Shown piece by piece: positions 1 through 47,308 of a DNA stretch of 47,308 nucleotides (the first letter of the stretch is position 1; each line of letters begins with the position of its first letter). Where the stretch lies: the NCBI GenBank assembly GCA_013823365.1, contig PNMC01000003.1, positions 1 through 47,308 on the forward strand. Direction: 5' to 3'. A program made the position numbers and the translations under genes. The notes beneath the pieces were generated by a model, which worked only from the letters and a program-made list of their open reading frames with translations, was not told the origin of the DNA and searched no databases. This DNA comes from Parvibaculum sp. Its GTDB lineage: Bacteria > Pseudomonadota > Alphaproteobacteria > Parvibaculales > Parvibaculaceae.

Positions 1-7
1 TGGCTAT

Positions 8-1090
8 ATGACTTCTTTCAAATTCTCTTCGCTAAGGACTTTCGCGGCGGCGCTTGCCGTTGTGGCGCTTGCTTTCACCTCATTCTCACCGGCACACGCC
101 GCGCCGAAGAAGGACTTCAAGGTGGCCTGGTCGATCTATGTCGGCTGGATGCCCTGGGGCTATGCGATGGACAATGGCATCGTGAAGAAGTGGGCCGACA
201 AGTATGACATCAATATCGAGGTCGTGCAGTTCAACGACTATATCGAGGCCATCAACCAGTACACGGCCGGCGCCTATGACGGCGTGATGGCGACCAACAT
301 GGATGCGCTCGCCATTCCTGCAGCAGGCGGCGTCGACTCCACCATCCTCATTATCTGCGATTACTCGGACGGCAACGACGTCATCATTCTCAAGGGGAAA
401 GACAAGCTCGAAGACATCAAGGGGCAGCGGGTCAACCTCGTCGAGCTTTCGGTGTCGCATTACACGCTGGCTCGCGGCCTGGAGTCGGTCGGCCTGACGG
501 AGCGCGACGTCACGGTCATCAACACGTCGGATGCCGACATGATCGCCGCCTATGCAACACCGCAGGTGACCGCAATGGTGACCTGGAACCCGATGGCGGC
601 CGAGATTCTGGCAGCGCCCAACGCCCACAACGTGTTCGACTCCACGAAGCTTCCCGGTGAAATCCAGGACTCGCTCGTCGTAAACACGCAGACCTTGAAG
701 GACAATCCGGACTTCGCCAAGGCCATGACGGGCATCTGGTACGAAACCATGGCGCTGATGTCCGCCGACGACGAGGCGGCCAAGGCCGCGAAGACGGCGA
801 TGGGCGTTGCGTCCGGCACCGATCTCGAAGGTTATGAGATGCAGCTCGCGGCGACGGCCATGTTCTACAAGCCCGAAGACTACATCACCTTTACCGAGGG
901 CAACCTTGCCGAGCTTACCTCCTTCGTGACGAAGTTCCTTTTCGACCACGGACTTCTCGGCGAAGCTGCGACCTCGCCCGGCTATATCGGCATCGAGCTT
1001 GCAGACGGCACGATCGTGGGCGACGAAAGCAACGTGCTGCTTCGCTACAACACCGAGTACGCGAAAATGGCTGCCGAAGGGAAGCTCTGA
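8..1090 (+). CDS. ABC transporter substrate-binding protein of the guanidine (formerly 'urea carboxylase') locus
   Basis: This is the periplasmic binding protein of an importer, 360 aa. Residues 1-31 form a Sec signal peptide (basic start, a long Ala/Val core and AHA-A before the mature end). The rest has the two-lobed NitT/TauA-like layout, with a ligand-region segment VAWSIYVGWMPWGY near residue 39. It resembles the binding-protein family normally found beside urea carboxylase genes. It is the first gene of a same-strand run of transporter and catabolic genes, so its ligand is most likely guanidine or a guanidinium compound; that is inference from context. Only seven bases precede the ATG, so its ribosome site, promoter and any upstream riboswitch lie outside the window. 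The intact signal peptide supports this start. Confidence 0.85.
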   Translation: MTSFKFSSLRTFAAALAVVALAFTSFSPAHAAPKKDFKVAWSIYVGWMPWGYAMDNGIVKKWADKYDINIEVVQFNDYIEAINQYTAGAYDGVMATNMDALAIPAAGGVDSTILIICDYSDGNDVIILKGKDKLEDIKGQRVNLVELSVSHYTLARGLESVGLTERDVTVINTSDADMIAAYATPQVTAMVTWNPMAAEILAAPNAHNVFDSTKLPGEIQDSLVVNTQTLKDNPDFAKAMTGIWYETMALMSADDEAAKAAKTAMGVASGTDLEGYEMQLAATAMFYKPEDYITFTEGNLAELTSFVTKFLFDHGLLGEAATSPGYIGIELADGTIVGDESNVLLRYNTEYAKMAAEGKL

Positions 1091-1123
1091 CGGCAACCGG
1101 AACGGATCGAGGCCAGTAACGTC

Positions 1124-1942
1124 ATGCGTAGATTAATCAACCGGCGGCCCGACATTGCGACGCGGTTTGGGCTCATGCTCGTACCCTTCGTGATCGTCAT
1201 CATCGTCTATATGGTTGCATCCGAGGCGCGTCTTTCGGTCAATCCGAACGACAAGCTTCTCCCTGGATGGTCGTCGATTTCGGCGGCCGTCGAGCGCATG
1301 GCGTTCCAGCCCGATCAGCGGACCGGCAATTACCTGCTCTGGACGGACACGATATCGAGCCTCACAAGGCTCGGTATCGGTGTCGCCATCGCAACGCTGA
1401 TCGGCGGTGTGTTCGGCATTCTGCAGGGGCTCATCCCCTACTGGCGGGCCACCTTCAACTCATTCACGGCGGTGCTCTCGATGATCCCGCCGCTCGCGCT
1501 TCTTCCCATCCTCTTCATTGCGCTGGGCCTTGGCGAGTTATCGAAAGTGGCGCTCATCGCCATCGGCATCACGCCGTTCCTTATCCGCGATCTGGCGCTG
1601 CGCACGGCCGAAATACCTCACGAGGAAATCATCAAGGCGCAGACGCTCGGCGCGTCGACATGGCAGATCATTCTCAGGGTCGTCGTGCCGCAAATGCTGC
1701 CCCGGCTTATCGACGGGCTTCGTTTCTCGCTCGGTGCGGCCTGGCTCTTTCTCATTGCGGCTGAGGCCATCGCATCGGATAGCGGGCTTGGCTATCGCAT
1801 CTTCCTGATGCGGCGTTATCTCGCCATGGACGTGATCCTGCCCTATGTCGCCTGGATCACCTTCCTTGCCTTCGCGCTCGACCTTGCGCTCCGCCTCTTC
1901 CAGCGTGTCGCATTTCCCTGGATGTTCCGGGGGCGCGCATGA
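1124..1942 (+). CDS. ABC transporter permease, guanidine locus
   Basis: This is an inner-membrane permease of the SsuC/TauC/NitT type, 272 aa. It has about six hydrophobic segments. The cytoplasmic EAA loop that contacts the ATPase is visible around residues 165-195 (EEIIKAQTLGAS followed by a conserved hydrophobic stretch and VVPQMLP). It starts 33 bases after the binding-protein stop, with a weak GAGG upstream, and its TGA overlaps the ATG of the ATPase (ATGA), so the two are translationally coupled. Together with its neighbours it should import the operon substrate. The substrate cannot be read from the sequence itself; guanidine is inferred from the downstream enzymes and riboswitch. Confidence 0.88.
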   Translation: MRRLINRRPDIATRFGLMLVPFVIVIIVYMVASEARLSVNPNDKLLPGWSSISAAVERMAFQPDQRTGNYLLWTDTISSLTRLGIGVAIATLIGGVFGILQGLIPYWRATFNSFTAVLSMIPPLALLPILFIALGLGELSKVALIAIGITPFLIRDLALRTAEIPHEEIIKAQTLGASTWQIILRVVVPQMLPRLIDGLRFSLGAAWLFLIAAEAIASDSGLGYRIFLMRRYLAMDVILPYVAWITFLAFALDLALRLFQRVAFPWMFRGRA

Positions 1943-2709
1943 CGCAGGTCACAGTCGAAAATCTCTGGAAGGTCTATGGCGACCAGACCGTGCTGGAGAA
2001 TATCAATTTTACGGCCGAGCCCGGCTCCTTCATCTCGCTTGTCGGGCCGTCCGGCTGCGGCAAGTCCACCTTCCTCCGCATGATGCTGGGCGATGAAAGC
2101 CCCAGCCGCGGCCGCATTCTGATCGATGGTGTGGAGCTCGAAGACGAACCGTCGCCCGATCGCGGCGTCGTCTTTCAGAAATACTCCGTCTTTCCACATC
2201 TCACCGCGCTTCAGAATGTGATGCTCGGCCTCGAATTCGGGGGGAGCCCTTTTCTCGCCCGGCTTCGCGGAAAGAAGCGGCGCGCGGCGCGGGCGGCCTC
2301 GCTCGAGATGCTTCAGAATGTCGGTCTGTCGCAAGCGGCAGGCAAATATCCGTCGGAACTTTCGGGCGGCATGCAGCAGCGGCTCGCCATCGCCCAGGCG
2401 CTCGTCAAGAAGCCGAAGATTTTGCTGCTCGACGAGCCGTTCGGCGCGCTCGATCCGGGCATCCGCGCGGAGGTGCACGACATCATGCTCCGGCTCTGGC
2501 GCGAGGAACGCATGACGATCTTCATGGTGACGCATGATCTTTCGGAGGCCTTCAAGCTCGGCACGCGCGTTATCGCGTTCGACAGGGTGAGAACGCGGCC
2601 GGAAGAGGCGAAGGCTTATGGCGCGACGGTGACGTTCGACCTCAAGGTCGACGGCAAGAGCGTGCCGCCCGCGCCGGCGGAACCGCCGCTGAAGGCGGCG
2701 GCGCAGTAG
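1939..2709 (+). CDS. ABC transporter ATP-binding protein, guanidine locus
   Basis: This is the ATPase that powers the importer, 256 aa. The Walker A motif GPSGCGKST spans residues 36-44 with the lysine at 42. The signature LSGGMQQR and the Walker B stretch ILLLDEPFGALD follow in the usual order, then the switch histidine in FMVTHD. It belongs to the nitrate/sulfonate/taurine class of import ATPases. The last 40 residues are an Ala/Pro/Lys-rich tail beyond the core fold. It overlaps the permease stop by four bases. A 114-base gap holding a structured RNA separates it from the enzyme genes, so transporter and enzymes can be set to different levels. Confidence 0.9.
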   Translation: MTQVTVENLWKVYGDQTVLENINFTAEPGSFISLVGPSGCGKSTFLRMMLGDESPSRGRILIDGVELEDEPSPDRGVVFQKYSVFPHLTALQNVMLGLEFGGSPFLARLRGKKRRAARAASLEMLQNVGLSQAAGKYPSELSGGMQQRLAIAQALVKKPKILLLDEPFGALDPGIRAEVHDIMLRLWREERMTIFMVTHDLSEAFKLGTRVIAFDRVRTRPEEAKAYGATVTFDLKVDGKSVPPAPAEPPLKAAAQ

Positions 2710-2714
2710 AATCG

Positions 2715-2823
2715 GCCGGGCAGGACGGCCTGCCCGGTGTCGCAAGGTTCCGCTCGGCGGAGCAACTGCCTGGACGGCCAGGCTTCGGCCCGGGGAAACC
2801 CGGCGCGCAACAGGAGACGCGCG
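2715..2823 (+). promoter_or_regulatory. Guanidine-II (mini-ykkC) riboswitch candidate
   Basis: Two hairpins with identical ACGG tetraloops lie in the gap between the ATPase and the first DUF1989 gene. P1 is CCGGGCAGG (2716-2724), ACGG (2725-2728), CCTGCCCGG (2729-2737), nine perfect pairs. P2 is GCCTGG (2768-2773), ACGG (2774-2777), CCAGGC (2778-2783), six perfect pairs. Two stem-loops with ACGR loops joined by a linker, just upstream of a ribosome site, is the defining architecture of the mini-ykkC / guanidine-II class, in which the loops bind guanidinium and pair with each other. A third hairpin with a GAAA loop follows (CCGGG 2790-2794, CCCGG 2799-2803). The AGGAG ribosome site (2812-2816) sits between complementary GCGCG (2803-2807) and CGCGC (2818-2822), which fits translational control of the gene at 2824. 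There is no U-tract, so it is not a terminator. Confidence 0.85.
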
Positions 2824-3660
2824 ATGGCGGAAGCAACCCGCAAGAAAGAATATACCGGCCCTTATGCCGCGCAGCAGGAGCGTTACGATCAGCTCTTCGG
2901 CGGCGCGAAGGCGCGCAAGAAGGACGTGGCCGATGCGCCGCGCAATCCGGCAGAGATTCCCCCGGCTCTCATCCGCTCGACGGAGGTGCTTGCGGGCGGC
3001 TGGGGCCATGCCCTGCCGGTGAAGCGCGGCGAGACGCTCAGGATCGTCAACAGGCATGGAACGCCCGGCGTGTCGGTGATCATGTTCAACTCTGCCGATA
3101 TGAGCGAGAGGCTCAATGCCGGCGATACGATGAAGGTGCAGTGGAATGCGCGGCTGACGCGCGGCGCCGGTCTCTTTTCCGATATGGGACGCGTGCTCGC
3201 GTCGATCACGGACGACACATATGGCCGTCACGATGCGTTGACCGGCGGTTCGACGCCGGGCAGCAACGAGGAGCGCTACGGCGATGCCACCTTGCGCAGC
3301 ACGCGGGGGAACTTCGTCCTGCTCGCCTCGAAGCACGGGCTCGACAAGCGTGACATTCCGCCTTGCGTCACCTTCTTCGCGCCGGTTGGTGTCGACGCTC
3401 ATGGCCGGTTCCGCTGGGAAGGGGAGGGAGCGAAGGCGGGAGACTATGTGGACCTGCGCGCCGAACTCGACATTCTCGTCTTCGTGTCCAATGCGCCTCA
3501 CCCTTATGCACCCGGTGCCTATGCGCCGGGGGAAATCGACCTCCTCGTCTGGAAATCGCCACCGCCCACATCGGATGATTTCTGCCGCACCGCTTCGGAA
3601 GAGGCGATCCGCGGTTTCGAGAACAATGCGCGCTATCTTGCCGCGCGCGGAGAGGAGTGA
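2824..3660 (+). CDS. Carboxyguanidine deiminase subunit, UAAP1-type DUF1989 protein
   Basis: This 278-aa DUF1989 protein belongs to the group called urea carboxylase-associated protein 1. In Pseudomonas syringae, two DUF1989 proteins form the heterodimeric carboxyguanidine deiminase CgdAB, which turns carboxyguanidine into allophanate plus ammonia. The core here runs from about residue 50 (GGWGHALPVKRG) through FSDMGRVLASITDDTYGRHD to DYVDLRAELDILVFVSN. The ATG at 2824 has AGGAG seven bases upstream; a more distal in-frame start would run back through the riboswitch and is rejected. Where its partner has cysteines, this copy has STRGNF and GGSTPGSN, so it may be the non-catalytic or structural partner. 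Which of CgdA or CgdB it is, I cannot say. Confidence 0.85.
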   Translation: MAEATRKKEYTGPYAAQQERYDQLFGGAKARKKDVADAPRNPAEIPPALIRSTEVLAGGWGHALPVKRGETLRIVNRHGTPGVSVIMFNSADMSERLNAGDTMKVQWNARLTRGAGLFSDMGRVLASITDDTYGRHDALTGGSTPGSNEERYGDATLRSTRGNFVLLASKHGLDKRDIPPCVTFFAPVGVDAHGRFRWEGEGAKAGDYVDLRAELDILVFVSNAPHPYAPGAYAPGEIDLLVWKSPPPTSDDFCRTASEEAIRGFENNARYLAARGEE

Positions 3661-3665
3661 GGCCG

Positions 3666-4295
3666 ATGAGCATTCCCAATCGCAACGAAGCAGACGCTAT
3701 CTACGATTTCACGGTACCTGCGCTCCGCCCCTGGTCGCATGAGGTGAAGAAGGGGCAGATCCTCCGGATTATCGATCTCGAAGGCTGCCAGGCGGTCGAT
3801 ACGCTTTTTTACTCGAAGGCCGACCCGTCGGAGCGCTACAGCGCGCAGGATACAGTGCGCGTGCAGGGCTCTCCCTATGTGACGGCGGGCACGAAACTCA
3901 TTTCGAGCGAAGGCAATGTCATGGGCGTCGTGATCGCCGATACGTCGGGCAATCACGATACGTCGGCGGGTGCCTGCTCTGCGGAAGCCAACACGGTGCG
4001 CTTCGGCTACGAGACGCGCTACATGCACAGCTGCCGCGATAATTTCGTGATGGAGCTTTCGCGTCACGGGCTTACCAAGCGCGACATCGTCTCGAACATC
4101 AATTTCTTCATGAATGTGCCGGTCGAGGAAGACGGGACGCTTGCCATTGTCGACGGGATTTCGAAGCCGGGCGACTATGTCGAGATCCGCGCGGAGATGG
4201 ATCTGCTCTGCGTCATCTCGAATTGTCCGCAGGTGAACAATCCCTGCAATGGATTCAATCCCACTCCCGTCCGCACATTGATCTGGGACGCCTGA
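3666..4295 (+). CDS. Carboxyguanidine deiminase subunit, UAAP2-type DUF1989 protein
   Basis: This is the second DUF1989 protein, 209 aa, homologous to its upstream neighbour and predicted to pair with it as carboxyguanidine deiminase. It carries several cysteines that look like metal or catalytic ligands: C104 in GACSAEAN, C123 in MHSCRDNF, C182, and C187 and C194 in NCPQVNNPCNG. The matching C104 and C123 positions in the partner are not cysteine. The ATG at 3666 follows the previous stop by five bases with a GAGGAG-type site inside the end of the upstream gene; a GTG at 3657 is possible but badly spaced. The family has often been annotated as urea-related. The presence of both DUF1989 genes points to guanidine as substrate. 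Confidence 0.85.
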   Translation: MSIPNRNEADAIYDFTVPALRPWSHEVKKGQILRIIDLEGCQAVDTLFYSKADPSERYSAQDTVRVQGSPYVTAGTKLISSEGNVMGVVIADTSGNHDTSAGACSAEANTVRFGYETRYMHSCRDNFVMELSRHGLTKRDIVSNINFFMNVPVEEDGTLAIVDGISKPGDYVEIRAEMDLLCVISNCPQVNNPCNGFNPTPVRTLIWDA

Positions 4296-4341
4296 AGCGT
4301 TCCCGCCCGGCGGGCATCCGCCGGGCGCCATCGGAGGCCCG

Positions 4342-7300
4342 ATGTTCAAGAAGGTTCTGATCGCCAATCGAGGCGAGATCGCCGTCCGTGTCGTCAAGAC
4401 ATTGCGGCGCATGGGCATCATGCCCGTTGCAATATATTCCGAGGCCGACCGCTTTGCGCCGCATGTGCGGCTCGCGGATGAAGCGGTCTGCGTGGGCCCG
4501 GCGCCCGTGGCCGAGAGTTATCTCGATATCGATGCCATTCTCGCGGCTGCACGGGCGACCGGCGCGGAGGCCGTGCATCCCGGATACGGGTTTCTGAGCG
4601 AGAACCCGGAATTCGCGGCGGCGCTTGCACGCGAAGGCATCGCTTTCATCGGCCCGCGGCCGGAGCATATGCGCGCCTTCGCCCTGAAGCACACGGCGCG
4701 CGAGCTGGCGGAGAAGAGCGGCGTACCGCTGCTGCCCGGTTCGCCGCTCATCGTCGACCTCGACGATGCGCTGACGCGGGCCGATGAAATCGGCTATCCG
4801 GTCATGCTGAAAAGCACGGCGGGCGGCGGCGGCATCGGTCTCCAGCTTTGCCATTCGGCGGAAGAGATGCCGCGGCTTTATGAGACCGTGCGGCGGCTCT
4901 CGCTTGCGAATTTCAAGGATAGCGGTCTCTTTCTCGAGAAATATGTCGCCGCCGCGCGGCATATCGAGGTGCAGATATTCGGCGATGGCGAAGGGAACGT
5001 CATCGCGCTTGGCGAGCGCGACTGTTCCGCGCAGCGCCGCAACCAGAAGGTGATCGAGGAAACGCCGGCGCCGGGGCTGACGGCGGCGGACCGCGCGGCG
5101 CTGCATGAGGCGGCGGTGAGGCTCGGCAAAAGCGTTTCCTACGCGTCTGCCGGCACGGTCGAGTTCATCTACGACGAGGCGGAGAAGAAGTTCTATTTCC
5201 TCGAAGTGAACACGCGCCTTCAGGTCGAGCATCCGGTGACGGAGGAGGTGACGGGGCTCGATCTCGTGGAAATGATGGTGCGGCAGGCCGCGGGCGAGCT
5301 TGGCGCGCTGGAACAGTATATGCGCGAGCCGAAGGGCCATGCCATCGAGGTGCGGCTTTATGCCGAAGATCCCGGCAAGAATTTCCAGCCCTCCTCGGGC
5401 CTTCTCACCGAGGTGACGTTTCCCGAGGGCACTCGCGTCGATGGCTGGATCGCGACGGGGACGGAGGTGACGCCTTTCTACGACCCCATGCTCGCCAAGG
5501 TGATCGTGAAGGGCGCCACGCGAGAGGACGCGGCGGCCAAGCTCGCCGCGGCTCTCGATGCGTCGTCGGTCTATGGCATCGAAACCAATCTCGACTATCT
5601 GCGTGGCCTTGCGCGGTCGGACGCCTTTCTGCAGGGGCGGATGCTCACCTCGACGCTCGCGAGCCACGAGGCTGAAAGCGCCGCGATCGACGTGCTCTCG
5701 CCCGGCGCGCAATCGAGCCTGCAGGATTGGCCGGGGCGCGAGGGCTACTGGAATGTGGGCGTGCCGCCCTCGGGGCCGATGGATCCTCTGTCGCACCGGC
5801 TCGCAAACCGGCTTGCGGGCAATGCGGAAGATGCCGCAACCCTCGAAATGACGCTCGAAGGCCCGACGCTCCGCTTCCGCTGCGACGCCACCCTCGCACT
5901 CACGGGTGCGGAGATGGAGGCGGCGCTTGACGGGGTTCCGGTTTCCTTCTGGCAGGCTTTCGATGTGAAAAGGGGGCAGGTGCTCTCGCTCGGCCGGGTG
6001 AAGGGCGCGGGGCAGCGCGCCTATCTTGCGATCCGAAACGGTTTCGACGCGCCGCTCTATCTCGGCTCCCGCTCCGCATTCACGCTTGGCCGGTTCGGCG
6101 GGCACGGCACGGGTGCGCTGAAGACCGGCGATGTCTTGCGTATTGCAAAGGAGGGGGCGGTGGAACCCGCCGTTGCGACGCAGCTTCCGGTTTCCGCACG
6201 GGTGCCGCTCACGCGGGAATGGGAGATCGCCGTTCTCTACGGCCCGCACGGCGCACCGGACTTTTTTCTCGATGAGGACATCGATGCGCTTTTCGGCACG
6301 GCCTACGAGGTTCACTACAATTCCGCGCGAACGGGCGTGCGCCTCATCGGGCCGAAGCCGAAATGGGCGCGGAAGGATGGCGGTGAGGCGGGGCTTCATC
6401 CTTCGAATATTCACGACAATGCCTATGCCATCGGGACGATCGATTTCACGGGCGACATGCCGATCATTCTCGGGCCGGACGGGCCGAGCCTCGGCGGCTT
6501 TGTCTGCCCGGCAACGCTTGCAAAGGCCGAACTCTGGAAGCTCGGCCAGTTGAAGCCGGGCGACAAGGTGCGCTTTCACCGCATCACGGATGCGGAGGCT
6601 GCAGAGCGTCGGCGCGTGGAGGATCTCTGGGTGAAGGCACTTGCCCGCCCCGTCGCGCCGCTTGCGCGCCAAGCCGCAAAGGAAGACGCGATCCTGAAAC
6701 GGATCGGCGATCTCGAGACCGAAGTGACCTATCGGCGGGCGGGCGACGATTACCTGCTGATCGAATATGGCCCCATCGTGCTCGATTTCGCGCTGCGCTT
6801 CCGGGCGCATGCGATGATGACGGCGCTGGAGGAGCGTGCGCTTCAGGGCATCATCGAGATGACGCCTGGCATCCGCTCGCTTCAGATCCATTTCGATCCG
6901 GACGTGTTGCCGGCGCGCAAGCTTCTCTCGATTCTCGATGAGATGGAGCGGGCCCTGCCTGCGACGGCGGATATCGAGGTGCCGAGCCGCGTCGTGCATC
7001 TGCCCTTGTCATGGGACGATGAAGCGGCGCGCGAAGCGATCCGGAAGTACGAGACGCTCGTCAGGCCCGATGCGCCGTGGGTCCCGTCCAATATCGAGTT
7101 CATTCGCCGCATCAACGGGCTCAGCAGCATCGCAGATGTGAAGCGGATCGTCTTCGATGCGGATTACATGGTGCTCGGGCTCGGCGATGTCTATCTCGGC
7201 GCTCCCGTCGCAACACCGCTCGACCCGCGCCATCGGCTCGTGACCACGAAATACAATCCGGCGCGCACATGGACGCCTGAAAATGCCGTCGGCATCGGCG

Positions 7301-7962
7301 GCGCCTATCTCTGCGTCTATGGCATGGAGGGGCCGGGCGGCTACCAGCTTGTCGGCCGTACGGTGCAGATGTGGAACAGCTGGCGGAAGACCGCGAATTT
7401 CGAGAAGCCGTGGCTGCTTCGCTTCTTCGACAGGCTGCGCTTCTTCCCCGTTTCGGCGGAAGAGCTGAAGGAAGCGCGCGAGGCCTTCCCGCACGGTCGA
7501 TACGAAGTGAGGGTGGAGGAGGGCTCGTTCCGCCTCAGCGATTACTTCGCCTTCCTCGAGAAGAATGCGGAAGATATTTCCGCCTTCCGTGTCTCGCAGC
7601 GCCGCGCCTTCGAGGAGGAGCGGAAGCGCTGGGAAGAACAGGGCCTTGCCATGTCGGCGATGGAGCCGGAGGCGATAGCGGTCGAGGATGCGGCCGATGT
7701 GCCGGAGGGCGGGCGGCTCGTGGAGGCGGGCGTGCCGGGCAATGTCTGGTCCATCGGTGTGAAGCCGGGCGACGAGGTATCCGCCGACCAGACATTGGTG
7801 GTGCTCGAATCCATGAAAATGGAAATCGAGGTGCGGGCGCCGGTCGCAGCGCGCGTGCATGAGGTTCACTGCGCACCGGGCAAGATGGTGCAGGCGGGAC
7901 AGGCGCTCGTCACGCTCGTACCTATCGAGGCAGAACTGCCGGAGCTGGAGGCTGCATCGTGA
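4342..7962 (+). CDS. Biotin-dependent guanidine carboxylase (annotated family: urea carboxylase)
   Basis: This 1206-aa single-chain carboxylase uses ATP and bicarbonate to carboxylate guanidine (or urea) on nitrogen. Domains in order: biotin carboxylase N-lobe (about 1-110); ATP-grasp (about 115-320) with the glycine-rich loop STAGGGGIG at 158-166 and EVNTRLQVEH at 288-297; biotin carboxylase C-lobe (to about 440); KipA/AHS2-like (about 450-745) and KipI/AHS1-like (about 780-1040) carboxyltransferase halves; a charged linker; and a biotinyl domain with ESMKMEI, K1159 being the biotin site. Length and order match urea carboxylase. Bacterial members next to two DUF1989 genes prefer guanidine, and an Asp/Asn difference in the carboxyltransferase site separates guanidine from urea enzymes. 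I could not place that residue from memory. The start has CGGAGG five bases upstream. Confidence 0.92.
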   Translation: MFKKVLIANRGEIAVRVVKTLRRMGIMPVAIYSEADRFAPHVRLADEAVCVGPAPVAESYLDIDAILAAARATGAEAVHPGYGFLSENPEFAAALAREGIAFIGPRPEHMRAFALKHTARELAEKSGVPLLPGSPLIVDLDDALTRADEIGYPVMLKSTAGGGGIGLQLCHSAEEMPRLYETVRRLSLANFKDSGLFLEKYVAAARHIEVQIFGDGEGNVIALGERDCSAQRRNQKVIEETPAPGLTAADRAALHEAAVRLGKSVSYASAGTVEFIYDEAEKKFYFLEVNTRLQVEHPVTEEVTGLDLVEMMVRQAAGELGALEQYMREPKGHAIEVRLYAEDPGKNFQPSSGLLTEVTFPEGTRVDGWIATGTEVTPFYDPMLAKVIVKGATREDAAAKLAAALDASSVYGIETNLDYLRGLARSDAFLQGRMLTSTLASHEAESAAIDVLSPGAQSSLQDWPGREGYWNVGVPPSGPMDPLSHRLANRLAGNAEDAATLEMTLEGPTLRFRCDATLALTGAEMEAALDGVPVSFWQAFDVKRGQVLSLGRVKGAGQRAYLAIRNGFDAPLYLGSRSAFTLGRFGGHGTGALKTGDVLRIAKEGAVEPAVATQLPVSARVPLTREWEIAVLYGPHGAPDFFLDEDIDALFGTAYEVHYNSARTGVRLIGPKPKWARKDGGEAGLHPSNIHDNAYAIGTIDFTGDMPIILGPDGPSLGGFVCPATLAKAELWKLGQLKPGDKVRFHRITDAEAAERRRVEDLWVKALARPVAPLARQAAKEDAILKRIGDLETEVTYRRAGDDYLLIEYGPIVLDFALRFRAHAMMTALEERALQGIIEMTPGIRSLQIHFDPDVLPARKLLSILDEMERALPATADIEVPSRVVHLPLSWDDEAAREAIRKYETLVRPDAPWVPSNIEFIRRINGLSSIADVKRIVFDADYMVLGLGDVYLGAPVATPLDPRHRLVTTKYNPARTWTPENAVGIGGAYLCVYGMEGPGGYQLVGRTVQMWNSWRKTANFEKPWLLRFFDRLRFFPVSAEELKEAREAFPHGRYEVRVEEGSFRLSDYFAFLEKNAEDISAFRVSQRRAFEEERKRWEEQGLAMSAMEPEAIAVEDAADVPEGGRLVEAGVPGNVWSIGVKPGDEVSADQTLVVLESMKMEIEVRAPVAARVHEVHCAPGKMVQAGQALVTLVPIEAELPELEAAS

Positions 7963-9767
7963 AGTCGCTCGTTTTTTCTCTCTCCGCGCTTCGCGCTGGG
8001 TTCGCCGCGGGTCTTCGGGCGGAAGATGTGGCGCGCGAGGCGCTGGCGCGCGCCAACGGGTTTGCCGATCCCGCCGTCTGGCTAGCGAGGGTGCCGGATG
8101 AGGCTGTGATCGCGCGGGCCCGCGCGCTCGATGCGCTGCCGGCGGCGGAGCGGGCGTTGAAGCCGCTATTCGGTATTCCCTTCGCCGTGAAGGACAATAT
8201 CGATCTCGAAGGATTGCCGACAAGCGCCGCCTGCCCCGCCTTTGCCTATGAGCCGGCAAAAAGCTCCTTTGTGGTGGAGAAGCTTGTCGCGGCAGGCGCG
8301 ATCCCGATCGGAAAGACCAATCTCGATCAGTTTGCGACGGGGCTTGTGGGCACGCGCTCGCCGCATGGTGCCCCGCGCTCGGTCTTCAATCCGGATTACA
8401 TTTCCGGCGGCTCGTCGTCGGGTTCCGCGGTTGCGGTGGCGGGCGGCATCGTCGCCTTCTCGCTCGGCACGGATACGGCAGGCTCCGGCCGCGTGCCGGC
8501 GGCCTTCAACAATATTGTGGGGCTGAAGCCCTCGCGCGGTCTTCTCTCGACAAGCGGTGTCGTTCCTGCCTGCCGGTCTCTCGATTGCGTCTCCATCTTC
8601 GCGCTCAATGTATCCGACGCTGCGGAAATCTTCGATATCGCCGCGGGCTTCGACGCGGCGGATATTTTCTCCCGGACGCGCATGCCGGAGGCAACGGTCT
8701 CTCCCGGACAGGGTTTTACCTTCGCCGTGCCGCGCGCCTCCGATCTCAAATTCTTCGGCGACGATGAGGCCGCGCGGCTGTTCGAGGAGGCGGTGGTGCG
8801 CTTCGAGGAACTGGGCGGGCATACGCGGCGGATCGATTTCTCGCTCTTCGAGGAGGCGGCGGCACTTCTTTACGACGGTCCTTATGTGGCCGAGCGCTTT
8901 GCTGCGGTGGGCTCCTTCATCGAGGCCAACCGGGGGGCGACGGATCCCACCGTCGGCGGCATCGTGCTGGCGGCGAAGTCGCGAAGCGCGAGCGAGCTTT
9001 TCGAGGCGGGCTACCGGCTCGAAGCGTTGAAGCGCCGGGCGGGCGCGCTTTTCTCGGAGATCGATTTCCTGCTGGTGCCGACGGCGCCGACGACATATCG
9101 CGTCAGCGAGGTGATGGCCGAGCCTCTGAAGCTCAACAGCCGTCTCGGCACCTATACCAATTTCATGAACCTGCTCGACCTTTGCGGCATCGCGGTGCCG
9201 GCGGGATTCCGGGAGACGGGGCCGCTCGAGGGCCTGCCTTTCGGGGTCACGCTCGCTGCGCCCGCCTTTGCCGATATGCGGATTGCGCGCTTCGCATCGG
9301 CCTTCGAAGCGGCGCAGGGGCTTGCGTCCGGCGCGGCGCGGGAGGAAGAGGCGGCCGATGAAGGCTTTATCGAGCTTGCCGTGGTCGGTGCGCATATGTC
9401 GGGCCTGCCGCTCAATCACGAGCTTACCTGGCGCGACGGCATGTTCGTGGAGCGCACCCAGACAGCGCCGCATTATCGCTTTTATGCACTGGCGGGCGGG
9501 CCGCCTTTCCGGCCGGGTCTTGTGCGTGTTGCGGAAGGAGGCGCGGCGATCGAGCTTGAGGTCTGGCGCCTGCCGCGCGCTGCCTTCGGCAGCTTCATGG
9601 CCGGGGTGCCGCAGCCTCTCTGCATCGGCACGCTCGATCTCGCGGGCGGGAAAAAGGTGAAAGGCTTTCTCTGCGAGGCAAGCGGTCTCGACGGCGCGGA
9701 GGACATCACCTCATTCGGCGGATGGCGCGCCTTCATGGCGGCAAAGGCCGCCCGGGAGAGCGCGTAG
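7959..9767 (+). CDS. atzF: Allophanate hydrolase
   Basis: This 602-aa amidase-signature enzyme hydrolyses allophanate to ammonia and CO2, the last step of the operon pathway. The Ser-cisSer-Lys triad is readable: K78 in AVKDNID, S152 in ISGGSSSGS and nucleophile S176 in GTDTAGSGR, with the usual 24-residue spacing between the serines. After about residue 460 comes the extra C-terminal domain typical of AtzF-type allophanate hydrolases (around VVGAHMSGLPLNHEL and YRFYALAGGPPFRPG), which completes decarboxylation and deamination of the intermediate. It starts at a GTG overlapping the carboxylase stop (GTGA), so it is translationally coupled. In fungi the two enzymes are fused as urea amidolyase; here they are separate. 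Confidence 0.93.
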   Translation: MKSLVFSLSALRAGFAAGLRAEDVAREALARANGFADPAVWLARVPDEAVIARARALDALPAAERALKPLFGIPFAVKDNIDLEGLPTSAACPAFAYEPAKSSFVVEKLVAAGAIPIGKTNLDQFATGLVGTRSPHGAPRSVFNPDYISGGSSSGSAVAVAGGIVAFSLGTDTAGSGRVPAAFNNIVGLKPSRGLLSTSGVVPACRSLDCVSIFALNVSDAAEIFDIAAGFDAADIFSRTRMPEATVSPGQGFTFAVPRASDLKFFGDDEAARLFEEAVVRFEELGGHTRRIDFSLFEEAAALLYDGPYVAERFAAVGSFIEANRGATDPTVGGIVLAAKSRSASELFEAGYRLEALKRRAGALFSEIDFLLVPTAPTTYRVSEVMAEPLKLNSRLGTYTNFMNLLDLCGIAVPAGFRETGPLEGLPFGVTLAAPAFADMRIARFASAFEAAQGLASGAAREEEAADEGFIELAVVGAHMSGLPLNHELTWRDGMFVERTQTAPHYRFYALAGGPPFRPGLVRVAEGGAAIELEVWRLPRAAFGSFMAGVPQPLCIGTLDLAGGKKVKGFLCEASGLDGAEDITSFGGWRAFMAAKAARESA

Positions 9768-9818
9768 GCGTGAGGGCCTTGCCCGTGCTAGTTTCCTGCG
9801 AGGATTTTCGAGCGGGAG

Positions 9819-9864
9819 ATGAACATGGCCGGCGCGACTCATATCGAGACGGGGGGCTGAGCCC
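9819..9864 (+). other. Short ORF and G6 run at the CPBP protease start, possible frameshift
   Basis: A good ribosome site (GGGAG, 9814-9818) precedes ATG 9825, which opens a reading frame of eleven codons (MAGATHIETGG) ending at TGA 9858-9860, right after a run of six G (9851-9856). The downstream protease has only a GTG start at 9865. Removing one G makes the short frame run straight into the protease frame (…HIETGAEPVALWG…). This can be a leader peptide coupled to the GTG, a phase-variable G tract, or a one-base sequence error. The sequence alone cannot decide between them. Confidence 0.5.
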
Positions 9865-10653
9865 GTGGCGCTCTGGGGTTCCGACACGCAGCCGCGCGAA
9901 GACGAGCCGGTATCCGCCATTGCTTCTGCGCCGCCGGAGCGTTGGGCGGATATTCTGATCGTGCCGCTTGTGGCGGGCCTTGCGGTCTATGGGCTCTTCT
10001 CGCTCCTTCCCCTGGCCACACCCTTCCTGCAAAGGCATCTGGGCCCGCTCCCCATGACGGATGTGGTGCTGTACGGCTCGATGGCAGCGCTTTATCTCGC
10101 CATGCTTCTCGTGACCGGCCTGCTGCTGATGTCGCGCCGCGCGAGCCTCGCCGCGCTCTATTTCGCGCGCGGGCATGGGCGGCGGGGCCTTGCCGCATTG
10201 CCGCTCGGGACAGGTCTGGCACTCGGCGCCATGGGTGTGCTCACGCTATTGCCGGACGAGATGCAGAAGGAACTGATGGAGCGGGGTGCTGCGCTTCAGC
10301 CTGACACGCTCGGCGCCGCGATAGCCATGTTTCTGATCGCGGCCTTACTCGCGCCGCTTGCCGAAGAGGTCTATTTCCGGGGCACCATGTTGCGGCTCTT
10401 CGCGCGCCGCTTCTCCTTCGCACCGGCGGCGGGGGCGAGCGCCGTGATTTTCTCCCTCTCGCACGGCCATCTCTTTCAGTCCCCGGGCGTGGCGGGGTTC
10501 GTTCTCACCCTGATCCTCTTCTTTCTCGGCTTTCTGCTCGCCTCTCTTGCCCGGCTGAGCGGCAGCCTGCGCGCACCGCTCGCCATGCATGCCGCCTATA
10601 ATGCGACGCTGATGCTGCCTGGCGTCTACATGCTTCTCGTCGCCACGCCATGA
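9865..10653 (+). CDS. CPBP-family intramembrane glutamic endopeptidase
   Basis: This is a multi-pass membrane protein of 262 aa from the Rce1/CAAX-protease-like CPBP family. The diagnostic motifs are EEVYFRG, with the paired glutamates at 167-168, and FSLSHGHL, with the histidine at 200; these form the active site in the membrane. About seven to eight hydrophobic segments are visible. The bacterial substrate is unknown. The GTG start at 9865 has a G-rich stretch as ribosome site, but a better start at 9825 would be in frame if one base of the preceding G6 run were absent. It ends three bases from the converging M50 protease gene. The start is uncertain; the family is clear. Confidence 0.85.
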   Translation: MALWGSDTQPREDEPVSAIASAPPERWADILIVPLVAGLAVYGLFSLLPLATPFLQRHLGPLPMTDVVLYGSMAALYLAMLLVTGLLLMSRRASLAALYFARGHGRRGLAALPLGTGLALGAMGVLTLLPDEMQKELMERGAALQPDTLGAAIAMFLIAALLAPLAEEVYFRGTMLRLFARRFSFAPAAGASAVIFSLSHGHLFQSPGVAGFVLTLILFFLGFLLASLARLSGSLRAPLAMHAAYNATLMLPGVYMLLVATP

Positions 10654-10656
10654 CCG

Positions 10657-11781
10657 TCAGCCGAGTTCGCGCTTGAGCGAAACGAGGCGCATGATATCGC
10701 GCAGCGCGACGATGCCTGCGAGTCTTCCCCCATCGACCACGAGAAGGCGCGAATGTCCGCCCTCGCGCATCCGGCGAAGCGCCGTTTCGGTCTGGTCGCC
10801 GGGAGCGATGGTGTTTGCGGCGGAGAGCGGATGCATCGCGTCCCGCACCAGAAGCCGGTCCCAGTCGGCGCGGTTCGCATCGCGAATATCCGCAACGCCG
10901 ATGCTGCCGGCAAGGCGTCCATTGTCCATGACCGGAAAGGTCTCGTGGAACGAGCCGTAGATATAGCCGTCCACAAGCTGGCGCAGCGTGATGCCGGCAG
11001 GCACGGTGACGGGGCTATGCGTCATCACGCGTTCGACCTTCTCGGTTTCGAGCAATTTCTGCGTTTCGAGCTGCGTCACCGCATTGCGCGACGCCGAATG
11101 GAGAAAGAGGCCGATAAGGCCCCACCAGAGGCCTGCCACGAGATACCCCGAGAAGAGGCTGAATATGCCGAGCGCGATAAGCGCCAGTCCGAAGGCCTGG
11201 CCGGCTGCGGCCGCGCGCCTCGTCGCCCCCAGCATGTCGCCCGTCCGGCCCCAGACCCAGGCGCGGTAGACGCGGCCGCCATCGAGAGGGAAGGCGGGCA
11301 CCATGTTGAAGATGGCGACGATGAGATTGATGAGGGCGAGATAGGCGAAGACCCCGGTGATGGGGACGCCGATGCCTGAAAGGCCCGCGATCATGGCGGC
11401 AACATAAAACAGGAGTGCGAGGCCGAGGCTCGCGATCGGACCCGCAATCGCCATCATGAATTCGGAACGCGCCGTGGGCGGCTCGCTTTCCATGCGGGCG
11501 ACGCCGCCGAAGATGAAAAGCGTGATGCCGCTGATCGGGATGCCATAGCGGCGCGCGACAACGGAATGCGACAGCTCGTGCAACACGATCGAGAGGAAAA
11601 GCCCGGCTGCTCCGATCACCCCCATGGACCAGTAGGTGGTGCTTTCGAAGCCCGGATAAAGTTCCGGGAAATAGCCGGTCGCGAGCGTCCATGAAATCAG
11701 GAGCGCAATGAAGACCCAGCTCAGATCGAGGCTGACCTCGAAACCTGCGAGCCGGAAGAGCTTGAGCTGTGCGCCGAACAT
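10657..11781 (-). CDS. Site-2 protease (M50 family) with C-terminal CBS domains
   Basis: This is an intramembrane zinc protease of 374 aa. The zinc motif HELSH is at residues 68-72 within a hydrophobic segment, and the second motif NMVPAFPLDGG at 159-169 supplies the aspartate ligand D167. About six membrane segments precede a paired CBS module (about 240-374), which usually senses adenine nucleotides. The family resembles Rip3/SpoIVFB-type proteases with CBS domains; substrates are probably membrane anti-sigma factors or other membrane proteins, which is family knowledge. I chose ATG 11781 because GGAGG lies seven bases upstream; a start 14 codons further up has no ribosome site. It converges with the CPBP protease at a three-base gap. 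Confidence 0.9.
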   Translation of the reverse strand: MFGAQLKLFRLAGFEVSLDLSWVFIALLISWTLATGYFPELYPGFESTTYWSMGVIGAAGLFLSIVLHELSHSVVARRYGIPISGITLFIFGGVARMESEPPTARSEFMMAIAGPIASLGLALLFYVAAMIAGLSGIGVPITGVFAYLALINLIVAIFNMVPAFPLDGGRVYRAWVWGRTGDMLGATRRAAAAGQAFGLALIALGIFSLFSGYLVAGLWWGLIGLFLHSASRNAVTQLETQKLLETEKVERVMTHSPVTVPAGITLRQLVDGYIYGSFHETFPVMDNGRLAGSIGVADIRDANRADWDRLLVRDAMHPLSAANTIAPGDQTETALRRMREGGHSRLLVVDGGRLAGIVALRDIMRLVSLKRELG

Positions 11782-12019
11782 GAGAATGCCTCCATCGATC
11801 CCCGAGGCCTCCATTCTAGCCATGAGAAGGCGAATTGTGAGGCTGGGTCTTGCGGCGGCAGATCGACGCGCGGGACCGATCTTTCCCGGTTAGTCCAATT
11901 GGGTCATGCGGCGAGCGCCGGCCCCTGCCTAGTCTCCCCCTCGTGGCGCGATCCGCGCCGCCGGTTCACCGGTGACCGGGAATCGGCTGTTTCTGTTTTG
12001 TTGCAAACGGGGTGAAGAG

Positions 12020-13390
12020 ATGTGGTCGAGAGGGGGGGCGCCCGGCGCCGCGCTGGGGCTTGGGTTGTGGCGGACAAGGGCAGTCATATTGGCGGCCGTC
12101 CTTCTGCTCGGGGCGGCGGGAACGGCGGCTGCGGGCGCGATGGAGGAGGGGGCGAGGCTGCTCGGCGCGGGGGACGCGCAGGGCGCCTATGCCGTGCTGA
12201 AACCGGAAGAACGCGGCCATGCGGGCAATCCCGATTATGACTACATGCTGGGTGTTGCCGCGATCGACAGCGGGCGGCCGGCCGAAGCCGTCGCCGCTTT
12301 CGAGCGTGTGCTGGCGGTAAAGCCCGATCATCTTCAGGCGCGCGCCGAGCTTGGCCGTGCCTATATTGCCATGAACGAGCCCGAAGCGGCGCGGCGCGAG
12401 CTCGCGGCCGTGAGCGCGCAGAATGTGCCCGACGATGTCCGCGCCACGATCGACCGCTACGTCACCGCGCTCGATACGGGGCTCTCGGGCGGCGGCACGC
12501 AGATCCGCAGCAATGTGACGGTCAGGGCCGGCTATGACAGCAATGTCAACAACTCCACGAGCGACAGCCGTATCCTGATCCCGGCCTTTGCGGGTCTCGG
12601 CTTTGCAACGCTCGGACCGGGCGCCACGTCCGAAGACGATTATTTCGGTGAGATATCGGGCCGCGTGTCGCTCACCCATGGTCTTGCGCTCGACAAGCAG
12701 CTTCTGGTCGATCTCAACGCCTCCTATCGCGGCAATGCCGATGCCGACCAGTTCAACCAGGCGCTTGCGGGCGCCAATATCGGTTTCGCGCAGCGCACCC
12801 CCGATCATGGAACCTTCACGGTTACCGCACAGCTTCAGTCCTACTGGGTAGACGACGAGGCCTATCGCTATACTTACGGCGCGCTCGGCCAGTGGAGCTA
12901 CCGCACCGGCGGCAACACCGACCTCGCGCTCTATCTGCAATATGCAAAGCTCAATTATCCGAACAACAGCGTCCAGAACGCAAACCGCTATACGGCGGGG
13001 GCGACGGTGGGCAAGGCCCTGGGCGGCGCAAGCGAGCCCTACGTGTTCGCCGGTGCCTATGCGGGTTACGAGAAACTCACCGACGGCAATTTCGATCATC
13101 TGACCTATGGCTTCGGTGGCCTGCGCGCCGGGGGCGAGATGACGCTGATGCCGAGGCTGCGCGGCTATGCCTCAGCGGCGGTCGAGGTGTCGGATTACAA
13201 GAATCCCGATCCCCTGTTTCTCGAAGAGCGATCCGTGGTGCGCGCCGATGCGACGGCGGGGCTGCGCTACCAGCTCCGCAACGACCTGACGCTCGGTGGC
13301 GAAGTCTCCTACACGCGGTCGGACAGCAACATCGTGCTCTACGAGTATGACCGCGTCGTCGCATCCGTTTCGCTCAGCCTCGATTTCTGA
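12020..13390 (+). CDS. Slam-like TPR plus outer-membrane beta-barrel protein (candidate type XI secretion translocon)
   Basis: This 456-aa exported protein has a signal-like hydrophobic segment (about 10-40), a periplasmic TPR region (about 40-155, including GNPDYDYMLGVAAIDSGRP and VKPDHLQARAELGRAYI) and a C-terminal beta-barrel of about 290 residues. The barrel begins at RSNVTVRAGYDSNVN and ends in the terminal Phe typical of outer-membrane proteins (SVSLSLDF). TPR plus DUF560 barrel at this length is the plan of surface lipoprotein assembly modulators (Slam, type XI secretion), which move TbpB-like cargo across the outer membrane. The next gene, 20 bases on, encodes such a candidate cargo. 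The family call is from layout and motif feel, not a search; a generic TPR porin is the alternative. ATG 12020 is preferred over an upstream start lacking a signal peptide. Confidence 0.65.
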   Translation: MWSRGGAPGAALGLGLWRTRAVILAAVLLLGAAGTAAAGAMEEGARLLGAGDAQGAYAVLKPEERGHAGNPDYDYMLGVAAIDSGRPAEAVAAFERVLAVKPDHLQARAELGRAYIAMNEPEAARRELAAVSAQNVPDDVRATIDRYVTALDTGLSGGGTQIRSNVTVRAGYDSNVNNSTSDSRILIPAFAGLGFATLGPGATSEDDYFGEISGRVSLTHGLALDKQLLVDLNASYRGNADADQFNQALAGANIGFAQRTPDHGTFTVTAQLQSYWVDDEAYRYTYGALGQWSYRTGGNTDLALYLQYAKLNYPNNSVQNANRYTAGATVGKALGGASEPYVFAGAYAGYEKLTDGNFDHLTYGFGGLRAGGEMTLMPRLRGYASAAVEVSDYKNPDPLFLEERSVVRADATAGLRYQLRNDLTLGGEVSYTRSDSNIVLYEYDRVVASVSLSLDF

Positions 13391-13410
13391 CACGCAAGGA
13401 GCCTTCACTC

Positions 13411-16400
13411 ATGAAAAGCACGTCATTCAACCGGCTTCTGGCAACCACGGCACTTGCTGCGGTGCTGTCGCTTCCCGCCACGGCGCAGGCGCTTCCCGTT
13501 CTCTTCGGTGCCGCAACGGCAGGCGGTACATCGCTTGCCAGTATCGAACCCGGCGAGACGGTCACGGCGGCGACATTGCTGCAGTTGCAGGCGCCCGATG
13601 GCAGCATAATCACTATCGAACCCGGCTCCGTCTTCACCTTGACGGGTGAGGGTGACAGCATCTCGATCGAGCTCCAGTCCGGTGCGGTCCGCGTCGCCTC
13701 CAGCGGCATGCCGATCTCGGTCTCGCGCGGCGGCGTCACGGTCACGACGGCGGGCGGTGCCTTCAGTGCTTATGGCAATGAGAGCGGCGGGCTCGATGGC
13801 CGCGTCAATCAGGGCACGGCGACCGTGCAGAACGGCTCAGGCGCGCGCGACTTTGCACGTGGCGAGGGCTATGAGGCGAGCGAGACGGCTATCGCCGGCA
13901 CCTTCACGCCCCCGGCGCCCGGCAGCACACAGTTGGCACAGGCCGGACCCGACGACGATGCGGATTTCTCCCCCGCCGATCAGCAGGGCTCGAACGGTTC
14001 CTCCATCGTCGAGGAAACCGCAGGCGGCGGTGGCTATGGCGGCACGCCGCCGGTGACCGGCGTCGTCGTGCCGCTCGAGGGCGACGAGGATACGGGCTAC
14101 GCCGTGGTCTATGCGGCGGATGCGATCGGCATAGATGCGCGCGATCCCGCAAAGGTCACGATCGGCGCAAATGGCGAGCTCAATCAATACGATGTCGAGC
14201 CCACGTATCAGGAGCGGCTCGAGCGGAACTCGAACGAGTCCCTGGAGCGTGGCCATTCGGGCAATGCCGTCTTCATCGAGCGCTGGGCGGGCGGCGAGAC
14301 GCGCGGCAATTACTACAACAGCAATAACGGCACGCTTTATTCGGATATGGGCCGCACGAGCCATCAGGGATTTCACATCGCTTACGGCAAGCCGACAGTG
14401 AACATGCCGGTGACCGGCGTTGCCACCTATACGCTGGCGGCGGCGACGAAGCCCACCATCGATGACGGGAGTTTTGCGCCGGGCAGTTTCTCCGGCGAAA
14501 TGTCGATCCTGTTCGGGCCGATGTTCGGGGTCGGTGTCGATTTCGACATCGATATGCCGGGCGACCATGTCTATAACATCCGGACGCCGGGCGGCGTTGC
14601 CAATCCGACGACGGGCGGCATCTATTGGGACGAAGCGGCGCGCATCTTCCGCGTGAACAGCATCGCGATGGCGCAGGGCGGTGCGGCTTGTCCGACGGCG
14701 AATTGCGATGCGGTCGTCTACGGATTGCTCGGCGGCACGGATGCCTCGGATATCGGCGTCAGCTACCAGATCATGGATTTCTCCATCGCCCCGGACGATC
14801 TCGGCCGGGCGAAGCGGATTTCGGGCGCGGCGGCTTTCTCGCAGGCGAGCTATGACGCGGATGGCGGACCGGATATCCCGCCGCCCATGCAGAGCGGTGC
14901 GGTCGACGCATTGCTTGTCGCCTCGCGCTCGACGACCAAGTGGCATGGCGGCGTCTACTATATTCCGCAGATCAATTTCCAGAGCGGCAAGTCGCTCGGC
15001 ATGTCGGGCGATGCCGTCGCCTGGGGCAGCGACGGGGCGGTGACCTCCATCGAGGCGACGGAAACCTCGCTCGGGCTGTTCGACCGGGGCACGGCCGTCA
15101 CGGCGGATCTCTACGGCACGGAGTATCTGCAGATCGGGCGCTGGAATGGCGGCGATATCGACGTCTATCTCGCCGGCAGCCAGACCTATTCGCCGAATGG
15201 CTATCAGGGCATCATCTATCTCGTCGGCAATATGCTCGGCAGCACGCTGCGGCCGGAAAGTATAACCGCTACCTACGATCTGGCCGGTGCGACCGCGCCG
15301 ATCTTTGCGGGCGGCAATTTCGCGCCCGGCGTATTCGAAGGCACGGCGGCGATCCAGTTCGGCGCTTTCAACGCGAATGCCAAGATGGGCCTGAACGCTA
15401 CGGTCACGATGGACGAAGGCGGCGATATCGTCGTCTACAACATTTCGACCGCGGGCGGCACGGCAACGCCCGGCACTAGCGAGATCAGTGTCTTCGGCAG
15501 CCAGATTTCGGGCAGTTATCAGGTGCAGGCACCGAACGGCGCGGCCTGTTCCGGCACGGCTGTGAACTGTCAGGTCAATATTCAGGGCCTTCTCGCCGGG
15601 CCGCAGGCGCGCGAGGCGGGTATCCGCTATGCGGTCGGCAATACGGCGGCAAATTCGATCTATGGCGCCGCGATTTTCGCCCGCAACGATGTGGGCGATA
15701 CGCTGGACGGTTATCTCATGGGCATGACCTATGCGATCCGCAGTCCGCAGAATGCCGTGCTGGCCGGCAGCTTCGGCGATATCAGCGCCGGCACAACCGA
15801 CATCACCATCATCGGCAATGAAGTGAAGGAGATCCACGGCTTCAACAATTCCTACGCGCCGGGCGATGTTACCGTCTCCGAGGTGGGCGGTGTTCACAGC
15901 GTGATCTCGTGGCAGCGCTGGTCGGACGGCCAGATCGGCGGGCAGAGTTTCGGTACTCCGCGGACCACCGTACTCGGCGAGAACCAGAGCATGCATGTGC
16001 TTGCCTGGTCGCCCGCGACGAACCTGCCATCCGAAGGTGTCGCCACCTATACGCTTATGGGGGCGACCGATCCGACCGTCGCCGATGGCTCGCTCGCGCC
16101 AGGAAGCTTTGCGGGGCAGATGGCTGTCGCCTTTGGCGGGGCCGTAAACAGGGTGGGCCTCGATGTCGATGTATCGATCGGCGGCCATACCTACAATATC
16201 GCGACGACAGGCGGCGTTGCGGCGCCGAACTCCAGCCAGATGACGGTAAGCTCCACGACTGCCGGTTTCTCCGGCACGATCGATGTCGCCACGGGCGGTG
16301 TGGCCTGCCCCGATGCGACATGTCAGGCGAAGGTGGCGGGCGCGCTTGCCGGCAGCGGCGCCACCCATGCGGCGCTCGCCTATACGATCTCGGCCAATGG

Positions 16401-16467
16401 CAATCCGACGGCGAAGGCCGTGCAGGGTGTCGCGGGCTTCGAGCGCGGCGCGATCGTGGTGCCTTAA
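13411..16467 (+). CDS. Secreted FecR-domain protein with three TbpB-like repeats
   Basis: This 1018-aa protein has a cleavable signal peptide (about 1-28, ending ATAQA) with no lipobox cysteine, then a FecR-type domain (about 40-155, from SIEPGETVTAATLL to ARGEGYEA), an acidic Ser/Gly linker, and three repeats at about residues 230-490, 494-763 and 765-1018. Each repeat contains GVATYTL or ITATYDL, then GAT, PGSF.G and VYNI or TYNI, a close Cys pair (427/432, 713/720, 966/971), and GLLAG..A...G..Y....GAA.F. That last pattern resembles the barrel end of TbpB/HphA-type proteins exported by Slam. AAGGAG lies nine bases before the start. It follows the Slam-like gene and is closed by a terminator. 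A surface-exposed or released binding protein is my inference; the ligand is unknown. Confidence 0.7.
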   Translation: MKSTSFNRLLATTALAAVLSLPATAQALPVLFGAATAGGTSLASIEPGETVTAATLLQLQAPDGSIITIEPGSVFTLTGEGDSISIELQSGAVRVASSGMPISVSRGGVTVTTAGGAFSAYGNESGGLDGRVNQGTATVQNGSGARDFARGEGYEASETAIAGTFTPPAPGSTQLAQAGPDDDADFSPADQQGSNGSSIVEETAGGGGYGGTPPVTGVVVPLEGDEDTGYAVVYAADAIGIDARDPAKVTIGANGELNQYDVEPTYQERLERNSNESLERGHSGNAVFIERWAGGETRGNYYNSNNGTLYSDMGRTSHQGFHIAYGKPTVNMPVTGVATYTLAAATKPTIDDGSFAPGSFSGEMSILFGPMFGVGVDFDIDMPGDHVYNIRTPGGVANPTTGGIYWDEAARIFRVNSIAMAQGGAACPTANCDAVVYGLLGGTDASDIGVSYQIMDFSIAPDDLGRAKRISGAAAFSQASYDADGGPDIPPPMQSGAVDALLVASRSTTKWHGGVYYIPQINFQSGKSLGMSGDAVAWGSDGAVTSIEATETSLGLFDRGTAVTADLYGTEYLQIGRWNGGDIDVYLAGSQTYSPNGYQGIIYLVGNMLGSTLRPESITATYDLAGATAPIFAGGNFAPGVFEGTAAIQFGAFNANAKMGLNATVTMDEGGDIVVYNISTAGGTATPGTSEISVFGSQISGSYQVQAPNGAACSGTAVNCQVNIQGLLAGPQAREAGIRYAVGNTAANSIYGAAIFARNDVGDTLDGYLMGMTYAIRSPQNAVLAGSFGDISAGTTDITIIGNEVKEIHGFNNSYAPGDVTVSEVGGVHSVISWQRWSDGQIGGQSFGTPRTTVLGENQSMHVLAWSPATNLPSEGVATYTLMGATDPTVADGSLAPGSFAGQMAVAFGGAVNRVGLDVDVSIGGHTYNIATTGGVAAPNSSQMTVSSTTAGFSGTIDVATGGVACPDATCQAKVAGALAGSGATHAALAYTISANGNPTAKAVQGVAGFERGAIVVP
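14095..16464 (+). repeat. Three diverged tandem protein modules of about 255-270 codons
   Basis: The modules span about 14095-14885, 14890-15700 and 15703-16464 inside the FecR-domain gene. Each shows the same order of landmarks: a variable strand-rich handle, an aromatic W-rich segment (ERWAGG, IGRWNGG, QRWSDG), a TY-L-GAT strand, PG-F-G, a (V/T)YNI strand, a Cys pair and a closing G-A--F strand. They differ widely in DNA sequence, so they are old duplications rather than recent copies. Confidence 0.7.
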
Positions 16468-16491
16468 GCGAGCGATACACGATGCGATGGA

Positions 16492-16517
16492 GGCCGGGCG
16501 GCAGCGCCCGGCCTTTT
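16492..16517 (+). terminator. Rho-independent terminator after the FecR-domain gene
   Basis: The stem GGCCGGGC (16492-16499) pairs perfectly with GCCCGGCC (16506-16513) around a six-base loop and is followed by TTTT (16514-16517). It lies 25 bases after the stop at 16467 and ends the Slam-like/FecR pair. Confidence 0.85.
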
Positions 16518-16629
16518 CATTTGGGCGCCGCATCGAAATTTTATCCGGCTGCGGGGCACTTTTAGGGAGATTGAGTGCGCCAAATCCTTATCATGGGCCG
16601 CAGCGGAAAAGTGATGTGGGGCAGTATCC

Positions 16630-17685
16630 ATGAGCAGTGACGGGAAGAAGCCAGTCGAATCGATGCGGACATATATTGTGGGTACCTCTCCCATACGAAC
16701 GCTTTTTTTCGCGATGGCGCTCTTGTTGACGGTGCTCTACGCCATCAATTCCGTGACCGGTACCGTCCCGGCCCTTCAGCACAGTGTTCTTTTCGCAGGC
16801 GGGCCCACGCTTGACACGAGTTCGCCGGAAACGCTCGATCGCTCGCTGAACGAGATGTTCAATGACATGCCGGAGGATGAACGCCAGGAGTTTTCGGAAA
16901 TCATCAAATTTCTGGTCACACGGAACTATCATTTTTCAATGGGCACTCCCCCGCCCGACTATGCCGCTGTCCAGCTCAAGCCGTGGCATGGATACACGGC
17001 CCGGCGCCTTGTCGCCGCTCACCGCGACGACTATGCGGCTTCACTTGCTGAGGCGCAGGCGCGGCAGGAGCGTGGGGCCGAGGAGGCAAGGGAATTTCAG
17101 GCCGCGCAAAGAAAGAAAGGACATGAAGAGATCCGCCGTCTGAAGGCGCTGATTGCCAGCGAGCCGGAAATCGCCACGCTGCTGGCGAAAGCCGAAATCC
17201 GTATTGCGGATCCGAAATGGACGGCATTCACGATCCGAAAGGCGCCGGTAGATGGCGGCGGGAAATTCCGCGGATTCCGGCTGGATCTCGATTTCATCCT
17301 CCATAACAGGACGGATATCGAAATCGAAAAGATCGATATAAAGGCCGATCTGGTCAATCGGCGCGATGGCTCCGTCTACGACACGAAATATTTCTCGATG
17401 GACTTCGGCCGGTCTGAAGATTTCCTCACAGGGGAATTGTTTGACGACGCGGACCCGATCCTGCCGGGAACGTCGGTAAAGCTGCGCAAAGACAGTCTTT
17501 TCGAGTTCGATGACTATCCCCTGGATACCATGATGGATGCCGACTACATGAAGAACCTCACGCGGGTGGAGGTTCGCGCGATATCGATTACCGATATTCG
17601 AGGTGTCCGCAGCGCCGGCCTCTGGCAGATCAGCGACGCTCGCAAAGAGCTTGAAGCCTGGGAAGAGTTTCTGGCCAACGAATAG
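16630..17685 (+). CDS. Uncharacterised single-pass membrane or exported protein
   Basis: This 351-aa protein is not recognised with confidence. It has one N-terminal hydrophobic segment (about 23-44) without a clear cleavage site. A short region follows, LDTSSPETLDRSLNEM then MPEDERQEFSEII, that recalls the DUF6694 lipoprotein pattern (weak). Next are a charged helical stretch rich in Glu, Ala, Arg and Lys (about 135-190, coiled-coil-like) and a C-terminal strand-rich domain (about 195-330) with FRLDLDFILHNRTDIEIEKIDI, as in domains that pack as a beta-sandwich. It is flanked by a terminator upstream and a converging gene downstream, so it is probably monocistronic. It is less GC-rich than its neighbours. 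Confidence 0.6.
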   Translation: MSSDGKKPVESMRTYIVGTSPIRTLFFAMALLLTVLYAINSVTGTVPALQHSVLFAGGPTLDTSSPETLDRSLNEMFNDMPEDERQEFSEIIKFLVTRNYHFSMGTPPPDYAAVQLKPWHGYTARRLVAAHRDDYAASLAEAQARQERGAEEAREFQAAQRKKGHEEIRRLKALIASEPEIATLLAKAEIRIADPKWTAFTIRKAPVDGGGKFRGFRLDLDFILHNRTDIEIEKIDIKADLVNRRDGSVYDTKYFSMDFGRSEDFLTGELFDDADPILPGTSVKLRKDSLFEFDDYPLDTMMDADYMKNLTRVEVRAISITDIRGVRSAGLWQISDARKELEAWEEFLANE

Positions 17686-17700
17686 CGCTCTCCCGCGGGT

Positions 17701-18321
17701 CTATTCATCGCCGATCGGCCGTTTCGGATTTGCGGCGGCCCGCTGCCAGATGTGAGAGAGCGCCGCATCGGGCACATGGAAGCTTGCATAGGCATAGCCC
17801 GTGCCTTCATGGAAGCGTGCGATGAAAGGGCCCTGATAATTAAGCCAGTCGCCATAGCGGCCCATCCGGTAGGGTAGGCTTTTGGGGAGAGAAGTCTCGT
17901 CCGGCAGGACGATGCTGTGACGATAGACAAGCGGCGGTCCGTCCGCGTCGATCTGCACCATGTCCTTTTCGATGCAGCGCCGGTCACTTTCACTCTGGCA
18001 GCCATTGAAGGATATCCGGCTCGGTCCCTCGCCCGGTTTGACGCGATTTTCCATGGGCGTCGCAAGATCGCGCGAACAAAAACCCGCTCCCGCATCGGCC
18101 TCGATTGCCGCATCGAGATAGACCGCTTCACCGTCATGCGCCCGGGCGAATTCGAGCAGTGTTTGCACAGTATCGAATTCGGCATCGAGATTTGGCCCCT
18201 CGCCAGGAATGCAGGAGAGACGGAAGGCCGCCGCTGGCAGCGGCCCGGCAGCGGCGGGCAGCGGCGCTTGCAGGAGAAGGATTGCAAAGGCTGGAGCAAG
18301 GGCTGCGAATGCGGGGTGCAT
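17701..18321 (-). CDS. Uncharacterised secreted protein
   Basis: This 206-aa protein begins with a signal peptide (MHPAFAALAPAFAILLLQAPLPAAAG, given here as a landmark of the first 26 residues) and has several cysteines in the mature part (SCIPGEG, FCSRDL, NGCQS, RRCIEKD) that could form disulfides. I recognise no family. ATG 18321 is chosen because the signal peptide begins there; codons further upstream in the same frame are Arg-rich and look non-coding. It converges on the preceding gene with a 15-base gap. Confidence 0.6.
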   Translation of the reverse strand: MHPAFAALAPAFAILLLQAPLPAAAGPLPAAAFRLSCIPGEGPNLDAEFDTVQTLLEFARAHDGEAVYLDAAIEADAGAGFCSRDLATPMENRVKPGEGPSRISFNGCQSESDRRCIEKDMVQIDADGPPLVYRHSIVLPDETSLPKSLPYRMGRYGDWLNYQGPFIARFHEGTGYAYASFHVPDAALSHIWQRAAANPKRPIGDE

Positions 18322-18464
18322 GGATGTCTTCCGTAAAGGGTTCGGGTTGCCGGCTACGACGGTGGGGGCGAGTCTAGCGTGCTTCGGGTTCTTGTGAAGA
18401 AAAAGCCGTGACCGGTCGCGCAGGCGGGGCCGGCGCCCGGCCTTCCGTCTCATGCGCTTGCGGC

Positions 18465-19457
18465 CTAGCTGCCGAGCGTATCGGCGACATGGGCGCCGCG
18501 CTTGCCCATGGGCTTCGGCTCGCCGAGGGTCGAGTCCCTTGCCGTCTGATGCTCGATCTCGGCATTGATCTCCGCGCCGACGATCACGATCATGACGGAG
18601 ATCCAGCTCCACATCATGAGGCCGATGACGGCGCCGAGCGCGCCATAGGTCGCGTTGTAGTTCGCGAAATTCTCCAGATAGAAGGAGAAGCCGACAGAGG
18701 CCGCGATCCAGACGAGGGTGGCAAGCGCCGAACCCCATGTGACCCAGCGAAGCTTCGCCGTGGTCCGGCTCGGGCCATAGCGATAGAGGAGCCCGATCGC
18801 AATGCCGACAGCCAGAAGAAGCACGGGCCATCGTCCGATCGTTACCAGAAGTTCGGCCCAGCGGTCGATCTGGAGAAGCGCGAGCGCCGCAGGTACGATG
18901 CCGACCGAGAGCAGGAAGAGCACGCCAATCGCGATACCGCCCAGCGTGAACGAAAAGGTGACGAGGTGGAGCCTTATGAGTGAGCGTTTCTCTTCCTCAC
19001 CATAGGCGACATTCATCGCCTCGAAGAGTGCCTTCACGCTGTTGTTCGCACTCCACAGCGCAACGCCGAGGCCGAGCAGGAAGCCGAAGCCGAGCGAGCC
19101 GCGGTCCTGACGCAGCAACGCGTTCAGCTGGTCGCGAATGAGGTCGAGGCCTTCGGAGGGTAAAAGCCCGCCGAGAAAGGCGATGTGATCGGCGATGGTG
19201 CGGGGATCGGCGACGAAGCCGTAGATCGAGACGAAGGCAGCGAGCGCCGGGAAAAGAGCGAGCAGCAGATAGAAGGTGACACCCGCTGCGACGAGGAAGA
19301 CATTGTCGCGACCGATCTTGCGCGCGACGCGCAGTGCGATCTCCTTCCAGCCGCGGCGGGGGATGTCGGCAGGCGTATCGGCGTGCCGTCCGCGCCCTTC
19401 CGGCATGGGCGATGCGCCGGCGAGCGCGGTTTCTGCGTCATCCCTCTCCATTGTCAT
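18465..19457 (-). CDS. YihY/BrkB-family inner-membrane protein
   Basis: This 330-aa protein has six hydrophobic segments. The family hallmarks are visible: KIGRDNVFLVAAGVTFYLLLALFPALAAF at the first segment (residues about 50-80, quoted in two halves by function: the amphipathic entry and the helix), LWSANNSVKALFEAMNVAYGEEE in the middle, and WGSALATLVWIAASVGFSFY near the sixth segment. The family was once called RNase BN or virulence factor BrkB; its true function is unresolved, possibly transport or envelope maintenance. ATG 19457 (or 19451) is chosen from the start of homology; no clear ribosome site precedes either. Downstream lies a short GC-rich hairpin without a U-tract. Confidence 0.85.
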   Translation of the reverse strand: MTMERDDAETALAGASPMPEGRGRHADTPADIPRRGWKEIALRVARKIGRDNVFLVAAGVTFYLLLALFPALAAFVSIYGFVADPRTIADHIAFLGGLLPSEGLDLIRDQLNALLRQDRGSLGFGFLLGLGVALWSANNSVKALFEAMNVAYGEEEKRSLIRLHLVTFSFTLGGIAIGVLFLLSVGIVPAALALLQIDRWAELLVTIGRWPVLLLAVGIAIGLLYRYGPSRTTAKLRWVTWGSALATLVWIAASVGFSFYLENFANYNATYGALGAVIGLMMWSWISVMIVIVGAEINAEIEHQTARDSTLGEPKPMGKRGAHVADTLGS

Positions 19458-19495
19458 GAAACGTTCGGGAGGGCGCGCGTGTTCCCGCCCCGAGC

Positions 19496-20164
19496 TTATA
19501 GAGGGATCACATCGCGATAGACGAAGCCCGAACGTGCCACGGTCTCGCCGAGTTCGACCGGGATCGGCCTGTCGAACATCGGGCCCGCCGTGACCACGGT
19601 GTGGAATTCGCCGTTCTCGCCGCAAGGATCGACGGTCCCGGGCAGATCGGCGAGCAAGCTTTCGTCGAAGCGCCGCCCGGCGAAATGTTCGGGCAGATGC
19701 TTCGGATCGAGGCAGGCGATATGCGCTTCCATGCCGCTTGCGATCATCTCGCGCGCGAGCGCCGCCGTATCGCGGCCCCATAACGGAAAGAGACCGGTCA
19801 TGCCGGCAGCGGCAAGCCGTTCCTCGCGATAGGCGCGAACATCTTCAAGAAAGAGATCGCCGAAAATCGTGTGGGTTATGCCGTCTGCCTTGATGCGCGT
19901 CATGGCTTCTTCCATGCGCTCTTCATAGGTCTCGTTCGGGCAGGGCCAGGGGAGTTTCACCTTGATGAGCGGCAGGCCTGCGGCTTCCGCCTGCAGATCG
20001 AGCAGGCCTTCGCGCACGCCATGCATGGCGACGCGCTCATGCGTCTCGTTCACGGTGGTGAGCAACGCCACCACATCGGCCAGACCGCGACGCCGCACCT
20101 CATGCAGTGCGAAAGCGCTGTCCTTGCCGGAACTCCAGGAAAGAATGGCTTTGGGCGGGGTCAT
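19496..20164 (-). CDS. Dph6-like PP-loop ATPase (diphthine-ammonia ligase family)
   Basis: This 222-aa protein has the adenine nucleotide alpha-hydrolase (N-type PP-loop) fold. The PP-loop SWSSGKDS is at residues 9-16, and the family motifs HGVREGL, GDLFLEDVRAYRE and GENGEFHT are present. In eukaryotes and archaea the family makes the diphthamide amide on EF-2; bacteria lack diphthamide, so the bacterial function is unknown. It is transcribed away from the cobalamin riboswitch unit just upstream, with its ATG about 85 bases from the riboswitch. A role in corrinoid metabolism is possible from position alone. Confidence 0.85.
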   Translation of the reverse strand: MTPPKAILSWSSGKDSAFALHEVRRRGLADVVALLTTVNETHERVAMHGVREGLLDLQAEAAGLPLIKVKLPWPCPNETYEERMEEAMTRIKADGITHTIFGDLFLEDVRAYREERLAAAGMTGLFPLWGRDTAALAREMIASGMEAHIACLDPKHLPEHFAGRRFDESLLADLPGTVDPCGENGEFHTVVTAGPMFDRPIPVELGETVARSGFVYRDVIPL

Positions 20165-20247
20165 GCGCCGCACGATAGGCAAGCGCGTGGCGCATGGCCA
20201 GCAATGCCTGAAGCTTGACATTGCCGCCGATATGTTGACCCTCTCCA

Positions 20248-20432
20248 CCGTCACGGTTCCCCGGAACGTCATCCGGGGTGAAAAGGGAATCCGGGACGTC
20301 TCAAGAGAGACGCAAGCCGGAGCTGCCCCCGCAACTGTAAGCGGTGAGCCGACGTTCGATCATGCCACTGGCGAGAGCCGGGAAGGCGGAACGGAGGCCG
20401 AGACCCGCGAGTCAGGAGACCTGCCGCGACGG
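20248..20432 (+). promoter_or_regulatory. Cobalamin riboswitch
   Basis: The conserved B12-riboswitch blocks are present in order: GGTGAAAAGGGAA (20277-20289), GGAGCTGCCCCCGCAACTG (20319-20337) followed by TAAGCGG, GCCACTGG (20354-20361), GGGAAGGCG and CCCGCGAGTCAGGAGACC (20404-20421). A closing P1 stem is offered by CCGTC (20248-20252) and GACGG (20428-20432). Between the aptamer and the next ATG lies a hairpin GGTGCC (20451-20456) / GGCACC (20472-20477), a plausible part of the expression platform. Adenosylcobalamin should repress the membrane protein and binding protein downstream. Confidence 0.95.
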
Positions 20433-20546
20433 AAACTGGATTTTGGGCGGGGTGCCCCGAAAGCCGTTGGCGGCACCGCCTTCGTCCGCCCGCGTCTTCC
20501 GTCATTCCCGTCCTCCATCATGAGGCTCATAACGAGGGAATGGCCA

Positions 20547-21098
20547 ATGACCGATATGCCCCTGCGTAACGATAATGCCCGCCGTGCGGGATCGATCCTG
20601 CTGCTCACCGGCGCCGCGACGGCGTTCAGCTTCGTCTTTGCCTGTGCGACGCCCTTCGCGGCACTTGCCACCGTCGCCGCGCTCACCATGGAACGCCGCG
20701 ATGCGGTCGTCACGATCCTCCTTGCCTTCGCCGTCAATCAGGCAGTGGGCTTCGGCTTTCTCGATTATCCGCAGGATGCGTCCACGATCGCCTGGGGGGC
20801 GGGCATCGGCGTTGCCGCCCTGGCGTCGCTTTTTGCTGCCGCGCACGGCGGAAGGCTCGCTGCCAGGGGCGGCCTCGTGGCCACCTGGATCGGCGCTTTC
20901 GCCACGGCGTTTCTCGCCTGGCAGCTTGCGCTCTATGCCGCCGGTTTGATGATCGGCACGGGCATGGGCGGTTTCCGCGCGGAGATCGTGTTCTGGGTCT
21001 TCCAGCTCAATGCGGTCGCTCTCGTGGCGCTGATCGCGGTGCATTATCTCGGCCGGCGCGCCGGGCTCGTGCCTTCGGTCAACCGGGCAGCGGGCTGA
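20547..21098 (+). CDS. Cobalamin-regulated small integral membrane protein
   Basis: This is a 183-aa, almost wholly hydrophobic protein with five to six membrane segments (around residues 14-47, 52-72, 80-102, 108-135, 140-170). I do not recognise a named family. It is the first gene after the cobalamin riboswitch and is followed after four bases by a corrinoid-binding-like protein, so a role in uptake of cobalamin, a precursor or cobalt is likely; that is inference from regulation. ATG 20547 has GAGGG about eight bases upstream. Another ATG at 20540 is in a different frame and goes nowhere. Confidence 0.75.
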   Translation: MTDMPLRNDNARRAGSILLLTGAATAFSFVFACATPFAALATVAALTMERRDAVVTILLAFAVNQAVGFGFLDYPQDASTIAWGAGIGVAALASLFAAAHGGRLAARGGLVATWIGAFATAFLAWQLALYAAGLMIGTGMGGFRAEIVFWVFQLNAVALVALIAVHYLGRRAGLVPSVNRAAG

Positions 21099-21102
21099 GC
21101 GC

Positions 21103-21903
21103 ATGTTTCCGCCCGAAAGGATCGTCTGTCTCACCGAAGAGACCGTCGAGACGCTTTATCTTCTGGGCGAGCAGGACCGTATCGTCGGCATATCCGGCTA
21201 TACGGTCCGCCCGCCCGAAGCACGCCGCGAGAAGCCGAAAGTCTCGGCCTTCATCTCGGCCGATCTGCCGAAGATCCTCGCGCTTGAGCCCGATCTCGTT
21301 CTCGCCTTTTCCGATATTCAGGGCGATATCGTGCGCGACCTCGTGCGGGCCGGGCTCAATGTCCACGCCTTCAACCAGCGGACCGTGCCCGAGATCCTCG
21401 ACATGATCGCGATGCTCGGCGCGCTGACAGGCGCGGAGAAAAAGGCGGAGGCGCTGATCGGCAGGCTGGTGCGCGGCATGGAGGAGGTGCGCGAGGAAAG
21501 TGCGAAGCTTCGTTTGCGCCCCAAGGTCTATTTCGAGGAATGGGACGAGCCGGCGATCTCCGGTATCGCCTGGGTTTCCGAGCTGATCGAATGCGCGGGC
21601 GGCGACGACATATATAAAGAGCTCGCCTCCTGCCGTTCGGCGAAGGATCGCGTGGTCGTGCATGACGAAACGGCGCGGCGTGCACCCGACCTCGTTATCG
21701 GCTCATGGTGCGGGAAAAAATTCCGGACGGAGAAGGTCATGGCCCGGCCCGAATTCGCATCGCTCGCCGCGGTGAGGGACGGCGCGGTCCGTGAAATCAA
21801 GTCGCCCATCATCCTCCAGCCCGGTCCTGCGGCTTTGACCGACGGGCTTGCCGCGCTCCGCGACCTCATCCATGCGCGTGCAAGGGTGCTGGGAAAAAGC
21901 TAG
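21103..21903 (+). CDS. BtuF-like cobalamin-binding (class III periplasmic-binding fold) protein without signal peptide
   Basis: This 266-aa protein has the helix-linked two-lobe fold of BtuF/FhuD proteins: RIVCLTEETVETLYLLGEQDRIVGIS at the start, then LPKILALEPDLVLAFSDIQ and VPEILDMIAMLGALTGAEKKA, and a C-terminal lobe with APDLVIGSWCGKKF. The protein starts directly at the fold, with no signal peptide or lipobox, so either it is cytoplasmic or the true start differs; no better in-frame start is visible upstream. It shares the riboswitch-controlled transcript with the membrane protein before it. Family members like this are often labelled cobalamin-binding protein, sometimes standing alone without BtuC/BtuD, which are also absent here. 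Confidence 0.82.
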   Translation: MFPPERIVCLTEETVETLYLLGEQDRIVGISGYTVRPPEARREKPKVSAFISADLPKILALEPDLVLAFSDIQGDIVRDLVRAGLNVHAFNQRTVPEILDMIAMLGALTGAEKKAEALIGRLVRGMEEVREESAKLRLRPKVYFEEWDEPAISGIAWVSELIECAGGDDIYKELASCRSAKDRVVVHDETARRAPDLVIGSWCGKKFRTEKVMARPEFASLAAVRDGAVREIKSPIILQPGPAALTDGLAALRDLIHARARVLGKS

Positions 21904-21929
21904 CAGGCCTGTTTCGGGCGGCCCTTGTG

Positions 21930-23117
21930 TCAGGCGCGAACGAGGTCCGGCATCCGCGCGGCGCTCGCGCTTTCCGGGAAGACATGCTTTTCGAGCGGGC
22001 GCGACGCGATTTTCATGTGATCGTGAAGCACGGATTTGAAGACGGAGCGGAGATCGATCGAGGGATAGAGGTCGCGGTCCTCGTAAAGGGCCTTGCCCTT
22101 GAGCCCCCGCCAGTCATGGACCACGCGTCCGCCTTTAACGGCGCCGCCAAGCAGCAGCATGGCGCCGCCCGTGCCGTGATCGGTGCCGCGCGTGCCGTTC
22201 GTCTGCACGGTTCTGCCGAACTCGCTCATGACGACAATAATGGTATTTTTCCAGCGCTCCCCGGTCAGTCCATCGGCGAGGCGCGCTAGCCCGTCATCGA
22301 GCAGGCCGAATTGCCTGGCGAGGCGGCCTTCGGCCGTGCCTTGCGACGCATGTGTGTCCCAGCCGGAAAGCTCCAGCGAGATGATGCGCGGGCCGCCATC
22401 CCGGTTCATCATCTCCGCCGCCACGCCGCAGGCCTGCACGAAAGGCTTCTCGCCGTCCTCGACCGGCAAGGCATTTCCCGGACCTCCACGGCGGCTTTGC
22501 TCCCAGATGCCCCCGAGGAGCGGATCGTCTGCATAGAGTTGATCCATCACTTTCAGGAAGGTCTCGTCGGGAGCCTCGGAGATCGAAGGTATCCAGGAAG
22601 ACACAGGCGCATCGCCGCGAAGGAGCAGGGGCACGAGCGAGCCGACCGCTACGGCATCGCTCTCCTTGTCCAGAAAGGGCAAGGTGCGATTCAGCCAGCC
22701 GCTCCGGGCCTTGGTCTCGTTGGTGCCGTTCGCGAGTATGTCCTGCGCATCGAAATGCGATCGCGAGCGATAGGGGGACGCCGTGCCTGTGAAGGCGAGC
22801 AGTTCACCTTTCGACTGGCTCTTGCCGCAAAAGGCTAGCGCCGGATGCAGGCCGAAGAATCCGTCGATGTCGATCACGCCATCCGGCTCAGCGGGACCCG
22901 CGAGAGCGAGCTCGCGTCTGACGGCCGCATAATGCGGATCGGCATAAGGCACGACGAGGGAGAGACCGTCCGCGCCGCCGAGCAGGTTGACGACGACGAG
23001 GGACGGGCCGCCCGAACCGGGTGCCGCAAAGGCGAAATTCGTCTGCGCGAGCGAGGAAAGCGCAACACCCCCTGAAAGAGCGAGGAACCGCCGCCGGTCG
23101 ATATGTGCGAGCCCCAT
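21930..23117 (-). CDS. DUF1501 family secreted protein
   Basis: This 395-aa protein has a twin-arginine signal (DRRRFLALSGGVALSSLA, residues 8-25) and the DUF1501 core, which is related to the alkaline phosphatase/sulfatase fold: VVNLLGGADGLSLVVPY near residue 43, ISLELSGWDTHASQG and VVMSEFGRTVQTNGTRGTDHGTGG towards the C-terminus with likely metal-binding Asp/His. The function is not established. It sits two bases after a DUF1800 gene, the common partner of DUF1501 in many bacteria, and is probably exported folded by the Tat system. The stop is at 21930-21932, facing the BtuF-like gene. Confidence 0.9.
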   Translation of the reverse strand: MGLAHIDRRRFLALSGGVALSSLAQTNFAFAAPGSGGPSLVVVNLLGGADGLSLVVPYADPHYAAVRRELALAGPAEPDGVIDIDGFFGLHPALAFCGKSQSKGELLAFTGTASPYRSRSHFDAQDILANGTNETKARSGWLNRTLPFLDKESDAVAVGSLVPLLLRGDAPVSSWIPSISEAPDETFLKVMDQLYADDPLLGGIWEQSRRGGPGNALPVEDGEKPFVQACGVAAEMMNRDGGPRIISLELSGWDTHASQGTAEGRLARQFGLLDDGLARLADGLTGERWKNTIIVVMSEFGRTVQTNGTRGTDHGTGGAMLLLGGAVKGGRVVHDWRGLKGKALYEDRDLYPSIDLRSVFKSVLHDHMKIASRPLEKHVFPESASAARMPDLVRA

Positions 23118-23119
23118 GT

Positions 23120-24508
23120 TTATCTCCGTTGGAAGAGAGGCGAGGCGATGAGGATGGCGGCCGCTTCCTGCCGCGTTGGCGCGCGCTCGATGGCAAGGCG
23201 CGTGTCGCGCGTCGCGAAGGCGCCGAGATTTCTTTCCATGGCCGCCAATGCGTCGACGCGGTCGCCTGCGGCCGATGCAAGCGCCACGCCCCAGTCGACA
23301 CGCCGGGCAAGAGAACCCGGATCGCTCCAGTCCGCCGCCGTGTCGTACCAGCCCTGAGGTCCGGGCGGATCGAGAAAGGGTTGCCCCATGGTCTTCTGAT
23401 GGGCTACCGCAAGGTTGGCCAGCATGGGTGTCACGTCGACATCAAGCGCTCGAAGCGACGACAGGACGAAATCGCCCGGTTGCTTCAGCTTCGAGAAAAG
23501 CGAGGTGCGCGGCTCGTCGAGGCCGACCAGTATGCGTGATACTTCCCCGAGATCGCCTTCGGTTTCGAGCCAGCAGCGTTCGAGTTTCTGGATCGCTGCC
23601 TCTGGCGGATTGTCATCGACGAAGTGCCGAGCGAGCTTTGTTGCGATGTGCCGAGCGGTCGAGGGGTGTTTCGCTAGGTCGCGAAGAATGTGTTCGGCTG
23701 TCCTCTCGCTCTTATCCGGGTAATTCTGACCGAGTATCGTTGCGCCGCCGGGCTCATGCCGTGCAGGCCGGAAGAGCGAGCGCCACGCGGTTTCCTCGTT
23801 GGTTGGTTTGCCTATGCGCCAGCCAGTCAGCGCTTCGGCCAACTCTCTCACATCTTTTTGAGTATAGCCGCCATTCACGCCGAGCGTATGGAGCTCCAGA
23901 ATTTCCCGCGCCAGATTTTCGTTAAGGCCCAGATTTCGGGAAAGACCTAAAGGCGAGTTCGGACCAGTCGAACGAACATTGTCGAGATAGAGAAGCATCG
24001 CCGGATGCTGGCTGACCGTCGTAAGCATCTGGTGGAAAGGAAGTGTCACGAACGGTGAGATGGCGGAATTCGCGAAAAAAGGAAGCAACACCTTTCCTTG
24101 CCGGCTTGTGGACTGCACCGCGAAATGATTATGCCAGAAGCGGATAAGCCTTTCGCGGAAGGGGAACGATGATTCCGCGGCGGCGGCAAGGTTCTCAACA
24201 CTTGCTATAGAAAGCGCGCTGTTCATAAGGCGGCCAGCCTGCCGCCTAGCCTGACGCGCTTTCTGTGCAGCTTCTACGTCATTTTGGACGACGGCTCTGC
24301 GCGCAACCACCGCCTGCTCGAAAAACGGCTTTGCGATACTTTGGATATCCGGGGGCACGGCGGCTTCCGGAGCGGGGGGCGTTTCGTCGAGTTGCGCTGC
24401 CAGCCAGCCACGCGGATCGTCGCCCATGGCGTCGATGTCGGCGGCGCTGGCGCCGAGCCCGAAGCGCACGCCCGCCGTCAGTCGTTCGGTTTCCTTGTCG
24501 AAAGTCAC
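23120..24508 (-). CDS. DUF1800 family protein
   Basis: This 462-aa protein is of the DUF1800 family. Landmarks are RFGLGASAADIDAMG near residue 15, RERLIRFWHNHFAV, NLAREILELHTLGVNGGYTQKDVRELA in the middle and ARHIATKLARHFVDDNPP further on. No clear signal peptide is visible although the family is usually envelope-linked. It is co-transcribed with the DUF1501 gene downstream (two-base gap). Its role is unknown; the pair occurs widely in environmental Gram-negative bacteria. Parts of the gene, around 23.5-24.2 kb, are somewhat less GC-rich than the adjacent genes. Confidence 0.9.
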   Translation of the reverse strand: MTFDKETERLTAGVRFGLGASAADIDAMGDDPRGWLAAQLDETPPAPEAAVPPDIQSIAKPFFEQAVVARRAVVQNDVEAAQKARQARRQAGRLMNSALSIASVENLAAAAESSFPFRERLIRFWHNHFAVQSTSRQGKVLLPFFANSAISPFVTLPFHQMLTTVSQHPAMLLYLDNVRSTGPNSPLGLSRNLGLNENLAREILELHTLGVNGGYTQKDVRELAEALTGWRIGKPTNEETAWRSLFRPARHEPGGATILGQNYPDKSERTAEHILRDLAKHPSTARHIATKLARHFVDDNPPEAAIQKLERCWLETEGDLGEVSRILVGLDEPRTSLFSKLKQPGDFVLSSLRALDVDVTPMLANLAVAHQKTMGQPFLDPPGPQGWYDTAADWSDPGSLARRVDWGVALASAAGDRVDALAAMERNLGAFATRDTRLAIERAPTRQEAAAILIASPLFQRR

Positions 24509-24650
24509 GGCTGCCAGTTCCGTTCTTCAGGCCCGGTCGAGGGCACATCGACATTCGCTGGAAGGCTAACACGGGTTTCCGGCAGAAACGGGGCAGGCGC
24601 CCACCGAAGCTGAAATTCCGGAAAGCATGCTCACACCGGGAGGTGGCGCG

Positions 24651-25649
24651 TCAGATCACGCCCGCCTTCAGGAAATCGTGAATATGGACGAGACCGACCG
24701 GACGATCCTCCTCGACGACAAAAAGGCTCGTGATTTTCTTGTCGTTCAGGAGCTTCACTGCTTCCGAGGCGAGCATGGACGGGGCGACGGTTTTCGGCGT
24801 CCGGTTCATGATCTCGCCCGCGGTCTTTGCGAGCAGCCCCTCCGCGCCCGAATGCCGGCGGATATCGCCATCGGTAATCATGCCGATGAGATGGCCGGCC
24901 TCGTCCACGATGCCGACCGAGCCGAGGCTCTTCTGCGACATAATAAGAAGTGTCTGCGACATCGAGGTCGAGGGGCCGGTCAGCGGCAGCTCGTCGCCCG
25001 TATGCATCACCTCCCGCACGAGCTTCAGCATGGCGCCGAGTTTGCCGCCCGGATGGAAGACGCTGAAATCCTTCGCCGAAAAGCCCTTCATCTCCAGAAG
25101 CGCGATTGCAAGAGCGTCGCCGAGCGCCAGCTGCATGGTGGTCGAGGTGGTGGGGGCGAGCTTGTTCGGACAGGCTTCCTCGGCGCGGGGAAGGACCAGC
25201 GCCACATCGGCGGCGCGGCCAAGAGCGCTCGCCTCGACCGAGGTCATGGCGATGAGCGGGATCGCGAAGCGTTTCGCATGAGAAATGATGCTGGAGAGCT
25301 CAGATGTTTCGCCCGACCAGGAAAGAGCCAGGATCACATCCTCGCCCGTGATCATGCCGAGATCGCCGTGAGAGGCCTCACCGGGATGGACATATTGGGC
25401 AGGCGTGCCGGTGGAGGCGAGGGTCGCCGCCATCTTGCGCGCGATATGGCCCGACTTGCCCATGCCCGTGACGATGACCCGGCCGGTGGCGGCGCCGAGC
25501 GCTTCGACCGCTGCCGAAAAGGGGCCGTCGAGCGATGTCATCAGCGCCTTGAGGCCCTCGATCTCAAGCGTGATCGTCCGCCGCGCAGAGGCGAGATGAT
25601 CCGCGCCTTGCGTTGCCGGGTGGCTCTGGTCGGATGAGGTTCTCGGCAC
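24651..25649 (-). CDS. kdsD: Arabinose-5-phosphate isomerase (KpsF/GutQ family)
   Basis: This 332-aa enzyme converts ribulose-5-phosphate to arabinose-5-phosphate, the first step towards Kdo for LPS core or capsule. The SIS sugar-isomerase domain (about 40-180) shows VIVTGMGKSGHIARKMAAT and HPGEASHGDLGMI; the two CBS domains occupy about 205-330. Length and order match KdsD. It starts with GTG at 25649 with AAGGAG nine bases upstream. Next to a surface-polysaccharide region a KpsF-like role in capsule Kdo is possible, but a single housekeeping KdsD is more likely. The gene is divergent from the phosphatase at 25992. Confidence 0.9.
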   Translation of the reverse strand: MPRTSSDQSHPATQGADHLASARRTITLEIEGLKALMTSLDGPFSAAVEALGAATGRVIVTGMGKSGHIARKMAATLASTGTPAQYVHPGEASHGDLGMITGEDVILALSWSGETSELSSIISHAKRFAIPLIAMTSVEASALGRAADVALVLPRAEEACPNKLAPTTSTTMQLALGDALAIALLEMKGFSAKDFSVFHPGGKLGAMLKLVREVMHTGDELPLTGPSTSMSQTLLIMSQKSLGSVGIVDEAGHLIGMITDGDIRRHSGAEGLLAKTAGEIMNRTPKTVAPSMLASEAVKLLNDKKITSLFVVEEDRPVGLVHIHDFLKAGVI

Positions 25650-25991
25650 GGGTGGCTCCTTGGGCGCGGGCGGCCCTTACGTGATTTGCTGCACTTATAT
25701 ATCAGCCTCTGCGGCGCCACGCATATCCGCGGGGAGAGGCAGGCATGACAAGGTGAACTGAATAGAACCTAAGCATAGGTTGTCCTGAATTAAGCTAAAG
25801 AATGTTCCGGTAAATTGGATGGCGTTCATCTGCAGGCAGGGGGTGGTTCGCCATTTTTCCGCCTCGGGGACTGCTTACCTCTGGCGAGAAGGATCGCCCA
25901 ACATCGCTCAAAAGGTATATCCTGCATATCAAGACGCGATGGAGGTGGAGCAAGACCGCCATTTCTCCACCGCGACCGGTTAAGGAGCGTT
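25650..25991. other. 342-base divergent intergenic region with an inverted repeat
   Basis: No gene is visible between kdsD and the phosphatase. A perfect inverted repeat AACCTA (25766-25771), spacer AGCA, TAGGTT (25776-25781) lies in a locally AT-rich stretch (about 25750-25815) that is likely to hold promoter and operator. The ribosome site of the phosphatase is AAGGAG at 25982-25987. I see no sure -35/-10 pair. Confidence 0.55.
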
Positions 25992-26810
25992 ATGGCAGAG
26001 AAGAATATGTGGACGAGGCTTGGCGGGCGGCTGAAAGCGATCGCTGGCGGCCATCCATCCGAGACGGGTGCGCCCGACGGAACGCGCATCTATGCCATTG
26101 GCGATATCCATGGCCGGGACGATCTCCTGGCCGAGCTTCTGGCCCAGATCGAAGCCGATGCCACAGCCTCGCCTGTCCAGTCCAACATATTGGTTTATCT
26201 GGGAGATTACGTCGACCGGGGGCTGCAGTCGAAGCAGGTGCTCGACCGGCTGACGGGCGCGCGCCTTGCGGGTTTCGAGCATGTTTTCCTCAAGGGGAAT
26301 CACGAGCAGGCGCTGCTGCAATTTCTCGCCGATCCCGCTTTCGGCAAGACCTGGAAATATTATGGCGGGCTCGAGACGCTTCATTCCTACGGCGTGAAGG
26401 AACTGACGAGGACGGACGATCCGGCGGCCTTCGTCCGGGCGCGCGAGAATCTCCTTGAGGTCATGCCGGAAGCGCATCGCCATTTCCTTGAGACCCTTGA
26501 AGTGTCGAGAGAAATCGGCGGCTATTTCTTCGCTCATGCGGGTGTACGCCCCGGCATCGCGCTTCACCGCCAGATCGAGGAAGACCTGTTGTGGATTCGC
26601 GATGAGTTCGTCGAGTCCGGGGCTTCCTTCGGCAAGGTCGTCGTTCACGGCCATACGCCGAACGAGGCCGTCGTGATCCGGCCGAACAGGATCGGTATCG
26701 ATACCGGGGCCTATATGACCGGGGTGTTGACGGCGCTGGTCCTCGAAGGCACGGAGCGGCGCTTCATCCAGACCGGCGAGGTGCCGCTGCGGCAGGCGGC
26801 ATCGGGTTAA
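25992..26810 (+). CDS. PPP-family metallophosphoesterase (serine/threonine phosphatase-like)
   Basis: This 272-aa cytoplasmic enzyme has the two-metal phosphoesterase motifs GDIHG (37-41), GDYVDRG (71-77), GNHE (102-105) and HGH (219-221), in the spacing of PPP-type protein phosphatases such as PrpA/PrpB or ApaH relatives. It lies just upstream of the polysaccharide export genes. The Wzc-like kinase in that module is a tyrosine kinase, so whether this phosphatase acts on it is open. ATG 25992 has AAGGAG five bases upstream. Confidence 0.88.
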   Translation: MAEKNMWTRLGGRLKAIAGGHPSETGAPDGTRIYAIGDIHGRDDLLAELLAQIEADATASPVQSNILVYLGDYVDRGLQSKQVLDRLTGARLAGFEHVFLKGNHEQALLQFLADPAFGKTWKYYGGLETLHSYGVKELTRTDDPAAFVRARENLLEVMPEAHRHFLETLEVSREIGGYFFAHAGVRPGIALHRQIEEDLLWIRDEFVESGASFGKVVVHGHTPNEAVVIRPNRIGIDTGAYMTGVLTALVLEGTERRFIQTGEVPLRQAASG

Positions 26811-26998
26811 CCAGAGCGCGCGTTTTTCCGCGGAAATCGGCCTTTCGGCTGCGGCCGGACGGTGATAGGTGATAAAAATGTCGCTTGGGTTTGGTCTGTT
26901 GCCTGAATCCGGATGATAACTGCGCCGTCCGGTCGCATGGATATTTCCGCGGCCTGGACGTCGAATTCGAACGGGCGTTTCGAAGAGGGCGATTTCAG

Positions 26999-27649
26999 AT
27001 GATCCAGTTTTTCGGCCAATTTCTCCGCAAGGGGTTCCGCCCGGCTCGTGCCGGCAGGCTCACGGCGATTTTTCTGGCGACGCTTATGGTTGCGGCCTGT
27101 GCCGACGGTCCGCGCGGAAATCCGCCTGCCGTCGCGAGCGCTCCCGCTGCGACGGGATCCGAGAGCGCCGTCCCCCTGCCGAGCGATGCGGATATCGATT
27201 ACCGCCTGGGCTCGGGCGACAAGCTGCGCGTCATCGTGTTCGGCGAGCCCAATCTTTCCGGCGAATTCGATGTGAGCGGCTCGGGCAAGGTCGCCCTGCC
27301 GCTGATCGGGCAGGTGGATGCGGCCGGGCTGACGGTCAGCCAGTTCGAGACGGCCATGATCACCAAGCTCATGGACGGCTATCTGAACAGTCCGCGTGTC
27401 AGCGTGGAGGTCATGAATTACCGGCCCTTCTACATCTATGGCGAGGTCGGCAATCCGGGCCAATATCCCTACACCAACGGCATGACGGTGCTGAACGCGA
27501 TCGCGGTGGCGGGGGGCTATACCTACCGCGCCAATACCAACCAGATTTACATCACCCGGGGCGAGGGCGCCGAGCAGACCTACCCGGCGAGCCAGGCCGT
27601 CAAGGTGTTGCCGGGAGATGTCGTGCGGGTGCCGGAGCGGTTTTTCTAA
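26999..27649 (+). CDS. Short OPX (Wza-like) polysaccharide export lipoprotein
   Basis: This 216-aa protein has a lipoprotein signal ending MVAAC, lipid-anchored Cys at 34. Then come the polysaccharide-export domain (about 65-150, with DIDYRLGSGDKLRVIVFGE, GKVALPLIGQVDAAG and SPRVSVEVMNYRPFYIYGEV) and one SLBB domain (about 145-205, NPGQYPYTNGMTVLNAIAVAGGYTYRAN). It stops right after the SLBB domain (VPERFF), so it lacks the additional domains and the C-terminal helix that forms the outer-membrane pore in E. coli Wza. Such short OPX proteins rely on a separate beta-barrel, and one is encoded at 28775. ATG 26999 is chosen for the signal peptide and a GAGGGC site. Confidence 0.9.
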   Translation: MIQFFGQFLRKGFRPARAGRLTAIFLATLMVAACADGPRGNPPAVASAPAATGSESAVPLPSDADIDYRLGSGDKLRVIVFGEPNLSGEFDVSGSGKVALPLIGQVDAAGLTVSQFETAMITKLMDGYLNSPRVSVEVMNYRPFYIYGEVGNPGQYPYTNGMTVLNAIAVAGGYTYRANTNQIYITRGEGAEQTYPASQAVKVLPGDVVRVPERFF

Positions 27650-28091
27650 TAAGTATCTCGACTGTGATGTTTGGATGACGGCTTGAGGCAAGAGTCGTTA
27701 TGGGACTTCGGGTATCTTGCGCAAGAAGTAGGCGCCAAGCCTGAAGATCAGACCAAGTAAAGATACCCTTCCTCATGAATCCAAAATCGCCGTTTTCATT
27801 TTGAGACACTGGCGATGTATTTGTGCAACGCAGCGGGGAAAGGATTCATTAAGCAAGTTTTTCCCGTGTGCTTGTGACCGGAATGGAGCTATCGTGAAAT
27901 CAGACCACAGAGAATCCGCCGGTTAAGCGACAAATCCCGTGGTAGCGGGGTTTTGAGGGTCGGCTCTGAAGCGCCGATCGCAACAGGGGTTCGCCGGGAC
28001 GCATTTTAGAGTGTCCCGCATGGTCGTCAGATTTCGAGGGGTAACGCGGAGCAATTCCTGCCGCCGCGTTCCTTAATCGGGGAGAATGAGT
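27650..28091 (+). promoter_or_regulatory. 442-base non-coding leader with several hairpins
   Basis: No gene is visible. Structures seen: a ten-base palindrome CTTGCGCAAG (27716-27725); a nine-base inverted repeat GGGTATCTT (27710-27718) / AAGATACCC (27760-27768); a terminator-like hairpin AAATCCCG (27932-27939), loop TGGTAG, CGGGGTTT (27946-27953) plus one more T; and a hairpin CGGGACGC (27995-28002) / GTGTCCCG (28011-28018) with one G-T pair. The stretch is AT-richer than the genes around it and probably contains the promoter and a regulated leader for the export genes downstream. Confidence 0.55.
27932..27954 (+). terminator. Terminator-like hairpin upstream of the Ala-rich secreted protein
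   Basis: AAATCCCG pairs with CGGGGTTT (one T-G pair) around the six-base loop TGGTAG, and the 3' arm merges into TTTT. It lies about 280 bases after the OPX stop and 140 before the next start, so it could end the OPX transcript or attenuate read-through. Four T is short for a strong terminator. Confidence 0.4.
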
Positions 28092-28625
28092 ATGAAAAAG
28101 CTACTTTCGGTGATCTGCCTCGCGGTTGCCGTCGCCTTCGCGGGTGCGCTCGCACCGGCGACGCCGGCCATAGCCCAGGAGGCGCAGAGCCTTCAGGACA
28201 TGGAAGCCGCGATCGAGGCCCTGCTTATCGCCAATGCCGATGATCCGGATGCCTTCGCCGCGGCGGTCGAGGCTTACGTTCTTGCCGCCGCCAATGCGGA
28301 ATTGGCGGCCGAGGCGGTGATCAGCGTGCTCACCAATCCGAAGAGCGATGAAGCCCGCCTGGCGCTCGCGAACAATCCGGCTCTGAAGACGGCCGGTGGC
28401 ATGGGCCTTGGCGCCGCTATTGCCCAGATCGGCCTCACCAATCCGACCGTTGCCGCCAATATGCAGGCGCTGGTCGAAGCATCGGGCGATGCGACGCTGC
28501 AGGCGGCTGTTGCGGCCGGTCATACGGAGCGGACGGCTTCGATCCAGCAGCAGCAGCTTCAGGCGAGCGGCGACACGGCCGACAGCGTCGACTCGACGCC
28601 CGAGACGCCGGTGAGCCCGAACTAA
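28092..28625 (+). CDS. Ala-rich secreted protein of unknown function in the export module
   Basis: This 177-aa protein has a signal peptide (about 1-27, ending TPAIAQ). The mature part is nearly all helix-favouring: LQDMEAAIEALLIANADDPDAF, then VEAYVLAAANAELAAEAVISVL, an Ala/Gly-rich middle, and a Gln/Ser/Thr-rich disordered tail. No cysteine occurs in the mature part. I do not recognise a family. Its place between the OPX lipoprotein and the outer-membrane barrel suggests a periplasmic accessory of polysaccharide export. ATG 28092 sits nine bases after GGGGAG; the ATG two codons earlier is too close to that site. Confidence 0.7.
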   Translation: MKKLLSVICLAVAVAFAGALAPATPAIAQEAQSLQDMEAAIEALLIANADDPDAFAAAVEAYVLAAANAELAAEAVISVLTNPKSDEARLALANNPALKTAGGMGLGAAIAQIGLTNPTVAANMQALVEASGDATLQAAVAAGHTERTASIQQQQLQASGDTADSVDSTPETPVSPN

Positions 28626-28774
28626 TCAGTTGAGCGCCGCCGGAACTGCAGGGTTCCGGCGGTGCGTTCCGCCCGGTGGATGGCGGGCCGCCGCCGAGGC
28701 TGGTTTCGTGAGCGGGGCGTTTGCGGCGTCCGTTCCGGTTTGCGTTTCACTCGAAATTGTCAGGGGAAAGATTA

Positions 28775-30052
28775 ATGTCTTCCATCGTTTCCAAGGCGAT
28801 GATTGCCGCGATTGCGGTAACAGCCTTCTATGCCGCGCCTGTCGGGGTTGCTTCTGCCCAGACCGAGGAAATCGTCGACAATCGTAACGTTAACGTCCGC
28901 GACCGTGTGCGTCCGGGCTACGACGCAGTCGGTGTCAGGGCAGGTGCCTTTACGGTGTTCCCCGAAGCGTCCCTGACCGGGACCTATAACGACAATATCT
29001 ATGCGACCGACACGAATACCGAGAGCGATTTCATCACGACGCTCGGCGCTCGTGTGTCGGCCGTGTCCAACTGGAGCCGCCATGCTCTCAACCTCCGTGC
29101 GGGCCTCTCGCAGCATTGGTATGACGACAATAGCGATGAAGACCGGCTGGACTGGGATGTCGGCGGCAATGGCCGGATCGACATCACCCGCGATACGAAT
29201 ATCGCCGCTGGCCTCTCCTATGCCGAACTCTCGGAAGATCGCGGCGCGCCGAACTCTCCCGGCGGTGCTGCAGAGCCTGTCGAGTATTCGCTCTTTCAGG
29301 CCAATGTGGCTTTCAACCATCGCTTCAACCGGGTGACCTCGCGCCTCGGTGCCACCTATGCCGATTACGATTATGATGATACGCCGGCTGTTGGCGGTGG
29401 ACCGGCGCTCGATCAGGACTTCCGCGATCGTGAGCAGTTCACCCAGTTCCTGCGTCTCGGCTATGACGTTTCGCCCGACACGAATGTCTATATCGAGGGC
29501 ACGCTCAATCAGCGCAAATACGACCAGCAGCCGCCGGTCGTGGCTCTGAACCGCGACTCGGATGGTTATGCTGTCGTGGTCGGTTCGGAATTCCGCCTCA
29601 CCAATCTTGCGCAGGGTGGCGTCTTCGTCGGCTATCAGAAGCAGGAATATGACGATCCGACCCTGTCCGATATCGACGGCATCGCCTTCGGTGCCAATGT
29701 GGACTGGTTCGTGACGCCGCTTACCACCATCCGCTTCGAAGCGGCCTCGACGATCGAGGAAACGATCAGTGCCGGCGCTTCGGGCTTTACGGATAATTCC
29801 GTGGGCCTGCGCGTCGATCACGAGCTGATGCGCAATGTGATCCTCGGTGGCCGCGCGAGCTTCGCCAATAATGACTATGAAGGCATCAACCGTAGCGACG
29901 ACGTGACCCGCGCGGGCCTGAGCGTCGACTATCTGCTGAACCGGAACTTCTCGCTCAGCCTTGGCTATGGTTACACGGACCGCAATTCGAATTTCGCCGG
30001 TCGCGACTACACAACGAACGAAGTCGGTCTGACGCTCAAGGCGGGCCTCTGA
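28775..30052 (+). CDS. Outer-membrane beta-barrel of the polysaccharide export module (BBP2-like)
   Basis: This 425-aa protein has a signal peptide (about 1-28, ending VASA). After a short spacer (IVDNRNVNVRDRVRPGYDAVGV) it is a long series of alternating amphipathic strands from about residue 50, typified by EASLTGTYNDNIYATDTN, to the end LTLKAGL. It resembles the putative beta-barrel porin 2 family found beside exopolysaccharide genes (for example VpsM-type proteins). With the short OPX lipoprotein it is likely to form the outer-membrane exit for the polymer. CAGGGGAA precedes ATG 28775. A terminator follows at 30084. Confidence 0.82.
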   Translation: MSSIVSKAMIAAIAVTAFYAAPVGVASAQTEEIVDNRNVNVRDRVRPGYDAVGVRAGAFTVFPEASLTGTYNDNIYATDTNTESDFITTLGARVSAVSNWSRHALNLRAGLSQHWYDDNSDEDRLDWDVGGNGRIDITRDTNIAAGLSYAELSEDRGAPNSPGGAAEPVEYSLFQANVAFNHRFNRVTSRLGATYADYDYDDTPAVGGGPALDQDFRDREQFTQFLRLGYDVSPDTNVYIEGTLNQRKYDQQPPVVALNRDSDGYAVVVGSEFRLTNLAQGGVFVGYQKQEYDDPTLSDIDGIAFGANVDWFVTPLTTIRFEAASTIEETISAGASGFTDNSVGLRVDHELMRNVILGGRASFANNDYEGINRSDDVTRAGLSVDYLLNRNFSLSLGYGYTDRNSNFAGRDYTTNEVGLTLKAGL

Positions 30053-30083
30053 CAAACCGGTTTCTGGCGATTGAGAGACAAGA

Positions 30084-30113
30084 GGGCAGCAGGCTTAACC
30101 GGCTGCCCTTTTT
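30084..30113 (+). terminator. Rho-independent terminator after the beta-barrel gene
   Basis: GGGCAGC (30084-30090) pairs with GCTGCCC (30102-30108) and is followed by TTTTT (30109-30113). It lies 31 bases after the stop at 30052, so the kinase gene at 30272 needs its own promoter or antitermination. Confidence 0.88.
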
Positions 30114-30188
30114 CTTTAGGAGACGGCTGGTTTGCCGCCCCTTGTTAACCCGGGACACGGCTGTTTGAGCTAGATTTGAAGTTGGCTG

Positions 30189-30211
30189 GTTGCGCTCCAT
30201 TCTAGCGCAAC
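30189..30211 (+). repeat. Inverted repeat in the leader of the tyrosine autokinase gene
   Basis: GTTGCGCT (30189-30196) and AGCGCAAC (30204-30211) are perfect eight-base arms around a seven-base spacer CCATTCT. It lies about 60 bases before the kinase ATG, within a 219-base gap that also holds the upstream terminator. It may be an operator or an mRNA hairpin. Confidence 0.6.
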
Positions 30212-30271
30212 TTCAGGATGATTGTGCGAAGCCCGCTGACGGACAGGTCTCGGGCTTGAAGGATTGTGACG

Positions 30272-32542
30272 ATGAATGCACCGGTGCAGGGCGGAACTTC
30301 CAGGGGCGGGATACCTTCTTATGAAGTGCCGCGGGCGGATGAGGATCAGGGCTTTCTTGAACTCGATCTCATGGGGCTCTATCGGACGTTGCGGAAGCGC
30401 CTGGGGCTGATTGTCAGCGTGACATTCGGGTTGACCGCCCTGGTCATGGTGGTGGTCCTTCAACAGACACCGCTTTATACCGCCACCGCGCAGGTTCTGC
30501 TCGACCGGCAGAAAATGCAGGTAACCGACATGGAGGCCGTGATGTCAGGCCTGCCAGCCGACTCGGCAACGGTCGATAGCGAAGTCGAAATCCTGAAATC
30601 GAGAGCCTTGGCGGAACGGGTCGTGGACCGGCTTAATCTGATGCAGGATCCGGAATTCAATGAAGCCTTGCGCGAGCCTTCATTTCTGCGCTGGATCGAT
30701 CCGCGTTTCCTGGTCCGGGAATTGCTGGCTCTGGTCTCGGCCGATCCTGCTCCCGTGAGTGAAGAAATGCGTACGCGCGCCGAACGCGATGGTGTGGTGG
30801 ACAGCCTCCTGAGAAACCTGGACGTCACACGTCAGCGACTTACTTATGTCATCAATCTGTCGGTCACCTCCGAGCAGCCGGCAAAAGCCGCTCGTATCGC
30901 GAATGCCTATGCGGAAACCTATATTCTCGATCAGCTCGAAGCCAAGTTCGATGCAACCCGCCAAGCCAATGAGTGGCTGTCGCGGCGTTTGGGCGAACTT
31001 CGTCAGCAGGTTCGGGATTCGGAGCGAGCGGTCGAAATTTTCAGGAGCGAGCAGGGTCTGGAATCGAGTTCCGGTGTGACCGTCTCCGAACAGCAAATGT
31101 CGGAATTGAATGCGCAGCTCATTCTGGCGCGCACCGCGCTTGCGGAAGCCCGCGCCAAATTTGACCGAGCCCGACAGATCCGCGCCTCGGGCGGTTCGAT
31201 CGAAAGCATGGCCGATGTGGTGCAGTCGGGTACGATATCGAGCCTTCGCCAGAAGCAGGCAGAACTTGCCCGCGAACTTGCGAATCTGTCCTCGCGCTAT
31301 GGGCCGAGGCACCCTGAAGTCGTGAACGCGGAAGCGCAGCGCCGCGACATCGATGCCCAGATCGGTGCGGAAATCTCCCGCATCATCGGCAGCCTCCAGA
31401 ATAATGTGTCGGTCGCCGAAACCCGCGTCGCCTCTCTGGAGCAAAGCCTCCGCGATATTCGCGGCGAGACCGGCGAGAGCGGCCAGGCGATGGTCCAGCT
31501 CCGCGAGCTTGAACGCGAGGCAGCGGCAAACCGGGCCGTCTATGAGAGTTTCCTGAACCGCTTCAAGGAGACCTCACAGCAGCAGGATCTGCAGGTACCC
31601 GACAGCCGGATCATATCGCCGGCAACGGCGCCTCTTGCACCCTCGCATCCCCGCAAGGCGCTTTCGCTCGCGCTCGCGCTCATCTTGTCCGCCATGCTGG
31701 GGGTAGGGCTCGCCTTCCTGCTGGAGCATCTCGACAATGGCATGACGACCGCACGCGATGTCGAGGAGGCACTGGCGCTTCCCCACCTCGTATCGGTGCC
31801 GCTGGTGCCGGCCGAAAAGGGACCGGGGGGCAAGTTGCTCAAGCCTCATGATTATCTGGTCCAGAAGCCGCTCTCTGCATTCTCGGAGTCTCTCCGCAGC
31901 CTCAGAAGCGCGCTGCAGCTATCGAATGTCGACAATCCGCCCAAGGTCATCCTCTTTACCTCCGCGCTCCCGAATGAGGGCAAGACCACGACTTCGGTGT
32001 CGTTTGCGCGGGCGGCAGCGGCCTCGGGGCTCAAGGTCGTGCTCGTCGATTGCGACCTGCGCCACCCCTCTGTCCACAAGACTTTCGGGCTTGCAACGCC
32101 TGCGGCCGGTCTTGTCGAATTGCTGGCGGAGCGTCTCGACCCGGAAGCGGTGATGATTGAAGATGACAAAACCTCACTTCGTGTTCTGCCGATCGCGACC
32201 GGTACGGCCAATCCGCCGGACCTCATGGTCTCCTCGCAGATGCAGCTGCTGATCGAGCGGCTGCGCGGCGAATACGATCTCGTGGTGCTGGACAGCGCGC
32301 CGGTGCTTCCCGTGTCGGATAGCCGTGTCTTGTCGCGCCTCGCCGACGAAACGGTATTTGTCGTGCGCTGGAGCGATACGCCGAAAGATGCCGCCCAATC
32401 GGCTATTCGGGAGCTGCGGCTTTATCAAAGCAATATAGCGGGCGCGATCCTCGTCGCGGTCGATGCTTCGAAACAGGCGAAATACGGCTATGGCGATGGC
32501 GGTTACTATTACGGCAAATACAGCCGCTACTATGTCAACTAG
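30272..32542 (+). CDS. Wzc/ExoP-like polysaccharide co-polymerase with tyrosine autokinase domain
   Basis: This 756-aa inner-membrane protein controls polymer length and export. It has an N-terminal Wzz domain flanked by membrane segments (first at about 45-65, second at about 465-490), long periplasmic coiled coils (about 220-420) and a cytoplasmic BY-kinase domain. Walker A is PNEGKTTT with K571; Walker A' is VLVDCDLRHP with D593 and D595. The C-terminal 19 residues hold eight tyrosines, the usual autophosphorylation cluster. Cycles of phosphorylation normally drive assembly with the OPX protein. ATG 30272 has AAGGA eight bases upstream; a GTG two codons before is too close. The next gene overlaps its end. 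Confidence 0.93.
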   Translation: MNAPVQGGTSRGGIPSYEVPRADEDQGFLELDLMGLYRTLRKRLGLIVSVTFGLTALVMVVVLQQTPLYTATAQVLLDRQKMQVTDMEAVMSGLPADSATVDSEVEILKSRALAERVVDRLNLMQDPEFNEALREPSFLRWIDPRFLVRELLALVSADPAPVSEEMRTRAERDGVVDSLLRNLDVTRQRLTYVINLSVTSEQPAKAARIANAYAETYILDQLEAKFDATRQANEWLSRRLGELRQQVRDSERAVEIFRSEQGLESSSGVTVSEQQMSELNAQLILARTALAEARAKFDRARQIRASGGSIESMADVVQSGTISSLRQKQAELARELANLSSRYGPRHPEVVNAEAQRRDIDAQIGAEISRIIGSLQNNVSVAETRVASLEQSLRDIRGETGESGQAMVQLRELEREAAANRAVYESFLNRFKETSQQQDLQVPDSRIISPATAPLAPSHPRKALSLALALILSAMLGVGLAFLLEHLDNGMTTARDVEEALALPHLVSVPLVPAEKGPGGKLLKPHDYLVQKPLSAFSESLRSLRSALQLSNVDNPPKVILFTSALPNEGKTTTSVSFARAAAASGLKVVLVDCDLRHPSVHKTFGLATPAAGLVELLAERLDPEAVMIEDDKTSLRVLPIATGTANPPDLMVSSQMQLLIERLRGEYDLVVLDSAPVLPVSDSRVLSRLADETVFVVRWSDTPKDAAQSAIRELRLYQSNIAGAILVAVDASKQAKYGYGDGGYYYGKYSRYYVN

Positions 32543-33245
32543 GAAAAGCGGGCGGCTGCTGAAGTGGGGCGTGGCATCGGTGGCGCTTCTCGCCGGCGGG
32601 CTTCTTCTCTACATGGCTCTGCCGCGCATTGCCGCTCATGGGGCTTTGCTTCAGGCGGGTGCTGCCATTCGTGCGATTGACGGCGGGGAGACACTTCCCC
32701 CGGATGTGGCAGAGGCGGCCTATCGGTCATACACGTTCGCGCTTGCATGGCGGGGCGACAATCCGGCACTTCTGAAGGACAGGGCGCGGTTGGCAGGCCG
32801 GCTTGCTTCGGCCGATCCTCCATCCGCCAGGGAATGGCGGGTGCGGGCGGTCGAGGATCTGAGTGCGGCCCTGGCGTTAGCGCCGGGGGATGGCACGGCC
32901 TGGGCCCGGCTGGCGCAGGCGGAGATTGAAGCGGGTGCCGACGTCGAGACAATCCTGCCTTATCTAAGGCTCGCGCGGCTGACCGCACCGCGCCGGGCCT
33001 CGGCGCTGCTGCCTCAATTCTCGATTGTGATGCGCCATTGGGATGCGATGCCGGACGAGATCAGGTCCCATGCGCTCGAAGATCTGCCCGCGTTCTGGCA
33101 GCGCCGTGCCTTGCGGCCCGTGCTCGTCACCGCCTATCTCGATGCGGGATTTCCGGCTCGCACTGCCTTTCGGGTGAAACTCGGTGAGAATGAACGCGCG
33201 CTTCGGGACTTTGACCGGCTCCTTGTCTCAAGCCTCGGATTGTGA
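32532..33245 (+). CDS. Small membrane-anchored TPR-like protein coupled to the kinase gene
   Basis: This 237-aa protein starts inside the kinase gene (11-base overlap in another frame). It has one N-terminal membrane anchor (about 8-30, WGVASVALLAGGLLLYMALP) and a helical, TPR-like periplasmic part with paired A/L/W-rich helices (AEAAYRSYTFALAWRGDNP, VEDLSAALALAPGDGTAWARLAQAEIEAG). I recognise no named family. The tight overlap implies coupled translation and a role with the Wzc-like protein, perhaps as an assembly factor. Its last 18 bases overlap the end of the converging O-antigen polymerase/ligase gene. Confidence 0.75.
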   Translation: MSTRKSGRLLKWGVASVALLAGGLLLYMALPRIAAHGALLQAGAAIRAIDGGETLPPDVAEAAYRSYTFALAWRGDNPALLKDRARLAGRLASADPPSAREWRVRAVEDLSAALALAPGDGTAWARLAQAEIEAGADVETILPYLRLARLTAPRRASALLPQFSIVMRHWDAMPDEIRSHALEDLPAFWQRRALRPVLVTAYLDAGFPARTAFRVKLGENERALRDFDRLLVSSLGL

Positions 33246-34673
33246 CGCGGGTCTGGCGCCCGCCCTTGACGATTGCGCGGCGGCAAGTCCCATCATGAAG
33301 GCATAGAGCACGGCGACGGCCGGAATCTGCAAGCTGAAATCGACGAGGGCGTGAAGGCCCACAAGCAGCGTTGCGGCAACGCCAAGTGCCGGAAAGCTCT
33401 TGTGGCGCCTGCGTTCGCGGACGCCATGATAGGTGAGGCGTGCAACGAGCAGGATCGCGACATTAAGCGCCAATGCCGCGGGGAGGCCCAGTTCGAGGGC
33501 GTTTTCGAGATAGGTGTTATGCGCCTTCTCCCATAGTGCGAAGACGTTGGGATCATTCGCCCGGTAGGGCTCGATCGCATCTTGATACGTCCCGAGCCCC
33601 GTACCTTTGAGAGGGGTGGTCTTGATAGCCTCGATGGTGGTCGAAAAAAGCGTGGAGCGGAGATCGGTCTCAAGAGACAACCCCTGCCGTTCGAGCCGGT
33701 CCAGGAAATTGCCGCCGCCTGCGACGACCGCTATCCCCAAGACCACAAGGGCCACAAGGCCGATTGGCTGGCGGCCTTTGCCGCCGCGGCGCGGCAGCTG
33801 CAGCAGGATCAGTGCCCCGAGCGCGAAGAGAGATGCGAATATGCCGCCCCGCGAGGTTGTGAGGAAAAGCGCAAGTGCGATGGTAAGGATCGCGGTTGTA
33901 AGAAGCCTCGACTGGAAGACGATATGCTCGATGACGAGAGCGGTTTTTCGCTTGAGAGAACCTCCAAGGGCGAGGAGATGCCTGATGCGTTCAAGGAAGA
34001 GCGATAGCGCCGCGAGCAGGGTAAGCCCCGCAAAGGTCGCGTAGGAATTGCGGTTGACGAAGCTTGAGGTAAGCGATTGACCGGGCCGGGCGCCTATCGT
34101 GCCGAGGAGCCAGGCCTCACCGCCGAACAGGGCAAACAATCCGTAGAGGGAATAGGCGCTGCCGATGGCGATGATGACATTGCGCGCCTGCGCGGCGCGT
34201 TGGGGATCGCGGGTGAGCTGGAAGGCAAGCCAGAAAAGCCCTGCATAGGCGATGAGCCTGAAACCGCCCTCAAGCGTGGCGGAAGGGTTGATGCTGATAT
34301 GGGGGGCAAGGTCCGCGCCGAGCGCCTCCGACGTCTCGCGCCAGAGAGGGTCCCCCCATGATTGCAACAGCCCGCCCAAGACCGGTGGTAGAGGCAGAGC
34401 CTGAAAGAACACCCAGGCGAGAACAAGAATGTAGACGAGGGCCGGGAGGGCGAGGGCCCGGAGCGGGTCCACCCTTGGGCCTTGCCGCGAAAACAGGGCC
34501 ACGGCCGCCCAGGCGATTAGCAGGACGCCCGTCGCGGCAAGCAAAAGGGCGGCCGGCAGAGGGCGGTTGCTTCCAAGCGGGAGAGGCGCCAAGGCCACAA
34601 CCGCAATGAGCCCGGCGAAGACGAGACGAGGGCCGGGGGAAGAGGCGGAAGCAGGCATGGAGTGAAGGACCAT
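33228..34673 (-). CDS. O-antigen polymerase/ligase-family membrane protein
   Basis: This 481-aa protein has about eleven to twelve membrane segments and the Wzy_C signature region: ALFLTTSRGGIFASLFALGAL, then in the following loop WEKAHNTYLENALELGLPAAL, whose H-N-Y and E-G residues are typical of O-antigen ligases and polymerases. It may polymerise the exopolysaccharide or ligate it to lipid A core; sequence alone does not separate these. It is the only gene on the minus strand within the polysaccharide region. The start is uncertain: ATG 34673 is chosen, with ATG 34658 and TTG 34715 as alternatives, none having a good ribosome site. It ends by overlapping the TPR-like gene tail to tail. Confidence 0.85.
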   Translation of the reverse strand: MVLHSMPASASSPGPRLVFAGLIAVVALAPLPLGSNRPLPAALLLAATGVLLIAWAAVALFSRQGPRVDPLRALALPALVYILVLAWVFFQALPLPPVLGGLLQSWGDPLWRETSEALGADLAPHISINPSATLEGGFRLIAYAGLFWLAFQLTRDPQRAAQARNVIIAIGSAYSLYGLFALFGGEAWLLGTIGARPGQSLTSSFVNRNSYATFAGLTLLAALSLFLERIRHLLALGGSLKRKTALVIEHIVFQSRLLTTAILTIALALFLTTSRGGIFASLFALGALILLQLPRRGGKGRQPIGLVALVVLGIAVVAGGGNFLDRLERQGLSLETDLRSTLFSTTIEAIKTTPLKGTGLGTYQDAIEPYRANDPNVFALWEKAHNTYLENALELGLPAALALNVAILLVARLTYHGVRERRRHKSFPALGVAATLLVGLHALVDFSLQIPAVAVLYAFMMGLAAAQSSRAGARPASQSEA

Positions 34674-34862
34674 TGGAGGCTTGAAGATCTGTTCGAGCGT
34701 GGGTGTGCGTGGCAAGCCACCCGTCGTGCAGAAAGTCTATCCTGCCGGGGGTGGGCGCATGTGTCATCTTGCGCAGCTGTAAAGGGAGGTAAAGTCTAGT
34801 CTAATTGTTAACGCCTGTCGTATCGCGAGCGATATTAATCATGGCGCACGAAACCTTGGGGT

Positions 34863-34885
34863 TCGAAACCGGAAACAGGTTTCGA
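34863..34885 (+). repeat. Inverted repeat in the leader of the NusG paralogue
   Basis: TCGAAACC (34863-34870) and GGTTTCGA (34878-34885) are perfect eight-base arms around the seven-base spacer GGAAACA. They lie in the AT-rich gap between the diverging polymerase/ligase and nusG-like genes, about 70 bases before the proposed start. They could be an operator for either gene or a leader hairpin. Confidence 0.6.
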
Positions 34886-34953
34886 TTCTTGCCTCATGAT
34901 GTGCTGCTCCGTAGATTTATTTATACAGGCGGATTTTGGGCGGGGGACATGTT

Positions 34954-35538
34954 TTGAGTTGTGTCGTGGAGACAGAACTCGTGGACGGCGGCGATGTGTT
35001 AACCGCAGCGTCACCGCCTGAGCGAGTGCCCGTTCCCGCCTCGGACAAGGCGCGGTGGTATGCTGTCGCGGCAAATCCGGGCCAGGAGCTTCACGCTGCG
35101 CGCCACCTGGAGCGGCAGGGTTTCGAAACTTTCACACCCTCGATTGTAAGGACGGTTCGTCATGCGCGACGGCGCATGGAGAGGCGGACGGCACTCTTTC
35201 CGGGCTATCTTTTCGTGCGCTTCGATATAGAGAGTTGCGCCTGGCGCTCGATCAATGGAACGCTCGGTGTGCGCTCTCTGGTCATGGCAGGCGAGAGGCC
35301 TTTGCCTGCGCCGCGGGGGCTCGTCGAGAGCTTCATCGAATTGTCAGACAAAGCGGGTCTCATGCAGGCCGCGCTCGAATGCGGGCAACGAGTCGAGATA
35401 TTGTCCGGTCCCTTCGCAAGCTGGGTGGGGACTGTCGAGCGTTTGGACGACAGAGGGCGCGTGTTCGTGCTTCTGCGGCTGATGAACGGCGAAGGCGCGA
35501 TCGCCATGGACCGCGCATCGCTCTGGCCGGCGGCCTGA
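34954..35538 (+). CDS. NusG-family transcription antiterminator (specialised paralogue, RfaH/LoaP-like)
   Basis: This protein of about 194 aa has the NusG N-terminal domain (from RWYAVAANPGQELHAARHLERQG to the family stretch RRTALFPGYLFVRFD) and a C-terminal KOW domain (about 125-185, CGQRVEILSGPFASWVGTVERLDDRGRV). Housekeeping nusG sits with secE and ribosomal protein genes; this one heads a polysaccharide operon, the place for specialised paralogues that let polymerase read through long operons. The start is uncertain: no ATG is in frame near the fold. TTG 34954 with CGGGGGA upstream is chosen; TTG 34936 or GTG 34966 are alternatives. Confidence 0.85.
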   Translation: MSCVVETELVDGGDVLTAASPPERVPVPASDKARWYAVAANPGQELHAARHLERQGFETFTPSIVRTVRHARRRMERRTALFPGYLFVRFDIESCAWRSINGTLGVRSLVMAGERPLPAPRGLVESFIELSDKAGLMQAALECGQRVEILSGPFASWVGTVERLDDRGRVFVLLRLMNGEGAIAMDRASLWPAA

Positions 35539-35608
35539 GCGATTTTAAACATGCCCTGCCGCGATGTGTTGCGGGGCGTTTCGAACGATGTTGCTCGGGG
35601 TGTTTCAC

Positions 35609-35624
35609 CCGCGAGTGCGGTAGC
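35609..35624 (+). promoter_or_regulatory. Possible ops-like element before the polysaccharide operon
   Basis: GCGGTAGC (35617-35624) matches the core of the enterobacterial ops element (GGCGGTAGC) that recruits RfaH. It is preceded by a small hairpin CCGC (35609-35612) / GCGG (35617-35620), and lies between the NusG paralogue and the first sugar gene. The match is short and alphaproteobacterial paralogues may use other sites. Confidence 0.3.
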
Positions 35625-35680
35625 AATGGCGCCGAAGCGCGTTGAAGGTTCTCCTTGCAAGAGGAAGGTGTCAGGCTTCG

Positions 35681-36677
35681 ATGAAGCGAATTTTTGTGAC
35701 GGGTACGGCGGGGTTCATCGGGTTCCACCTGTCGAAACTGTTGCTTGATGAAGGCTATGCCGTTGGCGGCTATGACGGCATGACGGATTATTACGATGTG
35801 AGGCTCAAGGAACGGCGTCATGCCATGCTGCGCCAGAACGAACGCTTTACGGCGACGGAAGCCATGCTGGAAGACGGAGCGGCGCTCGGTGCGGCGGTGG
35901 CGGCGTTCAAGCCGGATGCGGTCGTTCATCTCGCGGCGCAGGCGGGTGTGCGCTACAGCCTCGAAAATCCGCGCGCCTATATCGACTCGAATGTGACCGG
36001 CACGCTGAATGTCATGGAGGCGGCGCGGGCGGCGGGTGTCAGGCATTTGCTGATGGCATCGACCAGTTCCGTCTATGGCGCGAATGAGGACATGCCCTTC
36101 GACGAGCGGCAAAAGGCCGACACGCAGCTCACCATCTATGCGGCAACGAAAAAGGCCAATGAATCGATGGGGCATGCCTGGGCGCATATTCACGGGCTTC
36201 CCGTCACCATGTTCCGTTTTTTCACGGTTTACGGTCCCTGGGGCCGGCCGGACATGGCGCTCTTCAAGTTCACCAAGGGCATTCTCGAAGAAACGCCCAT
36301 CGACATCTACAATCACGGCGACATGTATCGCGACTTCACTTATGTGGACGATCTGGTGCGCGGCATCCGCCTGCTGATCGATGCCGTGCCGGGCGGGCCG
36401 GAAACGGCGGTGGAAGACGACAGCCTGAGCCCGGCCGCTCCGTTCCGCGTGGTCAATATCGGCAATTCGGACAAGGTGAAGCTGCTTGATTTCATCGAAG
36501 CGATCGAGGATGAGCTCGGCCGGAAAGCGATCCGCAACTACATGCCGATGCAGACGGGCGACGTGCCGGCCACCTGGGCCGATGCGAGCCTGCTCAAGCG
36601 GTTGACGGGATACAGCCCGCAAACGCCCTTCCGCGAAGGCGTCGCGCGTTTTGTCCGCTGGTATCGGGACTACTACA

Positions 36678-36685
<8 letters not shown>
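35681..36685 (+). CDS. UDP-glucuronate 4-epimerase-like NAD-dependent epimerase
   Basis: This 334-aa short-chain-dehydrogenase-type sugar epimerase has the NAD loop GTAGFIG (8-14), the TSSVYG serine motif and catalytic YAATK (153-157). Extended matches, such as YDVRLKERR near the start and [19 protein letters not shown], are typical of UDP-glucuronate 4-epimerases (LpsL/Cap1J group), which make UDP-galacturonate. It is the first sugar gene after the nusG paralogue, and its end overlaps the next gene by eight bases. ATG 35681 is chosen because the fold begins there, with AGAGGAAGG somewhat distant upstream. Confidence 0.88.
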
Positions 36686-39518
<2,833 letters not shown>

Positions 39519-39522
<4 letters not shown>

Positions 39523-40607
39523 TCCCCTTCATCGACCTCGCCGCGCAGCAGGAACGTCTGCGCGAAGAAATCGAGTCGGGCATCGCCCGCGTTCTCGCGC
39601 ATGGGCAATACATCCTCGGTCCAGAAGTGACCGAACTGGAAGAGAGACTTGTTGACTACACCGGCGCGACGCATTGCATCACCGTGGCCAACGGAACCGA
39701 CGCACTTCAAATCGCCTTGATGGCACTGGGGGTGGGGCCGGGAGACGAGGTGATCACACCCGGCTTCAGCTATATCGCGACTGCCGAAGCCGCGGTGCTG
39801 CTGGGGGCGAAAGTGGTTTATGTCGATATCGATCCGGTGACCTACAACATGGACCCGGCGCTTCTGGATGCCGCGATCACGCCTCGTACCAGAGCGATAC
39901 TGCCTGTATCGCTTTATGGTCAGCCAGCAGATTTTGACGAGATCAATGTCATTGCCGCGCGCCATGGAGTTCCGGTGATCGAGGATGCGGCGCAAAGCTT
40001 TGGCGCGTCATACAAAGGATGGAAGTCCTGCAACCTGTCCACCATCGGCTGCACCAGCTTTTTTCCATCAAAGCCGCTGGGCTGTTACGGCGATGGCGGC
40101 GCTGTCTTCACCTCCGATCCTGATTTGGCAAAAATTATCCGCCAGATCGCCCGCCACGGTCAGGCAGAGCGCTATCATCATGTGCGCTTGGGTGTGAATT
40201 CGCGGCTTGATACGCTTCAAGCAGCAATCCTGCTGCCGAAGCTGGCAATCCTCGACAATGAAATTTCGGCACGACAGCGCGTGGCCGAAGCATATGGCGC
40301 ACAGCTGCGGGCAATGGGTGTCGGGCTGCCGCAGATCGCTCGTCACAGCCGGAGCGCTTGGGCACAATATACAGTCAGGGTAGCGAATCGCGAGGCCGTA
40401 AGGCGGTCGCTGAATGAAAGCGGTATTCCGGTTGCAGTGCATTACCCTCTGCCCCTGAATCGTCAGCCTGCGGTTGCGGATCCGGACGCATTTCTGACCG
40501 AAGGAGATCGGGCTGCCAACGAGGTGTTGAGCCTCCCGATGCATCCCTATCTCGATGCCGCTATGCAGGCGCAGATATGCGCGGCGTTCCAGGCGGCTCT
40601 GGGATAA
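39519..40607 (+). CDS. wbpE: UDP-3-keto sugar aminotransferase (WbpE type, DegT/DnrJ/EryC1)
   Basis: This 362-aa PLP enzyme transfers an amino group, normally from glutamate, to C3 of the keto sugar. The PLP lysine is K185 in [15 protein letters not shown]; other family motifs are [16 protein letters not shown] at the start, [25 protein letters not shown] and [15 protein letters not shown]. It acts with WbpB, which in this pathway regenerates its cofactor through the coupled reaction. ATGA overlap with wbpD; the flippase gene follows after seven bases. Confidence 0.92.
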
Positions 40608-40614
40608 AGAGATA

Positions 40615-41898
40615 ATGAGTCTGAAGTCATACCTGGGTGCCGTCAGGCGTCATGGCTTCGTCCGGTCGGCCGGCATATTGGTGGGCGGTACGGCGGCTGC
40701 TCAGGCGCTGACAGTGCTGGCTCTGCCGCTTCTGACGCGGCTCTATACGCCTGAAGATTTCAGTCTTCTGGCCGTATATGTGGCAATGCTGACGATGGTG
40801 TCGGTCGTCGCCTGCCTGCGTCTTGAGATCGCAATTCCTATACCTGAGGACGATGACGAGGCGGCGAACCTGCTCGCGCTTGGGGTAATCTTTGCCACAC
40901 TGAGTGCGTTGATTGCGGCGGCAGTGGTTGTGTTTTTCGGGGCGGCATTCTTTCAGGCCGTCGGGCAACCACAAATGCAGCCGTTCGGCTGGCTCTTGCC
41001 TTTCGGCATTTGGCTCGCGGGCAACTATGCCGCATTTCAGTTCTGGAGCACGCGGAAAAAGCGCTTCTCGGCAATTGCTCTGACACGTATGACGCAGGCG
41101 GGTAGCGGATTAACCACGCAACTTGGCCTTGGCTGGGCTGGGGTGGGCGCCATTGGGCTGATGCTGGGGCATGCTCTGATGGCGGGAGCAGGGGTGGTCA
41201 ATCTCGCATGGCGATCCTTGCGCGCGGATCGTTCGATCCTGCGTGCGGTCTCGCTGCAGGGTATGGTTAAAGCCTTTACTAAATACCGGAAGTTTCCTCA
41301 GTATTCGACCTTCGATGCGCTGACCAATAATGCCGCAATCCAGCTTCCGGTGATTATGATCGCGGCGGTGGTCGTTGGTCCGGAAGCAGGATTCATTTTC
41401 CTCGCAATGCGCACAATGGGTACTCCGATCACACTCATCGGCGGAGCGACTGGACAGGTGTACCTGTCCCGTGCTCCAGGGGAGTTGCGCAATGGGCGCT
41501 TGCCTTCGTTTACCATCGGGGTACTCAGGGGCCTTGCCATTATCGGCGTGGTACCCCTTGTCATTATCGCGCTAATTGCGCCCACGGCCTTTGCGTTTGT
41601 TTTTGGAGAGGAGTGGCGGCGGGCGGGTGAGTTGGCCGCGTGGATGACGCCTTGGTTCGTGTTGAAGCTTCTTTCTTCGCCAGTGTCGATGATCATGCAT
41701 GTGAAAATGATGCAACGTTCAATGTTGATGTTGACCATTTTCGGGCTAATTCTCAGGCTGTCGATGCCGATTGGTGCGCATTATTTGTTGGGCGGCTTTG
41801 CCGCCGAAGCTTACGCAATATCTGGCGCGATATTCTACGCCGTTGCTCTCTTGGTATTCTGCAGCGCGGCTGATGTCTTCAGAGCAGAGGCCAAATGA
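40615..41898 (+). CDS. Wzx-type flippase (polysaccharide biosynthesis membrane protein)
   Basis: This 427-aa protein of the MATE/MOP flippase superfamily has about twelve membrane segments. It opens with ILVGGTAAAQALTVLALPLLTRLYTPEDFSLLAVY (here noted in pieces: GGTAAAQ, LPLLTRLYTPEDF, LAVY), the usual Wzx entry, and ends with a run of hydrophobic helices. It should move the lipid-linked repeat unit across the inner membrane. ATG 40615 is preceded by AAGAG. Its stop overlaps the next ATG. Its position splits wbpE from wbpI. Confidence 0.88.
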   Translation: MSLKSYLGAVRRHGFVRSAGILVGGTAAAQALTVLALPLLTRLYTPEDFSLLAVYVAMLTMVSVVACLRLEIAIPIPEDDDEAANLLALGVIFATLSALIAAAVVVFFGAAFFQAVGQPQMQPFGWLLPFGIWLAGNYAAFQFWSTRKKRFSAIALTRMTQAGSGLTTQLGLGWAGVGAIGLMLGHALMAGAGVVNLAWRSLRADRSILRAVSLQGMVKAFTKYRKFPQYSTFDALTNNAAIQLPVIMIAAVVVGPEAGFIFLAMRTMGTPITLIGGATGQVYLSRAPGELRNGRLPSFTIGVLRGLAIIGVVPLVIIALIAPTAFAFVFGEEWRRAGELAAWMTPWFVLKLLSSPVSMIMHVKMMQRSMLMLTIFGLILRLSMPIGAHYLLGGFAAEAYAISGAIFYAVALLVFCSAADVFRAEAK

Positions 41899-42476
41899 AG
41901 AACCTTATCCTTATTATTTTAGTCCCACTCGCCAAAATTTTTTTAAGAGTTTTTTTCAAGGGGGGGTATCTCAAAGGCAGGTTCTTTGAGCAAAGCCTTG
42001 GCGGATACAAATGGGCAATCCATGCCATCTGGGCACGCAATATACTCAGGTTAGGCCCCCCCTATCCGTGGCCCGTTCATTTCTCCTGTCACATATCTAA
42101 TCCAAAGAATGTTATCTTTCATCCCGATGATCTGAACAATTTCCAGTCACGAGGATGCTACTTTCAATGCGGTACAGCGAAGATCCACATTGGGAGAGGG
42201 TGCTACATAGGGCCCAACGTCGGGTTGATTACTCAAAATCATGACTTGGCCGATCTGGATCGCCATCTCCCTGGTGCTGACATCGTGCTTGGCCCAGGCT
42301 GCTGGATCGGGATGAATTCGGTGCTTCTACCTGGCGTAAGGTTGGGGTCCGGCACAATCGTTGCTGCGGGAAGTGTCGTCACCAAGAGCTTCGAGCAAGG
42401 TCGGATTGTCTTGGCCGGTGTGCCTGCGAGAATTGTAAGAAATTTGGATGATCGAGATGTTGATGAGAAGGATTGA
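41895..42476 (+). CDS. Left-handed beta-helix acyltransferase (sugar O- or N-acetyltransferase)
   Basis: This 193-aa protein has a hydrophobic N-terminal stretch (3-22), a linker, and a hexapeptide-repeat domain (about 85-185: IHIGRGCYIGPNVGLITQNHD, VLGPGCWIGMNSVLLPGVRLG, TIVAAGSVVTKSF, then GVPARIV). The histidine in TQNHD is the expected catalytic base. It belongs with capsule and O-antigen acetyltransferases of the serine acetyltransferase-like group. It is clearly more AT-rich than the genes outside the cassette and is ATGA-coupled to the flippase. The acceptor sugar is unknown. Confidence 0.85.
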   Translation: MKNLILIILVPLAKIFLRVFFKGGYLKGRFFEQSLGGYKWAIHAIWARNILRLGPPYPWPVHFSCHISNPKNVIFHPDDLNNFQSRGCYFQCGTAKIHIGRGCYIGPNVGLITQNHDLADLDRHLPGADIVLGPGCWIGMNSVLLPGVRLGSGTIVAAGSVVTKSFEQGRIVLAGVPARIVRNLDDRDVDEKD

Positions 42477-42479
42477 TGC

Positions 42480-43538
42480 ATGAAGCTTCTCACTGTCATC
42501 GGCGCTCGGCCCCAATTCATCAAGGCCGCCACGGTCTCACGTGTGGTGTCCGAGCGCGACGACATCCGCGAGGTGATCGTCCACACCGGACAGCACTACG
42601 ACGTAAATATGTCCGACATTTTCTTCGACCAGCTGTCGATCCCGCGTCCTGACCATCACCTCGGTGTCGGTGGAGGCAGCCATGGGGCGATGACGGGGCG
42701 GATGCTGGAGGCACTTGAGATCGTAATGTCCGGGGAAAATCCCGATCTGGTTTTAGTCTATGGCGACACAAACTCTACGCTCGCTGGAGCGCTCGCCGCG
42801 GTGAAACTGCATATTCCCGTCGCCCATGTCGAAGCAGGCTTGCGCAGTTTTAACCGCCGAATGCCGGAGGAGATGAATCGTATCCTGACCGATCACGCTT
42901 CTGATCTGCTGTTTGCGCCGACCGAAACGGCGATGGCCAATCTGAGAAACGAAGGGCTTGGCGACGGGCGCGCCCGGATGGTGGGCGACGTGATGTATGA
43001 TGCGTCACTGTTTTATCGAGAGAAAGCGCGTGCACCGGACTGGGCAGGCGTAATGCGGCTCGACGAACGGGATTTCATCCTGGCAACTGTGCATCGCGCG
43101 GAAAATGCGGACAATCCGGTCCGTCTGCAGGACATTCTCCGGGGACTGGCAAGCGCGGGGCTACCTGTCGTTCTGCCATTGCACCCCCGAACTCGGGACC
43201 GTATTGCGACGATGGATATTGCTATACCTGATGGTGTGCATGTCGTTGATCCGGTGGGGTATCTCGAGATGGTGTGGCTGGAAGCGCATTGCCGCCTAGT
43301 CGCGACCGACTCCGGTGGTGTGCAAAAGGAGGCCTATTTTTTTGGTAAGCCCTGCGTCACGTTGCGCGAAGAAACCGAATGGGTGGAACTAGTGGAAGCG
43401 GGGTGGAACACACTTACCGGCGCAAATCCGGAGGCCATTCGGGCGGCAGTTAATGCGGCTCATGCGCCGGCCACAGCTATGGCGCTCTATGGAGATGGAG
43501 ATGCCGCCGAGAGAGTGTTGGCGGGGATATTGGAGTGA
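42480..43538 (+). CDS. wbpI: UDP-sugar 2-epimerase, non-hydrolysing (WbpI type)
   Basis: This 352-aa GT-B-fold epimerase starts VIGARPQFIKAATVSRV and has VHTGQHYDVNMSDIFFDQL, VYGDTNSTLAGALAA and VEAGLRSFNRRMPEEMNRILTD, then TDSGGVQKEAYFFGKPCVTLREETEW. These are the hallmarks of WecB/WbpI enzymes. Beside WbpA, B, D and E it should convert UDP-GlcNAc3NAcA to UDP-ManNAc3NAcA. WecB (UDP-GlcNAc to UDP-ManNAc) is the alternative. It starts three bases after the acyltransferase and overlaps the next gene by four. Confidence 0.9.
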   Translation: MKLLTVIGARPQFIKAATVSRVVSERDDIREVIVHTGQHYDVNMSDIFFDQLSIPRPDHHLGVGGGSHGAMTGRMLEALEIVMSGENPDLVLVYGDTNSTLAGALAAVKLHIPVAHVEAGLRSFNRRMPEEMNRILTDHASDLLFAPTETAMANLRNEGLGDGRARMVGDVMYDASLFYREKARAPDWAGVMRLDERDFILATVHRAENADNPVRLQDILRGLASAGLPVVLPLHPRTRDRIATMDIAIPDGVHVVDPVGYLEMVWLEAHCRLVATDSGGVQKEAYFFGKPCVTLREETEWVELVEAGWNTLTGANPEAIRAAVNAAHAPATAMALYGDGDAAERVLAGILE

Positions 43539-44821
43539 AGTGTCTGCACATCGTGATTGTCACCTATAACTGGCCGCCGCGTAACGCCATTGGTACTCAT
43601 CGGCCCTATTCTTGGGCGCGGTACTGGAGCGAGGCAGGGGCGCAGGTTAAAGTTCTCACGGCGGCAAAGTATCCTTTTGACGCTCCGATGGATTTGCATT
43701 TGCCGGCGTTGCCGGGAGTTGAGGTGATCGAAGTACCGTATGGCGGTGCCGCGAGGTTGATGGGAAAGGCGCTACGACTCGAGCGGCTTCGTTGGCTTGC
43801 ACGGAAAGTGAAGCGATGGATGAGCCGCCAAGGCGTTGTTTCGGTCGATCTGCGGGCGGCTTGGCGCGATGCGGCACGACCTGCTGTACAACGACTTGCC
43901 CGCGAAGCTGACATTGTCGTCAGCACTTTTGGCCCTGCCGCATCGCATCTCATTGCTAGCGATATGAAGCGTGTAAATCCAGGCCTGCGTTGGGTCGCCG
44001 ACTACCGTGATTTATGGAGTCAGGGGTATGCCGAGGAAGCTACTGAAACCAAGCACGCGATCGCGCGCAAGCAGGAGCTGGAAAGTGTTGGCGAGCGTGC
44101 TGATCTTCTGACAGCGGTGTCGAATGATATGGTGCATCAGCTGAGTGTGCTGACTGGAAAACCCGTCATACGAATGCCTAACGGGTTTGATCTCGATGAG
44201 ACGGTGGTGCGACAGCGGCTCGCCGCGATACCAAAGGCAAGCAGTAAACCTTTTCGTATCGTTCACACAGGGATGTTGTATGAAGGGCACCGCGATCCAA
44301 AACCGTTACTAGAAGCGCTGGTCAAGCTCAAAGAAACAGGTCGCATTGTTGAGGGCGACATCACTGTTGATTTCTATGGAGCGCGTGTCGATGTAGCGAG
44401 GCAGCTGGCTCGTGACCCCCTCTTTACGCCATTCATCCGGCTTATGGGACATGTCAGTCGAGACGACGCTCTTGCGGCGCAGTGTCAGGCCGATCTGCTT
44501 CTTCTTTTGGAAAGTTCAGCACCGGAAGCACGCGGCACCTTGACTGGGAAGCTTTTTGAATACATTGCTGCGGGTCGTCCCATCCTCTGTGTCGGAAGCC
44601 GCCCGGAGTTTGAAATCGGGGCGGTTCTTGGCGACACAGGTGCGGGTGTGGTGTGTGGGCCAGATGAATATGATCAGCTACCTTCTATGCTGGATCAGAC
44701 GATGCAAGGCCGCGGACTTTTTACGAGTTATGCGCCCAATGTTGATGAGGTCTTGCGCTATTCACGCGAGCGCCTTGCGTTAGAGCTTCTTGAAGTCATG
44801 CGCTCGGTTCTCAGATGTTGA
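43535..44821 (+). CDS. Glycosyltransferase (GT4-like)
   Basis: This 428-aa GT-B glycosyltransferase starts at a GTG overlapping the wbpI stop. Landmarks are IVIVTYNWPPRNAIGTHRPYSWARYW at the N-lobe (a glycine-poor entry typical of GT4 enzymes of O-antigen loci), LRWVADYRDLWSQ, MPNGFDLDE, and the C-lobe VHTGMLYEGHRDPKPLLEAL with the E-x7-E-type segment EARGTLTGKLFEYIAAGRPIL. It is likely to add one sugar of the repeat unit; donor and acceptor are unknown. Its last bases overlap the polymerase gene by seven. Confidence 0.87.
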   Translation: MKCLHIVIVTYNWPPRNAIGTHRPYSWARYWSEAGAQVKVLTAAKYPFDAPMDLHLPALPGVEVIEVPYGGAARLMGKALRLERLRWLARKVKRWMSRQGVVSVDLRAAWRDAARPAVQRLAREADIVVSTFGPAASHLIASDMKRVNPGLRWVADYRDLWSQGYAEEATETKHAIARKQELESVGERADLLTAVSNDMVHQLSVLTGKPVIRMPNGFDLDETVVRQRLAAIPKASSKPFRIVHTGMLYEGHRDPKPLLEALVKLKETGRIVEGDITVDFYGARVDVARQLARDPLFTPFIRLMGHVSRDDALAAQCQADLLLLLESSAPEARGTLTGKLFEYIAAGRPILCVGSRPEFEIGAVLGDTGAGVVCGPDEYDQLPSMLDQTMQGRGLFTSYAPNVDEVLRYSRERLALELLEVMRSVLRC

Positions 44822-45927
44822 AGCTAACCGCTGCCCTTGTCTTTTTGTCCGTTGCGCTATCGCCGATATATTTGTTTTCTAGCGGCCTGCCGCAACCGGC
44901 CGACTTCATTATGGTGGCGGCAATTGTCGCAGCCTCTGTCTTTGCGCTAGCAACACGCGGCGACATGATGATTGGCAGCATACCGGGAAGTTTTGGGCTT
45001 CTTGTCATCTGGGTAGCATTGGTGAGTCTTGTATGGGCGCTCGTCTATTCCAGTGAAGAGTTTCTTTGGGCGCCGTTGTTTTGGCTCTACAATTTTTTTG
45101 CGTCAGCAATAGTGCTTTTGATTTTGACGCGGTTGCATAATGGGCGTGAGCTCCTTTCATGGGCTCTAATTGCAGCGCTTGCCGTGTCAACGTCGGGAGT
45201 TTTCTTGGACCTGCGGGATCCGTTGGGCCGAACGACTGGATTCTTCAACAATCCCAATCAGCTTGCCTATTTCAGCATGTGTGCTGTCGCAAGTTTGATG
45301 GTGTTGAATGGCTTTCGTGTTAGTTCCATGCCGGTTGTTGCTGGATATACGATGGGTGTGATTGGACTCTTGTCGGCAGTGTCGCTTGGGGCATTGGCAG
45401 GTTCCGCGGGATTACTGCTGGCACTTGTGGTTGCCAATGTGAAGCGCTTATCCAGCATTATCGCAATGCCCATCGGGGCGATAATTGTGATATTTGCAGT
45501 AGCGGCAGTTGATACACAGTTCGATGGTGTTTTTGCTAGTGGCCTTGAATCAAGGTTGAGTCGACTTGACACGAAAGTTGACAACATTTACGTGGAGCGA
45601 AATTATCAGCGAATATTGTTGTTCCCCGAGTACAATTTTTTAGGTGCCGGATCGGCTCATCACGAAGAAAGGTTTCATCCTCACGGAAGGAATGAAATTC
45701 ACTCTTCCTTCGGAGCACTGCTTTTCAATTTTGGAATTGTTGGGCTGACATTGTTTCTGCTTTACCTGTTTCACGTGTTGCGTGGCGCCAGTTTGCCGAT
45801 ACTCCTTACGGTGTCGGCTCCTTTGCTATACTCCGTTACGCATATGGGACTGCGTTTCACACCATTCTGGATACTGCTGATTATTATCTTCCATCATGTG
45901 CAGATGACACATGCCAAGGGCAGGTGA
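44815..45927 (+). CDS. Wzy-like polysaccharide polymerase
   Basis: This 370-aa integral membrane protein has about ten hydrophobic segments and little similarity to anything by eye, as is usual for Wzy. Two telling sites are GRTTGFFNNPNQLAYFS (a conserved loop of O-antigen polymerases) and HPHGRNEIHSSFGALLFNFGIVGL (the H-N-x5-x-G pattern before a helix). It would polymerise the lipid-linked repeat units in the periplasm. Codon use is the most AT-rich in the window. It overlaps its neighbours at both ends (7 and 17 bases). Confidence 0.85.
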   Translation: MLKLTAALVFLSVALSPIYLFSSGLPQPADFIMVAAIVAASVFALATRGDMMIGSIPGSFGLLVIWVALVSLVWALVYSSEEFLWAPLFWLYNFFASAIVLLILTRLHNGRELLSWALIAALAVSTSGVFLDLRDPLGRTTGFFNNPNQLAYFSMCAVASLMVLNGFRVSSMPVVAGYTMGVIGLLSAVSLGALAGSAGLLLALVVANVKRLSSIIAMPIGAIIVIFAVAAVDTQFDGVFASGLESRLSRLDTKVDNIYVERNYQRILLFPEYNFLGAGSAHHEERFHPHGRNEIHSSFGALLFNFGIVGLTLFLLYLFHVLRGASLPILLTVSAPLLYSVTHMGLRFTPFWILLIIIFHHVQMTHAKGR

Positions 45928-47086
45928 GAAACGGATTCTGATCGTTGCTCCCGCAGCATCTACATTGCGCAATTTCCGTGGCGCGTTGATTGAGGCATTG
46001 CTTGCGCGAGGGATCGAGGTTCATACGGCCGCGCCGGGGCTCATAGGCGATGGGAAAGAGCGTTCCTGGCTCGAAGAGCGCGGCGTGGTCTGCCACGATG
46101 CGCCCTTCGCGCGGACAGGCCTCAACCCGTTTCACGATCTCCTTTCCCTCGTCCGGCTGCGGCGGCTAATGAGCCATGCCGTACCCGGCCTTGTGCTGAC
46201 CTACACAGTCAAGCCCAACATCTGGGGCACCCTCGCGGCGGCGAGTCTCGGCATTCCCTCGGTCGCCATGGTCACCGGGCTTGGCTATGCCTTCACGGAT
46301 AAGGACCACGCCTCTTTGCTGCAGCGGATTGTGCGCCACATCGTCCGCAGGCTCTATCGGGTAGCAACAGGCCGGAACCGGAAGGTAATCTTCCAGAACC
46401 CCGATGACAGGGATGATTTCATTGCCGCCGGCTGCCTTCGCGATCCGTCAAAGGCGGGCATGGTGAACGGGTCCGGCGTCGACATGGCGCATTATGCGCG
46501 CGCGCCCCTGCCGGAAGCCCCCGTGTTCCTGATGATCGCGCGGCTGCTGAACGCCAAGGGCGTGCGGGAATATGCCGAAGCGGCGGCAGCGCTTCGCCAG
46601 CGGCACCCGCAGGCGCGCTGCCTTCTCGCAGGCCCTTTCGATCCGGGGCCGGACGGTATCTCGCGCCGCGATCTCGACGTCTGGGTGGCGGGCGGCCTCG
46701 AATATCTCGGTGCGCTTGACGATGTGCGCCCGGCGCTCGCGCAGGCGCGGGTCTATGTGCTGCCGTCCTATCGGGAGGGTACGCCGCGCTCCGTTCTGGA
46801 GGCGATGGCGATGGGCCGCGCCATCGTCACCACCGATGTTCCCGGCTGCCGCGAGACGATCCGCCACGGCGTGGAGGGCTATCTGGTGCCGCCGCGCGAT
46901 GCGGCAGCCCTTGCCGATGCGATGGCCCTCATGCTGCGCGAGCCCGTGCGCACTGCGCAGATGGCCGAGGCCGCCTTCGCGCGCGCGCAGGAAAAATACG
47001 ATGTAGGATCGGTCAATCGGGAGATGTTGCTCCTGCTGGGACTTGAGCCCGGCGCCGCTCATGCGGCTGCGGGGCGGAAGGCATAA
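45911..47086 (+). CDS. Glycosyltransferase (GT4, PglA/WbpT-like)
   Basis: This 391-aa GT-B enzyme begins RILIVAPAASTLRNFRGALIEALL and has LTYTVKPNIWGTLAA with MVTGLGYAF, a pairing typical of the enzymes that add the second sugar in N-glycan or O-antigen repeat units. The C-lobe shows LMIARLLNAKGVREY and the donor motif LPSYREGTPRSVLEAMAMG. Composition returns to GC-rich after about the first ten codons, marking the right edge of the AT-rich segment. It overlaps the polymerase gene by 17 bases and lies nine bases before the sugar transferase. Confidence 0.88.
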   Translation: MPRAGEKRILIVAPAASTLRNFRGALIEALLARGIEVHTAAPGLIGDGKERSWLEERGVVCHDAPFARTGLNPFHDLLSLVRLRRLMSHAVPGLVLTYTVKPNIWGTLAAASLGIPSVAMVTGLGYAFTDKDHASLLQRIVRHIVRRLYRVATGRNRKVIFQNPDDRDDFIAAGCLRDPSKAGMVNGSGVDMAHYARAPLPEAPVFLMIARLLNAKGVREYAEAAAALRQRHPQARCLLAGPFDPGPDGISRRDLDVWVAGGLEYLGALDDVRPALAQARVYVLPSYREGTPRSVLEAMAMGRAIVTTDVPGCRETIRHGVEGYLVPPRDAAALADAMALMLREPVRTAQMAEAAFARAQEKYDVGSVNREMLLLLGLEPGAAHAAAGRKA

Positions 47087-47095
47087 GGCGGTTCA

Positions 47096-47308
47096 ATGAA
47101 GCGCATGATCGATATTCTGGGGTCGCTTGCCGCGCTTCTCGTTCTGCTGCCCGTGATCCTTCTCGTTGCCGCAGCGATCCGCTGGCGGATGGGCGCGCCC
47201 GTCCTTTTCCGGCAGCTGCGCCCCGGTCTCCACGGTCAACCTTTCGAGATGATAAAGTTCCGTACCATGCTGAATGCCACCGATGCGCAAGGCCGGCCCT
47301 TGCCGGAC
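47096..47308 (+). CDS. Initiating sugar transferase (PglC/WcaJ family), cut by window end
   Basis: Only the first 71 codons are in the window, with no stop. The protein starts MKRMIDILGSLAALLVLLPVI, a single membrane-inserting helix, followed by MGAPVLFRQLRPGLHGQPFEM and KFRTM. These are signatures of polyprenyl-phosphate phosphoglycosyl transferases, which place the first sugar phosphate on undecaprenyl phosphate. The short N-terminus, with one hydrophobic segment, points to the small monotopic PglC type rather than the five-helix WbaP type. It is the expected starter enzyme for this operon. Confidence 0.85.
   Translation, partial: MKRMIDILGSLAALLVLLPVILLVAAAIRWRMGAPVLFRQLRPGLHGQPFEMIKFRTMLNATDAQGRPLPD

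Follow-up and report, generated by a model that had tools for sequence, protein, structure and literature searches.

Evidence for a guanidine-II riboswitch between the importer and deiminase genes of a Parvibaculum operon

Introduction

The sequence analysed in this study (hereafter the window) is a 47,308-nucleotide stretch of a metagenome-assembled Parvibaculum genome. In its first 9.8 kb are ABC importer genes and two DUF1989 genes (cgdA and cgdB), followed by genes for a urea/guanidine-type carboxylase and an allophanate hydrolase. Just 5' of the first DUF1989 gene are two hairpins with identical ACGG loops, which an earlier note on this DNA had proposed to form a guanidine-II (mini-ykkC) riboswitch. 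The locus raises the question of whether these hairpins are a genuine member of that family and, if so, what a guanidine sensor would do between the genes of an importer and those of the enzymes.

In the literature, guanidine-II riboswitches precede exporters in slightly more than half of the examples and also occur inside guanidine carboxylase operons, so the view that it is unusual for them to precede catabolic genes does not hold. Operons with both guanidine-I and guanidine-II are known from Vreelandella boliviensis, in which guanidine-II lies before the guanidine carboxylase gene gca and both classes bind guanidine in vitro (PMC12508155), and from Raoultella, Erwinia and Klebsiella, again with guanidine-II before gca (PMC12186494). 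The Vreelandella guanidine-II of a sister operon has a KD for guanidine of 93 µM by in-line probing (PMC12508155). Models published for guanidine-II place its action at translation (PMC9094411, PMC12508155): guanidine causes the P1 and P2 hairpins to kiss, which frees the ribosome site from an anti-SD in the linker between them (PMC9094411).

Results and Discussion

The operon and its two ACGG hairpins

All seven genes are on the forward strand. The importer genes encode a substrate-binding protein of putative urea/guanidine type (8–1090; NCBIfam TIGR03427, 497.9 bits, above cut-off), a permease (1124–1942) whose NCBIfam permease matches are below their cut-offs and whose gene has the same place in the gene order of relatives, and an ATPase (1939–2709). 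These are followed by the two carboxyguanidine deiminase subunit genes, cgdA (DUF1989, UAAP1; 2824–3660) and cgdB (DUF1989, UAAP2; 3666–4295), with matches above the cut-offs of TIGR03425 and TIGR03424, respectively, then by gca (4342–7962; TIGR02712, 1866.6 bits) and an allophanate hydrolase gene (7959–9767; TIGR02713, above cut-off). The product of gca is annotated as a urea carboxylase, but the content of the operon suggests that its substrate is guanidine. The annotation agrees with the setting between importer and enzymes described in the earlier note, and the genes directly 3' of the RNA element (cgdA/cgdB, the carboxylase and the allophanate hydrolase) are of guanidine metabolism, as in members of the guanidine-II family.

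P1, GCCGGGCAGG-ACGG-CCTGCCCGGT, is at 2715–2738 with its loop at 2725–2728, and P2, GCCTGG-ACGG-CCAGGC, is a 6-bp hairpin at 2768–2783 with its loop at 2774–2777. Both hairpins had been placed correctly, P1 as 9 bp at 2716–2737, which an outer G-U pair extends to 10 bp. The ACGG loop is closed by GG/CC in each. The stems are 29 nt apart in the window and roughly 10–38 nt apart in relatives; the great majority of guanidine-II linkers are at least 13 nt long, a length at which the two loops can meet. Pairs of ACGR hairpins within 45 nt are rare by chance. When stems of at least 6 bp were counted, the window has exactly one such pair and 60 dinucleotide shuffles of it have none; lowering the minimum stem to 4 bp again gives one pair, versus a shuffle mean of 0.15.

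Membership of the guanidine-II family

A default Rfam scan of the window reported no guanidine-II at the P1/P2 site, where the score against RF01068 is 18.2 bits versus a gathering threshold of 32, a detection cut-off rather than a physical feature. The search that the earlier note had named as a check would thus, by itself, have looked negative. In the sub-threshold alignment P1 is correct and the region of a further hairpin in the linker (2747–2763), which the earlier note had not named, is paired in place of P2. The low score is therefore attributed to the structured linker, which puts P2 beyond the reach of the model. Four orthologues with short linkers at the same site (G015, G012, G025 and G003) do pass the cut-off, with scores of 37.9, 37.6, 34.9 and 33.0, and G015 (locus L016) was above it again in a second scan.

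The low Rfam score is one of the observations that would fit hairpins that are ordinary ligand-free intercistronic structures, such as GC-rich processing or stabilizing stems. Others are the high GC content of the sequence and a fold of the whole leader that is only modestly better than those of shuffles (z -1.94). Conservation of the element indicates that this explanation is very improbable. Each of the 21 Parvibaculum genomes in which cgdA is matched over its full length carries P1 and P2 with GGACGRCC cores; this set was picked by the cgdA gene and not by the RNA motif. In its 17 distinct cores, 91.8% of cells are paired, double-sided changes occur in 31 cells compared to 9.4 in shuffles, and the covariation score is 0.399 compared to 0.162, although these shuffles do not preserve the relatedness among the sequences. 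When the register was slid, the covariation score dropped to 0.12 or less. Among 33 distinct sequences that include other genera, 65 cells are changed on both sides versus 29.1 in shuffles, a set biased towards pairing because its non-Parvibaculum members were chosen by motif. In both hairpins, those 33 sequences show no variation in the two loop-proximal pairs (GG/CC) or in the A, C and G of the ACGR loop, a core on which the kissing pocket depends. The outer stems covary, and the position of the element is fixed across genera.

Additional support was obtained from a held-out covariance model that allows a flexible linker and was trained on 15 leaders, all from non-Parvibaculum alphaproteobacterial genera. 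This model matches the window at 2709–2784 with 35.7 bits (E 2.6e-6), compared to 13.0 bits for the next best match, and also recovers the same site in relatives. The conserved loops, the covariation, the held-out model and the Rfam-passing short-linker orthologues together support identification of 2715–2783 as guanidine-II, as had been proposed. Relative to the family (RF01068), the window copy is typical in its two GC-rich ACGR hairpins, GG/CC closing pairs, linker of more than 13 nt and 3' guanidine-metabolism gene; it differs in having a 29-nt linker with its own 7-bp hairpin, a score below the Rfam cut-off and no linker anti-SD that could be found. Guanidine-II elements with structured linkers can therefore escape the Rfam model.

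By analogy with its family, the element would be expected to bind guanidine, as two molecules and cooperatively. An alternative is that the element responds mainly to a different guanidino compound, such as methylguanidine, so that the enzymes would be triggered more broadly than the importer. We consider this unlikely, since its core loops match those of guanidine binders and the operon genes read include none for methylguanidine demethylation.

A guanidine-I riboswitch at the start of the operon

Guanidine-I is present in 19 of the 27 Parvibaculum genomes, and at six loci (L009, L011, L012, L014, L015 and L016) it is found before the importer, intact and above cut-off. The guanidine-I of the window genome is at G000:C21:26381-26505 (81.0 bits; cut-off 63), 83 nt from the end of its contig. 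Read on from the end of C21 into the start of the window, the sequence is GATCCGGAGGAC|TGGCTATATGACTTC, which matches the unbroken L011, so the guanidine-I leader is probably split from its operon by a contig break. In the segment 3' of this riboswitch (L085; G000:C21:26507-26588), TCCTCCG is a perfect 7-nt complement of the importer's ribosome site CGGAGGA and has an alternative pairing with an upstream GAGG-TTGG strand; the platform looks translational rather than terminator-type.

With guanidine-I at its start, the importer would be controlled by guanidine too. This corrects the earlier note, which had guanidine-II tuning the catabolic half separately from the importer. Given an aptamer with this sequence, structure, conservation and position, and a second riboswitch in the same operon, we regard it as very likely that 2715–2783 is a genuine guanidine-II aptamer between the ATPase gene and cgdA and that the operon reads guanidine twice, through class I and then class II.

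Other arrangements were also noted. In L132, L138, L139 and L147, two successive guanidine-I riboswitches are found at one operon start, each before its own binding-protein gene. In L015 (1828–3229), the binding-protein gene aligns as two offset overlapping pieces (residues 1–68 and 31–360), as if part-duplicated or broken.

The linker, the putative expression platform and the proposed mode of action

The linker hairpin, GTTCCGC-TCG-GCGGAGC (2747–2763), has 7 bp in the minimum free energy fold. It is missing from short-linker relatives, and in seven long-linker relatives 97.5% of its cells are paired with weak covariation; a claim of covariation was dropped, as the pairing is kept but the signal is too weak on seven sequences. 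Further 3', P3 (CCGGG-GAAA-CCCGG, 2790–2803; minimum free energy fold) may be part of an expression platform, and the hairpin found at its position in most Parvibaculum relatives differs in sequence. The ribosome site AGGAG (2812–2816), with the ATG of cgdA at 2824, is bracketed by CGCGC and GCGCG (2804–2823), which are partially conserved among relatives. The features on which the earlier note had based an elaborate expression platform, the GAAA hairpin and the CGCGC/GCGCG bracket, are therefore real, but conserved masking of the ribosome site was found neither by accessibility nor by linker complementarity. Forcing P1/P2 or barring P2 gave no consistent predicted shift in the accessibility of the ribosome site. 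Complementarity between linker and ribosome site in Parvibaculum averages -9.6 kcal/mol compared to -9.4 kcal/mol for shuffled linkers, and the linkers were no better than linkers crossed with the ribosome sites of other species. An anti-SD-in-linker mechanism is thus not supported here. In eight loci of other alphaproteobacteria (L101, L106, L120, L121, L123, L124, L127 and L129), the sequence immediately 5' of P1 is complementary to the 3' portion of the linker. The complement varies in its letters (GCCCC/GGGGC and GCCTC/GAGGC, for example) and possibly forms an outer helix that encloses P1 and is absent from Parvibaculum.

The calculations distinguish no masked state, so an ON direction and translational action are only inferred, by analogy with the family and from the purpose of the operon. 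The reading that we prefer is as follows. Guanidine-I at the 5' end would gate the message and the importer; imported guanidine would then bind both ACGG loops, causing P1 and P2 to kiss. Kissing would let ribosomes enter at cgdA, leading to its translation, with that of cgdB and probably gca following by coupling. The likely benefit would be a second, separate check, in which the importer needs only guanidine-I whereas cgdA needs intracellular guanidine during translation.

Possibly, a real aptamer acts instead on mRNA decay or Rho-dependent termination at the junction, where the message of the importer would end or be trimmed in the absence of guanidine. That no conserved ribosome-site masking was found is compatible with such a role, as are the start of the window aptamer 5 nt past the ATPase stop codon, the action of guanidine-III on RNA stability (PMC12186494) and the frequent linkage of translation and termination. 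However, the distance from stop codon to P1 is variable among relatives and the published guanidine-II models are translational (PMC9094411, PMC12508155). We rate action at the junction as considerably less probable than control of the cgdA ribosome site, but as the most credible of the alternatives considered.

Position of guanidine-II across lineages

Gene order around guanidine-I matches was mapped for Alphaproteobacteria and for a phylum-level sample; sampling was uneven and counts were tallied from gene-order tables. In non-Parvibaculum Alphaproteobacteria in which the importer is followed directly by cgdA, guanidine-II is at that junction in 20 of 20 loci (G368, G251, G195, G066, G268, G416, G414, G415, G065, G193, G201, G366, G297, G292, G068, G751, G767, G452, G510 and G646). 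In the phylum sample outside Alphaproteobacteria, guanidine-II occupies the junction of cgdB and the carboxylase gene in 22 genomes (18 by scan; G530, G574, G766 and G768 by setting the Rfam position against the gene map) and precedes cgdA in none. It is also between cgdB and the carboxylase gene in Sulfurospirillum (L019). In our samples only Alphaproteobacteria have the cgdA position, and only the other groups have the gca position.

A class-wide search with the pattern GGACGRCC-N-GGACGRCC was set aside because GC-rich genomes are noisy and controls were as frequent or more so; its matches were counted only near a guanidine-I. No guanidine-II was found at some alphaproteobacterial loci in which guanidine-I immediately precedes cgdA (e.g., G272, G351, G373, G318, L017 and L018). 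In Hansschlegelia (L018), a weak model match (21.6 bits) between these two was rejected: at 35 nt it could not accommodate both hairpins, and only one hairpin, whose loop is ACGC, is seen in the sequence.

The window operon resembles the dual operons of Vreelandella, Raoultella, Erwinia and Klebsiella in having guanidine-I at its start, one internal guanidine-II, an importer and the carboxyguanidine pathway. It differs in that guanidine-II is between the ATPase gene and cgdA, and so before the deiminase, whereas in those operons it is between cgdB and gca, before the carboxylase. The published position is thus not the one used here, making the window operon a positional variant of the known dual-class operon, and the cgdA position is provisionally new relative to the papers describing those operons (PMC12508155, PMC12186494). 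One guanidine operon would therefore be checked twice by unrelated RNA classes, with the site of the second check set by lineage: the deiminase in alphaproteobacteria and the carboxylase in the other groups sampled.

Guanidine-I and guanidine-II in tandem

In three Parvibaculum genomes (G001, G005 and G010) the importer genes are absent, with no gene between guanidine-I and guanidine-II and with cgdA following. The end of guanidine-I is about 60–80 nt from P1; guanidine-I scores are 84.7, 84.1 and 80.5 bits, respectively, and guanidine-II scores with the held-out model 37.6, 41.8 and 31.6. In the related genus g277 (G410 and G411), only the binding-protein gene is left between the two riboswitches. 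In a CgdB tree the three tandem genomes group together (94/66) and then with G411 (99/97), suggesting stepwise loss of importer genes from between the two riboswitches.

Like SAM-II/SAM-V and other tandem bi-mechanism riboswitches (PMC9481103), these leaders, though not the window, hold two classes for one ligand. The 2022 survey of tandems has no tandem arrangement of any guanidine class (PMC9481103), and in the relevant passages of a 2025 survey only T-box plus guanidine is named (PMC12452182). On balance we favour, with moderate confidence, a lineage-specific cgdA position in alphaproteobacteria combined with stepwise importer loss (three genes, binding protein only, none) that produced the first class I plus class II tandem. 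In these relatives, a compact natural leader would allow two sensors that share a ligand but not a structure to be measured together. In G001, the sequence 5' of the tandem leader (L087:1-4200) appears by eye to encode another ABC importer, creatininase-like and glutamine-synthetase-like proteins and a NikR-like regulator.

Other riboswitches were also observed in the window genome. A second guanidine-II (L001:838-896, G000:C147; 31.3 bits, just below the Rfam cut-off) is directly 5' of a SugE-like SMR exporter gene. In addition, the window has a cobalamin riboswitch (20237–20442; 121.4 bits). Behind it come a membrane-protein frame and, at 21103–21903, a frame that by eye resembles a periplasmic B12/iron-siderophore binding protein.
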